From an uncultured Armatimonadota bacterium (GTDB taxonomy: Bacteria; Armatimonadota; Fimbriimonadia; Fimbriimonadales; Fimbriimonadaceae): a DNA stretch of 45,254 nt. The stretch spans positions 1-45,254 of the forward strand of contig CAIYMO010000034.1 in NCBI GenBank assembly GCA_903927345.1, written 5' to 3'. A program made the translations under genes and the position numbers. Shown one piece after another: positions 1 through 45,254 of this stretch. The notes under the pieces are model-generated. The model did no database searches. It worked only from the letters and a program-made list of their open reading frames with translations, and was not told where the DNA came from. Every line of letters starts with the position of its first letter. The stretch's first letter is position 1.

Positions 1-592
1 GCCGAGCCAGAATCGTCGCCGGGGAGGGGGCCTTGTAAACGCCGGTTACCAAAACGGACTCGTCGAGCGAGCCGAAGACATCCTCAATCTGAGTGCGAAG
101 ATAGGCGGTGGAATCCTCCGGGTGCTGCAAGAAGTGCATCAGTGCATCACGACCGAACGAGTACCCAGAGCCTTCATCGCCGAGGATATATCCTCGGCCG
201 CCGCTCTTGACGATCTTCCCATTGTTCCGAGAGCAAACAAGTGAACCAGTACCGGAGATCACACAGATGTCTGCTTCAGGCGAAGCGTAAAGTGCCGCAG
301 TGTAGTCCGGCTCGGCCCGGAATGAGGCAGGAACACCAAACGTGTCTTCCAAAATTCCGATCCCACGCTCGCGGGTTTGAGGGCTGATCAGACCAGCGAA
401 ACAACCGCAAACGAAGTCCGGTTTTGGACATCCCTTGGCGGCATTCGTTAGGTTACGTCGAAGACGACCCTCTGGAGTCGAGACGAGGTTAGCCGCGCCG
501 CTTTGCCCTTGAAAGAGCACATTGCCCTGATCGTCCATTGCCAGGACGCGGCTCGAAGAACCTCCGCAATCGAGGCCGACGTATACGCTCAT
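1..592 (-). CDS. BadF/BadG/BcrA/BcrD-family ATPase, N-acetylglucosamine kinase-like (C-terminus cut off by window edge)
   Basis: The minus-strand frame opens with ATG at 590-592 and runs off the window edge, giving about 197 residues of a family whose members are usually about 300. The N-terminus has the phosphate-1 loop of the ASKHA fold (GLDCGGSSSR, residues 6-15). Later segments match the family's adenosine and phosphate motifs: VISGTGSLV, then a glycine-rich stretch leading into LGDEGSGYSFGRDAL, which is typical of eukaryotic-type N-acetylglucosamine kinases. The expected reaction is ATP-dependent phosphorylation of GlcNAc or another amino sugar in the cytosol. The start lies 12 nt after the stop of the M61 peptidase, so the two are probably co-transcribed. 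Together with dacB and murJ upstream, a role in cell-wall sugar recycling is plausible but is inference. The exact substrate cannot be read from the sequence. Confidence 0.9.
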   Translation of the reverse strand, partial: MSVYVGLDCGGSSSRVLAMDDQGNVLFQGQSGAANLVSTPEGRLRRNLTNAAKGCPKPDFVCGCFAGLISPQTRERGIGILEDTFGVPASFRAEPDYTAALYASPEADICVISGTGSLVCSRNNGKIVKSGGRGYILGDEGSGYSFGRDALMHFLQHPEDSTAYLRTQIEDVFGSLDESVLVTGVYKAPSPATILAR

Positions 593-604
593 TTCGAAAC
601 CAGA

Positions 605-2299
605 TTACCCGCCGGAGCCTTTCAGCCATTCGACGCGCCGAGAGGATTCTTCGGTGGTCGCAAGCAAGTTTCGCACGAGCCGCATATCGGTGGCTTTGTA
701 CTTTCGGGCCTTAACAACAACCTGCTTCTGTTGCCCGCTTCGCTTGAACGTCACCTTCAGCGAATCTGTCCCGCCAAGCTCCACGGTGATGATGTCGTCA
801 CCATCCATGAGTCCGGTATCGCTGCCAATGACCTTGGTGATCGTGTTTTTATCATTCACGGAAAACGGCGCATCAACGTACTCTTTGCCCGGAATCGTGA
901 GCCGAAGGCCAAGGTGCTCCAGTTGCGAGTAGGGAAGTTCTTTCCCTGCAGAGCGAATCAGCGTGTCATAGATCGGGCCGAGTTTCGGTCCACCAACTTC
1001 GACCATCAAATCTCGAAGTGCGCCTTCCTCGAACCCGGGCTGAGGCAATGCGTATCGGTCAAAGGCGATCCGCATCACGTCGTCAAGCGACTTCTTCCCA
1101 GCAGTTTCGTGGCGAATCGCAGCATCCAAAATGAAGCCGGAAACAAGCCCCATATTGTAGAAACTCAGATCCCCGAAGCCACCGAATCCGTTGTCTTCCC
1201 AAGTGTTCTGGCAGACCTGTTCAAGAGTCATCTTTTTGCGGGTTTCGCTCCGCTCAAGCTGCCGAATCTCGTTCCGGAGTTCATCCAAAAGCTGAGACTC
1301 GCTGGTCAGCCCAGCTTGAAAGGCGTGCAGCTTTGCATAGTAGTCGGTGACTCCTTCTGAGAACCAAAGATTGCCAGTGCGCTGCTGTTTGCTGTAGTCA
1401 AACGGACCGAGAATCTTCGGGCGGATCTGCTTGACGTTCCATGAGTGGAAGTATTCGTGGGTTGCCAGCTCGTCGAGGTGAATGGTCTGGGCGTTGCCGG
1501 TGGCAATACACGTCGATGCACGATGCTCAAGTCCGCCCGCAAAGTCGCCGACCTCGAGGTGAATGATGTAGGTGTAGTGCTTGAACGGCACCTTCTTCAT
1601 CATCTTGATTGCAGGGATGCTTCCGCGTCTTAAACGCTCAGTTTCGGCGTCCACGTCGCAGTTGGGTGCAGGGTCTCCGACCCAAAGTGCCTCAAACGGG
1701 ATTCCTTCGACTTTGAACTTACGTCGGACAAATCGTCCGAGTTGAATCGGGTGGTCGGCGAGTTCATCGTAGCCACCGGCGGAATACTTGCCCTGACCGT
1801 CGTGGTCCATGGCGGTTCCGATATCCCATCCGCTTGGCAAATTGAACTTAACGTTGTGCGGCTCGGTCATGTGGCTCTCGGCGTACAGAAACGCCGAAGG
1901 GCCGTTGATAAATGCGCTCGTGTTACGGACGTGAGTGCGGAAGAAACCTAAGCCACCGTCATTCCCTTGTATTCGGTAGGTGACAACGATCGGTTCTTTG
2001 GTCGGGTTAGAAATTTGGATTGATCGAGCGCTGAGTTTCTTGGTGGCGAGTTTTGCTCCGGCAAGGTTCACAACGTTGACATCAAAGAGCGCTTTTTCGT
2101 AGTCGAGCAGGAAGTAGAAACCAGGGCACCAAGCCGGGATGCTCACCGTCTCCGAGTCTTTCGCTCCATCGATTTGCATGCGCATGGAAAGCGACCGCGC
2201 CGCCGGATTGACCCGGACGTTGTAGCTGACGTCTGCCGCGCAAAACGCAGCGAGCGAAGACGCGCAAAGGAAAGAGGCGAGAACCCTACTCACAGTCAC
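605..2299 (-). CDS. M61-family (glycyl aminopeptidase-type) metallopeptidase with C-terminal PDZ-like domain, secreted
   Basis: A protein of about 564 residues beginning with GTG (a second GTG two codons later is equally possible). It starts with a signal peptide (hydrophobic stretch ending near AAFCAAD). The N-terminal beta-sandwich of M61 enzymes follows, then the zinc site HEYFH in the context ATHEYFHSWNVKQIRP, and about 30 residues later the third ligand region LWFSEGVTDYYA. All are hallmarks of the M61 gluzincins. The C-terminal ~110 residues resemble a PDZ domain, the usual arrangement in bacterial M61 proteins. It should act outside the cytoplasmic membrane as a metal-dependent aminopeptidase; the physiological substrate is unknown. 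It sits between a small membrane protein and a sugar kinase in a minus-strand run. Confidence 0.9.
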   Translation of the reverse strand: MTVSRVLASFLCASSLAAFCAADVSYNVRVNPAARSLSMRMQIDGAKDSETVSIPAWCPGFYFLLDYEKALFDVNVVNLAGAKLATKKLSARSIQISNPTKEPIVVTYRIQGNDGGLGFFRTHVRNTSAFINGPSAFLYAESHMTEPHNVKFNLPSGWDIGTAMDHDGQGKYSAGGYDELADHPIQLGRFVRRKFKVEGIPFEALWVGDPAPNCDVDAETERLRRGSIPAIKMMKKVPFKHYTYIIHLEVGDFAGGLEHRASTCIATGNAQTIHLDELATHEYFHSWNVKQIRPKILGPFDYSKQQRTGNLWFSEGVTDYYAKLHAFQAGLTSESQLLDELRNEIRQLERSETRKKMTLEQVCQNTWEDNGFGGFGDLSFYNMGLVSGFILDAAIRHETAGKKSLDDVMRIAFDRYALPQPGFEEGALRDLMVEVGGPKLGPIYDTLIRSAGKELPYSQLEHLGLRLTIPGKEYVDAPFSVNDKNTITKVIGSDTGLMDGDDIITVELGGTDSLKVTFKRSGQQKQVVVKARKYKATDMRLVRNLLATTEESSRRVEWLKGSGG

Positions 2300-2362
2300 T
2301 CATTGTGACGGATTGTCAAGGCCGGCGTTACGATGCCTCTCAAAAACGAGCAAAGGAGATGA

Positions 2363-2665
2363 TTAGGCTGCGCCGAAGAACCAGGTGCACCAGATCAGAA
2401 CGTACATCGCAGAGCCGACGGTGCAGGCCTTGTTGACGAAGTCCTTGTTCTGCTTTGCGTACCAAGCCATGGTTGCCCACGCGATACCAATGGTAAGGCC
2501 TTTGACGAATGCAAACAACCACTCGGATTGGGTGATGAATACCCGCATCAGAGGATTCAGCTCGACAATCTTTCCTTGAGAGTGCAGGACCGCGGTCGAT
2601 ACGAGATCGACGAAGCCGATTGCCATCAGGATGAAAACGCTCTTGGTTGGGAACGCGCTGGTCAT
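2363..2665 (-). CDS. Small membrane protein, DUF5658-like
   Basis: About 100 residues when started at the ATG at 2663-2665, which has an AAGGAA ribosome-binding site 6 nt upstream; longer forms would overlap dacB. Three hydrophobic segments are visible, roughly residues 8-26, 48-68 and 78-97. The first carries the pattern GFVDLVSTAVL followed by ELNPLMRVFI. This D...T...NP(L/M) signature is characteristic of DUF5658 integral membrane proteins of unknown function. It is 37 nt downstream of dacB and just upstream of the M61 peptidase on the same strand, so it is probably part of the same transcript. No function can be assigned. Confidence 0.75.
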   Translation of the reverse strand: MTSAFPTKSVFILMAIGFVDLVSTAVLHSQGKIVELNPLMRVFITQSEWLFAFVKGLTIGIAWATMAWYAKQNKDFVNKACTVGSAMYVLIWCTWFFGAA

Positions 2666-2702
2666 AGCGTTCCTTAAGCGCAAGCTCCGTGCCGATTGAG
2701 TG

Positions 2703-3938
2703 TTATCCCCTAACATTTTCGATAAACCTATCGATGCAACTCTGAGCCTCTCCCGTGGAACAACCATAGTGGTTGATGATCACGGAAACGATCTTCATTG
2801 AACCGTCTCTGCACTTTACATAGCCACTCAGAGAACTCACCATGTCAAGTGTGCCAGTTTTTCCGAAAAAGGCAGTGCCTTTCAGGCGATTGGCAAGCGT
2901 GCCAACGCCTGGTCTCGCCAGAGAATCCAGCCAAATTTTCCGGGTCGGCTGGGCGTAGCTCCACTTCAAAAGCTTCGCCAAATTAGCTGTGGTGACGTTG
3001 TTTTTCCGGCTTAAGCCTGAGCCATCTGCGATGTTGTACGACTGCTTGTCCCAGCCGATGGATGTCAACCAGTCACTCAGTTTGACTTTCGAGTTTTTGG
3101 TTGAGTTTGCGTAAAGATGCTCAGCCAAGCAGTTGTCACTCTTCTGAAGGCAGGTGGTCTCAATCTCTTTGAGTGGGGGACTGTCTAGGTAAACCTCCTG
3201 CGCTTGATTTAGGTAGGGACGCTTCGAGTTCTGCACGCGCTTGTACTCGAGCTTGCCAACCAAAAAGTCGAGCACCGAATCCGAAGGCGCAGGATCGGAA
3301 ATTGTGTCGAGGACTCGCTCGGTCGCGGGTCGCGGCATGTTAAGCCGGATCTTGCTCAGGATCGGGTTGTACGAATACTTCGGCACATCAGACGCGTCGG
3401 TTACATCCGACTCGTCCACCTCGATGCGAGGCGAGTACGGCTTAAAGGTAACTCCATTCGGCCCAACCCAAGCCTCTACGCCAGCCTTCTCGAAGGTCAA
3501 AGCATGGACGATTGGGGCGTACCGATTGGGGAGATCCCCGATCTGCCAGGAATCTGGCGGCGAGAGGTGATACGCCTCCCACAGTTCCACGGTGTACACG
3601 TTGTTCTTAGCGAACAGATCTCGAATAGGAGCAAGACGCTCTGGCGTAAGGGTGGGATCACCCTCTGCCGAGATGGCGGCGACCATTGGACCCACCATGA
3701 ATCTAGTCATGAACTTCTTGTCTGGCCCAAAGGTGTTCAATGCAAAAGCACACGTCACCAGCTTCTCATTACTCGCCGGCATCAGCCGCGTCTGCGAGTT
3801 TCGCTCATATAAGACCTTTCCGTTGGTATCCGTAACAATTGCCCCAACAATCGCCCCTTTGAGCTTTGGGTCGTCCAAAGCCGTGCCCCAGCCCTTCTGA
3901 CCAAGGATCATGGCGGCTGCGATTGTGCCGGTAATCAT
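2703..3938 (-). CDS. dacB: D-alanyl-D-alanine carboxypeptidase/endopeptidase, PBP4 (peptidase S13) family
   Basis: 411 residues with all three penicillin-binding motifs: SxxK (S56-N-E-K59 in MPASNEKL), SxN (KSDNCLAEHL) and KTG (FFGKTGTLDM). The order and the long insert between the first two motifs match the class C low-molecular-mass PBP4/DacB family. These enzymes trim or cut peptidoglycan peptides in the periplasm. A short hydrophobic N-terminus (ITGTIAAAMILG) could be a signal peptide. The protein is shorter than E. coli PBP4 (about 477 residues). It lies directly downstream of murJ, supporting a cell-wall role. The start has no Shine-Dalgarno sequence but has TAAACT six bases upstream, suggesting a leaderless mRNA and therefore a promoter separate from murJ. 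Confidence 0.92.
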   Translation of the reverse strand: MITGTIAAAMILGQKGWGTALDDPKLKGAIVGAIVTDTNGKVLYERNSQTRLMPASNEKLVTCAFALNTFGPDKKFMTRFMVGPMVAAISAEGDPTLTPERLAPIRDLFAKNNVYTVELWEAYHLSPPDSWQIGDLPNRYAPIVHALTFEKAGVEAWVGPNGVTFKPYSPRIEVDESDVTDASDVPKYSYNPILSKIRLNMPRPATERVLDTISDPAPSDSVLDFLVGKLEYKRVQNSKRPYLNQAQEVYLDSPPLKEIETTCLQKSDNCLAEHLYANSTKNSKVKLSDWLTSIGWDKQSYNIADGSGLSRKNNVTTANLAKLLKWSYAQPTRKIWLDSLARPGVGTLANRLKGTAFFGKTGTLDMVSSLSGYVKCRDGSMKIVSVIINHYGCSTGEAQSCIDRFIENVRG

Positions 3939-3944
3939 GCTGGT

Positions 3945-3950
3945 AGTTTA
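3945..3950 (-). promoter_or_regulatory. Candidate -10 element (TAAACT) of dacB, leaderless arrangement
   Basis: On the minus strand TAAACT is followed by six bases and then the dacB ATG, so transcription would begin at or next to the start codon. No clear -35 is visible. The same hexamer stands before hisS, the glycosyltransferase, fsa and rsmE. Confidence 0.45.
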
Positions 3951-4010
3951 CAGGGATACGGCACGAACTACGAACGCAAAGTCAGAGAATGCCAAGGCTC
4001 ACGTTCAGAC

Positions 4011-5621
4011 TTAAGCGCCTCGTTTGCGGTTGATCTTCGCCATCGCTCGCTCGACGTAAGCCGACTCGGGCATTCCCAACGCCTTCGTAATGAAGTAATA
4101 GCCCCACATCGAAACCAAGAAGGCACCGAGCGTGATAGCAAGGGTAGCGACCTTGCCATGTTCCAGCGAGCCGAGCGATGTGTTGGCAACAACGCCCCCC
4201 ACCAACACCACCGACAGCGACCCAACAAACGCCTTGCCCAGCGTAATCGCAAGCCCTTTAATGTCGATTCCTCCGATCCGCGGAGTAAGCACCACCGCCA
4301 TCATCACAACCATGATCATCGGGGCAATCGAGCCAGCGAGGGGAAGGCAGAGGTATCCCATCGACCCGCGAAGGGCCAGGATCAGCAATACGAAGATTCC
4401 CGTAGTGACCGTCCCAATGATCACCGGAGTCTTGGTGTCCTGAATCGAGTAGAACGCCCGCATGATGACTGGATGCAAACACCAAGCCCAGATTCCGATG
4501 CAGAACAAACGAAGGCAGACCGCGGTCGGACCGACGTCTTCGGCCTTGAATGCTCCATGCTTGAAGAACGCCGAGACGAGCTGCGGAGCCATCATTGCCA
4601 TGAGTACGCTCGCCGGAACTGTCAGGTACATCACCGTTCGCATCGTGCTATCGAGTTGGCGACGGAATAAATCCATCTTGCCTTGGGTGAAGAACTGCGT
4701 GAGCACAGGGAAGACCGCCAAAGCTAGCGATTGCCCAAAGATCCCCAATGGGGCCTGCATCAGCTTGTTGGCGTAATCGAGCGTGGAGTTCGTTCCCTTG
4801 TCGTAGTAGGACCCGAAGAACTGCATGATCATCCCGAACACGCTGGGAAGCGAGAGGCCGAGGATCACCGGGAGCATCAACTTAAAGACTTTTCGGACGC
4901 CTTCGTGCTTGGTATCGAACGATGGCTGGAAGTCCATGCCCATTTTGCGGATGACCGCGAACGGAATGACTAGGTTGCCTAGGATCGCGCCAACTGTGGC
5001 GCCCCAGCACATCCCCTCAACGCCTCGGCCCATGTAGTGACCCACAACCGCAGCCCCAAAGATGATTCCGATGTTGTAGATGTTTGGCCCCAACCCTGGA
5101 ATTGAGAAAACCCGGCGGGCATACAAGGTGCCCATCATCAACCCGCCAATGAAGAAGGCGTACTGAGCAGGGAGCAGAATCTGGCTCATCTTCGCAATGA
5201 GAGGCAGAATCTCAGGGTTGGTTGCGACCTTTCCAGCCGCGACAATCTTGGCGATCGGAAGAGCAAACACGAAGCACATCGCGATAAAGGCAAACACAAT
5301 CGCTGACATGATCGTGAGGACTGTGCTAAACACTTTCCAAGCCTCTTTCTCGCGCCCGGTGTGCCAGTACTCGCTGAAGACTGGGATGAACGCAGAGCTC
5401 AGTGCACCTCCGCTCACCAGCATAAACAGTAAATCAGGAATCTGAAAAGCAAGGCGATAGGCGTCCGTGAACTCCGTCCGTCCAAAGTAGCCGCTGATAA
5501 CCGAGTCCCGCACCAACCCCAGCACCCGGCTCAACAAGAGTGAAGCAACCATGATGGTCCCCGCACGTCCCACGCCTTGACTCGCGGACGGTTCACTTGG
5601 CGACGCGGGAATTTCACTCAT
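4011..5621 (-). CDS. murJ: Lipid II flippase MurJ (MviN family)
   Basis: 536 residues with about 14 predicted membrane segments and a short N-terminal Ser/Pro-rich tail. The first helix region carries the MurJ hallmark (LLSRVLGLVRDSVISGYFG...TDAYRLAFQIPDLLFMLVSGGALSSAFIPVF), and later segments such as RAFYSIQDTKTPV are typical of the family. MurJ flips undecaprenyl-linked lipid II across the cytoplasmic membrane for peptidoglycan synthesis. The length is normal. The ATG at 5619-5621 lacks an obvious Shine-Dalgarno sequence; it lies about 40 nt beyond the trxA terminator, so it probably has its own promoter. dacB follows 72 nt downstream on the same strand. Confidence 0.97.
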   Translation of the reverse strand: MSEIPASPSEPSASQGVGRAGTIMVASLLLSRVLGLVRDSVISGYFGRTEFTDAYRLAFQIPDLLFMLVSGGALSSAFIPVFSEYWHTGREKEAWKVFSTVLTIMSAIVFAFIAMCFVFALPIAKIVAAGKVATNPEILPLIAKMSQILLPAQYAFFIGGLMMGTLYARRVFSIPGLGPNIYNIGIIFGAAVVGHYMGRGVEGMCWGATVGAILGNLVIPFAVIRKMGMDFQPSFDTKHEGVRKVFKLMLPVILGLSLPSVFGMIMQFFGSYYDKGTNSTLDYANKLMQAPLGIFGQSLALAVFPVLTQFFTQGKMDLFRRQLDSTMRTVMYLTVPASVLMAMMAPQLVSAFFKHGAFKAEDVGPTAVCLRLFCIGIWAWCLHPVIMRAFYSIQDTKTPVIIGTVTTGIFVLLILALRGSMGYLCLPLAGSIAPMIMVVMMAVVLTPRIGGIDIKGLAITLGKAFVGSLSVVLVGGVVANTSLGSLEHGKVATLAITLGAFLVSMWGYYFITKALGMPESAYVERAMAKINRKRGA

Positions 5622-5662
5622 GATGACTTGTTGATATTGTGGCAGACGAATCTGAGGGAAGC

Positions 5663-5697
5663 AAAAAACCCCTACGGCGAGTACGCCATAGGGGTTT
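5663..5697 (-). terminator. Rho-independent terminator of trxA
   Basis: A 13-bp stem with one mismatch and an AGTA loop (arms 5667-5679 and 5684-5696) is followed, on the minus strand, by a run of six T. It lies about 20 nt after the trxA stop and before murJ, so it separates the two genes. Confidence 0.88.
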
Positions 5698-5717
5698 CGC
5701 TTCGGAAATGTGTGAGC

Positions 5718-6044
5718 CTAGAGTGCTCGGTCGATCAGTCCAGCCAAAGCAGCCTTAGGAGCGGCTCCGACCTGCTTGTCCACAACCTTTCCGCCCTTGA
5801 AGACGAGAAGTGCAGGGATGCTCATGATGCCGTAGTTCTGTGCGACTTCGCCGACGACGTCGACGTCAAGCTTGAACACCTTTGCCTTGCCGGCGTATTC
5901 CGTAGCGAGCTCTTCGACCGAAGGGCCGATCTGCTTGCAAGGACCACACCAAGGGGCCCAGAAGTCCACGAGAACAGGAACATCGGAGTTCAGGACCTTC
6001 TCCTGGAACTCAGCGGCGGTGTTGATTGCGAGGTCTGCTGCCAT
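5718..6044 (-). CDS. trxA: Thioredoxin
   Basis: 108 residues, the standard size of thioredoxin 1. The active site is WCGPC with C33 and C36 in the context DFWAPWCGPCKQI, and the cis-proline loop is GIMSIPALLVF. It reduces protein disulfides in the cytosol with electrons from thioredoxin reductase. The ATG at 6042-6044 is chosen because the family begins a few residues before the first beta strand and an AAGAAAG ribosome-binding site lies just upstream; a longer frame extends 5' but is not conserved in type. It is a single-gene unit with a strong terminator, divergent from the Gly-rich protein gene. Confidence 0.96.
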   Translation of the reverse strand: MAADLAINTAAEFQEKVLNSDVPVLVDFWAPWCGPCKQIGPSVEELATEYAGKAKVFKLDVDVVGEVAQNYGIMSIPALLVFKGGKVVDKQVGAAPKAALAGLIDRAL

Positions 6045-6152
6045 TGTCTTTCTTAGTTTCTCCAATAGGGAATACGCCAGAGCGTACCTTTCCAATCCAA
6101 GAATCTTTGAGATTTTCCTGTGGACTGTCACCAATTCGATTTATGCATCGTC

Positions 6153-6158
6153 TATAAT
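6153..6158 (+). promoter_or_regulatory. Perfect -10 box TATAAT upstream of the Gly-rich protein/dnaG unit
   Basis: TATAAT lies 53 nt upstream of the TTG start at 6212 in the region divergent to trxA. No convincing -35 hexamer is present at 16-18 bp, so the call rests on the perfect -10 and its position. Confidence 0.4.
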
Positions 6159-6211
6159 TCCGAACCAGGGACTTTGCGAAGTCTTTATTAGGTTTGGAGG
6201 CCAGAACAGAT

Positions 6212-7210
6212 TTGAAACAGTCGACAATTATCGCACTCACCGCCGCTTTTGCGGTTGCGTTGCTAGGAACTGGGCAGGACGCACAGGCAGGCGACGGCAC
6301 TAAAATTAAGAAGTCTTCGAAGGGAAAGACCGCTAGCAAGTCAACCGGCGAAATCAAGTACGCAGTTCGAGGAACTGGCGCCGAGACCGGGCTCGCAGGA
6401 ATCAACCTTTACGACAGCGGACTCAAGGTTCTCAAAGTTTACGGAAACCCTGAATCGATCAGCGCTATCTCAGTCGGTGGAACCTCCACGACTGGCGGCG
6501 ACGGACAGGGAGGCCCTCCAGGTGGCTTCGGTGGCGGCGGTGGTCGCGGACCTACTCCAGGCGGAGCAGGCGGACGAGGAGCACCTTCTGGAACTGACGC
6601 AGCTCCAGCTCCAACCTCGGCTTCAATCTTGCCTCCTGGCGCAGACAACTTCCAAATCTTCCCAAGCGACACGCTTGGCAACGGTTCACTCTGGCAACCA
6701 ATCGTAGGTAACTACGGTCAGAACCCAGGAACCATGGCTCCTCCTCCCGGAAAGGGAATGGGCGGCGACAGCGGAAACGCTGGCGGTGGACGACCAGCAC
6801 AAGCCGGTCCTCCTGCTGGAATGGGCGGCATGGGTGGTCCAGGCGGCGGCGCCGGAGCTGGTGCAAACGCAGCTTCTGAATCCACCACCTTCACTCGATG
6901 GCAGTACACCAAGAACGGAACCAAGCTTGCGTTCGTTATCGATAAGTTCAACCGAGTTCTTCAGATCGAAGCAATCGGCTTGGCTAATCGAAACATTTCG
7001 ACCAAACTCGGAGTTGGATTCGGTAACACGTTCCAAACCGTTATGAACAAGTACGCTCCAATCAACGAGCCTGATGGCTACGATCTGGCTGGTAACAACT
7101 TCACGATCCGCTTCCTCACCCGAAGCCGAGTCGCATTCCGATTGACCCAACTCGGAGGAAAGAATCCTCACGTGGTTACCGGAATCGTTGTTTCCGCAGG
7201 TAAGAAGTAA
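6212..7210 (+). CDS. Secreted glycine-rich protein of unknown function
   Basis: About 332 residues. I place the start at TTG 6212 because GGAGG at 6196-6200 is 11 nt upstream and the product then begins MKQSTIIALTAAFAVALLG...AQA, a good signal peptide; a TTG at 6194 is the alternative. A conserved-looking N-terminal segment (GLAGINLYDSGLKVLKVYGNPESI) is followed by about 150 residues of Gly/Pro/Ala-rich low complexity in two blocks. A folded C-terminal part follows (FTRWQYTKNGTKLAFVID..., then LGVGFGNTFQTVMNKYAP). The two 'G(I/V)-x-(L/F)...V...Y' segments resemble each other and may be two halves of one repeat domain split by the glycine-rich insert. No family is recognised. It ends six bases before dnaG and is probably co-transcribed with it. 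Confidence 0.8.
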   Translation: MKQSTIIALTAAFAVALLGTGQDAQAGDGTKIKKSSKGKTASKSTGEIKYAVRGTGAETGLAGINLYDSGLKVLKVYGNPESISAISVGGTSTTGGDGQGGPPGGFGGGGGRGPTPGGAGGRGAPSGTDAAPAPTSASILPPGADNFQIFPSDTLGNGSLWQPIVGNYGQNPGTMAPPPGKGMGGDSGNAGGGRPAQAGPPAGMGGMGGPGGGAGAGANAASESTTFTRWQYTKNGTKLAFVIDKFNRVLQIEAIGLANRNISTKLGVGFGNTFQTVMNKYAPINEPDGYDLAGNNFTIRFLTRSRVAFRLTQLGGKNPHVVTGIVVSAGKK

Positions 7211-7216
7211 GGTTAG

Positions 7217-8956
7217 TTGAATGACGATCGCGATGAGATAAGACGACGTATCGACCTGGTCGATCTAGTCTCTCAACGCGTTCGTCTCAAACGTTCTGGC
7301 AAAAACTATACGGGGCTTTGTCCGTTTCACGACGACAAATCCCCGTCTTTTTATGTCAACCCCGCCCTTGGGCGTTACACCTGCTTCTCGTGTGGCGAAA
7401 AGGGAGATGTCTTCACTTGGACGATGAAGACCCAAGGCCTCGAATTCCGCGAGGCACTTCAGTTGCTCGCCGATCAAGCGGGAGTCAAACTCACCTCCTA
7501 CTCCGGTCCCACCCAGGACAAATCCGAAAGAGAGGGCTGGCTCGCAACAATGCAGTCAGCGCTGATCTTCTACCGTAACGAGCTCAACAAGTCCTCCACC
7601 GCAAAAACGTATTGCGACAACCGCGACATCCCTCAGTCAGTGATCGACGAATGGGAACTCGGGTACGCACCCTCAGTGCGCGAAGGGCTCGTCAGCCAGC
7701 TAAAACGCGACGGCCACCAACTCGCAGATGCTGAACGTCTCTTCCTCGTCCAAGGTGACCCCCAGAATGGCTACTCCGACAAGTTCTTCGGGCGCCTCAT
7801 GTTCCCGATAAGGGATGACCGGGGCGATCTTGTCGGATTCGGTGGGCGAGTCCTCGGTGACGGCACTCCGAAGTACATCAACAGCTCCGATACGCCGCTC
7901 TATCGCAAGAGCCGCGTCCTGTACGGCTTCAACAAGGCCCGCGACCGAATGATGAAGGAGCGCCACGCAGTGCTCGTCGAGGGCTACCTCGACGTTATCG
8001 CCTGCCACCGCGCCGGAGTAAAGGAAGCTGTTGCGAGCCTCGGGACCGCCCTTGCCGAGGACCACGCGAAACTCCTCAAGCGGTTCTGTGACAAAGTCAC
8101 GATTCTCTACGACGCAGATAAGGCGGGCGAAAAGGCCGCCATGCGCGCCGTGGAAATCCTCGGTGAAGTCGGTCTTCAGTGCCGTATCGCACTGATGCCC
8201 CAAGGCGAGGACCCAGACACCCTCCTGCGACAGAAGGGGGCGGAAGCGGTCCAGGAAGCCGTCCAGAAGGCCGAGAGCCCCTACGACTTCGAAATACGAC
8301 TTCTCGAATCCCGGCTTGGAATCCTGTCGGACGAATTCTGGGAGCAAATCCCGTCGGTTCTAGCAAAGGCACAAACCGAGCTAGACCTCGAGCGTCATGT
8401 CCTTCGTCTGGCTGGTCAGCACCCGTCCATTCCCAACTCTCAAGCCGCCGCCGCCGCCCTCAGACGCGAAGTCAACAAGATCCGTAGGGCAACCCAAAAA
8501 GGTCAACCTAACGAGGTGCTGGCCGCCGCTCCCAAGATCAAGCGCTCGGCAAGTTCGCTCCAAAAGGCGGAGCAGATCCTGCTGGTCATCTGGCTCGAAA
8601 CCGACCGTAGAAAGGAGATCGCCGACATGCTCCTCGAGACGGAACTTTGGCAAACGGGGACCGCTCGGCTACTAGCCCAGGCCCTCACCGAGGCGGAAAC
8701 ATTTGAGGACGTCTCCGAGGACCTCCAAGCTGTTCTGCTCGAAATCGATGCCACCATCCCTCAGCAGGAACGGTCTGCCGAGGTTGTCCTGAGTGCCGAA
8801 GCACGCCTAAGGGTTGAACTCTACACAAGCCAAATCCGGCAACAAGAAGAGCACCTCATGGCGGATTCCAGCAACCAAGCCGCCGCGGCTCAGCGCAAGG
8901 AATTGATCGCCAAACGGAACGAGTTAAAGCAGCGCCTCACTGGGCGAGGGCGATAA
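7217..8956 (+). CDS. dnaG: DNA primase
   Basis: 579 residues from a TTG start six bases after the previous stop. The N-terminal CHC2 zinc-binding domain has C35-x2-H38 and C56-x2-C59 (CPFHDDKSPSF...YTCFSCGEKGDV). The catalytic core follows, with the Toprim motifs EGYLDV (in VLVEGYLDVIACHRAG) and DADKAG. The C-terminal third is helical and resembles the helicase-binding region. DnaG makes RNA primers at the replication fork. The gene is followed after 48 nt by a primary-type sigma factor, the usual dnaG-rpoD order of the macromolecular-synthesis operon; rpsU is not present upstream and a secreted Gly-rich protein takes its place. Confidence 0.97.
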   Translation: MNDDRDEIRRRIDLVDLVSQRVRLKRSGKNYTGLCPFHDDKSPSFYVNPALGRYTCFSCGEKGDVFTWTMKTQGLEFREALQLLADQAGVKLTSYSGPTQDKSEREGWLATMQSALIFYRNELNKSSTAKTYCDNRDIPQSVIDEWELGYAPSVREGLVSQLKRDGHQLADAERLFLVQGDPQNGYSDKFFGRLMFPIRDDRGDLVGFGGRVLGDGTPKYINSSDTPLYRKSRVLYGFNKARDRMMKERHAVLVEGYLDVIACHRAGVKEAVASLGTALAEDHAKLLKRFCDKVTILYDADKAGEKAAMRAVEILGEVGLQCRIALMPQGEDPDTLLRQKGAEAVQEAVQKAESPYDFEIRLLESRLGILSDEFWEQIPSVLAKAQTELDLERHVLRLAGQHPSIPNSQAAAAALRREVNKIRRATQKGQPNEVLAAAPKIKRSASSLQKAEQILLVIWLETDRRKEIADMLLETELWQTGTARLLAQALTEAETFEDVSEDLQAVLLEIDATIPQQERSAEVVLSAEARLRVELYTSQIRQQEEHLMADSSNQAAAAQRKELIAKRNELKQRLTGRGR

Positions 8957-9004
8957 CGATAAATCTTTTAAAAAAGTTCCTCAGGAATCGCTGTTTTTCG
9001 TCAA

Positions 9005-10051
9005 ATGTTTCGTATGATGGTAGCCACATTGGAATCATCGGCGATGTTAGGAGAAGAGGGGAAACTTACCATCGCGACAAACGAGCACACGAGACCGGTA
9101 AGGTGTCCAGCTCGAATTATCGCGTTAGCAAACTTGGAGCGTCAGAAGCCCGTTGTCTTGGACGACGAAGGCGAGGCGATCCCACTGTTCGGCGAGCAGT
9201 CGGACGAGTTTGAAGATTCCGTACACATGTGGTTCCGCCGAATTGGTCGAATCGCCCTCCTCAAAGGCGAACAGGAACTTGAACTTGCTCAGCATGCAGC
9301 CGTGGGTTGCGCCGACTGCAAACAACTCCTCATCGAATCCAATCTTCGTCTCGTTGTCAGCGTCGCAAAACGATTCGTTGGACGAGGTCTCTCACTTCAG
9401 GATTTGATTCAAGAAGGCAATATGGGCCTCATTCGGGCGGTCGAAAAGTTCGACTCAACCCGAGGATTCCGATTCAGCACGTACGCCACTTGGTGGATTC
9501 GCCAAGCGATTTCGCGAGCGATCTGCGACCACGGCCGAACCATCCGCGTTCCCGTCCACACTCTAGAAGCCGTCAACCGCATGATGAAAGTTGCTGGTCA
9601 GCTCCAGCAGGAGCTCGGACGAGATGCCACCTTAGGCGAACTCAGCGGCAAGCTGAACATTACTCCCGAGCGACTCTCCGACTTCCAGCGCGCAACGGTC
9701 AACACCGTTTCTCTTGACGCTCCAGTAGGTGAAAGCGACGACCTCGGCCTCGGCGACTTTGTGCAGAACAAAGACGACGAAACCCCAATGGAAATCGCAT
9801 TCAAGAGCATCGTTCGCGACCAGATCGAATCAGTCCTGGACACACTCACCGAGCGTGAAAAAGGGGTCATTATGCTTCGATTTGGTCTCGTTGACGGAAA
9901 TCCACGAACGCTTGAAGACGTCGCGCGGCACTTCAATGTAACCCGCGAGCGGATTCGGCAAATCGAGCAGAAGTCGTTGAAAAAGCTGAAACACCCATCG
10001 CGAATCAAGCCATTGCGCGAATTGTTGGATGACTCGGCGCACTGCGCATAG
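9005..10051 (+). CDS. rpoD: RNA polymerase sigma factor, sigma-70 family (RpoD/SigA-like)
   Basis: 348 residues. Region 1.2 ([26 protein letters not shown]), region 2 ([29 protein letters not shown], then [17 protein letters not shown]), region 3 and region 4 with its helix-turn-helix ([15 protein letters not shown]...[30 protein letters not shown]) are all present. The acidic region 1.1 of large RpoD proteins is missing, so this is a compact SigA-type or RpoD-paralogue factor. C102 and C105 form a CxxC just before region 2, where relatives usually have acidic or small residues. The first ATG is used; ATG at 9014, 9017 and 9043 are alternatives and no Shine-Dalgarno sequence decides between them. 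Whether it is the only primary sigma factor cannot be judged here. Confidence 0.95.
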
Positions 10052-10060
10052 CCGCTGGCG

Positions 10061-10066
10061 TAAGAT
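10061..10066 (+). promoter_or_regulatory. Candidate -10 element TAAGAT, leaderless arrangement
   Basis: TAAGAT ends six bases before the GTG start of the peroxiredoxin-like gene, which lacks a Shine-Dalgarno sequence. The spacing would place the transcript start at the start codon. Confidence 0.35.
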
Positions 10067-10072
10067 TAGACA

Positions 10073-10579
10073 GTGCGCGCTCCGTATGCAATCGTCAACC
10101 TAGACTCAGGCGAGTCGGTTGGTCTTGAAACTCTTTATCAGGACCGCCCCCTTGCGCTTGTTTTCATGCGCCACTACGGATGCGTTTTCTGCCGGGAGCA
10201 GCTCGCTAGCCTGCGAGAGTTTAAGGACGAAAACATCGTGCTTGTCGGAATGGGCGATCAAAAGGAAACCGCTGAGTTTCGCCGACGAATGGAGGTCCCC
10301 CAAAAGATGATCTCAGACCCAACCAAGACCCTCTTCCAACAGTTTGGGTTGCGCCGGGCTTCGTTCGGCCAGTTCGTTAACCCCCGAGTCGTCAAACGAG
10401 GAATTAGCGCGTTACGAGCCGGGCACCGTGAGGGGCTTCCCAACGCAGACCCCTTTCAGCTGGCCGGAGTTTTCATTTTGAACCAGGATGGCGAGGTGCT
10501 TTTCGAGCACCGCTCGTCGGATGCTTCCGATACTCTTCTCGGTCAAGCGATCGCCACCGAACTCAACGCGCGGTCATAA
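10073..10579 (+). CDS. AhpC/TSA-type thioredoxin-fold redox protein (peroxiredoxin-like)
   Basis: 168 residues from GTG 10073. It has a thioredoxin fold pattern: a beta strand (PLALVFMRHYG), then CVFCREQLASLREF with a CxxC at the start of the first helix, and GMGDQKETAEFRRRM. A C-terminal strand pair follows (GVFILNQDGEVLFEHRSSDASD). This matches the AhpC/TSA antioxidant-like family related to selenoprotein-L-type and PRXL2 proteins, in which the first Cys replaces the peroxidatic Cys of classical peroxiredoxins. It probably reduces peroxides or disulfides in the cytosol; the partner is unknown. There is no signal peptide. It follows the sigma gene by about 20 nt but has its own -10-like sequence. 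Confidence 0.85.
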   Translation: MRAPYAIVNLDSGESVGLETLYQDRPLALVFMRHYGCVFCREQLASLREFKDENIVLVGMGDQKETAEFRRRMEVPQKMISDPTKTLFQQFGLRRASFGQFVNPRVVKRGISALRAGHREGLPNADPFQLAGVFILNQDGEVLFEHRSSDASDTLLGQAIATELNARS

Positions 10580-10588
10580 TGTTAAGCT

Positions 10589-11215
10589 GTGCCCGACGAG
10601 AACCGACTGAAGATTGAGCTTTGTGAGTATGCCGCTCTCCTCTGGGCACGGGGGCTGATTGGCGGAATTGAAGGAAACCTATCCGTCCGGATCTCCGAAG
10701 ACCTCGTCTTATGCACCCCGTCCGGCCTCCCAAAGGGTCATCTCAAGCCCGACCAAATCGTTCTTATCGACATGCATGGCAATGAGAAGGGAAGCACAGG
10801 CGCTCGACTCGGCTTCCGGGAGTCAGAAGCCGTCAAGCCCAACTACCGAGCCAGCTCTGAGATCAAAATGCACCTTGGAATTTACCAAGCTCGGCCAGAT
10901 ATCCAAGCGGTAGTCCATGCTCACCCACCTTTTGCGACCAGCTACGCATACGCTGAAGTCCCACTGGACCTCTCTCAAAGCCCGGAAGGTTCGGTGATCG
11001 TCGGAGAAGTCGCACTGCTCCCGTTCGCGACGCCAGGCACCGATGAAGTGCCCAATTCCTTCCTTCCGTTCTTGCCGAACCACAACGCCTTCCTCCTCAC
11101 CCGTCACGGCGCAACTACAGTCGGGGGCTCGCTCGAAGAAGCATTCAACCGTATGGAGACTCTGGAACGTTTGGCACAAGTGACCTATCAGTCCAGAATC
11201 CTCCGGCGAAGCTAA
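10589..11215 (+). CDS. Class II aldolase/adducin-family protein
   Basis: 208 residues from GTG 10589; CATAAT ends eight bases upstream and there is no Shine-Dalgarno sequence. Zinc-site residues of the class II aldolase fold are visible: HAHPP in VVHAHPPFATSYA, and a later RHG (LLTRHGATTVGGSLEEAFNRMETLE). The catalytic acid is probably the Glu of YRASSEIKMHLGIYQ. GGIEGNLSVRI near the N-terminus matches the substrate phosphate-binding G-N-x-S loop. Family members include L-fuculose-phosphate aldolase, L-ribulose-5-phosphate epimerase and methylthioribulose-1-phosphate dehydratase; the sequence does not tell which. No sugar-pathway genes lie next to it. Confidence 0.9.
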   Translation: MPDENRLKIELCEYAALLWARGLIGGIEGNLSVRISEDLVLCTPSGLPKGHLKPDQIVLIDMHGNEKGSTGARLGFRESEAVKPNYRASSEIKMHLGIYQARPDIQAVVHAHPPFATSYAYAEVPLDLSQSPEGSVIVGEVALLPFATPGTDEVPNSFLPFLPNHNAFLLTRHGATTVGGSLEEAFNRMETLERLAQVTYQSRILRRS

Positions 11216-11229
11216 CCCGTCTTTGTTAG

Positions 11230-11670
11230 GTGGCTCGTCGACGCAAGCAGAAGAAACCGTTCATCGGCGACCAAGTTCTCGCGTGTCTGACAGGTTTCCA
11301 GTGTTGCGGATGCGTCGGGATTCTTTCGCTCCTTGGCGCCGTCGCTGCCGGCTACTCGATTGACCTGCAAGGCAAGAGCGCTGCTCTATCGGCTCGACCA
11401 GGCTACAGCATCTCCAGTCTTGAGAAGATGATTAACCTGCCCGCGGCAGGATTTGCCATCCTGGCGTTTCTCGTAGCTGGGTTCATGATTTGGCTCACCG
11501 TTGCCCTTTGGAAGGGTCGAAAGTGGTCGCTTTGGTTCATGTTTCTCACTCACCTCCCTGGTGCACTTCTAAGCGGATTTTCTCGGGACTACGGCTCTTC
11601 CGCAATCGGGCTCGCGGTCGCAATCTACACATTCCTTCGGATCTCAGGAAACGCCGGGCCCAAGCTCTAA
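11230..11670 (+). CDS. Membrane protein of unknown function
   Basis: 146 residues from GTG 11230. A basic N-terminus (ARRRKQKKPF) is followed by four hydrophobic stretches, roughly residues 15-40, 68-95, 100-115 and 120-138. Cysteines cluster in the first (CLTGFQCCGCVG). The positive-inside rule puts the N-terminus in the cytoplasm. The pattern of short helices and charged WKGRKW loop is similar to many small DoxX- or DUF-type bacterial membrane proteins, but no family is recognised. It lies 15 nt after the aldolase and 18 nt before hisS. Confidence 0.75.
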   Translation: MARRRKQKKPFIGDQVLACLTGFQCCGCVGILSLLGAVAAGYSIDLQGKSAALSARPGYSISSLEKMINLPAAGFAILAFLVAGFMIWLTVALWKGRKWSLWFMFLTHLPGALLSGFSRDYGSSAIGLAVAIYTFLRISGNAGPKL

Positions 11671-11671
11671 G

Positions 11672-11677
11672 TAAACT
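11672..11677 (+). promoter_or_regulatory. Candidate -10 element TAAACT upstream of hisS
   Basis: AGTAAACT ends ten bases before the hisS ATG, with no Shine-Dalgarno sequence between. It is one of five TAAACT copies found upstream of start codons in this window. Confidence 0.4.
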
Positions 11678-11687
11678 AGTCCCCAAT

Positions 11688-12941
11688 ATGCGGATTCAAG
11701 CACCTCGAGGTACCGAAGACGTTGTTCCGGCAACTGCGTCTCGCTGGCAAGAAATCGAATCGGCATATCATCGCATCGCGTCGCTCTACGGATATCGAGA
11801 AATTCGCACCCCGGTCTTCGAGGATGTACAACTCTTCAAACGAACCGCCGGCGAGACCAGTGACATCGTTGATAAGGAGATGTACGAGTTCCAGGATAAA
11901 GGTGGACGCGATATCGCTCTCAAACCAGAAGGGACCGCTCCGGCAATGCGAGCGGTACTTGAGCACAACCTCTGTCCAACCGGCACCCACCTTCGGCTTT
12001 GGTATTGCACTGCTTGCTATCGCTACGGACGTCCAGGCGCAGGGCGGCTCCGCGAGCTTCACCAACTTGGTGCCGAGCTTCTCGGTTCAAGCTCCGCCGA
12101 CGCCGACGCCGAAGTCATCGAGCTTGCAATTCGCTTCTTCGAGAGCCTCGGCATCCAAGGCGCACCGGTGCGAATCAACTCAATCGGGAGACAGGAGTGC
12201 CGCACCCAATTCCGCGAAGTCATTCTTGAGCAAGCCAAGAGCTTCTTGCTGGACACCGACGAAGTCACAAGAGCAAAGATCGAAAAGAACCCGCTCGGAA
12301 TGCTCGACTCGAAAGACCCCAAGCAGAAGGAAGCACTTGTCGGACTCCCTTCGATTCTCAACTTCCTCGAGGACGACTCAAAAGCTCGGTTCGACCAGCT
12401 GCAACTGCTCCTGACCGAAGCCGCCGTACCCTACGTTGTCTCGCCTGAAACCGTCCGAGGTTTGGACTACTATACAGAAACCGTATTTGAATACGAGCAC
12501 CCAGCCCTTCCCGGGCTGAGCGTGTTTGGTGGAGGTCGCTATGACAACCTGGTCAGCCAGCTCGGCGGTCAAGCAACCCCGTGCGTCGGATTCGGAATCG
12601 GTATGGAGCGGCTCCTAGCCGTTCTGGAGGCGATTGATCACGAGGCAAAGACGCCTCAGCCAGTTGCGTTTATTGTCCAAGCGTCCGCCGGAGCCGCAGA
12701 GGTCGCGAGGAAAATCGCCCGGGAGGGACGAGCAAAAGGTCTTCCCATCAGCCTGGACCTCGACCGCCGAAGCTTGAAGAGCCAAATGCGCCAAGCCGAT
12801 GGTTCGGGGGCAACATTCGCGCTGATCATCGGCGACGATGAGTTGGCAGAGCAGAAGGTCTCCGTTAAGAACCTAAAATCGAGCGAACAGCAAATGATTG
12901 CAATCGACAGCGTGGTCGAATTCCTATGCGAAAACTCCTGA
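11688..12941 (+). CDS. hisS: Histidyl-tRNA synthetase
   Basis: 417 residues from ATG 11688 (the open frame extends further 5', but the family begins MxIQAPRGTEDVVP). Class II synthetase motifs are clear: motif 2 (LRLWYCTACYRYGRPGAGRLRELHQLGAELLG), the histidine-specific segment LKPEGTAPAMRAVLEHNL, and the HisA motif RGLDYYTETVFEY. Motif 3 is CVGFGIGMERLLAVLEA. The C-terminal anticodon-binding domain is present (SLDLDRRSLKSQMRQADGSGATFALIIGDDEL). It charges tRNA-His in the cytosol. The 3' end overlaps the next gene by 16 nt, suggesting translational coupling. Confidence 0.97.
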   Translation: MRIQAPRGTEDVVPATASRWQEIESAYHRIASLYGYREIRTPVFEDVQLFKRTAGETSDIVDKEMYEFQDKGGRDIALKPEGTAPAMRAVLEHNLCPTGTHLRLWYCTACYRYGRPGAGRLRELHQLGAELLGSSSADADAEVIELAIRFFESLGIQGAPVRINSIGRQECRTQFREVILEQAKSFLLDTDEVTRAKIEKNPLGMLDSKDPKQKEALVGLPSILNFLEDDSKARFDQLQLLLTEAAVPYVVSPETVRGLDYYTETVFEYEHPALPGLSVFGGGRYDNLVSQLGGQATPCVGFGIGMERLLAVLEAIDHEAKTPQPVAFIVQASAGAAEVARKIAREGRAKGLPISLDLDRRSLKSQMRQADGSGATFALIIGDDELAEQKVSVKNLKSSEQQMIAIDSVVEFLCENS

Positions 12942-13786
12942 CGGTCGGCGGATTCTGTTTACTGTCGCTCAGCGCGCTTGGGCAGGCACCGGACGTCCGC
13001 ATCAAGGGCGACGTCAGCTTCAGCTACATCAACAGCGAGGGAGCCGGGCTAAGAACTATCAGCCCTCTGAACCGTTACTCCACTCTCTCGCTCAGCACTC
13101 TCTCCCCACTGGGTTTCAATATCCTGCTCAGCCAGCGATTCTCGTTCCTTCCTGACGACGCGGACAATGAGTTCTTCGATGAATACTACGTCGAAGACCC
13201 GGGTAGCTGGCGAATCGGCAAGCAATACCTGCCCTTCGGAAATGGCGCGCTGATGAGAGAGACCGCTCTCGCCGCACGCGTGGACTCAAACCTGATCTTC
13301 GAAGGTCTGCCGCTCAGCTTTGCGCTGGTGGACGCCGGCCGTGGTCGTCAGGCGGGTGTGATCGGGCGCCTTGGCGGAAGGGGAATCGGGGTCAGTGCTG
13401 CAATCGGCGACCACTGGGCGATTAACTCAACCGCACTGTCACTCTTCCAAACTCTCGGTCCCGGATTAGGTCGGGAGCAGGGCTTCCGCCAGGCATTCGG
13501 CCTCGACTGGAACCAGCGTGCAGGGCGCCTGACCACCCGATACGAAAGCTTGGCACTCCGCCGGCCCAACGGCACTCTCGGTGAGCTTGACCTCACCGAT
13601 CTCTCGTTCACCTATGACCTCGGCGGCCGGAACTCGCTTCTTGTCGGTTTCTCATCTGGACTAGAGAGATGGGCTCGGTTCGGTGGCACCTATAATGCCA
13701 AGCATGGTGTGACAGTAGAGGGCCTCGTTCGATCTAGAAATGGAGTCGTGTTGGAATCGAGCCTGACCTTAAGGGTTCGCTTTTAA
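12926..13786 (+). CDS. Predicted outer-membrane beta-barrel protein
   Basis: 286 residues. A signal peptide (MRKLLTVGGFCLLSLSALGQA) is followed by a run of alternating hydrophobic/polar strands (for example RYSTLSLSTLSPLGFNILLSQRF and RNSLLVGFSSGLERWARF). The C-terminus (LEVSS-like strand ending LTLRVRF) finishes with Phe, the usual BAM-recognised end of an outer-membrane barrel. This is evidence for a diderm envelope. The function is not recognised. The start overlaps the hisS 3' end by 16 nt and the stop overlaps the stop of the convergent kinase gene by 4 nt. Confidence 0.75.
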   Translation: MRKLLTVGGFCLLSLSALGQAPDVRIKGDVSFSYINSEGAGLRTISPLNRYSTLSLSTLSPLGFNILLSQRFSFLPDDADNEFFDEYYVEDPGSWRIGKQYLPFGNGALMRETALAARVDSNLIFEGLPLSFALVDAGRGRQAGVIGRLGGRGIGVSAAIGDHWAINSTALSLFQTLGPGLGREQGFRQAFGLDWNQRAGRLTTRYESLALRRPNGTLGELDLTDLSFTYDLGGRNSLLVGFSSGLERWARFGGTYNAKHGVTVEGLVRSRNGVVLESSLTLRVRF

Positions 13787-15492
13787 AGCTTGGCTCGGAG
13801 GTCCGCGAGCTCCTGCCGTCGAGATGAATCAGGCGCAGTGACATCGGTCATCAAGTCCAGAATTCGCCGCAACTCACGGTTAGGCGCCCCAGCATCCCTC
13901 TGTGCGTAATAGGCTTGGTAATAGCATTCGTAGGCGTTGTCGGTTTGTCCCATCTGCTTGTAGGCGTTCCCAGCGTCGATCAGCAACCGGGCTTTGGCCG
14001 CACCACCGGTTGCTCCTTGGGCGTCCTTCAGCAGTACTTCGGGATCCGGGCCCGTGTAGGAGGGCGCGGGCTCGGCTGCTGGACTCGCCGCAGGAGAATT
14101 GCTTTCTGTCGGGGTTGAGTTTGCCGAGGGTTCAGGCTGGGTAGAGGTTGCCGCCGGAGCGGTCGATGCTTTTGGGGCGCTGATTGTCCTCTTTGCCGAT
14201 GCCTGATTCGCCTGAATCGAATTTGTAATCGTTATGAATGCGGCAACAAGAATTGCTGCAAGTAAGCCGAACACCACGAACGCAATAACGAGCTGTCGCA
14301 TCCGCTCCTTAGCCTGAGCACTAAACATCGGCGGTCCGGGAGGAGGAGGATAGAACTGCCCCTGCGGCATCTGATACTGCCCAGGTTGAGGCTGCTGATA
14401 AGGATTATAAGCACCGTATTGAACCGGGTTCGCGATAACCGGGGGTGCCGTCGGCGCGCCGTAGGGGTTGTATCCGCCTTGCATCGGTGCCGCATAAGGG
14501 CTCATCGGAGCCTGCGAAGTCTGTCCCGGCGCAAAGTAGGGGTTCGGCGTGCCGTAAGGCGTATACGGCTGTGTGTAAGGATCTATCGTGGGCGGCGCGG
14601 AAGCCAGTCCCATCGGTGGTGCCGAGTACGGATCAAAGTTGTTCTGCTGTGGCTGAGGCGCGGGAGGAGTCTTCTGCACCGCGATGGCATCCTGAATCGC
14701 AATCCTCATCTCGTTCGCATTGTGATAGCGCATTGCCGGAGTCTTTTCGAGAGCACGTTGAATGCACATCCAAAGTGGCATCGAGACATTGCTTGGAGGT
14801 GGCGGAGAAGCGTTAACGATGGCGTGAGTAATTGAAATGACGTTGTCGCCCGTAAACGGCTTGTTCCCAGTGAGCATCTCGTAAAGCATCACGCCGACGC
14901 TAAACAAGTCCGTGCGCTGATCGATGTCCTTTCCAACAACCTGCTCCGGCGACATGTACGACGGAGTTCCGAACACCTGTCCATCCATCGTGAGGTTCGG
15001 CTGAAAGGTCAGACGCGCAATCCCGAAGTCTGTGATCTTGACGACTCCAGCTGAGGTGAGTTGGACGTTATCTGGCTTGATGTCTCGGTGCACAACCCCC
15101 GCATCATGGGCACAAGAAAGTCCGGAAAGCACGTCGGAAGCGATCTGAACCGCTTGCTCAACGGGAAGAAATCCCTTGTTGTCGATCTCTTTTCGCAATG
15201 TGATTCCATCAAGGAATTCCATCGCCATGAAGTAGCGGCCGGCGTCCTCGCTAAAACTGTGAACTGTCATGATGTTCACATGGTTGAGGCTACCAACTGC
15301 TTGAGCTTCTCGGCGGAACCGGCTGACTCGATCATCAAGCTGCTGAGGCGTGCTCCCAGCTGGCATCGAAAGCTCTTTAATCGCCACCCTACGGTTCATC
15401 AACGGGTCGTAAGCTTCGTAGACAATGTCGTTCGAACGCGCAATTTCCCGGATGATTTGATACAAACCTAGTGATTTTGGTGTTGAACTCAT
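13783..15492 (-). CDS. Membrane-anchored Ser/Thr protein kinase (PknB type) with extracytoplasmic TPR-like tail
   Basis: 569 residues. The kinase domain occupies about 11-275: K39 in VAIKEL, HRDIKPDN with catalytic D137, DFG at 155-157 and the activation segment end GTPSYMSPEQ. The glycine-rich loop is degenerate (REIARSNDIVYEA instead of GxGxxGxV). A Pro/Gln/Tyr/Gly-rich linker of about 120 residues follows, then one membrane helix (LVIAFVVFGLLAAILVAAFITI), an Ala/Ser/Pro/Thr-rich spacer and a TPR-like C-terminus (LLIDAGNAYKQMGQTDNAYECYYQAYYAQRDAG). The kinase would face the cytoplasm and the tail the periplasm. No cognate phosphatase is present in the window. The gene is convergent with the barrel protein and divergent from the CAP protein. 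Confidence 0.93.
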   Translation of the reverse strand: MSSTPKSLGLYQIIREIARSNDIVYEAYDPLMNRRVAIKELSMPAGSTPQQLDDRVSRFRREAQAVGSLNHVNIMTVHSFSEDAGRYFMAMEFLDGITLRKEIDNKGFLPVEQAVQIASDVLSGLSCAHDAGVVHRDIKPDNVQLTSAGVVKITDFGIARLTFQPNLTMDGQVFGTPSYMSPEQVVGKDIDQRTDLFSVGVMLYEMLTGNKPFTGDNVISITHAIVNASPPPPSNVSMPLWMCIQRALEKTPAMRYHNANEMRIAIQDAIAVQKTPPAPQPQQNNFDPYSAPPMGLASAPPTIDPYTQPYTPYGTPNPYFAPGQTSQAPMSPYAAPMQGGYNPYGAPTAPPVIANPVQYGAYNPYQQPQPGQYQMPQGQFYPPPPGPPMFSAQAKERMRQLVIAFVVFGLLAAILVAAFITITNSIQANQASAKRTISAPKASTAPAATSTQPEPSANSTPTESNSPAASPAAEPAPSYTGPDPEVLLKDAQGATGGAAKARLLIDAGNAYKQMGQTDNAYECYYQAYYAQRDAGAPNRELRRILDLMTDVTAPDSSRRQELADLRAKL

Positions 15493-15602
15493 CGCCGTTT
15501 ACTGGTAATTGTATTAATTGTAGGGCAAAAAAGCTCTTTCGACAGTGCAGGTTAGCGTGCCTTCGAAGAGATTAGCTCGTAGAATACTGCAGGATCGGGA
15601 CG

Positions 15603-16796
15603 ATGATCGCATATCTGGCCGGGATATCAATGCTGAAGGCTGAGGCTATTAGCATCACGATGTCTGGACATGGCCCCCAGTGCCGACTGCTCGTCGCAAG
15701 ACCCACTATCAGTTGGCAAGTCTGGCCCGAAGGCGACAACCTGGTCAGCGGGGCGACCCTCTCCATTGATGGGAAAAAACAGAAAGCCTCCTACAACAAG
15801 GTCGCTCGAAGTTTGACATTCACCCCCAGCGAGCCCTTCAGTCCAGGGGAGCATCAAGTCCAAGCCCAAATCGTTGTCAACGGATGGGCGAAATTTGATA
15901 AGAGGTGGAGTTTCACCGTCCTTCAGGATGCGTACGAAGAAGTTCCCGAGCCTTCACGAGACTCCATTCTCGTCATCAATGCATTTAACTCCATTCGACG
16001 CCAAGCTAATCTTGAACCGGTCGTCGTCGACCCGCGGCTCTGCCTCGCGGCGGTTGCACATGCTGCCTACATCGACAAGAACCCTGGTGATGGTCACCTT
16101 CAGAACGAATCAAAACCCGGTTTCGTCGGTCGAACTCCCGCCGAGCGCATGGGCAGAATGGGATACTGTGGCGGCTCTTGGGAAGTTCTGGTTCCAAGCG
16201 TAGGCGACATTGATGTTGCGGTGAAACGCTTGTTCGACGCCCCTTACCATCGGGCATCCATGCTCAACTCCGGTCCGATTCGCGTCGGCGGCGGGTATGT
16301 CGGTGGAACCGTAGTGATCGACGGCGAGATGGCGATGGATCAACAAACCGTCGTCTCCCCAGCCGAGGGGCAACAGGACGTTCAACCGTTCTGGAAAGAT
16401 GTTGAAGTCCCCGATCCCTACCGACTCCACTCCGTAGATTCCAAAATGGTTGGGTACCCAATCATGTTCGTTCGGCAGGGAGTCAAGAACCTGTTCATCC
16501 GCAGGTTCACACTCACGGACTCGTCGGGAAGGAAAGTCGAAGCCTACGAAAACTTCCCAGGCTATGATGATCATCTCCGTGCAGAGGCCTTCATCATGCC
16601 CAAACGGCCCCTGGGTTACGACCAGACTTATCGCGTAACCGTAGAAGCCTCAGACAGCACAGGGAAGGAGTGCGGAAAGACGTGGTCCTTTACGACCGCT
16701 TCTTTCGGCCAGCATTTGGCAAGAACTGGCGCATCGCAACAAGATGCTCTCGGAACTTTGCTAGCTCATCCTGCGACGCAACTCCATCGGCAGTAA
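15603..16796 (+). CDS. Secreted CAP-domain (SCP/PR1-like) protein
   Basis: 397 residues. The middle part (about 130-245) matches the bacterial CAP domain: NSIRRQANLEPVVVDPRLCLAAVAHAAYID, then the HLQNESKPGFVGRTPAERMGRMGY block and VKRLFDAPYHRASMLNSGPIRVGGGY. It is flanked by two beta-rich parts: an N-terminal Ig-like segment (ISWQVWPEGDNLVSGATLSIDG...LTFTPSEPFSPGEHQVQ) and a C-terminal one ending KTWSFTT. A short N-terminal hydrophobic stretch may be a signal peptide. Bacterial CAP proteins are extracytoplasmic with largely unknown function. The last ~35 codons overlap the convergent TerB-like gene by 107 nt, so the true C-terminus may be as annotated or the neighbour's end may be wrong. Confidence 0.85.
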   Translation: MIAYLAGISMLKAEAISITMSGHGPQCRLLVARPTISWQVWPEGDNLVSGATLSIDGKKQKASYNKVARSLTFTPSEPFSPGEHQVQAQIVVNGWAKFDKRWSFTVLQDAYEEVPEPSRDSILVINAFNSIRRQANLEPVVVDPRLCLAAVAHAAYIDKNPGDGHLQNESKPGFVGRTPAERMGRMGYCGGSWEVLVPSVGDIDVAVKRLFDAPYHRASMLNSGPIRVGGGYVGGTVVIDGEMAMDQQTVVSPAEGQQDVQPFWKDVEVPDPYRLHSVDSKMVGYPIMFVRQGVKNLFIRRFTLTDSSGRKVEAYENFPGYDDHLRAEAFIMPKRPLGYDQTYRVTVEASDSTGKECGKTWSFTTASFGQHLARTGASQQDALGTLLAHPATQLHRQ

Positions 16797-17211
16797 TCAC
16801 ACCAAAAGCGATCATCTCCAAGCTGTTCACAAGCATCGCCGCGTAGTGCGTCCCTTTTCGCTCGTCATGGTCCAAGGCAAGGAAGATCAAGTTAGGAATC
16901 TTGTTGATCCCGCGAGCCGAAGGTTCGACTTCGTCGACCTGCAAGTACGCATTTCGGAGCCATTCATATTGGCCGATCATATTGAGAAGGTGCTGTACTT
17001 CAGCCTTGCTCATCTCACCGTCGCTCCAGGCAAGGTTGTCGAACACACACTTAATCGCCCGAGCCGTCTCGAGGCTCAAATCGGTACCCACCGGGAGGTC
17101 GGAATCCTCGCGCAGAATGCTGACAATCTCAACGAGAGAGTCAACACTACGGATGGAGAACCCTACATGATCTTTAACTGCTAGTGCGGTCATGTAATTG
17201 TCTACGCACAT
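16690..17211 (-). CDS. TerB-like helical protein of unknown function
   Basis: About 173 residues if started at ATG 17209-17211; ATG 17191-17193 is an alternative and a longer frame to 17301 would run into the divergent glycosyltransferase start. Two segments look alike and carry the DG...S..E...L pattern seen in TerB/tellurite-resistance-like helical domains: VFDNLAWSDGEMSKAEVQHLLNMIG and MIAFGVITADGVASQDELAKFREHL. No signal peptide or membrane helix is visible, so it is probably cytosolic. The family assignment is tentative. The 3' end overlaps the CAP gene by 107 nt in convergent orientation. Confidence 0.65.
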   Translation of the reverse strand: MCVDNYMTALAVKDHVGFSIRSVDSLVEIVSILREDSDLPVGTDLSLETARAIKCVFDNLAWSDGEMSKAEVQHLLNMIGQYEWLRNAYLQVDEVEPSARGINKIPNLIFLALDHDERKGTHYAAMLVNSLEMIAFGVITADGVASQDELAKFREHLVAMRQFLPNAGRKKRS

Positions 17212-17268
17212 CTTGCAATGCCCGTGCAAAGGTTGTGCGAATCTGCTGAACCACCGCCCGATAACCGA

Positions 17269-17274
17269 TAAACT
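17269..17274 (+). promoter_or_regulatory. Candidate -10 element TAAACT upstream of the glycosyltransferase
   Basis: GATAAACT ends ten bases before ATG 17285, the same spacing as at hisS, with no Shine-Dalgarno sequence between. It supports this start over longer in-frame versions. Confidence 0.4.
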
Positions 17275-17284
17275 ACCTACAGAC

Positions 17285-18439
17285 ATGACGTCGACTCCCA
17301 CTCCAAATCAACTTCGGGCTCAGCAACTCATGGCGAAGCACAAAATGTGTATCGTCCATGACTGGATGACCGTGATGGGTGGAGCCGAGGAAGTCCTCAA
17401 GGTCATGCACGAGCTCCTGCCTGTGCCGATCCATGTCGCGCAGTACAACGCGGAGAAGCTTAAGTGGGCCGAGAACGCAGACGTTAGAAGCCATTGGATC
17501 TCGAATCTGCCGCTCTCCAAAACAAAGCACTATCTCTATTCGCCCGTCTTGGCCGACGTCTACCGAGGATTTGACCTCAGCGAGTATGACGTGGTCGTTT
17601 CTGTCTCGCACACGTTTGCTCATCATGCAAAGGCGCGCCCAGATGCGGTGCACTTCGGCTACTACCACACCGTCGCGAGGGCGCTGTGGGTGCCCGAAAT
17701 CGATGGACGTGTGGGCGAAGGCTTCCTTCGCCGTAAGATCGCAGACCGATTGCGCCGTCTTGATCTTGAAGCCGCCAAAAACTTCACCTACGTCACCGCC
17801 AACAGTAACACTGCCGGTGCCAGAGTCGAGAAGTTCTACAAGCGCCCGCTAGACAACGTCCTCTACCCCTGCGTCAATACCGAGAAGTGGCGAGACACCC
17901 CCAGAGACGGCGATGACGAGGGATATGTGATGTGGAGCCGGCTAATCCCCTACAAGAAGTTCGACCTCGCAATTGAAGCCGCCAAAAAGCTGGGCTTCAA
18001 GCTCCACGTTGTTGGCTCCGGACCCTATGAGCCAGAGCTCAAAGCCATGGCGCAAGGCCACAACAACATCATCTTCGATGGAAGGCTGCCCGACGCCGAG
18101 CTGAAGAAGCTCCTGAGTCGAGCGAAGGGCGTCTTGTTCCCGGCCTACGAGGATTTTGGGATCGTTCCCGTCGAGGCAATGGCAGCCGGACTTCCCGTAG
18201 TCGTCTTTAACCAAGGCGGAGCGTCCGAGACCGTACTTCCCGAATTCGGAGAGCACATCGCAGCCCAAACGCCAGATGAATTGGTCGCCGCAATCCAGCG
18301 ACTGGAGAAGAAAACCTACGATCCAATCGCGCTAAAAGCCCACGCTGAAAAGTATTCAGAAGAGAGATTTCGTGGAGAACTTCTGGACTTTATCGAGGCT
18401 GCAATCGAGCGCGGACCAAACCGCCGATTCATCGAGTAG
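17285..18439 (+). CDS. Glycosyltransferase, GT4 (GT-B fold) family
   Basis: 384 residues from ATG 17285. The N-terminal half has the acceptor-domain pattern CIVHDWMTVMGGAEEVLKVMHEL, the Gly-Gly-Ala-Glu loop of mannosyl/WcaI-like enzymes. The C-terminal half has MWSRLIPYKKFDLAIEAAKKL and the nucleotide-sugar EX7E motif region FPAYEDFGIVPVEAMAAGLPVV. The enzyme should transfer a sugar from an NDP- or GDP-sugar in the cytosol, probably for exopolysaccharide, lipopolysaccharide-like glycan or glycolipid. The acceptor cannot be predicted. No other glycan-assembly gene is adjacent; NrnA follows 14 nt downstream. Confidence 0.92.
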   Translation: MTSTPTPNQLRAQQLMAKHKMCIVHDWMTVMGGAEEVLKVMHELLPVPIHVAQYNAEKLKWAENADVRSHWISNLPLSKTKHYLYSPVLADVYRGFDLSEYDVVVSVSHTFAHHAKARPDAVHFGYYHTVARALWVPEIDGRVGEGFLRRKIADRLRRLDLEAAKNFTYVTANSNTAGARVEKFYKRPLDNVLYPCVNTEKWRDTPRDGDDEGYVMWSRLIPYKKFDLAIEAAKKLGFKLHVVGSGPYEPELKAMAQGHNNIIFDGRLPDAELKKLLSRAKGVLFPAYEDFGIVPVEAMAAGLPVVVFNQGGASETVLPEFGEHIAAQTPDELVAAIQRLEKKTYDPIALKAHAEKYSEERFRGELLDFIEAAIERGPNRRFIE

Positions 18440-18441
18440 GG

Positions 18442-18447
18442 TATACA
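18442..18447 (+). promoter_or_regulatory. Candidate -10 element TATACA, leaderless nrnA
   Basis: TATACA ends six bases before GTG 18454. No Shine-Dalgarno sequence is present, so the spacing suggests transcription starting at the start codon. Confidence 0.3.
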
Positions 18448-18453
18448 ACCCTC

Positions 18454-19431
18454 GTGAGGATCGACAATAGCTTGGTCGCCGCCTTCGAGGCACAACTTGC
18501 CCAGGCATCTCGTATTCTCATTGGCACCCATCTTAATCCCGATGGAGACGCCCTGGGTTCCGCCCTCGGACTCGCAGAATTCTTGGAGCAACGGGGCAAG
18601 CACGTCGAAGTGCTTTGCCACCACTCCGCTCCAAGAAATCTCAAGTGGCTCCCAAACGTCGATCGTGTTCAGCAAGAGCCTTCCGGCGAGGGGTACGACC
18701 TGGGAATCATTGTCGATCTCGACTCTATTGAACGCCTGGGTAATGTTGGACCCTACTTCGAAACCCTGCCGACTCTGACGGTGATCGACCATCACGTCCC
18801 CCATCAAGCACCGGGTGATGTCCGAATTATTGATGTCACGGCGGCCGCAACCGCGCTAATCCTCACTCACCTGGTTCAACAAATGGGCGGGACTTTGACC
18901 GCGTCGATGTCCACCTGCTTCTACACCGGAATCGTGACCGACACCGGTTCGTTTAGGTTCAGAAACACCTCTCCAGACGCCTTGTCGACAAGCGCCATCC
19001 TGCTCGAGAACGGAGCCGATCTCGAAACTGCCAGCCAGCGGATCTTCCAGAGCAAACAACTCTCCTCTGCTCGACTGCTCGGCCACGCTCTCGAAACGAT
19101 GAAGCTGGATATGGACGAGCGACTTGCTTGGTCTTGCCTCAGCTTCCGCGACTTCGAGTGGGCAAAGGCGACCGACGAAGACACCGAAGGTTTTGTCAAC
19201 GAACTCCTGAGCATCGATACAGTTCAAGTCGCCGCCATCCTGCGCGAAGCCAAGCCAGGCAAAATCCGAGTTTCGATCCGCTCTCGAGCCGGTTTCGATG
19301 TTGCGGCAGTCGCCCGCGAGTTTGGCGGCGGCGGACACAAAAACGCCGCAGGTTGCACCTTTGAAACCGACTTGACCGATGCCGAAGTCCAGATTGTCGA
19401 GGGAATGCGCCGTTGTTTGGCATCATCCTAA
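18454..19431 (+). CDS. nrnA: DHH-family phosphoesterase NrnA (nanoRNase / pAp phosphatase)
   Basis: 325 residues from GTG 18454. The DHH domain has THLNPDGDALGSALGLAEFL, a central GIIVDLD and TVIDHH, and GIVTDTGSFRFRNTS. The C-terminal DHHA1 domain has the RNA-binding signature FGGGGHKNAAG. NrnA degrades 2-5 nt RNAs to mononucleotides and dephosphorylates 3'-phosphoadenosine-5'-phosphate. The gene overlaps truB by 19 nt. The nrnA-truB pair is kept here, although the rbfA/infB/nusA genes that often precede it are absent. Confidence 0.94.
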   Translation: MRIDNSLVAAFEAQLAQASRILIGTHLNPDGDALGSALGLAEFLEQRGKHVEVLCHHSAPRNLKWLPNVDRVQQEPSGEGYDLGIIVDLDSIERLGNVGPYFETLPTLTVIDHHVPHQAPGDVRIIDVTAAATALILTHLVQQMGGTLTASMSTCFYTGIVTDTGSFRFRNTSPDALSTSAILLENGADLETASQRIFQSKQLSSARLLGHALETMKLDMDERLAWSCLSFRDFEWAKATDEDTEGFVNELLSIDTVQVAAILREAKPGKIRVSIRSRAGFDVAAVAREFGGGGHKNAAGCTFETDLTDAEVQIVEGMRRCLASS

Positions 19432-20285
19432 TCGATAAGCCCCTGGAGATGACGTCCCACGACGTCGTCGCAATCCTTCGAGGCAGATTCAAAACCAAAC
19501 GAATCGGTCACTCCGGCACGCTCGACCCTATGGCGACCGGCTTGCTGGTCATCGCGGTCGGTCCTGCAACTCGCTTCCTCCAGTTTTTGCCACTCGAGCC
19601 CAAGGTCTATCAGGCTGAGCTCCACTTCGGTCGTACCACCGCCAGTTACGATCAAGAAGGCGAAACGGTCGAAGAAAAGCCGGTTCCCGCCGACCTCCGA
19701 GCTCGTCTTGAGGCCGTCATTCCCCAGTTCATGGGTGCGCAGGCGCAACTGCCCCCCATGTTCAGTGCAGTCAAAGTCAACGGTCAACCACTCTATAAGC
19801 TCGCCCGAAAAGGGGAAGAGATCGAACGGAAGACGAGAGAGATCCACATCGAGCGAATCGATCTTCTCGAGTTCAACGACGACAAAGCCGTCATCGAAGT
19901 CGAGTGTTCAGGAGGAACCTACATCCGAACCCTCGCCCACGACATCGGACAGGCGATCGGTTGCGGAGCCTACCTGTCCAACCTTGTGCGAACGCAGGTA
20001 GGAGAGTTCACCCTAGAAGGCGCGCAAAACCCCAAAGAAGCGACCCTCGACGGCCTGATCCCGCTTGCCGAAGCTCTTCATCCCATGCCTTCGCGAGAAC
20101 TCAGTGAGACCGAACTCTTCCGAGTCCGCAACGGAAATCCCGTCGCCAACACGATCATCGAAGATGGGCACTACTGCATGCTCGTCGATTCTGGCGGCCG
20201 AGTGATGGCCGTCGCACGGGGAGAGGGAACCGTCCTCCAACCCGAATGCGTCCTACCTACTGAGGCGTTTGATGCAGCTCTTTGA
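19413..20285 (+). CDS. truB: tRNA pseudouridine-55 synthase
   Basis: 290 residues from TTG 19413, the only plausible in-frame start, with GAGGGA about 9 nt upstream. It starts FGIILIDKPLEMTSHDVV, and the catalytic Asp is D38 in HSGTLDPMATGLLVIAVG. Later motifs PPMFSAVKVNGQPLYKLARKG and CSGGTYIRTLAHDIG are diagnostic. It makes pseudouridine 55 in the T-loop of tRNAs. The start lies inside the nrnA 3' end (19-nt overlap), so translation is probably coupled. The C-terminal ~60 residues form the usual PUA-like/TruB_C end. Confidence 0.96.
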   Translation: MFGIILIDKPLEMTSHDVVAILRGRFKTKRIGHSGTLDPMATGLLVIAVGPATRFLQFLPLEPKVYQAELHFGRTTASYDQEGETVEEKPVPADLRARLEAVIPQFMGAQAQLPPMFSAVKVNGQPLYKLARKGEEIERKTREIHIERIDLLEFNDDKAVIEVECSGGTYIRTLAHDIGQAIGCGAYLSNLVRTQVGEFTLEGAQNPKEATLDGLIPLAEALHPMPSRELSETELFRVRNGNPVANTIIEDGHYCMLVDSGGRVMAVARGEGTVLQPECVLPTEAFDAAL

Positions 20286-20745
20286 GCCAGACCAGAAGTT
20301 TAAGATCCGAGCCCAGTTAATTTGGTTCTTCATGTGGCTTGGCGTCACCTCCGTTGGGTTGTATCTCAGTGCCGACAAACACCTGCATGGCACTCACCAA
20401 CAACTCGGACTTCCCCCATGCCCCAGCGTCTTGATGTTCAACCGACCTTGCCCAGGGTGCGGACTTACAACCTCTTGGACGGCGCTTCTTCACCTCGACT
20501 TCGTCACGTCCTGGCATGCGCATCCACTCGGGATTCCGATGTATCTTGGCTTCACTTTCGTGGCACTGGGATCGCTGTACGGCAACATCAAAGGTCTCCG
20601 CATGATGATCGACTCGAACTGGGCAAACCGAGCATTCGTCGTGTTTGTCGCGGTGTTCTTTGTTTTCGGAGCAGTTCGAATGGCGATGACCCCGAAGTAC
20701 CAAACGCAGAAAGAGCAGATGTGGAGCTCCGCCATTCGCCGGTAA
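20272..20745 (+). CDS. DUF2752-family membrane protein
   Basis: About 157 residues from ATG 20272 (TTG 20269 is immediately before it). The DUF2752 signature is clear: FNRPCPGCGLTTSWTALLHLDFVTSWHAHPLGIPMYLG, i.e. CPGCGxTR-like followed by 'hNPl'-type HPLG. Hydrophobic segments cover about residues 15-33, 80-100 and 120-142. The function of this family is unknown. The start lies within the truB 3' end (14-nt overlap) and rsmE follows 36 nt later, so it is embedded in a housekeeping RNA-modification cluster. Confidence 0.87.
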   Translation: MQLFEPDQKFKIRAQLIWFFMWLGVTSVGLYLSADKHLHGTHQQLGLPPCPSVLMFNRPCPGCGLTTSWTALLHLDFVTSWHAHPLGIPMYLGFTFVALGSLYGNIKGLRMMIDSNWANRAFVVFVAVFFVFGAVRMAMTPKYQTQKEQMWSSAIRR

Positions 20746-20756
20746 GCCGCGAGCAG

Positions 20757-20762
20757 TAAACT
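20757..20762 (+). promoter_or_regulatory. Candidate -10 element TAAACT upstream of rsmE
   Basis: AGTAAACT lies 19 bases before ATG 20782, leaving room for a leader of about 12 nt. It is the TAAACT copy with the longest spacing in this window. Confidence 0.3.
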
Positions 20763-20781
20763 GTCTGCGAGTAGCTGTCCA

Positions 20782-21468
20782 ATGTCTATCCGCGCCCTTC
20801 CTCGAATATTCATCTCCGGAGCCGATATGGCGGCCCCGTTCGAGATTCCGCGCGCAGAGTTCGACAAGCTCCACAATGTCCTCCGCCTCCGCTCAGGTGC
20901 CCGAATCGGCGTGCTACCGAACGATGGAACCTTCTGGGAATGCGAACTCGACGGGCGCTACGCCAAGCCACTCGAGCGGCACACTCCTGAGACCGAGCCG
21001 GCTCTGCACATCACCATCGCCCAGGCCCTCCCGAAGGGCGACAAGCTTGATGACGTTGTCCGCTCGTGTACTGAACTTGGCGTCAGCCACTTCATCGTAT
21101 TCCCGTCCGACCGAAGCATCGTCAAGTGGGAAGACAAAAAGCTCCAAGACAAACTACGACGGCTCGAAGCCCTGGCAAGAGAAGCTGCCGAAACTGCGTT
21201 CCGCACAAGAATCCCGCTGGTGGAGTACCGCCCATCGCTCGCTGAAGTGATGCGCGAGCCAAACCTAATTGCCCTCAGCGAGTCGGAACAAGAGTTTAAC
21301 CAACTTCCAACGCCAAGCTCCGAGCCTCTCACCCTAGCAGTAGGACCCGAAGGTGGTTGGTCCCCTCGAGAGGTGGAACAGCTAAAGCCATTCGCTGTTA
21401 CCCTTGGGCCGAGAGTGCTCCGCACCGAACACGCCGGGTTTGCGGCAGCGGCGAAACTTCTACTTTAA
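20782..21468 (+). CDS. rsmE: 16S rRNA m3U1498 methyltransferase
   Basis: 228 residues, normal for RsmE. It has an N-terminal PUA-like part (HNVLRLRSGARIGVLPNDG) and the SPOUT trefoil-knot domain. Diagnostic motifs are ALPKGDKLDDVVRSCTELGVSHFIVFPSDRS, LAVGPEGGWSPREVEQL and LGPRVLRTEHAGFAAA. It methylates U1498 of 16S rRNA at N3. The stop overlaps the convergent dsbD-like stop by 9 nt. Confidence 0.95.
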   Translation: MSIRALPRIFISGADMAAPFEIPRAEFDKLHNVLRLRSGARIGVLPNDGTFWECELDGRYAKPLERHTPETEPALHITIAQALPKGDKLDDVVRSCTELGVSHFIVFPSDRSIVKWEDKKLQDKLRRLEALAREAAETAFRTRIPLVEYRPSLAEVMREPNLIALSESEQEFNQLPTPSSEPLTLAVGPEGGWSPREVEQLKPFAVTLGPRVLRTEHAGFAAAAKLLL

Positions 21469-23310
21469 GCCTGTGTCGAGCTTGCCGAGGAACTCTTCCA
21501 GATTGTCGGTGAAAGCCCAAGACGACTTCACCACCTCCCCATCTGGAGTGACGATGGCGTAAGTTGGCAACGTCACAGTTCCCACCATCCGCTGCATCAT
21601 CTTGGCGTTCTCCGCATCTTGCTTTGCGTGGACAGGATCGTTAACTCGGTCGATGAAGATCGAAACCGGAACGAAGTTCTTGAACTTCTCCTGCGTCTCT
21701 TTTTTTGTGAAAATGTTTTGCTCAACAACTCGGCAGTTGGTGCAATAAACTCCGGTGAAGTCAACAAAAATCGGCCTTCCGGTCTCCTTCGCTTTAGCCT
21801 TAGCTTCTTCCCAACTCTCAACGAAGAGGCTCTTCCAACCTGTGGCGGCTGCCGTGGACTTACCTGGATACGGGGATGGTGGCAAGAATCCTTCCAACTG
21901 ACCAAGCTTAGTCTCGCCGAATGCCATGAGAACCCAAACGCTCAACGCCAGGGTCAGCGCACCAACTCCGCGCCGGAACCAGCCAATCTTGCCATCATCC
22001 ACCTTAGGCAGCTTGATCGCACCGAAGCAGTAAAGGGCCGCTCCGAGCAACAGGGCAAACCAAAGCGAGAGCATCACTTCGCGGGTCAAGAACCCAAAGG
22101 AGAATCCAAGGTCAAAGGAGCTGAAGAACTTTGTTGCCGCCACGAGCTCAATGAAGCCCATATACGCCTTGATCACGACCATCCATGCGCCCGAGCGGGG
22201 AACCTTGCTAATCGCCGAAGGGAAGAGGGCAAGAAGGAAGAACGGAATTGAGAATGTGCCAGAGAAGCCCAGCATTCCAAGAACGGGCCAGAAGTAGTTA
22301 CCATTCGCTGCCGAAACCAGCACGCCGCCAACAAACGGCAAAGTGCAGGTGAAGGAGGTGAGGCTAAACGTGAGTCCCATCAAGACCGGTGCGATCCAGC
22401 CCTTCTTGCCGCTCGCATCAAACTTATTGACCAACTTCGGTGGGAGTCCAATCTCGAAGACTCCAAACAAGGAGAACGCCAGAATGACAAACAGCGAACC
22501 CATTCCAAGGTTGAACCAAGGGTTATTGACGAGCTGGTTTAGGCCCGTCGCACCAAAGAACACTGCAACGATAATGCCTAGGAAGGTGAAGGTTCCAACA
22601 ATGCCTCCGCAGAACAAAAGCGCCTGCTTAACCCCAGACCCCTCTTCTTTGCGCTTACTGAAGAACGAGACAGTGATCGGAATCATTGGGAAGACGCACG
22701 GTGTCAACAGGGCAGTTGCGCCCGCCGCGATGGAAAGTAGAAGGAAAGGAATAACACCAGCTTCTTGAGCCTTCTTGATCTGTTCGGCTTCAGAAGAACC
22801 GTTTCCGGTTGAAGTCGCCTTTGGTTCGGTCGTCTCGGTCTTCGCAGATGTCGCTTTAGGTTCAGTGACCGCTTCTGTGACTTCCGCTCCGGCCAACGGA
22901 AGCTCCGCAGGAGTTGGAGGGATACAAACCCCATCCTTGCACACCTGGAACATCACCGAGAGTTTGATCTTGTCAGCCGATCCGGCGGCTTTCAAAGGAA
23001 CCCAGAACAGCGCCTTTTCCTTGAAGAACGAGACTTCCTTGTTGAAGCCTTTATCAAACTCCTTGACCAGCCCTTCCTCGCCGATCTTCTCGCCCACGGT
23101 CGCGCCTTCGGCCCTAAACGCAGTTGGGAACGGACCATCTGGAATTGTGACCGTTGAGTAGAGATGCCAGCCTGGTTGAATCGTGGCCTCAACGACCGCC
23201 GTTTGACTCGGAGTCTTGCCTTCTAATCTCAGAACTTTCCAAGAGACCTCTCCAGCAGCAAATCCTAACGCGGCCAGAACGAATGCAAGGATGCTGAGGA
23301 GGAGTTTCAT
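21460..23310 (-). CDS. dsbD: DsbD-like thiol:disulfide interchange protein (cytochrome c biogenesis type)
   Basis: About 616 residues from ATG 23308-23310; a longer frame would translate through a terminator hairpin. A signal peptide (MKLLLSILAFVLAALGFAAG) is followed by the N-terminal DsbD alpha-like domain with its Cys pair (VCKDGVCIPPTPAELPL), then eight or so membrane helices with the conserved Cys in LLTPCVFPMIPITVSFF and SFTCTLPFVGGVL. The C-terminal thioredoxin-like domain has YCTNC (VDFTGVYCTNCRVVEQNIF). The full three-domain layout suits transfer of electrons from cytosolic thioredoxin to periplasmic disulfide proteins. The intergenic hairpin just upstream may limit read-through from hppD. 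Confidence 0.92.
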   Translation of the reverse strand: MKLLLSILAFVLAALGFAAGEVSWKVLRLEGKTPSQTAVVEATIQPGWHLYSTVTIPDGPFPTAFRAEGATVGEKIGEEGLVKEFDKGFNKEVSFFKEKALFWVPLKAAGSADKIKLSVMFQVCKDGVCIPPTPAELPLAGAEVTEAVTEPKATSAKTETTEPKATSTGNGSSEAEQIKKAQEAGVIPFLLLSIAAGATALLTPCVFPMIPITVSFFSKRKEEGSGVKQALLFCGGIVGTFTFLGIIVAVFFGATGLNQLVNNPWFNLGMGSLFVILAFSLFGVFEIGLPPKLVNKFDASGKKGWIAPVLMGLTFSLTSFTCTLPFVGGVLVSAANGNYFWPVLGMLGFSGTFSIPFFLLALFPSAISKVPRSGAWMVVIKAYMGFIELVAATKFFSSFDLGFSFGFLTREVMLSLWFALLLGAALYCFGAIKLPKVDDGKIGWFRRGVGALTLALSVWVLMAFGETKLGQLEGFLPPSPYPGKSTAAATGWKSLFVESWEEAKAKAKETGRPIFVDFTGVYCTNCRVVEQNIFTKKETQEKFKNFVPVSIFIDRVNDPVHAKQDAENAKMMQRMVGTVTLPTYAIVTPDGEVVKSSWAFTDNLEEFLGKLDTGLK

Positions 23311-23315
23311 AGTCA

Positions 23316-23350
23316 AGAAAAGAGGCCCTTTGGGCATTCCAAAGAGCCTC
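23316..23350 (-). terminator. Terminator/attenuator-like hairpin between hpd and the dsbD-like gene
   Basis: Arms 23322-23333 and 23339-23350 form a 12-bp stem with one mismatch and a 5-base loop, followed on the minus strand by TTTTCTT. The T-run ends about five bases before the dsbD-like ATG, so read-through would be needed for co-transcription, or transcription of the latter must start within this short gap. Confidence 0.72.
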
Positions 23351-23372
23351 CTATATTCTATTCGTTTCGGGC

Positions 23373-24461
23373 TTAAAGAGTTCCGCGAAGCTCTTGTTCT
23401 CGCTCAATCGACTCGAACAACGCCTTGAAATTCCCCTTACCGAAGCTAGTCGCACCCTTTCGGTGGATGATTTCGTAAAACAGGGTCGGTCGGTCGGTGA
23501 TCGGCTTCGTGAAGATTTGGAGCAGGTAGCCCTCGTCGTCGCGGTCCACCAAAATGCCTAACTCGGCCAGAACTTCGACGTCCTCATCAATCTCTCCAAC
23601 TCGATCAGTCAGCACCTCATAGTAGGTCTTAGGAACCCGCAAGAACTGCATTCCGCGTGCCTTAAGCGCAGAGACGGTTGCGACAATGTCGTCTGTTCGG
23701 AGAGCAACGTGCTGAACTCCAGCTCCGCCGAAATACTCCAAGTACTCGTCGATTTGGCTCTTCTTCTTGCCCGCCGCTGGCTCATTGATCGGGAACTTGA
23801 CCCGGCCGTTGCCGGACGCCATCACCTTCGACATCAACGCGGTGTACTCCGTTGAAATGTCGTTGTCGTCAAACGAAATCAGGTTCTTAAAGCCGAGGAT
23901 GTCCTCGTACCACTTCACCCAGACGTTCATCTGCCCAAGCTCCACGTTTCCGACGCAGTGGTCAATCTCAACAATTCCAATCCCCTCGCCTGGCTCATTC
24001 ATCTCAGCAAAGCCCGGCAAGAAGTGACCCGTAAAGTTGTCTCGGTTAATGAAGGTGTGCAGCGTGTCGCCGTAGGTGTGAATCGAAGCGATCCGAACAT
24101 AGCCCTGTTCGTTCTCCAAAGAGTAAGGCTCGATCGCTGGTTTAGCTCCGCGCCGAACAGCCTCGTTGAACGCCCAGTCAACATCATCTACTTCAAATGC
24201 GATGTCGCGAACGAAGTCTCCGTGAATCGCCAAAGCCTCGGCGATGTGGTGACCCGGCTTTACAGGAGCCGAGAACAGCAGCTTGACGTCGTTTTGCTCA
24301 AGCAAGTAATCAACTTCATGTCGAAGCCCAGTCTCAAGCCCGTGTCGAGCTGTGATATTGAAGCCGAAGACGTGTTGGTAGTAGTACGCCGACTGACGAG
24401 CGTTACCAACGTAGTGGCGGATGTGGTCAACCTTTCGAATTGGGAAATTATCTTGCATCAT
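23373..24461 (-). CDS. hpd: 4-hydroxyphenylpyruvate dioxygenase
   Basis: 362 residues with two vicinal-oxygen-chelate halves. The Fe(II) ligands are H168 (VEIDHCVGN), H251 (GVQHVALRT) and E330 (FYEIIHRKG). The C-terminal segment ending in FGKGNFKALFESIEREQELRG is also family-specific. The enzyme converts 4-hydroxyphenylpyruvate to homogentisate in tyrosine catabolism. ATG 24459-24461 has an AAAGGAA ribosome-binding site. Other genes of the homogentisate route (hmgA, fahA) are not in this window. It lies 36 nt downstream of the cyclase gene on the same strand. Confidence 0.96.
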   Translation of the reverse strand: MMQDNFPIRKVDHIRHYVGNARQSAYYYQHVFGFNITARHGLETGLRHEVDYLLEQNDVKLLFSAPVKPGHHIAEALAIHGDFVRDIAFEVDDVDWAFNEAVRRGAKPAIEPYSLENEQGYVRIASIHTYGDTLHTFINRDNFTGHFLPGFAEMNEPGEGIGIVEIDHCVGNVELGQMNVWVKWYEDILGFKNLISFDDNDISTEYTALMSKVMASGNGRVKFPINEPAAGKKKSQIDEYLEYFGGAGVQHVALRTDDIVATVSALKARGMQFLRVPKTYYEVLTDRVGEIDEDVEVLAELGILVDRDDEGYLLQIFTKPITDRPTLFYEIIHRKGATSFGKGNFKALFESIEREQELRGTL

Positions 24462-24497
24462 TGCAATTCCTTTCCCATAGTGTACTTGGGGGCTACG

Positions 24498-25805
24498 TTA
24501 GCTGAGTTTGAAGATTGCCCGAAACACAGAAAGCCATGACGTAACTTCGGTCGGCGCAGCTGTGCCCGATGGTGGGAGCGCGGCACAGGCCATTCCCAAG
24601 GCATCGATAGTGTCTGCCTTAAGCTCCCAAAGCGGCTTGGGATCGGTAATTGTTCCGTTGATCGCAATGATCACCCCGCCAACACCCAGGTGAACATCAG
24701 CTTGGCTCCCGCGGAGCAAAGCCGCAACAGGTTTTTCGGCGGTAGTCGCCTCAATCTCCTTCGAAAGCCAACCCTTAAACGACGCCAACGCCTGGTACTC
24801 GCCTACCATCTTCTGCCCATCCGGCGCCGATACATTGGGATTCTTCTGGAGCAGGGCAACCACCCCGTCAAAGTCGTAAGCATTGCGAAGCGCTTCAAGC
24901 TCAGAAATCTCTGCTGGCGTCAACGCAAATGTCGCCGCTGGTTCAGTTGGCGGCTGGTTTGCAGCCGCGGCGGCGGGCGGTTCAGAATTGGCGGCTGATC
25001 CGCCACCCAGGTTCTGCTTAAGCTTCGTTGCGCTCGCTCGCACCTCTTCGGCGGTTGACTTCCCATCTTTAAACCGATTGATACCGGTCTTGGACGCCTT
25101 CTGTGCTTGGGAGATGAAGTAGACAGGAACGGCAGCGACGCCAATCAGGATCATCGTTAAAACGATCATGAGAGCCGCTCGTCGGCCCGTCGCACCGCCA
25201 GGACCGTCGCTTCCGGAAGGAGGAGTAAACAGCGCCTCTGCCGCTTGGAGCTTCAGCATCTCATCAATGGCGGCGACTTCGTAAGTGGGGATCGGAGTCG
25301 GAATATTCTTTGCCATCTGGCCCGGAACATATTTCGCATCCATCTTCACCTTGTCCTTGACAAGCTTGTAGAATTCCGCCGACATCTTGATTGAGTCAGG
25401 CTTTGCCATCGACTGGATCCGCGCCGCTTGGTTCACGCCATCGCCCATAGTGTTGCGCCCGTTCAGGTGGATATCACCAATATTGAGCCCAATCCGGTGC
25501 GAGAGGACGCCATCCGGCGGGTTGCTCATCTTCAGAGCATGGAGGGTTTGCTGAATGTCGAGCGCACACTGCATGCACTGGACGGCAGAAGGGAAGTACA
25601 CCATCATCCCATCCCCCATCGTGTTCAAAACTTCGCCTTTGAACGTACCTATGCAACGGAAAATCAGATCGAAGTCTCGATGCAGAGCGCGCATCGTGCG
25701 CTCCTCATTGATCGCTGTTAACTTGCTGAAGCCGACCACATCGGTAAACATGATCGACGCTAATGTGCGCTGATCTTGATGTTGCTCGCCCTGTTCGTGA
25801 TCCAT
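24498..25805 (-). CDS. Class III adenylate/guanylate cyclase-domain protein with one membrane helix
   Basis: 435 residues; ATG 25803-25805 has a GAGGGGAA ribosome-binding site. The cyclase homology domain (about 12-175) has the metal Asp D22 in MFTDVVGFSKL and D65 in NTMGDG, and the transition-state pair Asn/Arg in GDGVNQAARIQSMAKP. The purine-selecting Lys of the K-x-x-GD motif is Asn (N61), so nucleotide preference is uncertain. A membrane helix (AALMIVLTMILIGVAAVPVYFI, about 220-241) is followed by an Ala/Pro-rich linker and a helical C-terminal domain of unknown type. The topology puts the catalytic domain in the cytoplasm and the tail outside. It probably makes cAMP or cGMP in response to an envelope signal. 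Confidence 0.9.
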   Translation of the reverse strand: MDHEQGEQHQDQRTLASIMFTDVVGFSKLTAINEERTMRALHRDFDLIFRCIGTFKGEVLNTMGDGMMVYFPSAVQCMQCALDIQQTLHALKMSNPPDGVLSHRIGLNIGDIHLNGRNTMGDGVNQAARIQSMAKPDSIKMSAEFYKLVKDKVKMDAKYVPGQMAKNIPTPIPTYEVAAIDEMLKLQAAEALFTPPSGSDGPGGATGRRAALMIVLTMILIGVAAVPVYFISQAQKASKTGINRFKDGKSTAEEVRASATKLKQNLGGGSAANSEPPAAAAANQPPTEPAATFALTPAEISELEALRNAYDFDGVVALLQKNPNVSAPDGQKMVGEYQALASFKGWLSKEIEATTAEKPVAALLRGSQADVHLGVGGVIIAINGTITDPKPLWELKADTIDALGMACAALPPSGTAAPTEVTSWLSVFRAIFKLS

Positions 25806-25849
25806 GAGTCGTTCCCCTCGTCCTCAGACAAAGTTAAGACGATACCAAT

Positions 25850-25870
25850 CCCTAATTTGTGCCCTAATTT
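25850..25870. repeat. Two direct copies of CCCTAATTT in the cyclase-tRNA intergenic region
   Basis: CCCTAATTT occurs at 25850-25858 and 25862-25870, a 12-base period just upstream of the minus-strand cyclase gene. The spacing of about one helical turn is compatible with tandem protein sites, but this is inference. Confidence 0.35.
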
Positions 25871-25916
25871 CTTGCGTTATGCTTCAACCCTAGGAATCGT
25901 GCGGGCACGAGTAGGG

Positions 25917-25947
25917 TTGCAAGGCAAATGATCCAAAATGGTATATT
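25917..25947 (+). promoter_or_regulatory. Possible promoter of tRNA-Thr
   Basis: TTGCAA (25917-25922) and TATATT (25942-25947) lie upstream of the tRNA. The -10 position would start transcription a few bases before the mature 5' end, but the 19-bp spacer is long, so only the -10 is persuasive. Confidence 0.35.
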
Positions 25948-25960
25948 GAACGTCCGATAA

Positions 25961-26035
25961 GCCGATGTAGCTCAGTGGCAGAGCAAGTCTTTCGTAAAGA
26001 TTAGGTCGCGGGTTCGATTCCCATCATCGGCTCCA
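25961..26035 (+). tRNA. tRNA-Thr (anticodon CGU)
   Basis: 75 nt including an encoded CCA end. The acceptor arms GCCGATG and CATCGGC pair fully; the D stem is GCTC/GAGC. The anticodon stem AGTCT/AGATT (one G-T pair) closes a loop TTCGTAA with anticodon CGT at loop positions 34-36, reading ACG codons (Thr). The T arm has GGG/CCC and the TTCGATT loop, with one C-A mismatch. No identity switch or intron is seen. Confidence 0.93.
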
Positions 26036-26193
26036 GTTTCTCCGGTTCCACGGCGATCATCAACACTGGGCAGCTTGGCATCAAGAACGTTATGCCAATC
26101 AACTCGACTTTCCAGCATCAATGCAGATCAAATTATCCAAAACTCTTACCCTAAACCCGCAATTCCCCCTACCGGACAGCCTTCCCCCGGTGT

Positions 26194-26199
26194 TATGCT
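26194..26199 (+). promoter_or_regulatory. Candidate -10 element TATGCT, leaderless DUF4253 gene
   Basis: TATGCT ends six bases before ATG 26206 and there is no Shine-Dalgarno sequence, so a leaderless transcript is likely. The rest of the tRNA-to-gene gap (26036-26193) shows nothing else I can name. Confidence 0.4.
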
Positions 26200-26205
26200 T
26201 ACGCA

Positions 26206-27015
26206 ATGCTGAAGTGGTTGCAAGGAAAAAAGGGAAAGGAGGAGCCCGTCGCTGCGCCTGTAACCCACGCAGTAACCCAGCCCGCTCCCCTGGCTCAACC
26301 GCAAGCCCAGCGTCAACCACAAACTCCAGCACCTGCACCGGCGGCCCCCCAGAAAGTGCGAATGGTGAGCATGCTCACCGGACCACTTGCTCTCAAGCAA
26401 TTCGCTCCGAACCAAGCTCAGGCCCAATGGCTCTCGTTGCGTGGTCGCGTGAACGGCGCCCTCATCATATTCGCCGACATTGAGCCCCATTCCGAGCTCC
26501 GTGAACCAGAAGCCCACGCAGTCCCAACCGAAACCGGCACCGTCGATTACGACGCAATTCTTTCAAATCACAAGCAGAAGCTGACGGACTCAAACTTCGA
26601 CCGGCACCGACCCGTAGCGGAAACCCTCGCCGCCGGCGAGCCCGCCAAAGAGTTCTTCACCCTGAAAGGCGGTGAAGCAACAACCCACTTGGGCGTGGTC
26701 CCGGTTAAAGAGCCCTGGCGCGTAGTTTCAAACGCCACGTTTGGTAGCTGGGAACGAATCGCTGATGATGACATCGTCACCGCGCATCTTAAGTCTTGGT
26801 ACGAAAAATACGGAGCCACCCCCGCGCTACTCGGTCCCGGACACCTCGAACTCTGGCTTGATAAACCGGTAGTCGATCCGGAACTAGCCGCCGATCTGGC
26901 ACTGGAAATGTTCTCTCTCTGCCCCGATATCATCGACGAAGGCGTCGAAACGACCGAGGCGCTTGCAATCTCTATCCTCGGAGCTCACGTTTGGTACTTC
27001 TGGTGGGATCAGTAA
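26206..27015 (+). CDS. DUF4253-domain protein
   Basis: 269 residues. The N-terminus has a basic Lys/Gly/Glu patch and a Pro/Gln/Ala-rich linker. The C-terminal ~120 residues match DUF4253: VPVKEPWRVVSNATFGSW, then LKSWYEKYGATPALLGPGHLELWLDKPV, LALEMFSLCPDIIDEGVETTEALAISI and the closing WYFWWD. The function of this family is unknown; many members occur near polymorphic-toxin or SMI1/KNR4-type immunity genes, but none is visible here. There is no signal peptide, so it is probably cytosolic. Confidence 0.83.
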   Translation: MLKWLQGKKGKEEPVAAPVTHAVTQPAPLAQPQAQRQPQTPAPAPAAPQKVRMVSMLTGPLALKQFAPNQAQAQWLSLRGRVNGALIIFADIEPHSELREPEAHAVPTETGTVDYDAILSNHKQKLTDSNFDRHRPVAETLAAGEPAKEFFTLKGGEATTHLGVVPVKEPWRVVSNATFGSWERIADDDIVTAHLKSWYEKYGATPALLGPGHLELWLDKPVVDPELAADLALEMFSLCPDIIDEGVETTEALAISILGAHVWYFWWDQ

Positions 27016-27136
27016 GATCCGCAGGATCGGTCAACAATCTCTGACGTCACACCTTAACGATGGGTTCAAAGCCCCCATGTGACAAACTGGAGCCTATGAT
27101 CGGACAGAATGAATGCTCGACCAACAGGGGGACAAT

Positions 27137-27868
27137 TTGATCCTCGCTACGACTCTCGCGATTGCAATGAAATCAATGATGGTTGAACCTACCATCGTGG
27201 TTGTTGGAGATACCGTCGTCGCCGAGAAAACGAGCAAAGGCTGGAGAAATCCTGCGAAGAGCCTCAACGGCAAGAAAGTTTCACTGAAGAGCTGGAAGCT
27301 CGACAGCACCGTTGCGGACTACGAAGGCGAAGTCGAATATGACGAAGGACCACCTATGGAATCCGTGCACCTGAAAGGCATCGAAATGGCGGACAAGGAT
27401 GTTCTCTCTGTTTCCGGCAAGCCAATGTTCGCTCCGGTCACCCGAATCAGTGGCTCAAACCCCGAGTACAAGAAGATTGCTGCTGAGTATGGCAAGTCCC
27501 GTGGACGAAAGGCCCTCCCTTCGGTAACCAGTGGATTCCAAGCTGACCTAGATGGCGACGGACGCAAGGAAGTTCTCCTCGTCATCGCCACCGGTGAAGA
27601 CGTTAAGAAAGAAAATGGCTTCTGCGCCATCGTGCTTCGTTATGTTTCTGGTGGCAAGGTTGTCACCAAGACGCTCGAGTTCAACGGCAGATATGGCTAC
27701 ATGCGCGGTCCTTACTCGGGTCGTGTCTACGGCGTCGGCGACTTCGATGGCGACGGCACTCGCGAGTTCATCTACACCTTCGAAGACCCATGGGGCACCG
27801 AGACCAAGCTTAAGCAGTTCAAGAACGGCCAAGTAAAGCACCTCTGCACCACCGCCTTCGGCGAATAA
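27137..27868 (+). CDS. Protein with FG-GAP/VCBS-like calcium-binding motifs, unknown function
   Basis: About 243 residues from TTG 27137, chosen because AGGGGGA lies four bases upstream and the product starts with a weakly hydrophobic stretch (ILATTLAIAMKSMM); ATG 27113 gives eight more residues. Two D-x-D-G-D-G-x-x-E motifs typical of FG-GAP/integrin-like propeller repeats are present in the second half (ADLDGDGRKEVLLV and GDFDGDGTREFIYTF). They usually bind Ca2+ and occur in extracytoplasmic proteins. Only two repeats are visible, too few for a full propeller. The role is not known. It ends 18 nt before the inverted repeat at the DUF1592 gene. Confidence 0.72.
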   Translation: MILATTLAIAMKSMMVEPTIVVVGDTVVAEKTSKGWRNPAKSLNGKKVSLKSWKLDSTVADYEGEVEYDEGPPMESVHLKGIEMADKDVLSVSGKPMFAPVTRISGSNPEYKKIAAEYGKSRGRKALPSVTSGFQADLDGDGRKEVLLVIATGEDVKKENGFCAIVLRYVSGGKVVTKTLEFNGRYGYMRGPYSGRVYGVGDFDGDGTREFIYTFEDPWGTETKLKQFKNGQVKHLCTTAFGE

Positions 27869-27886
27869 TCTGGGTCACAAATTTCG

Positions 27887-27922
27887 CTTACAGTGAATCT
27901 GAATATGCAGATTCACTGTAAG
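27887..27922. repeat. Perfect 15-bp inverted repeat with 6-base loop at the DUF1592 gene start
   Basis: The arm CTTACAGTGAATCTG at 27887-27901 is repeated exactly in inverse orientation at 27908-27922, separated by AATATG. It covers two possible start codons (GTG 27893, ATG 27905) and ends directly at ATG 27923. There is no T-run, so it is not a standard terminator. It could be an operator or a translation-controlling hairpin. Confidence 0.85.
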
Positions 27923-30214
27923 ATGGATAACAGAGTGAAAAAGGCGCATCTGCTCCTCCTGACGACGTCGTCACTGCCACTTCTGGTCGCCCTCCAGGCT
28001 CCACAGAAGACGTCATCGTCTGCCCCTTCAGGTGAGGCACTCTTTGCCAAAAACTGCGCTTCCTGCCACGGACAAAAAGGTGTCGGCGGAAGCGGATATC
28101 CCAAGGCTCTCACCGGCAACCGAGCTCCCGCAGAACTGGGAACGTACATCGCCAAGTCTATGCCGCCGGGTGGCAAAACTCCGCCCGCCCAAGCAACCGA
28201 GATCGCGAAGTACATGTACGACGCGTTTTACTCTCCGATTGCTCAAGAGCGGATTAGACCCCCAAGAGTCACCCTGCAGCGACTGACCGTCAAACAGTTT
28301 CGAAACGCTCTCGCCGATCTGATCGGCCCCGAGCACCAAGCGCTCAGCGGTGAACCCGGGGGAATGACTGGCAACTACTACAAAAGCCGGCCGTGGGACG
28401 ATAAGAACCGACTGATCCAGCGAAAAGACTTCACCATCAACTACGACTTCGGAACCAAAGGACCGAGCGACGCTGCATTCGATCTCTGGAATTTCTCCGC
28501 CGTCTGGATTGGCTCCATCATCGCTCCCGAAACCGGCGAGTACGAGTTCATCGTTCAATCAAACCAAAACGTAAAACTTCAGGTGAACGCTGACCGACCG
28601 ATTCTCGATAACCGCGTTCGGAGTCTCAACGAAACGGAGTTCAAAGCGTCAACCTATCTGATCGCGGGTCGTAACTATCCGTTCTTTGTAGAGTTCACCA
28701 AGCAAACTGCTGGAGTCAACGACGAGGAAAAAAAGAAGAAGACCCCGCCATCATCAGCATACGTGAAGTTACTTTGGCGCCGCCCCAAAATGGCGCCCGA
28801 GATCATCCCGCCTCAATTCTTCAGCCAAGGCTGGAACCAAAACACATACATCTGCAACGCCCCTCTCCCAGCCGACGACCGCAGCATCGGCTACGACCGA
28901 GGCAATGCCGTCAGTAAGGACTGGGATGAAGCGACCACGCGGGCTGCCCTTGAAACCGCAGAATATGTCCTCGCCAACCTGGACAAGCAAAGCGGAACGA
29001 AACAAGGCGACGCAAACCGCCTTCCGAAGCTCAAAGAAGGCCTAAAGCTTTTCTTGACTAAGGCGTTCCGACAGCCCCTCACCCCCGAGTTAGAGCAGCT
29101 CTATCTGGAAAAGCCATTCGCGAGCGTGGCCTCACCCGAAGCTGCGATCAAGAAAATCGTAGTCCTCGCTCTCAAGTCCCCAAGATTCCTATACCGAGAA
29201 CTCGGAAACCGGAAGGACCCCTTCCAGACCGCGTCTGAACTCAGCTTCGGGCTCTGGGATTCCATCCCCGATGTCGCTCTTCTCCAGGCCACAGCAAAGG
29301 GTGAACTCAATACGCCAGAAGGGAAGCGCAACCACGTCCAGCGCCTCGTCAACGACTCCCGAACTTACACCAAGCTTCGTGAGTTCCTAATGAGCTGGCT
29401 CAAGGTCGACGAAATCCCCGACATCGTCAAGAACGCCAAAGCGTTTCCGCAGTTCGATCAAGCCATTGTCAACGATCTCCGAACCTCGCTCGATCTCTAC
29501 CTCAAAGATGCTGTGTGGGCTCCCGACGGCTCGTTCACTAAGCTGATGACCAGCAAGAATCAGTTCCTCAACGGAAGGCTCAGCAAGCTTTACGGCGGAA
29601 ATCTGGATCCTAATTCGGGCTTCCAGCCTGTGATGCTCACCGATCGAGTTGGCGTCCTGACTCACCCCTACTTGCTCTCCAAGTTCGCATACAACGAGGG
29701 TTCGTCGCCAATCCACCGCGGCGTTCTGATCGCCCGAAATATGATGGGCCGAGTCCTGGCGCCACCGCCCATCGCGGTTGCTCCGGTCGCGGCGTCCCTG
29801 CAGCCCACGCTTACCACCCGGGAACGTGTTCAGCAACAAACCAAGCCAGAAGGCTGCTACGGTTGCCACCAGCTCATCAACCCTCTAGGGTTCACCCTCG
29901 AAAAATATGACGCGATTGGCAAACTTCGCCTCATCGATAACAACAAGCCCGTCGACACTTCCGGGGGTTATGTGAACATGAAAGGTGAATCAGTCAAATT
30001 CAACGATGCTGGCGATTTAGCCAATTACATCGTCAATAGCGAGGAGAGTCAATCTGCGTTTGTGGAAAAACTCTTCCAGTACTTCACAAAGCAGCCAATT
30101 AGAGCCTATGGCAAGGATGCGTTGCCGAAGCTTGTCGCGCAATTCCGTAAGGATAACTATAATGTCCGTAGCCTCGTCGTCAACGTGATGATGGTCGCGA
30201 CCGGGAGCCAGTAA
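27923..30214 (+). CDS. DUF1587/PA14-like/DUF1592/DUF1588/DUF1585 multidomain protein with N-terminal cytochrome c motif
   Basis: 763 residues from ATG 27923 (GTG 27893 would add ten). After a signal peptide ([22 protein letters not shown]) comes a c-type haem site CASCH, then a DUF1587 segment ([21 protein letters not shown]). A PA14-like beta domain follows ([29 protein letters not shown]), then DUF1592 (FLYRELG..., [17 protein letters not shown]), DUF1588 ([30 protein letters not shown] with CYGCH) and DUF1585 ([28 protein letters not shown]). This layout is typical of Planctomycetes and related phyla; the proteins are extracytoplasmic with no proven function. The stop overlaps the ATG of the DUF1552 gene (TAATG), indicating coupled translation. 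Confidence 0.92.
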
Positions 30215-31530
30215 TGAACGAATCAACACGAAGAGATTTCCTCCGCACGCTTGGTGTCAGCGCAGCGGCGATGCCGTTCCTGATGGGACTCCCGAGCTTC
30301 GCGTTCGGCAACCCCGCACCGATCCGAAAGAAGCGCCTGGTGATCCTCTTTAGCCCGGACGGTATTGTTCCAAGCACTTTCTGGCCAGACATGCCTGGCA
30401 CCGGATTCATCTTCAAGGAATCCCTCAAGCCGCTTGCTAACTACCGTGAGAAAATGCTGATTCTCAAGGGTGTCAGTGACCGAGTGCACGGAGACGGTGA
30501 CAACCACATGCGTGGCATAGGATGTCTGCTCACTGGCGTCGAACTATTCCCCGGCAACGTCCAAGGTGGCTCCGATACTCCCGCCGGTTGGTCAAGTGGA
30601 ATCTCGATCGACCAAGAGATCAAGAACTACCTCCAAAAGAATCCTGCAACGAAGACCCGCTTCGGCTCGCTCGAGTTCGGAGTCATGGTCCCCGAACACG
30701 CAGATACCTGGACGCGAATGAGCTATGCCGGGCCAAACAAGCCTATCGCGCCCATTGACGATCCGTACCAGATGTTCAACAAACTCTATGGCTCGATGAA
30801 GGACCGAGAGCTGATGAAGTCCGTTCTCGATGACCTCAAGCAGGACATGGACAAGGTGCGATCGCAAATTTCCAAGGACGATCAGCGGCTACTCGACGAC
30901 CACATGCAACTCGTCCGCGAGATGGAAAAGGACATCGCGTCCCACAAAAATGAGGCAGTCGGTCACGCCGTGCCTCAACTCGAACCCGGAGTGCGTCGCG
31001 ACAACGACAACATGCCCCGCATCAGCAAGTTGCAAATCGACCTCATGGTCAGCTCGTTCATCGCCGATTCCTGCCGAATCGCGACCCTTCAGTACACCAA
31101 CTCGGTCGGTCAGCCTCGCTTCACTTGGCTTGGCATCACCGAAGGGCAACACGACCTCTCGCACGAGCCCGATAGCAACGCCACTGCTCAAGAAAAGCTG
31201 ACCCGAATCAACAAGTGGTACGCCGAGCAAATGGCGTACTTGCTCAAGCAGCTCAGCGAAACCAAGGAGCCCGATGGTAGCGGCACCCTGCTCGACAACA
31301 CCACCGTCATTTGGACCAATGAGCTTGGACAAGGCAACAGCCACACCCTAGAAAACATCCCCTGGGTGCTCGTCGGCGGCGGACTCGGTTTCAAAACAGG
31401 ACGGTACATCGACTTCAAAGGCGTCCCCCACAACCGGCTCCTCATGGAACTCGCCCACGGATTCGATCACCACATCACAACCTTCGGCAACAAAGACCAT
31501 TGCGGCCAAGGCGTTTTGGGTCTGAAATAG
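30214..31530 (+). CDS. DUF1552-family protein, Tat-exported
   Basis: 438 residues. The N-terminus has a twin-arginine signal ([28 protein letters not shown]). The rest matches DUF1552: [47 protein letters not shown] and [27 protein letters not shown]. The fold resembles the alkaline-phosphatase-like DUF1501 family, but catalytic activity is unproven. DUF1552 genes nearly always accompany DUF1592 genes, as here (4-nt-type TAATG junction), so the two probably work together outside the cytoplasm. Confidence 0.93.
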
Positions 31531-31546
31531 TCGGTTAAGTCTGTTC

Positions 31547-31906
31547 ATGAACAAAGCCGCTCGTTGTCTCCTTACCGCTATCGCAGGATTTGGAGGCATT
31601 TGTTACCTGATGTTTAGGGTTCAGACGGTGGCGTCAGTAATCCCGGTCGGGGTCTATGCCGCGACCCTGAGTTTGCACTTCTTTGGTCTACGCGTCACGT
31701 CTCCAGGAGTCGACAAATCAAACTGGATCAGAATCAGTTTGTTGGGATCGGCCGTGTTCATTGTGGCGGGAGTTGTAATGGTCTTAGGCAACATGATCAG
31801 TGGGCCGATGGCATTCGTGATCTGGATTCTGGGCCTGGGCATCCAAGGCAACCTAATCGAAGCCAACGAAGAGTTCGCGTTAAAGCGAGAGCTTAGAGCC
31901 AAGTGA
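31547..31906 (+). CDS. Small membrane protein of unknown function
   Basis: 119 residues with four hydrophobic stretches (about 7-22, 28-48, 63-83 and 86-105) and a charged C-terminus (EANEEFALKRELRAK). TTAAGT ends six bases before ATG 31547 and no Shine-Dalgarno sequence is seen, so it may be transcribed alone. No family is recognised. It is convergent with dnaE2; the gap 31907-31985 shows no terminator hairpin. Confidence 0.72.
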   Translation: MNKAARCLLTAIAGFGGICYLMFRVQTVASVIPVGVYAATLSLHFFGLRVTSPGVDKSNWIRISLLGSAVFIVAGVVMVLGNMISGPMAFVIWILGLGIQGNLIEANEEFALKRELRAK

Positions 31907-31985
31907 ATGCGTCTCAACATCATCAACCAGTTCAGCATTGAAGCTGCTGCCGATGTCGTCCGCTGATACCGAGACCTTTTAGTCA

Positions 31986-34900
31986 TCAACCCACCAGGAA
32001 GTCCGCCGTCACAATCGGCAACGGAGAATGTCCCCAGCCCATGTCGCTCGAACCCGTCGAAGCTGCATCCGGAACCCCGAGCAAGGAAGTTATCAGTGGC
32101 TTATAGGGAAACACGCGTGAAGCAAGAAACGCCACATGGTCATCCCGTACCTGAGCTTCTCCAATGATCGTCACATAAGGCGAACACACAATCGCATGCC
32201 CATCGCGCTGATAAGTCTCGTCAAAGCAGGTCACGTTCAGTAGCCCAGTCTCATCTTCAAGATCAAAGAACACAACGCGTTTACCGCTTGGAGTCGGCGG
32301 AAAACGTAGCCGTATCGGATTCCCAACTACAATCGCCTTACGCCCATGCTCAAGCCGCCGTGCGACAGATGTAGTCACCCCGCCCCGGCTGGCCACCCTC
32401 TCCCGTTCAAAGCTCATCAAGTGCTGGTCGATATCCAAGTCCAAATACCGCCGCTCATGAATCGCTCGCTCCGCGAGATTGAAATCAACAATATCCGAAG
32501 GCAAAATCGGAATCGGTGCCCCCAAAGGCAGAGTCCCCGGAGTGTTGTATGCCCGCGCATAATCCAAAATCGCTGGCAAGCCCCATAGCAACTGCCGCCG
32601 GTTCGGATGAAGCGAATCAAAGGCACCAACAAGAATGAGCCGCTCCAGGTCATCCCGATCCGGGTTAGTTTTCATCGCAAAATCAAAAACGCTCTCAAAT
32701 GGCCTCGCCAAAGAAATGCGTAACGACAAATCACGATTCAATCCCGATATCTGCGCCAAAGCAATCCGTATCCCGCCATTAGGAACAACGATCTGCGGAT
32801 CCATTGCAGATTTCACACTCTCCACGGCAAACCCAACCTCGCTCAGATTGATGTCTACCGGAAGGATCGCCACCCCCCGATTCCTAGCCTCATTCACTAA
32901 CGTACAGGGCCCGTAATATCCTGCTGGTTGTGCATCCAGAAGAGAAGCAAAATACTCCGCCGGATAATGTTGCTGGCAGTAAATCGACCGCACCGAAATC
33001 TCTGCGAACGCTAGCGCGTGCCCCTGAGCAAACCCGTACCCTTTGAACCCTGCAATGAGCTCAAAAACCTCCAGAGCAACCTGCAACCCGTACCCATTCG
33101 CCTGAATTCGACGAAGAACTCGCTCCTTAATCTCACGACCAAAATCCTCCCGTCGCCGCTTGTGAATCTGCTCCCGAGTGTCCTCCGCCTCTCCACCCGA
33201 ATATCCCGCGAACTTCTGCAACAGTAGGTCAACCTGCTCCTGGAAAACAATGATCCCGTAGGTGATCCCCAAAATCTCCTCCAGATCAGGGTGGGCAAAC
33301 GTAAACGGCTTCCCATGCCGCCGAGCAATCATCTCGTTCAGCTTCACAGCACCGCCAACCCCCGGGCGAATACCTGCCTGAACCAGCGAAGCATCCTCTA
33401 GGTTCTTCGTCTTCAACCGAATGTGTGCCTGACGCATTGCCGGAGAGGCGGACTGGGGAATTCCGATCAACTCACCTGAGCGCATTGTGGCGTAAACGTC
33501 GGGATCATCCGAAGGAAGCTGAGCGACGTCAAAGTTACGATCCCGCACCACCACCCGATCCTGAGTCCCCTCCAACACATCCTGACCCCGAAGGCACAGA
33601 ATGTCGAACTTATCAAAGTAGTGCTTCGCGCTCCGCTTATCCCATTGAATGATCCGCAAATGCCCGCCTGCCGGATCCTCACCTGCTGACCACATCACCG
33701 GAACGGTTTCGCAAAGAGGGCGTGAGGAAATCACAATCCCTGAGGAGTGCGCGCGCATATTGCGCGGGATATCCATCATCCGCTCAGCAAGGCTCAAAAC
33801 CCATCGAAATCGTTCCCTCGGGATGTTGCTTCCGCGAAGTTCTGGTCGCTTCTCAAGAGCTGCCTCCAGTTTGTCAGGCGAGATCCCGCCATGGACGCGC
33901 TTACTCAGAAACGATATCGTCGAATCAGGCAATCCAAACACCTTGCCCACCTCACGGATAATCCCCCGAGTGCAGTAAGCCCCGACGGCCGCAACAGTCG
34001 CAACGCAATCCTCACCATATTTTTGCGTCAAGTAGGACCGAACCTCATTCCGACGTTTGGCAGGGAAGTCGATGTCAATATCTGGGCGCTTTGTGCCATC
34101 GGCAGGAAGAAAACGATCAAAGTGCAGTCGGTGCTTATAAGCATCAACTCGGCTCAAATCTAGACAATACGCAACGACAGAATCAACAACCGATCCGCGT
34201 CCACTAAACTGGTAACCTCTTCGTGAAGCCCAGCGGCAAGCATCCCAAATAGTCAAAAAGTGATCCGCATAATTTAAGCGACAAATCCTTTCAAGCTCTT
34301 TGTCAATTCTCTTGCGAATTCCAACGGTCATCAAGGGATACTTCTGATGTGCACCCGCATAAGTGACTTCTCGAATTGCGTTTTCGGGGTCGTCGAATAG
34401 TTTGGGCAATGTTGTGCGACTCGGCATCACATCCTTGTCGCACTTCTCCAGCAACTCAAGAGTATTCGCCACCAGTTCAGGACTCTCCGAATAGAGTTCG
34501 CCGATCTCGAGCGGCGTCCGAAGAAACCGTTCTGCATTGATCGCCCGAGTGGGGAAGCCATCAGGATGAAATCGTGGTTTTCGACCGCTAACCTCGTGAA
34601 TGAGACTCAAATGGTGAGCGCAACCAATCACCTCCTGGACCGGGAAGTGGTGCGGACGTGCATGGGTGACAAGTCCACCGGCAACCATCGGCAGTTCCAA
34701 ATCTTTGGCAAGCTGCCGCAACCCGCGTAGATGCGCGATGTCCCAAGGTTGAAAAGCGATATCTGTCTCAACATAAAGCCGATCCCGCCCAAAATGCTCT
34801 CGAAACATGCGGAGTAAATGGCTAGCCTCCTCATTCCTTCCCTTGAGAATGAGCGGTAGTAGTGGTCCATGCGATCCACCCGTAAGACAAACTAGGTCTT

Positions 34901-35552
34901 GGCTAAACTTCCAAAGTGAATCCATGCGCAGGATTGGCAAAAGGCGCTCTTCCTCAAGGTGACAACGAGTAATCAACGAAGACAAATTGATGTATCCCGT
35001 TTTGGTTTGAGCAATCAAGACAACCTCACCACCTGTCTCAAGCTCAAATGTCGCCCCGATCAAGGCATGTAGCCCCGCATCCTTACAACCTCGGGCAAGC
35101 TCAACTGCGCCTACTAACGAATAGCGGTCGGCAATACACACCCCCGGCAAGCCGTTCATTACCGCAAACTGAACGACCTCCTCAGGCAACATCACTCCTC
35201 GCCCAAAGTCATAGCCACTCGTGACATGAAGTGGAACATAAGGCGCATCCGAAACCCCCGCACGAAGCGGAGAGTAAAGCCGAGGAGGCTCAGAAACAAA
35301 CGGATGCTTCATCTTGCCATCGCGCAGCTTTCTGGTGCGCAAAGACCAGTCCTCCGAATAATCCACTGGCGCATGAACTTGCTCACCCATAAACGGCAAG
35401 TGATGATAGCCCAAATCAAGTGCTTCCTCTCTCCGAGAGCCACGTTCTACAAAACGAACCCACTCGTGGGCAGATTCACCGTCCCACCACTCACCCGCCT
35501 CACGCCAACGGGCCGAGAGTTCAGTACCATCCGGTAGTCGCCCGAAGCACAC
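31986..35552 (-). CDS. dnaE2: Error-prone DNA polymerase III alpha subunit DnaE2
   Basis: 1188 residues. The C-family polymerase core is clear: catalytic P490-DIDID (D491, D493) in RPDIDIDFPAKRRNEV, the later Asp in YFDKFDILCL, the segment NMRAHSSGIVISS...IIQWDKRSAK, the helix-hairpin-helix region (FKGYGFAQGHALAFA) and a C-terminal OB-type domain. The N-terminal PHP domain (from about 108) is degenerate: HxHS is HVTS and the TDHD motif is ADRY, so metal binding is probably lost. About 95 residues precede it and resemble a module (ARWREAGEWWDGE..WVRFV) usually linked to ImuB. DnaE2 with ImuB performs damage-induced mutagenic synthesis. The start overlaps imuB by 32 nt. Confidence 0.94.
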   Translation of the reverse strand: MCFGRLPDGTELSARWREAGEWWDGESAHEWVRFVERGSRREEALDLGYHHLPFMGEQVHAPVDYSEDWSLRTRKLRDGKMKHPFVSEPPRLYSPLRAGVSDAPYVPLHVTSGYDFGRGVMLPEEVVQFAVMNGLPGVCIADRYSLVGAVELARGCKDAGLHALIGATFELETGGEVVLIAQTKTGYINLSSLITRCHLEEERLLPILRMDSLWKFSQDLVCLTGGSHGPLLPLILKGRNEEASHLLRMFREHFGRDRLYVETDIAFQPWDIAHLRGLRQLAKDLELPMVAGGLVTHARPHHFPVQEVIGCAHHLSLIHEVSGRKPRFHPDGFPTRAINAERFLRTPLEIGELYSESPELVANTLELLEKCDKDVMPSRTTLPKLFDDPENAIREVTYAGAHQKYPLMTVGIRKRIDKELERICRLNYADHFLTIWDACRWASRRGYQFSGRGSVVDSVVAYCLDLSRVDAYKHRLHFDRFLPADGTKRPDIDIDFPAKRRNEVRSYLTQKYGEDCVATVAAVGAYCTRGIIREVGKVFGLPDSTISFLSKRVHGGISPDKLEAALEKRPELRGSNIPRERFRWVLSLAERMMDIPRNMRAHSSGIVISSRPLCETVPVMWSAGEDPAGGHLRIIQWDKRSAKHYFDKFDILCLRGQDVLEGTQDRVVVRDRNFDVAQLPSDDPDVYATMRSGELIGIPQSASPAMRQAHIRLKTKNLEDASLVQAGIRPGVGGAVKLNEMIARRHGKPFTFAHPDLEEILGITYGIIVFQEQVDLLLQKFAGYSGGEAEDTREQIHKRRREDFGREIKERVLRRIQANGYGLQVALEVFELIAGFKGYGFAQGHALAFAEISVRSIYCQQHYPAEYFASLLDAQPAGYYGPCTLVNEARNRGVAILPVDINLSEVGFAVESVKSAMDPQIVVPNGGIRIALAQISGLNRDLSLRISLARPFESVFDFAMKTNPDRDDLERLILVGAFDSLHPNRRQLLWGLPAILDYARAYNTPGTLPLGAPIPILPSDIVDFNLAERAIHERRYLDLDIDQHLMSFERERVASRGGVTTSVARRLEHGRKAIVVGNPIRLRFPPTPSGKRVVFFDLEDETGLLNVTCFDETYQRDGHAIVCSPYVTIIGEAQVRDDHVAFLASRVFPYKPLITSLLGVPDAASTGSSDMGWGHSPLPIVTADFLVG

Positions 35553-36651
35553 GCAGCACCTCCTTGCGTCGAGGAATCTTCACTTCGGAAGCCGCCATAA
35601 TCGCGGTTGACCCATATTTCCGCGCCAACCGATCAACCGCCTCAAAGGGCAAAGAACTCTCCCTTTCAACTAACCCGCTGAGGCTAATCTGCCGACGAGA
35701 CGAATGCCCCACCTCATGTGCCACCGCACGAAGTCGAGCCACACCGCTAGTCACCGCCAGGTCGGTCCAAAGCTGAAGTAGACTCGTGCGAATACGAAGC
35801 GCCGAATGCATCGCCTTTCCAAACTGCCTTCGCAGAGACGTTTCGCCCTCTTCTGTTTCAACAAACAGCTCAAGCGATTTCGCCTCCAAATCAGCTTCGT
35901 TCAACGCCAACGCCAGTTCAGTAGCCAGGCGTCCCAGACCTGCAACAATGACCTCTGAATCCGAGCAGGTCCCATCAAAAGGAATCCTGCGACTCATCGA
36001 GCACGGTGGATAGTTCGCCACCACCGGCTCATGAAGCATCCCCATCGCCGCCTGACGAATCGTAAGTCCATACAGCCCAAACTGCGATTTCAAGGTGGCT
36101 AGCGACAACTGCTGAATCTCACCAATGTTTCGATAACCCAAAAAAGCCAGCCGCTCACGAACCGGCATCTCTATGGGAGCCAGATAAACCAGAGATTCCT
36201 TTGCCAATGCTTCGAAAGGTTTTGGGAAGTTCAACAAGCCCTTTGTCGGAGCAAGCGCCTCCGCCAGCCACCGACACGGCGAAACTGCTCCTCGGTAATC
36301 AAAAGGCAAGGCATCACAAACCTCAAGTGCCGTTCGGTAGGGATCACCATGCCCCGCTAAGTCAACAAACGCTCGATGAGGCGCAACTACTTCGACCGAA
36401 TCTGAAACAGTACACAGGCGATTCAGCCAGCAGTGCGATGCATCAGTATAACGCTCCTCTGCGAACTCATAAACCGTGAGCTCATGCAGGATCGCCTTAG
36501 CCTGCCCAATCGCCATTCCCACACGAATTCCCGCTCTTTGGCCCACTGGGCAAGCATCAATAATCAACTTGTTGCGAACAACTACCGCTGGTGAGGCTGG
36601 CTCGTGGCAGGCTAGGTACAGGCCAAAAACCTCGACGAAAAGAGTAGACAT
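35521..36651 (-). CDS. imuB: ImuB, catalytically inactive Y-family polymerase-like mutasome subunit
   Basis: 376 residues. It has the Y-family layout: an N-terminal palm piece (MSTLFVEVFGLYLACHEP...GIRVGMAIGQAKAI), the middle motif PHRAFVDLAGHGDPYRTA, a thumb with helix-hairpin-helix (LAFLGYRNIGEIQQLSLATLKSQFG) and a little-finger domain. The catalytic acids of active Y polymerases (DxD at the start and SxDE in the middle) are not kept, as in ImuB. ImuB bridges the beta clamp and DnaE2. The C-terminus is short and ends within the dnaE2 start. No imuA/recA-like partner is present upstream; the divergent neighbour is a GH2 gene. Confidence 0.9.
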   Translation of the reverse strand: MSTLFVEVFGLYLACHEPASPAVVVRNKLIIDACPVGQRAGIRVGMAIGQAKAILHELTVYEFAEERYTDASHCWLNRLCTVSDSVEVVAPHRAFVDLAGHGDPYRTALEVCDALPFDYRGAVSPCRWLAEALAPTKGLLNFPKPFEALAKESLVYLAPIEMPVRERLAFLGYRNIGEIQQLSLATLKSQFGLYGLTIRQAAMGMLHEPVVANYPPCSMSRRIPFDGTCSDSEVIVAGLGRLATELALALNEADLEAKSLELFVETEEGETSLRRQFGKAMHSALRIRTSLLQLWTDLAVTSGVARLRAVAHEVGHSSRRQISLSGLVERESSLPFEAVDRLARKYGSTAIMAASEVKIPRRKEVLRVLRATTGWY

Positions 36652-36665
36652 AGGTCTACATTATC
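36644..36665 (-). promoter_or_regulatory. imuB promoter -10 with overlapping palindromic operator candidate
   Basis: On the minus strand GATAAT (36660-36665) ends eight bases before the imuB ATG. A perfect palindrome, GTAGAC-N4-GTCTAC (36644-36659), directly abuts it and covers the start codon. This is where a repressor such as LexA would block transcription. That the site is an SOS box is inference. Confidence 0.55.
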
Positions 36666-36698
36666 TGCGAAATGCATCGTGAAATCAAGGGCAATTTT

Positions 36699-39488
36699 GT
36701 GTATGCTTGCAAAGTGCTGACCGCAATTGCCGCCGCCACTCTATACCAAGCGCCGAACCAAGTCCCGAACCAGTTTGAGAGTCGTCAGATCATTTCCTTA
36801 GACGACGACTGGAAATTCGCTCTTGGCCACGCTGCTGATGCCACAAAAGACTTTAACTACGGTCTCGATTCCTTTGGTGCATTTGCAAAAGCCGGAATAG
36901 AAGACGGCGCAATGGGCCGCGGATTCGGAGATACCGCATGGCGAACCGTCCAAGTCCCTCACGACTGGTGCGTCGAACTCCCGTTCGATCAAAAAGGCGA
37001 CCTCATGCACGGCTTCAAAGCCATCGGCCGCCGATTCCCCGAAAACTCCATCGGCTGGTACCGCAAAAGCTTCGACCTCCCCAAAGAGGACGCCGGTAAA
37101 CGTTTCGTCCTCAAGTTCGACGGTATCTTCCGCGACGCCCAAGTCTGGGTTAACGGACAGTACATCACTCGCAACACCAGCGGCTACATGGGCTTCACTG
37201 TCGACGTCACCAAAGTTCTTGAAACCGGAGCCCGAAACGTTATCGCCGTCCGCGTCGACGCAAGCGTCTACGAAGGTTGGTTCTACGAAGGCGCCGGAAT
37301 CTACCGCCACGTCTGGCTCAACAAAACCAACCACGACTTCCTTGTTGAGGACGAACAGTTCATCAAGCCCGAAGTGAATGGCAACGTCACCGCCGAAATC
37401 ACGACTCAAACCACAAAGGCACGAACCGCCAAGCTTCAAATCACCGACAGCGAAGGCAAAGTCGTCGCCACATCCCCCGCGACCAAGCTCAAAGGTGATA
37501 AAGGCACTCTCAAAGTAAAGGTCACCAAACCCAAGCTCTGGTCTCCCGACGCGCCTAACCTCTACCGAGCCCACGTCCTCCTCCTCGATGGCGAAACCGT
37601 TCTCGACAAGTACGAGACCAACATCGGGTTCAAAAGCGTCGTCTTCGACCCTGATAAAGGTCTATTCATCAACGGCAAGTACACCGAGATTAAAGGCGTC
37701 TGCAACCACCAAGACCACGCCGGAGTCGGTGCTGCTGTCCCCGATCGCCTCAACGAATGGCGCATCGAACGGCTAAAGGAAATGGGCTGCAACGCCCTGC
37801 GAACCAGCCACAACCCGCCCACTCCCGAACTCCTCGACGCCTGCGACAAACTCGGAATCCTCGTCCAAGACGAGAACCGCCTCTTCAGCGCCGGTCCCGA
37901 AGGGTTCAGCCAAATGGAGCGACTCGTCAAGCGCGACCGCAACCACGCCAGCGTCTTCATGTGGTCACTCGGCAACGAAGAGTGGGGCGTTCAAACCTCA
38001 AAAGCAGGAGAGCAAATCTCCCAAGCTCTTTACGACCTCACTCGAAAGCTCGACCCAACCCGAACCATCACCCAAGCCGTCAACTCAGGCGACGTCTGGG
38101 AAGGCTCAAACAAAGTCGTCGACAATCGTGGCTTCAACTACAACCTTTTCGGCGCCGACAGCTATCACAAGAACCACCCCAAACAGCCTATTCACGGCAG
38201 CGAAGTCGCCAGCATGCTCTCCACCCGTGGCGAGTATAAGTCCAACGACGGCAAAAACGTCATGGACTCCTACGACTACAAAAAGGTCGATTGGGGCGAG
38301 GGTTCCGAAGAGTGGTGGGCTTGGAAACTCCAGCGCCCCTGGTTCTCCGGTGGCTTCGTCTGGACCGGCTTCGACTATCGTGGCGAGCCAACCCCGCACA
38401 GCTGGCCAACCATCAGCAGCCACTTCGGCATCATGGACACCTGCGGCTTCGCCAAAGACGTCTTCTACTACTACCAATCCTGGTGGTCCAGCAAACCCGT
38501 CCTCCACATCCTCCCCCACTGGAACTGGGCAGGCAAGGAAGGCAAGAAGGTCGACGTCTGGGTCTTCAGCAACTTCGAAACCGTTGAGCTAAAGCTTAAC
38601 GGCAAGTCGCTCGGTAGCAAAAAAATGCCTGTCGGCGGACACCTGAACTGGGAAGTCGAATACCAACCTGGTGAGCTCACCGCGGTTGGAACCAAGGGCG
38701 ATCTCAAAAATGTCGTCACGGTCAAAACGACAGGAGCAACCGGTCAGCTCAGGCTTGAGCCTGATCGAACCAGCATTACCGCCGATTCCAAAGACCTCTC
38801 GGTCATCACCGTCAAAGGTCTCGACACTGAAGGATTCCTTAATCCTCTCGCGAACGAAAACGTCACGTTCGAAATCGACGGCCCTGGGCGCATCATCGGT
38901 GTCGGTAACGGCGACCCCAACTGCCACGAACCAGATCAATACATCACTAAGCCCAGCTACCAAGACATCTCGGATGGCTGGTCATGGCAAATGATCGCCA
39001 GTCAAACCGCCAAGCCTGACTACACTAAGTGGAAGCCCACCCAGGTGAAAGAGAACCAAAACATGCCGCCCAACAGCTACGCTGCTTTCCGACGAGTAGT
39101 CACGGTTGAAAATCCTGATACTTGGTCGACTCTCAACCTCGGCCCCACCGACGACAACGGCTGGGTCTATCTTAACGGCGAGCTAGTCAGCACGACCGAC
39201 GAGTGGAACAAACCCCACATTGCATATATCAAGGGCAAGCTCGAGTACGGCGATAATGAGATCCTGGTGATTGTGAAAAACAACAGCGGAGCCGGTGGTT
39301 TCAGCCGAGGCGGAAGCATCGGCGGCCTCGCCAAAGCTCCCACCTGGACCCGGTCGCTCTACAACGGCCTCGCCCAAGTCATCGTCCAAAGCACAGGAAA
39401 GCGCGGCCGAATCGAACTACGCGCACGCTCCGGATTCCAAGTGACAACAATAAACATTGACACCACGACCCCCAAAGGACGAAACTAA
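36699..39488 (+). CDS. Secreted glycoside hydrolase family 2 enzyme (beta-galactosidase-like)
   Basis: About 929 residues from GTG 36699, preferred because AAGGG lies seven bases upstream and the product begins with a compact signal peptide (YACKVLTAIAAATLYQA); ATG 36672 adds nine residues. The layout is the GH2 jelly-roll sugar-binding domain (WYRKSFDLPKEDAGKRFVLKFDGIFRDAQVWVNG), an Ig-like domain, and the TIM barrel with acid/base E427 in WSLGNEEW and nucleophile E502 in HGSEVASM. C-terminal beta domains follow. About 110 residues resembling a second jelly roll (residues ~780-890) are inserted between VGNGDPNCHEPD and YNGLAQVIVQS, which are usually close together. It probably cleaves beta-linked galactosides outside the cell; other GH2 specificities are possible. 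Confidence 0.92.
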   Translation: MYACKVLTAIAAATLYQAPNQVPNQFESRQIISLDDDWKFALGHAADATKDFNYGLDSFGAFAKAGIEDGAMGRGFGDTAWRTVQVPHDWCVELPFDQKGDLMHGFKAIGRRFPENSIGWYRKSFDLPKEDAGKRFVLKFDGIFRDAQVWVNGQYITRNTSGYMGFTVDVTKVLETGARNVIAVRVDASVYEGWFYEGAGIYRHVWLNKTNHDFLVEDEQFIKPEVNGNVTAEITTQTTKARTAKLQITDSEGKVVATSPATKLKGDKGTLKVKVTKPKLWSPDAPNLYRAHVLLLDGETVLDKYETNIGFKSVVFDPDKGLFINGKYTEIKGVCNHQDHAGVGAAVPDRLNEWRIERLKEMGCNALRTSHNPPTPELLDACDKLGILVQDENRLFSAGPEGFSQMERLVKRDRNHASVFMWSLGNEEWGVQTSKAGEQISQALYDLTRKLDPTRTITQAVNSGDVWEGSNKVVDNRGFNYNLFGADSYHKNHPKQPIHGSEVASMLSTRGEYKSNDGKNVMDSYDYKKVDWGEGSEEWWAWKLQRPWFSGGFVWTGFDYRGEPTPHSWPTISSHFGIMDTCGFAKDVFYYYQSWWSSKPVLHILPHWNWAGKEGKKVDVWVFSNFETVELKLNGKSLGSKKMPVGGHLNWEVEYQPGELTAVGTKGDLKNVVTVKTTGATGQLRLEPDRTSITADSKDLSVITVKGLDTEGFLNPLANENVTFEIDGPGRIIGVGNGDPNCHEPDQYITKPSYQDISDGWSWQMIASQTAKPDYTKWKPTQVKENQNMPPNSYAAFRRVVTVENPDTWSTLNLGPTDDNGWVYLNGELVSTTDEWNKPHIAYIKGKLEYGDNEILVIVKNNSGAGGFSRGGSIGGLAKAPTWTRSLYNGLAQVIVQSTGKRGRIELRARSGFQVTTINIDTTTPKGRN

Positions 39489-39494
39489 ACCCCA

Positions 39495-40502
39495 ATGACA
39501 AGACGTGACCTTCTCGCCGGAGCCGCTGGAGCGGGACTAGCAACCATGACTCAAGCCAACCAACGGGCAACCACCCGCCCAATCCTCGGTGAGAAGGCTC
39601 ACACCTACGAGACATACCACGACTGGCTCGTGCCACCCAAGAACCTCGCCTGGGGTGACACCCACGGCGTCACCACCGACAGTCACGGCAACATTTACAT
39701 CGCCCACACCGTCGGCTCAGGAAGCATCAGCCGCGACACCATCTGCGTCTTCGACCCGAAAGGGAAGTTTGTCAAGTCCTTCGGCTCCGAATGGGCCGGC
39801 GGAGCCCACGGCCTCGACCTCCGCAAAGAGGGAAGGGAAGAGTTCCTCTACATCTGCGACGTCAACCGCCGAGTTGTCGCCAAAGCCGACCTCAATGGCC
39901 GCGTCATCTGGGAACTCGACTACCCCAAGGAGTCCGGCAAGTACCGCGACCGCAACGGCTGGAACCCCACCAACGTCGCGTTCCTTCTTTCCGGCAACAT
40001 CCTCGTCGGAGACGGCTACGGCAGTAGCTACATCCACGAGTTCACCAAAGACGGCGCCTTCGTCCGAACCATCATCGGTCCCGGAAACGGTGCAGGACAA
40101 GTCAGTTGCCCCCATGGTCTGTGGGTAGACCAGCGCACGCCCGGTCAACCCCAGCTCATCGTGGCCGACCGAGGCAACCGCCGACTTCAGATCTTCGAAC
40201 TCGACGGCAAGCACAAAGGCTTCATCACCGAAGGAGTGCGTATGCCATGCCACATCCACTTCAACAGCGGCCTCATGCTGATCCCCGACCTCGAAAGCCG
40301 CATCACCATTCTCGGCGTCGACAACAAGCCCGTCGCCCAACTCGGCGATGGCCACCCAACAAACCTCCGCGGTCAGTCCAAAGACAAGTTCATCCCAGGC
40401 AAGTTTGTGCACCCGCATGGCGCCGCCTGGATCAACAAGACCGACATCGTGGTCGCCGAATGGGTCCCCCAAGGCCGAATCACGCTCCTCAAGCGAGTCT
40501 AA
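39495..40502 (+). CDS. Tat-exported NHL-type beta-propeller protein
   Basis: 335 residues. A twin-arginine signal (TRRDLLAGAAGAGLATM) is followed by repeats of the NHL/6-bladed propeller type: THGVTTDSHGNIYIAHT, DTICVFDPKGKFVKSFG, GLWVDQRTPGQPQLIVADRGNRRLQIFELDGK and VHPHGAAWINKTDIVVAEW. Related proteins include peptidyl-glycine alpha-amidating lyase-like propellers, but the function here is open. It starts 6 nt after the GH2 stop and shares its transcript, so a role in handling or sensing the same glycan is plausible. The unit ends in a strong terminator. Confidence 0.87.
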   Translation: MTRRDLLAGAAGAGLATMTQANQRATTRPILGEKAHTYETYHDWLVPPKNLAWGDTHGVTTDSHGNIYIAHTVGSGSISRDTICVFDPKGKFVKSFGSEWAGGAHGLDLRKEGREEFLYICDVNRRVVAKADLNGRVIWELDYPKESGKYRDRNGWNPTNVAFLLSGNILVGDGYGSSYIHEFTKDGAFVRTIIGPGNGAGQVSCPHGLWVDQRTPGQPQLIVADRGNRRLQIFELDGKHKGFITEGVRMPCHIHFNSGLMLIPDLESRITILGVDNKPVAQLGDGHPTNLRGQSKDKFIPGKFVHPHGAAWINKTDIVVAEWVPQGRITLLKRV

Positions 40503-40505
40503 AAC

Positions 40506-40538
40506 AAAAAAGCCCCGGTCAACGACCGGGGCTTTTTT
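40506..40538. terminator. Bidirectional rho-independent terminator
   Basis: A perfect 15-bp stem (40506-40520 with 40524-40538) has a 3-base loop, a GC core GCCCCGGTC and A-run/T-run flanks on both sides. It serves the propeller gene on the plus strand and the GlmL-type gene on the minus strand, whose stops flank it. Confidence 0.95.
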
Positions 40539-40548
40539 GTGTCTGAAT

Positions 40549-42453
40549 TTACTTCGGCAAAGGAAGATCGAAGGCACTGAGGAACGACCGCAGAGCCTCG
40601 ATTCGTCCCGGAGTTCCGAGCTCGAGATTGTAAGGGCGACCTCGCGCGTCAATGATCAGCCCAACGGTACCCTCGATAAGGTTCGTCGTCTGGTTGCGCG
40701 ATCCGCGCGACTTGTCAAACTTGGTCACCGTAACCGGCTTGCCCTTTCCAGCGCCGACGTCAAAGTTTCGACCCGGCTCAACGGTGATCGAATCACCCAT
40801 CGAATCCGTGAACGGAACAACCTTGATCTCACCGAACGGAACCGACTCATCAATTCCCGAACCGTGAACGCGAACGCAGTGCTCGCCTGGCTTACCAACG
40901 CCCGTCGGAGCCACACAGGTGCCAACTCGGACGATACAGTCGCGCTCAAATACTTCCTTAGCCGCATCGTAGAGGTGCTCGGAAAGAACGCCAAGGTGAG
41001 GCATCATGAAGATCGAGTCAACCGTCAGCATCGTGATGCCTTCAGGCTGATAAGCGTCCATCATCATCAACGCCGCCTGAGCGCGGTTAGGAGCGTGCGA
41101 AAGAACTCCGCCCGAACCAATGACCATGTCCAGCTTCATCATGTTGACCAGCGTCGAACCAGAAGACTCTTGGTCGAAGATCTGTCCAACGTCGCGCTGC
41201 TGAGCCGAACCCGTAAGATTTCGAGCCAACGACTTATGGTGCTCAAACGCCAACCGAAGCGCCTCACGGGAGACCGCATGCTCAATCAACAAATCCTCAT
41301 AGGTCTGAGGAATCGTCGTCGGACGAATCATCTTGTTGCGCAGTCGGTTACGAACCTCAGCAGGGTCAATCTCGAACGGCAGCCAGCGAGCGATGTTCTC
41401 AACTCCGGCCTCCTTCAAAACGTTACAAATCGAGTACGACATTCCGAGGTTCGCCGAAACCGTTCGGTTGTAAATGCGCTCTCCGCCCGGAGTGGCCTCA
41501 AAGACCGAGAACACGTCGGTGGTCGCACCGCCGATGTCAACTCCCAGAACGTTGATGCCTTCCTGCCGAGCGTATTCGTTTAGCAACTTACCAACCGCGT
41601 TCGGGGTCGCCATGACCTCAAACGAGGCCCAATCCAGCAACTTCGAATAACCCGGAGCCTGTTGCATAACGTGCTCAAGGAACATCTCGTGAATCTCTTC
41701 TCGCGCTGGTCCAAGGTTCTCCGCATCCAGAGCAGGTCTGAGGTTGTCAACAATCTTGGTGGCAATCCCCTCACCCAAAACGCCCGCAACCTTCTCACGA
41801 GCCTGTACGTTTCCGGCGTAGATAACCGGCAACTTCATATCGCCAAATCGAGGCTTAGGATCGGCGCGTCGAATAACTTCCGCCATCTCGACCAATCGGT
41901 CAACGTTTCCACCGTCGGTTCCACCCGACATAAGAATAATGTCCGGGCGAAGCTGTCGAAGTCGCTCGACCTTTTGGAAATCCTTTCGACCATCGTCAAC
42001 GGCAAGGGTGTCCATCAGGATCGCACCCGCGCCAAGCGCGGCTCGCTCGGCAGATTCGGCGCTCATCGCCTTAACCACACCGGCAACCATCATCTGCAAT
42101 CCACCACCGGCGGAGGAAGTCGAAACGTAATACTCCGATCCGTCGAGGGTGCCGCTCGAATCAGCGGTTTTCACATCGTCCTTGGTCAATCGGTGAACCG
42201 AACCGTTCTTGAGCAAGGTGCGTCGACCCTTCTCATATCCTTCCGGAACCGTCTGCTCTGTGATCTCCTCAAGCTCGGTCAAGGCGTTGACGACGCCAAT
42301 CGTGACATCCTCAAACGGTCGCTCAACGGTCGTCGGGGCTTCGCCACGAGCAACCAGGCGATACTCGCCTTTGTCATTCCGTTCAATCAGAATCGCCTTT
42401 GTAGTGGTCGATCCACAGTCGGTAGCAACGATGCGCCGGATATCTTTGGACAT
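40549..42453 (-). CDS. glmL: GlmL/MutL-family protein (glutamate mutase L-type ATPase)
   Basis: 634 residues. The N-terminus has an ASKHA phosphate loop (RRIVATDCGSTTTKAILI), a second one in the middle (INVLGVDIGGATTDVFSVF), and further motifs (LMSGGTDGGNVDRL, SGGVLSHAPN). This matches the MutL/GlmL family found with adenosylcobalamin-dependent glutamate/methylaspartate mutases, where it is proposed to be a reactivating or accessory ATPase. No GlmE or GlmS subunit gene lies nearby, so the partner is unknown in this window. The transaldolase gene is divergent with a 48-nt gap. Confidence 0.9.
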   Translation of the reverse strand: MSKDIRRIVATDCGSTTTKAILIERNDKGEYRLVARGEAPTTVERPFEDVTIGVVNALTELEEITEQTVPEGYEKGRRTLLKNGSVHRLTKDDVKTADSSGTLDGSEYYVSTSSAGGGLQMMVAGVVKAMSAESAERAALGAGAILMDTLAVDDGRKDFQKVERLRQLRPDIILMSGGTDGGNVDRLVEMAEVIRRADPKPRFGDMKLPVIYAGNVQAREKVAGVLGEGIATKIVDNLRPALDAENLGPAREEIHEMFLEHVMQQAPGYSKLLDWASFEVMATPNAVGKLLNEYARQEGINVLGVDIGGATTDVFSVFEATPGGERIYNRTVSANLGMSYSICNVLKEAGVENIARWLPFEIDPAEVRNRLRNKMIRPTTIPQTYEDLLIEHAVSREALRLAFEHHKSLARNLTGSAQQRDVGQIFDQESSGSTLVNMMKLDMVIGSGGVLSHAPNRAQAALMMMDAYQPEGITMLTVDSIFMMPHLGVLSEHLYDAAKEVFERDCIVRVGTCVAPTGVGKPGEHCVRVHGSGIDESVPFGEIKVVPFTDSMGDSITVEPGRNFDVGAGKGKPVTVTKFDKSRGSRNQTTNLIEGTVGLIIDARGRPYNLELGTPGRIEALRSFLSAFDLPLPK

Positions 42454-42487
42454 GATAGGTAACGCTTAGTATGTACCCTTTACCCGG

Positions 42488-42493
42488 TAAACT
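42488..42493 (+). promoter_or_regulatory. Candidate -10 element TAAACT upstream of the transaldolase
   Basis: GGTAAACT ends eight bases before ATG 42502 in the short divergent region to the GlmL gene; no Shine-Dalgarno sequence is present. Confidence 0.4.
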
Positions 42494-42501
42494 GCAAAGC
42501 G

Positions 42502-43158
42502 ATGAAGCTCTTTGTTGACACTGGTGATTTGGACGAAGTAAAAAAGGCCGCCGAATGGGGCGTGATTGACGGAGTTACCACCAACCCAACCCTCATCGCC
42601 AAAACCGGAAAGCCCTTCAAAGAGGTCGTTCTCAAGATCTGCGAGCTGATGCCCGAAGGCGCAATCTCCGCCGAAGTAGTCGCAACCGACTACGACACCA
42701 TGCTCAAAGAAGCCCTGGAGATCTCCAGCTGGAATCCCCAGATCGTGGTCAAGGTCCCCCTCATCGAGAACGGAATCAAGCTCGTTTCCACCCTCACCGA
42801 CAAAGGAATCCGCACCAACGTCACCCTCGTCTTCTCCGTCAGCCAGGCCCTCATGGCCGCCAAAGCTGGCGCAACCTACATCTCCAACTTCGTTGGCCGA
42901 GTCGACGATAACGGAGCCGACGGAATGGACGCCGTCCGCGACACCGTCGATATGGTCAACACCTACGGTTTCGACTCCGAAGTCCTGGTCGCCTCGGTCC
43001 GACATCCACTCCACGTCCTCGAATCAATCCGAGCCGGAGCCCATGTCGCTACCATGCCCCTCAAAACCCTAGAAATGATGTTCAAGCACCCGATGACCGA
43101 CTCCGGCCTCGAGCGCTTCCTCGCCGACTGGAACAAAGCCGGTCTCAGCATCTTCTAG
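42502..43158 (+). CDS. fsa: Small transaldolase / fructose-6-phosphate aldolase (TalC/Fsa type)
   Basis: 218 residues, the size of the short (single-domain) transaldolases. The start MKLFVDTGDLDEVKKAAEWGVIDGVTTNPTLIAK and the Schiff-base Lys K84 in IVVKVPLIENG are diagnostic, with TNVTLVFSVSQALMAAKAGATYISNFVGRVDD following. It transfers dihydroxyacetone units between sugar phosphates in the pentose phosphate pathway, or cleaves fructose-6-phosphate; sequence alone does not distinguish the two. It is a single-gene unit divergent from the GlmL gene. Confidence 0.95.
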   Translation: MKLFVDTGDLDEVKKAAEWGVIDGVTTNPTLIAKTGKPFKEVVLKICELMPEGAISAEVVATDYDTMLKEALEISSWNPQIVVKVPLIENGIKLVSTLTDKGIRTNVTLVFSVSQALMAAKAGATYISNFVGRVDDNGADGMDAVRDTVDMVNTYGFDSEVLVASVRHPLHVLESIRAGAHVATMPLKTLEMMFKHPMTDSGLERFLADWNKAGLSIF

Positions 43159-43172
43159 TCACCGCAACCAGT

Positions 43173-43194
43173 AGCCGGACGCCCCCGTCCGGCT
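43173..43194 (+). terminator. GC-rich hairpin after the transaldolase, possible terminator
   Basis: A perfect 9-bp stem (43173-43181 with 43186-43194) has a CCCC loop, 14 nt after the fsa stop. It lacks a T-run, so it would be a non-canonical or rho-linked terminator. Confidence 0.45.
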
Positions 43195-43242
43195 TACATC
43201 AAGCGCTAAGATTCAACAAAGTAACGCTACACTAATCGCGTC

Positions 43243-43368
43243 ATGTCCGACTCGTACCCGGTGATCTTCTTCAAGTCCGACGCCTTGGATGCCTCGGGAT
43301 TCTCAATCCCGGGGCTAAAAGCCTCCGACCAGGTTGACAAACTCCCAATTTCATCGCCTAGTAAGTGA
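43243..43368 (+). CDS. Possible small protein (41 residues), unsupported by homology
   Basis: ATG 43243 to TGA 43368 encodes MSDSYPVIFFKSDALDASG... with no recognised family. TACACT ends nine bases before the start, similar to the leaderless pattern of neighbours. The rest of the region 43159-43607 between two convergent genes shows only the hairpin after fsa and the TGCGCCCA repeats. The ORF may be chance or a gene remnant. Confidence 0.22.
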   Translation: MSDSYPVIFFKSDALDASGFSIPGLKASDQVDKLPISSPSK

Positions 43369-43439
43369 TGAATGAACAGACTACAAATTGCACTGATCCA
43401 GGGAACTCAAACCACGCTATCCAGACCGTTCCCAACCAG

Positions 43440-43508
43440 TGCGCCCATGTGCGCCCACTTCGGGGCCAAATCCGAAGCTCGTTGAACCTGGTGCGCCCAA
43501 TGCGCCCA
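43440..43508. repeat. Four copies of TGCGCCCA in two tandem pairs
   Basis: TGCGCCCA occurs at 43440-43447, 43450-43457, 43492-43499 and 43501-43508. Each pair is followed by a further C and T (CCCACT). The second pair is about 52 bp after the first. Function unknown; it lies in a non-coding stretch at the 3' ends of convergent genes. Confidence 0.6.
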
Positions 43509-43607
43509 CTCCACGCCTCCCCAAAAACCACTGCCCCTTACCACCCACTGTTCGACCAAAAGGTGAGGCAGTTGAACCGAAACTGCCCTTACTTCCTCAC
43601 CTACACT

Positions 43608-44645
43608 TCAGGCTTCGATGATCACCTTCAAAGCATGAGTCTTCGACGCTTGCCCAAAGGTCTCGTAAGCCGAAACAATATCCGCCAGCTTGAAGTGGTG
43701 CGTGACCAGAAGGGAAGGATCAATCTTCCCGCTCTTCACAATGCTGAGCAGCATTCGAGTGCTCTCAGTGTCAACCAGACCCGTGGTGATCGAAATATTC
43801 CGATCCCAAAGCCGGTTCAGCTCAAGATCGACCTTCTCGCCGTGAACGCCAATATTCGCAATCACGCCTCCAACGCCGATAATTGCTTGGCACGTTTCAA
43901 ACGAAGCCGCCATTCCGACCGCCTCGATCGCCGTATCGACGCCCAAACCACCGGTCAGCGCCATCACTTTCGCCACCGCCTGGCCGTCACGATTGTTGAT
44001 CACGTCAGTCGCACCGAGCTTCAGCGCAACGTTGAGGCGATTATCGTCAAGGTCAATCACAATGATCTTCGCCGGAGAGAAGAACTGAGCGGTAAGAACA
44101 ACGCCCTGCCCAATCGGTCCTGCACCAACAATCGCCACCGTCCCGCCCGGCTTCACCTTGCCGTTCAAAACGCCCTTCTCAAATCCGGTCGGAATAATAT
44201 CGCTCAACATCACCAGCGCCTCTTCATCAACGCCAACCGGAGCGTGGTAAAGACTGTTGTCAGCGTAAGGAATCCGAACAAATTCAGCTTGGGTGCCATC
44301 AATTGTATTGCCCAACATCCACCCTCCGGTGGTGCAATGCGAATACATCTGACGACGGCAGAAGTCGCACTTTCCGCACGACGTAATACAAGAAATCAAT
44401 ACGTGATCGCCGATCTTAAACTGCGAAACACCGGAGCCAATCGACTCGACGATGCCAACGCCTTCATGGCCAAGAATCCGCCCCGGCGAACAAGATGGAA
44501 CGTCCCCCTTCATGATGTGCAAATCAGTTCCGCAGATCGTCGTTTTGATCATCTTGACCACTGCATCGCTCGGCTCAATCAACGCCGCCTTTGGTCGATC
44601 CTCCAGCTTCATCTGTCCCGGCGCCAAATAAACCAACGCCTTCAT
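43608..44645 (-). CDS. Zinc-dependent medium-chain alcohol dehydrogenase
   Basis: 345 residues from ATG 44643-44645, the usual family start (MKALVYLAPGQ) with GGTGA eight bases upstream. An ATG at 44700-44702 would add about 19 residues. Catalytic zinc ligands are in ICGTDLH and GHEGVG; the structural zinc site is the four-Cys lobe CGKCDFCRRQMYSHC. The NAD(P)-binding loop is VAIVGAGPIGQGVV, with the acidic end IVIDLDDNRL suggesting NAD. It oxidises an alcohol or reduces an aldehyde/ketone; the substrate is not evident. The stop lies 450 nt from the convergent transaldolase stop. Confidence 0.92.
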   Translation of the reverse strand: MKALVYLAPGQMKLEDRPKAALIEPSDAVVKMIKTTICGTDLHIMKGDVPSCSPGRILGHEGVGIVESIGSGVSQFKIGDHVLISCITSCGKCDFCRRQMYSHCTTGGWMLGNTIDGTQAEFVRIPYADNSLYHAPVGVDEEALVMLSDIIPTGFEKGVLNGKVKPGGTVAIVGAGPIGQGVVLTAQFFSPAKIIVIDLDDNRLNVALKLGATDVINNRDGQAVAKVMALTGGLGVDTAIEAVGMAASFETCQAIIGVGGVIANIGVHGEKVDLELNRLWDRNISITTGLVDTESTRMLLSIVKSGKIDPSLLVTHHFKLADIVSAYETFGQASKTHALKVIIEA

Positions 44646-44701
44646 CAGCCCCGTCACCGCCAACTCGTTTCGCACCGACGACTCTCGTTCCATTTGTTTC
44701 A

Positions 44702-44857
44702 TCACGCCCCAGTCTGCGCCTCCAAAACAAGTTCTCGAAAGTCAGCAAAACCTCCGTCAGAAAACGGAACGTCATCCAAAACCGGCACGCGGAAAGGTCC
44801 AAAGTCGACCATGCAATTCTTCGATTTGCGATACGACCGAATCACCTCAAACGTCAA
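44702..44857 (-). CDS. Possible small protein upstream of the alcohol dehydrogenase
   Basis: A minus-strand frame from TTG 44855-44857 to TGA 44702-44704 encodes about 51 residues (TFEVIRSYRKSKNC, then MVDFGPFRVPVLDD...); a start at ATG 44810-44812 gives 36. The stop overlaps an ATG (TGATG) of the extended alcohol dehydrogenase frame, as in coupled genes. The composition looks protein-like (balanced charged and aromatic residues), but no family is recognised. It may be real, or the remains of a larger gene. Confidence 0.35.
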   Translation of the reverse strand: MTFEVIRSYRKSKNCMVDFGPFRVPVLDDVPFSDGGFADFRELVLEAQTGA

Positions 44858-44880
44858 TCCAACAACCGTCCCAAACCCGG

Positions 44881-44886
44881 TAACCT
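44881..44886 (+). promoter_or_regulatory. Candidate -10 element TAACCT, leaderless lipoprotein gene
   Basis: TAACCT ends six bases before ATG 44893, with no Shine-Dalgarno sequence. The match to a -10 is weak, and the call rests on the repeated spacing seen in this window. Confidence 0.25.
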
Positions 44887-44892
44887 AGCACC

Positions 44893-45249
44893 ATGACTCG
44901 CAAAGCCGCAATCCTCGCCTCGCTTCCGCTCATCGCAACGATTTTCGCCTGCGGCGGCAAGCTAGACGAACTCATTCCTCCGATCATTTCGAGTCAGCCA
45001 TCCAACCAAACCGTCAAGGTCGGAAGCGCCTTCGGATTCGCAGTTCTTGCAACCGGCGCGAACCTAAGCTACCAGTGGTCAAAGCTCAACACCACAACAA
45101 GCACCTGGGAGCCAATCACCGGTGCAACCAACCCGACTTACTCAAAAACCACCTCGGTCCTGGGAGACGCAGGTTCGTTCCGAGTCGTTGTAACCAACCC
45201 CGGCGGAAGCGTAACCAGTAGCACTGCAACGCTTACGGTAAATCCTTAA
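44893..45249 (+). CDS. Lipoprotein with one Ig-like domain
   Basis: 118 residues. The N-terminal signal ends in a lipobox (ATIFAC-G), so the Cys near position 20 is probably lipidated. The rest is one Ig-like domain of the I-set/immunoglobulin type often found in secreted bacterial proteins: PPIISSQPSNQTVKVGSAFGFAV, then LSYQWSK and the closing DAGSFRVVVTNPGGSVTSSTATLTV. A domain of this kind usually mediates adhesion or serves as a spacer. The gene is complete and lies at the window edge. Confidence 0.82.
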   Translation: MTRKAAILASLPLIATIFACGGKLDELIPPIISSQPSNQTVKVGSAFGFAVLATGANLSYQWSKLNTTTSTWEPITGATNPTYSKTTSVLGDAGSFRVVVTNPGGSVTSSTATLTVNP

Positions 45250-45254
45250 TCAAC

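Follow-up and report, generated by a model that had tools for sequence, protein, structure and literature searches.

The perfect palindrome GTAGAC-ATAG-GTCTAC, located at the imuB promoter in the 45,254-nucleotide stretch of DNA analyzed here (the window), is very probably the LexA operator, or SOS box, of the Fimbriimonas imuB-dnaE2 operon; it would repress by covering the promoter and would be shared with recA, uvrA, and recQ. The earlier note had described a perfect palindrome that touches a GATAAT element and spans the imuB start codon, and this description was confirmed in every part (Table 1). The dyad lies over the core promoter of a DNA damage gene, and TTGATT-N17-GATAAT (36688-36660, minus strand) is the sole promoter-like site of the region, where 0.2 such sites are expected. 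The divergent galA ORF as called (36672-39488, plus strand) begins within the imuB promoter, and its true start may be farther downstream.

Table 1. Coordinates of the predicted operator, the imuB promoter and cassette, and related loci elsewhere in the genome (positions without a contig name refer to the window).
Feature	Position	Strand	Remarks
Operator core GTAGAC-ATAG-GTCTAC, GTAGACATAGGTCTAC (predicted LexA box)	36644..36659		Predicted from sequence; kept at 29/29 imuB promoters
Extended box (20 bp) delimited from relatives, TAGTAgACatatGTcTACTA	36642..36661		Top match in window, 19.2 bits
imuB -10 element GATAAT	36660..36665	minus	Adjoins operator; like layout in relatives (L004, L005)
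imuB -35 element TTGATT	36683..36688	minus	17-bp spacer; TTGATT also in the two nearest relatives
imuB start codon ATG	36649..36651	minus	Within operator
imuB	35521..36651	minus	Y-family polymerase-like, without the usual catalytic acidic motifs; PF00817, PF11799
dnaE2 (error-prone DnaE)	31986..35552	minus	Overlaps imuB end; family match from residue 103
Box at HTH gene, same genome	C55:77300-77319		Loci L034/L230; relatives L213-L250, L315-L317
Split uvrA genes, same genome	C13:29702-30718 and C13:~52404-54266		Loci L036, L037; L322-L332, L352-L360

The operon has the makeup of an ImuB-DnaE2 cassette, with a Y-family protein that lacks catalytic acids standing beside a second DnaE. Inspection of the ImuB translation for a polymerase IV-type catalytic Asp or an SxDE motif revealed none, and ImuB orthologues were 73 to 74% identical in two relatives and 24 to 34% identical in the remaining ones. 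The top NCBIfam model for DnaE2 was error-prone DnaE, though its score fell below the model cutoff, and the true dnaE2 start may lie further in than called; the other of the two DnaE genes in the genome is on contig C22. Where it is present, the imuA-imuB-dnaE2 cassette is persistently LexA regulated (PMC3323433). The operon studied here resembles that cassette in its overlapping imuB and dnaE2 genes under a LexA-type box but differs in that no imuA adjoins imuB in the window, neither imuA nor imuA' being found between imuB and galA.

The string alone is not distinctive. The window contains 21 perfect 6-N4-6 palindromes versus ~11 expected, the exact 16-mer occurs as a single copy in the 3.1-Mb genome, and exact copies were found in 15 of 81 genomes of the order, about the same frequency as that of a reversed control; the bare palindrome is therefore not significant by itself. 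The significance of the box rests on its position, which is conserved among relatives. As expected under the reading given in the earlier note, the box was retained at the promoter or start of all 29 imuB loci of the order, with best 16-mer scores of 9 to 12 of 12, whereas adjacent coding windows scored 6 to 9 of 12 and the signal was present at a spacing of 4 only. The start codon falls inside the box in 16 of these relatives and outside it in 13. A 20-bp matrix was then trained on imuB promoters from other clades, with the clade under study left out. In a scan of the window with this matrix, the imuB box ranked first and the runner-up scored 9.2 bits; the best scores of 30 shuffled windows had a mean of 10.6 and a maximum of 18.3. 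Because one shuffled window reached the latter value, the imuB matrix alone is insufficient for genome-wide use.

De novo palindromic EM on the imuB promoters yielded ATAGTAgACaTAtGTcTACTAT, with a log-likelihood of 289 for the 20-bp model versus 29 to 36 for shuffled sequences. A separate palindromic run on recA promoters, whose motif set comprised 15 of 30 recA loci, yielded TAGTAGACGNNCGTCTACTA (log-likelihood of 99.6 versus 27 to 32 for shuffled sequences). Free (nonpalindromic) EM on the recA upstream regions settled on a different conserved block, so that the box was recovered there via the palindromic mode only. The imuB-trained matrix, to which recA promoters were unseen in training, gave these promoters a mean score of 11.4, versus -2.8 for shuffled sequences. 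The functional motif corresponds to a degenerate form, TAGTAGAC-N4-GTcTACTA, rather than to the exact 16-mer. The earlier note had suggested searching for the exact GTAGAC-N4-GTCTAC at other repair genes; that string gave neither a second genomic copy nor enrichment in relatives, and it was the degenerate form that recurred at repair genes. Together, the boxes at all imuB loci and the degenerate form at recA support the earlier reading of the palindrome as a candidate SOS operator, with LexA as the predicted binder.

When the 81 genomes were searched blindly for TAGTAGAC-N8-ACTA, 87 sites were returned versus 39 for the control, and the family to which the genome belongs (f1) accounted for 79 versus 25. 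In a second family of the order (f2), the blind search returned zero sites; the recA and lexA promoters of this family nonetheless retain GTAGA...TCTAC. The genes beside the sites most commonly encode an HTH protein of ~145 amino acids (22 sites), followed by imuB (14), radical-SAM/SPL-like proteins (5), DinB-fold proteins (4), mraZ (4), LigD phosphoesterases (3), and glyoxalases (3), and recA, DNA polymerase IV, dnaE2, ssb, rmuC, and ftsZ were also box adjacent. Pfam supports the names HTH, radical-SAM, DinB, LigD, and glyoxalase, and the others were assigned from sequence alone. In the genome under study, the box at recA is CTAGACGGGCGTCTAT, and boxes also occur at recQ, a glyoxalase gene, the HTH gene, and both uvrA halves; those of recA and uvrA are degenerate. 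The motif is thus found at other core SOS genes (recA, uvrA, and translesion [TLS] polymerases). The LexA core regulon comprises lexA, recA, uvrA, TLS polymerases, and imuA-imuB-dnaE2, with splB in some groups, and the box-bearing genes agree with it (PMC3323433).

The uvrA gene is split in several Fimbriimonas genomes into an N-terminal gene (~680 amino acids) and a C-terminal gene (~340 amino acids), with a box or half-site at the start of both halves; other relatives have a full-length uvrA. One uvrA match initially taken for a full-length gene proved to be the C-terminal half of the split uvrA. In some relatives, boxes stand before ftsZ (L273), mraZ (L287/L291/L293), and a stand-alone LigD phosphoesterase gene (L288/L290), which suggests that cell division and end repair may be under damage control in these species.

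The genome has one LexA gene. Its product is 96% identical to the LexA of a Fimbriimonas sp., and the next closest sequences are from Fimbriimonadaceae/Fimbriimonadales and other Armatimonadetes; on this basis the genome was assigned to Fimbriimonas (Armatimonadota). Alignment shows the Ala-Ala-Gly (A-G) site, the GDSM serine, and the ATIKRI lysine, and by this measure the self-cleavage motif is intact. In an alignment with a proteobacterial structure, the recognition helix is SLRGVTVHLDAL (SLRGVTVHL) versus proteobacterial SPNAAEEHLKAL. The lexA promoter has a layout of its own. The N4 palindrome, when sought in lexA promoters with the imuB-trained matrix, gave scores barely above those of shuffles, and yet 28 of the 29 lexA promoters from Fimbriimonadales carry an exact GTAGAC, typically directly after the -35 element. 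Its partner in 20 of the 29 is [GT]TCTAC, 18 or 19 bp away, and the two lie on either side of the -10 element. Of the expectation that the palindrome would recur at lexA and recA, the recA part therefore held in degenerate form, and at lexA the N4 arrangement was replaced by the spaced half-sites. The lexA promoters of some species (among L047-L076) contain a third half-site downstream.

These features are consistent with a mechanism in which a LexA dimer would bind, through its recognition helix, two (TA)GTAGAC half-sites 10 bp apart. Bound LexA would span the imuB promoter from the -10 element across the transcription start to the start codon and would thereby block RNA polymerase from starting. 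The imuB transcript is probably leaderless, judging from the distance to the -10 element and from several relatives in which TATAATAGTAGAC is followed by ATG within a few bases. Upon DNA damage, RecA filaments would trigger LexA self-cleavage, and the error-prone ImuB-DnaE2 polymerase pair would be made; the same box would control recA, uvrA, recQ, and further genes. LexA would control its own gene through the same half-sites placed around the -10 element of lexA. These half-sites, 24 to 25 bp apart, could be read by a pair of adjacent dimers, with a good arm and a poor arm for each.

Three readings that do not involve a damage regulator were weighed against the LexA operator. The inverted repeat could work as RNA, by forming a hairpin or a terminator within the leader of imuB, and its 6-pair stem and 4-nucleotide loop followed by TCTTTTCGTC do look terminator-like on the minus strand. 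However, in most relatives only 3 to 6 of 8 arm positions of the imuB box are complementary (e.g., TAGTAGACAGATATGCACTA), and the repeat straddles the imuB start codon, which leaves no leader available to fold. Since relatives retain the sequence and lose the pairing, an RNA hairpin is highly improbable. The palindrome also lies at the 20-bp gap that separates the start codons of imuB and galA, a β-galactosidase gene, and might be a sugar regulator operator for galA with only an incidental position at imuB. The box goes with imuB and not with galA, which makes this reading equally implausible: it tracks imuB in 29 genomes with unrelated neighbors, and in one relative (G015, locus L005) the divergent gene has been swapped for another while TTGATT-N17-AATAAT and the box are retained. 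Almost no weight can be given to a chance palindrome kept only for the Met-Ser-Thr of ImuB encoded in its right arm. The abundance of perfect 6-N4-6 palindromes in the window would allow for such an accident, and in the three closest genomes this arm is coding sequence, but the same arms appear at recA, uvrA, and lexA, and the reading is refuted by the noncoding boxes of the 13 relatives whose start codon lies outside the box.

A different binder is the main rival to LexA. The box could be read by another damage regulator, instead of or in addition to LexA, the likeliest candidate being the ~145-amino-acid HTH protein, which is sigma-70 region 4-like and has a weak match to PF04545. The gene of this protein has the strongest boxes and forms the largest box-bearing group in the order, HTH genes of other Armatimonadota families have perfect 8-4-8 boxes (L315, L316), and the restriction of lexA promoters to spaced half-sites speaks against LexA as the binder. 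Conversely, nearly every relative has the half-site at lexA, the box stands at the start of lexA in Omnitrophota whose LexA shares the recognition helix, and the genes with the box form the classical LexA core (PMC3323433). Small stand-alone HTH proteins like this one are not known to sense DNA damage. An alternative binder is thus unlikely, although less so than the three readings above, and LexA remains the preferred one. The HTH protein is perhaps a second-tier SOS regulator. A two-tier Armatimonadota SOS response can be proposed tentatively, in which LexA would read GTAGAC arms either 10 bp apart (targets) or 24 to 25 bp apart (lexA, flanking the -10 element) and would also control a phylum-wide sigma region 4-like regulator; if this is true, the damage signal would be routed through a second transcription factor.

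The earlier note had stated that the palindrome does not match CTGT-N8-ACAG or GAAC-N4-GTTC, which holds for the de novo imuB and recA motifs as well. The Firmicutes/Actinobacteria GAAC-N4-GTTC box (DinR/Cheo box), which is read by a LexA dimer, is likewise a palindrome with a 4-bp gap that lies over SOS promoters (PMC3323433), but the half-site here is (TA)GTAGAC rather than (C)GAAC, the helix is SLRGVTVHL, and the half-sites at lexA are spaced. With the gamma- and betaproteobacterial CTGT-N8-ACAG system, the box shares the regulon logic and the repressor family (TIGR00498) but neither the half-site nor the spacing, and the proteobacterial helix is SPNAAEEHL. The Xanthomonadales LexA box is TTAGTAG-N5-CTACTAA. 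Its outer TAGTAG/CTACTA resembles TAGTAGAC/GTCTACTA, but TAGTAG and CTACTA are separated by 5 bp in that box and by 8 bp in the present one. The Balneolaeota LexA motif TTACACATATTTTWTACATA and the Bacteroidetes SOS motifs CTAA-N5-TTAG and GGA-N5-TCC (PMC7739468, PMC8565304) are also phylum-specific LexA motifs that cover this core set of genes, a radical-SAM protein among them, and differ from the present box in sequence and symmetry. By 2021, 17 distinct LexA motifs had been reported, in an account that leaves Armatimonadota unmentioned (PMC8565304). A literature search on LexA in Armatimonadetes, Armatimonadota, or Fimbriimonas, with subscription journals largely outside its coverage, returned nothing relevant. 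Phylum-specific LexA motifs are thus known as such, and the N4 gap is that of GAAC-N4-GTTC; what is new here is the half-site and the unusual spacing at lexA.

LexA operators vary between phyla for reasons that are debated, and pairs of code and recognition helix help to decipher this variation. The present work provides an SOS box that can be tested, along with a draft of its regulon, for Armatimonadota, a little-studied phylum, in which the box allows damage-inducible genes to be recognized, including the so-far-unnamed HTH protein and the split uvrA. The spaced lexA half-sites and the start codon within the operator raise concrete mechanistic questions. The earlier proposal that the operator is lineage specific stands at the scale of the phylum (Armatimonadota) but not strictly, since near-identical boxes occur at the lexA genes of two Omnitrophota and of one Aerophobetes contig. 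In the two Omnitrophota, whose LexAs share the helix (SLRGVT), an 11/12 box lies at the lexA start codon; the Aerophobetes lexA has a perfect 12/12 box, yet a different helix (KWTQGIEKH). These LexA loci of other phyla link the box to LexA more closely than its position does by itself. The same or similar boxes, GTAGACAAATGTCTAC, GTAGACTTCTGTCTAG, and GGTAGTCATATGACTACC, were seen at lexA of Aerophobetes (L183), Omnitrophota (L154, L157), and Nitrospirota (L164, L181). Ignavibacteria lexA promoters (L149-L155, L165, L168, L179, L187) contain repeated AGTGnnC-N4-GnnCACT boxes, apparently another distinct LexA code.
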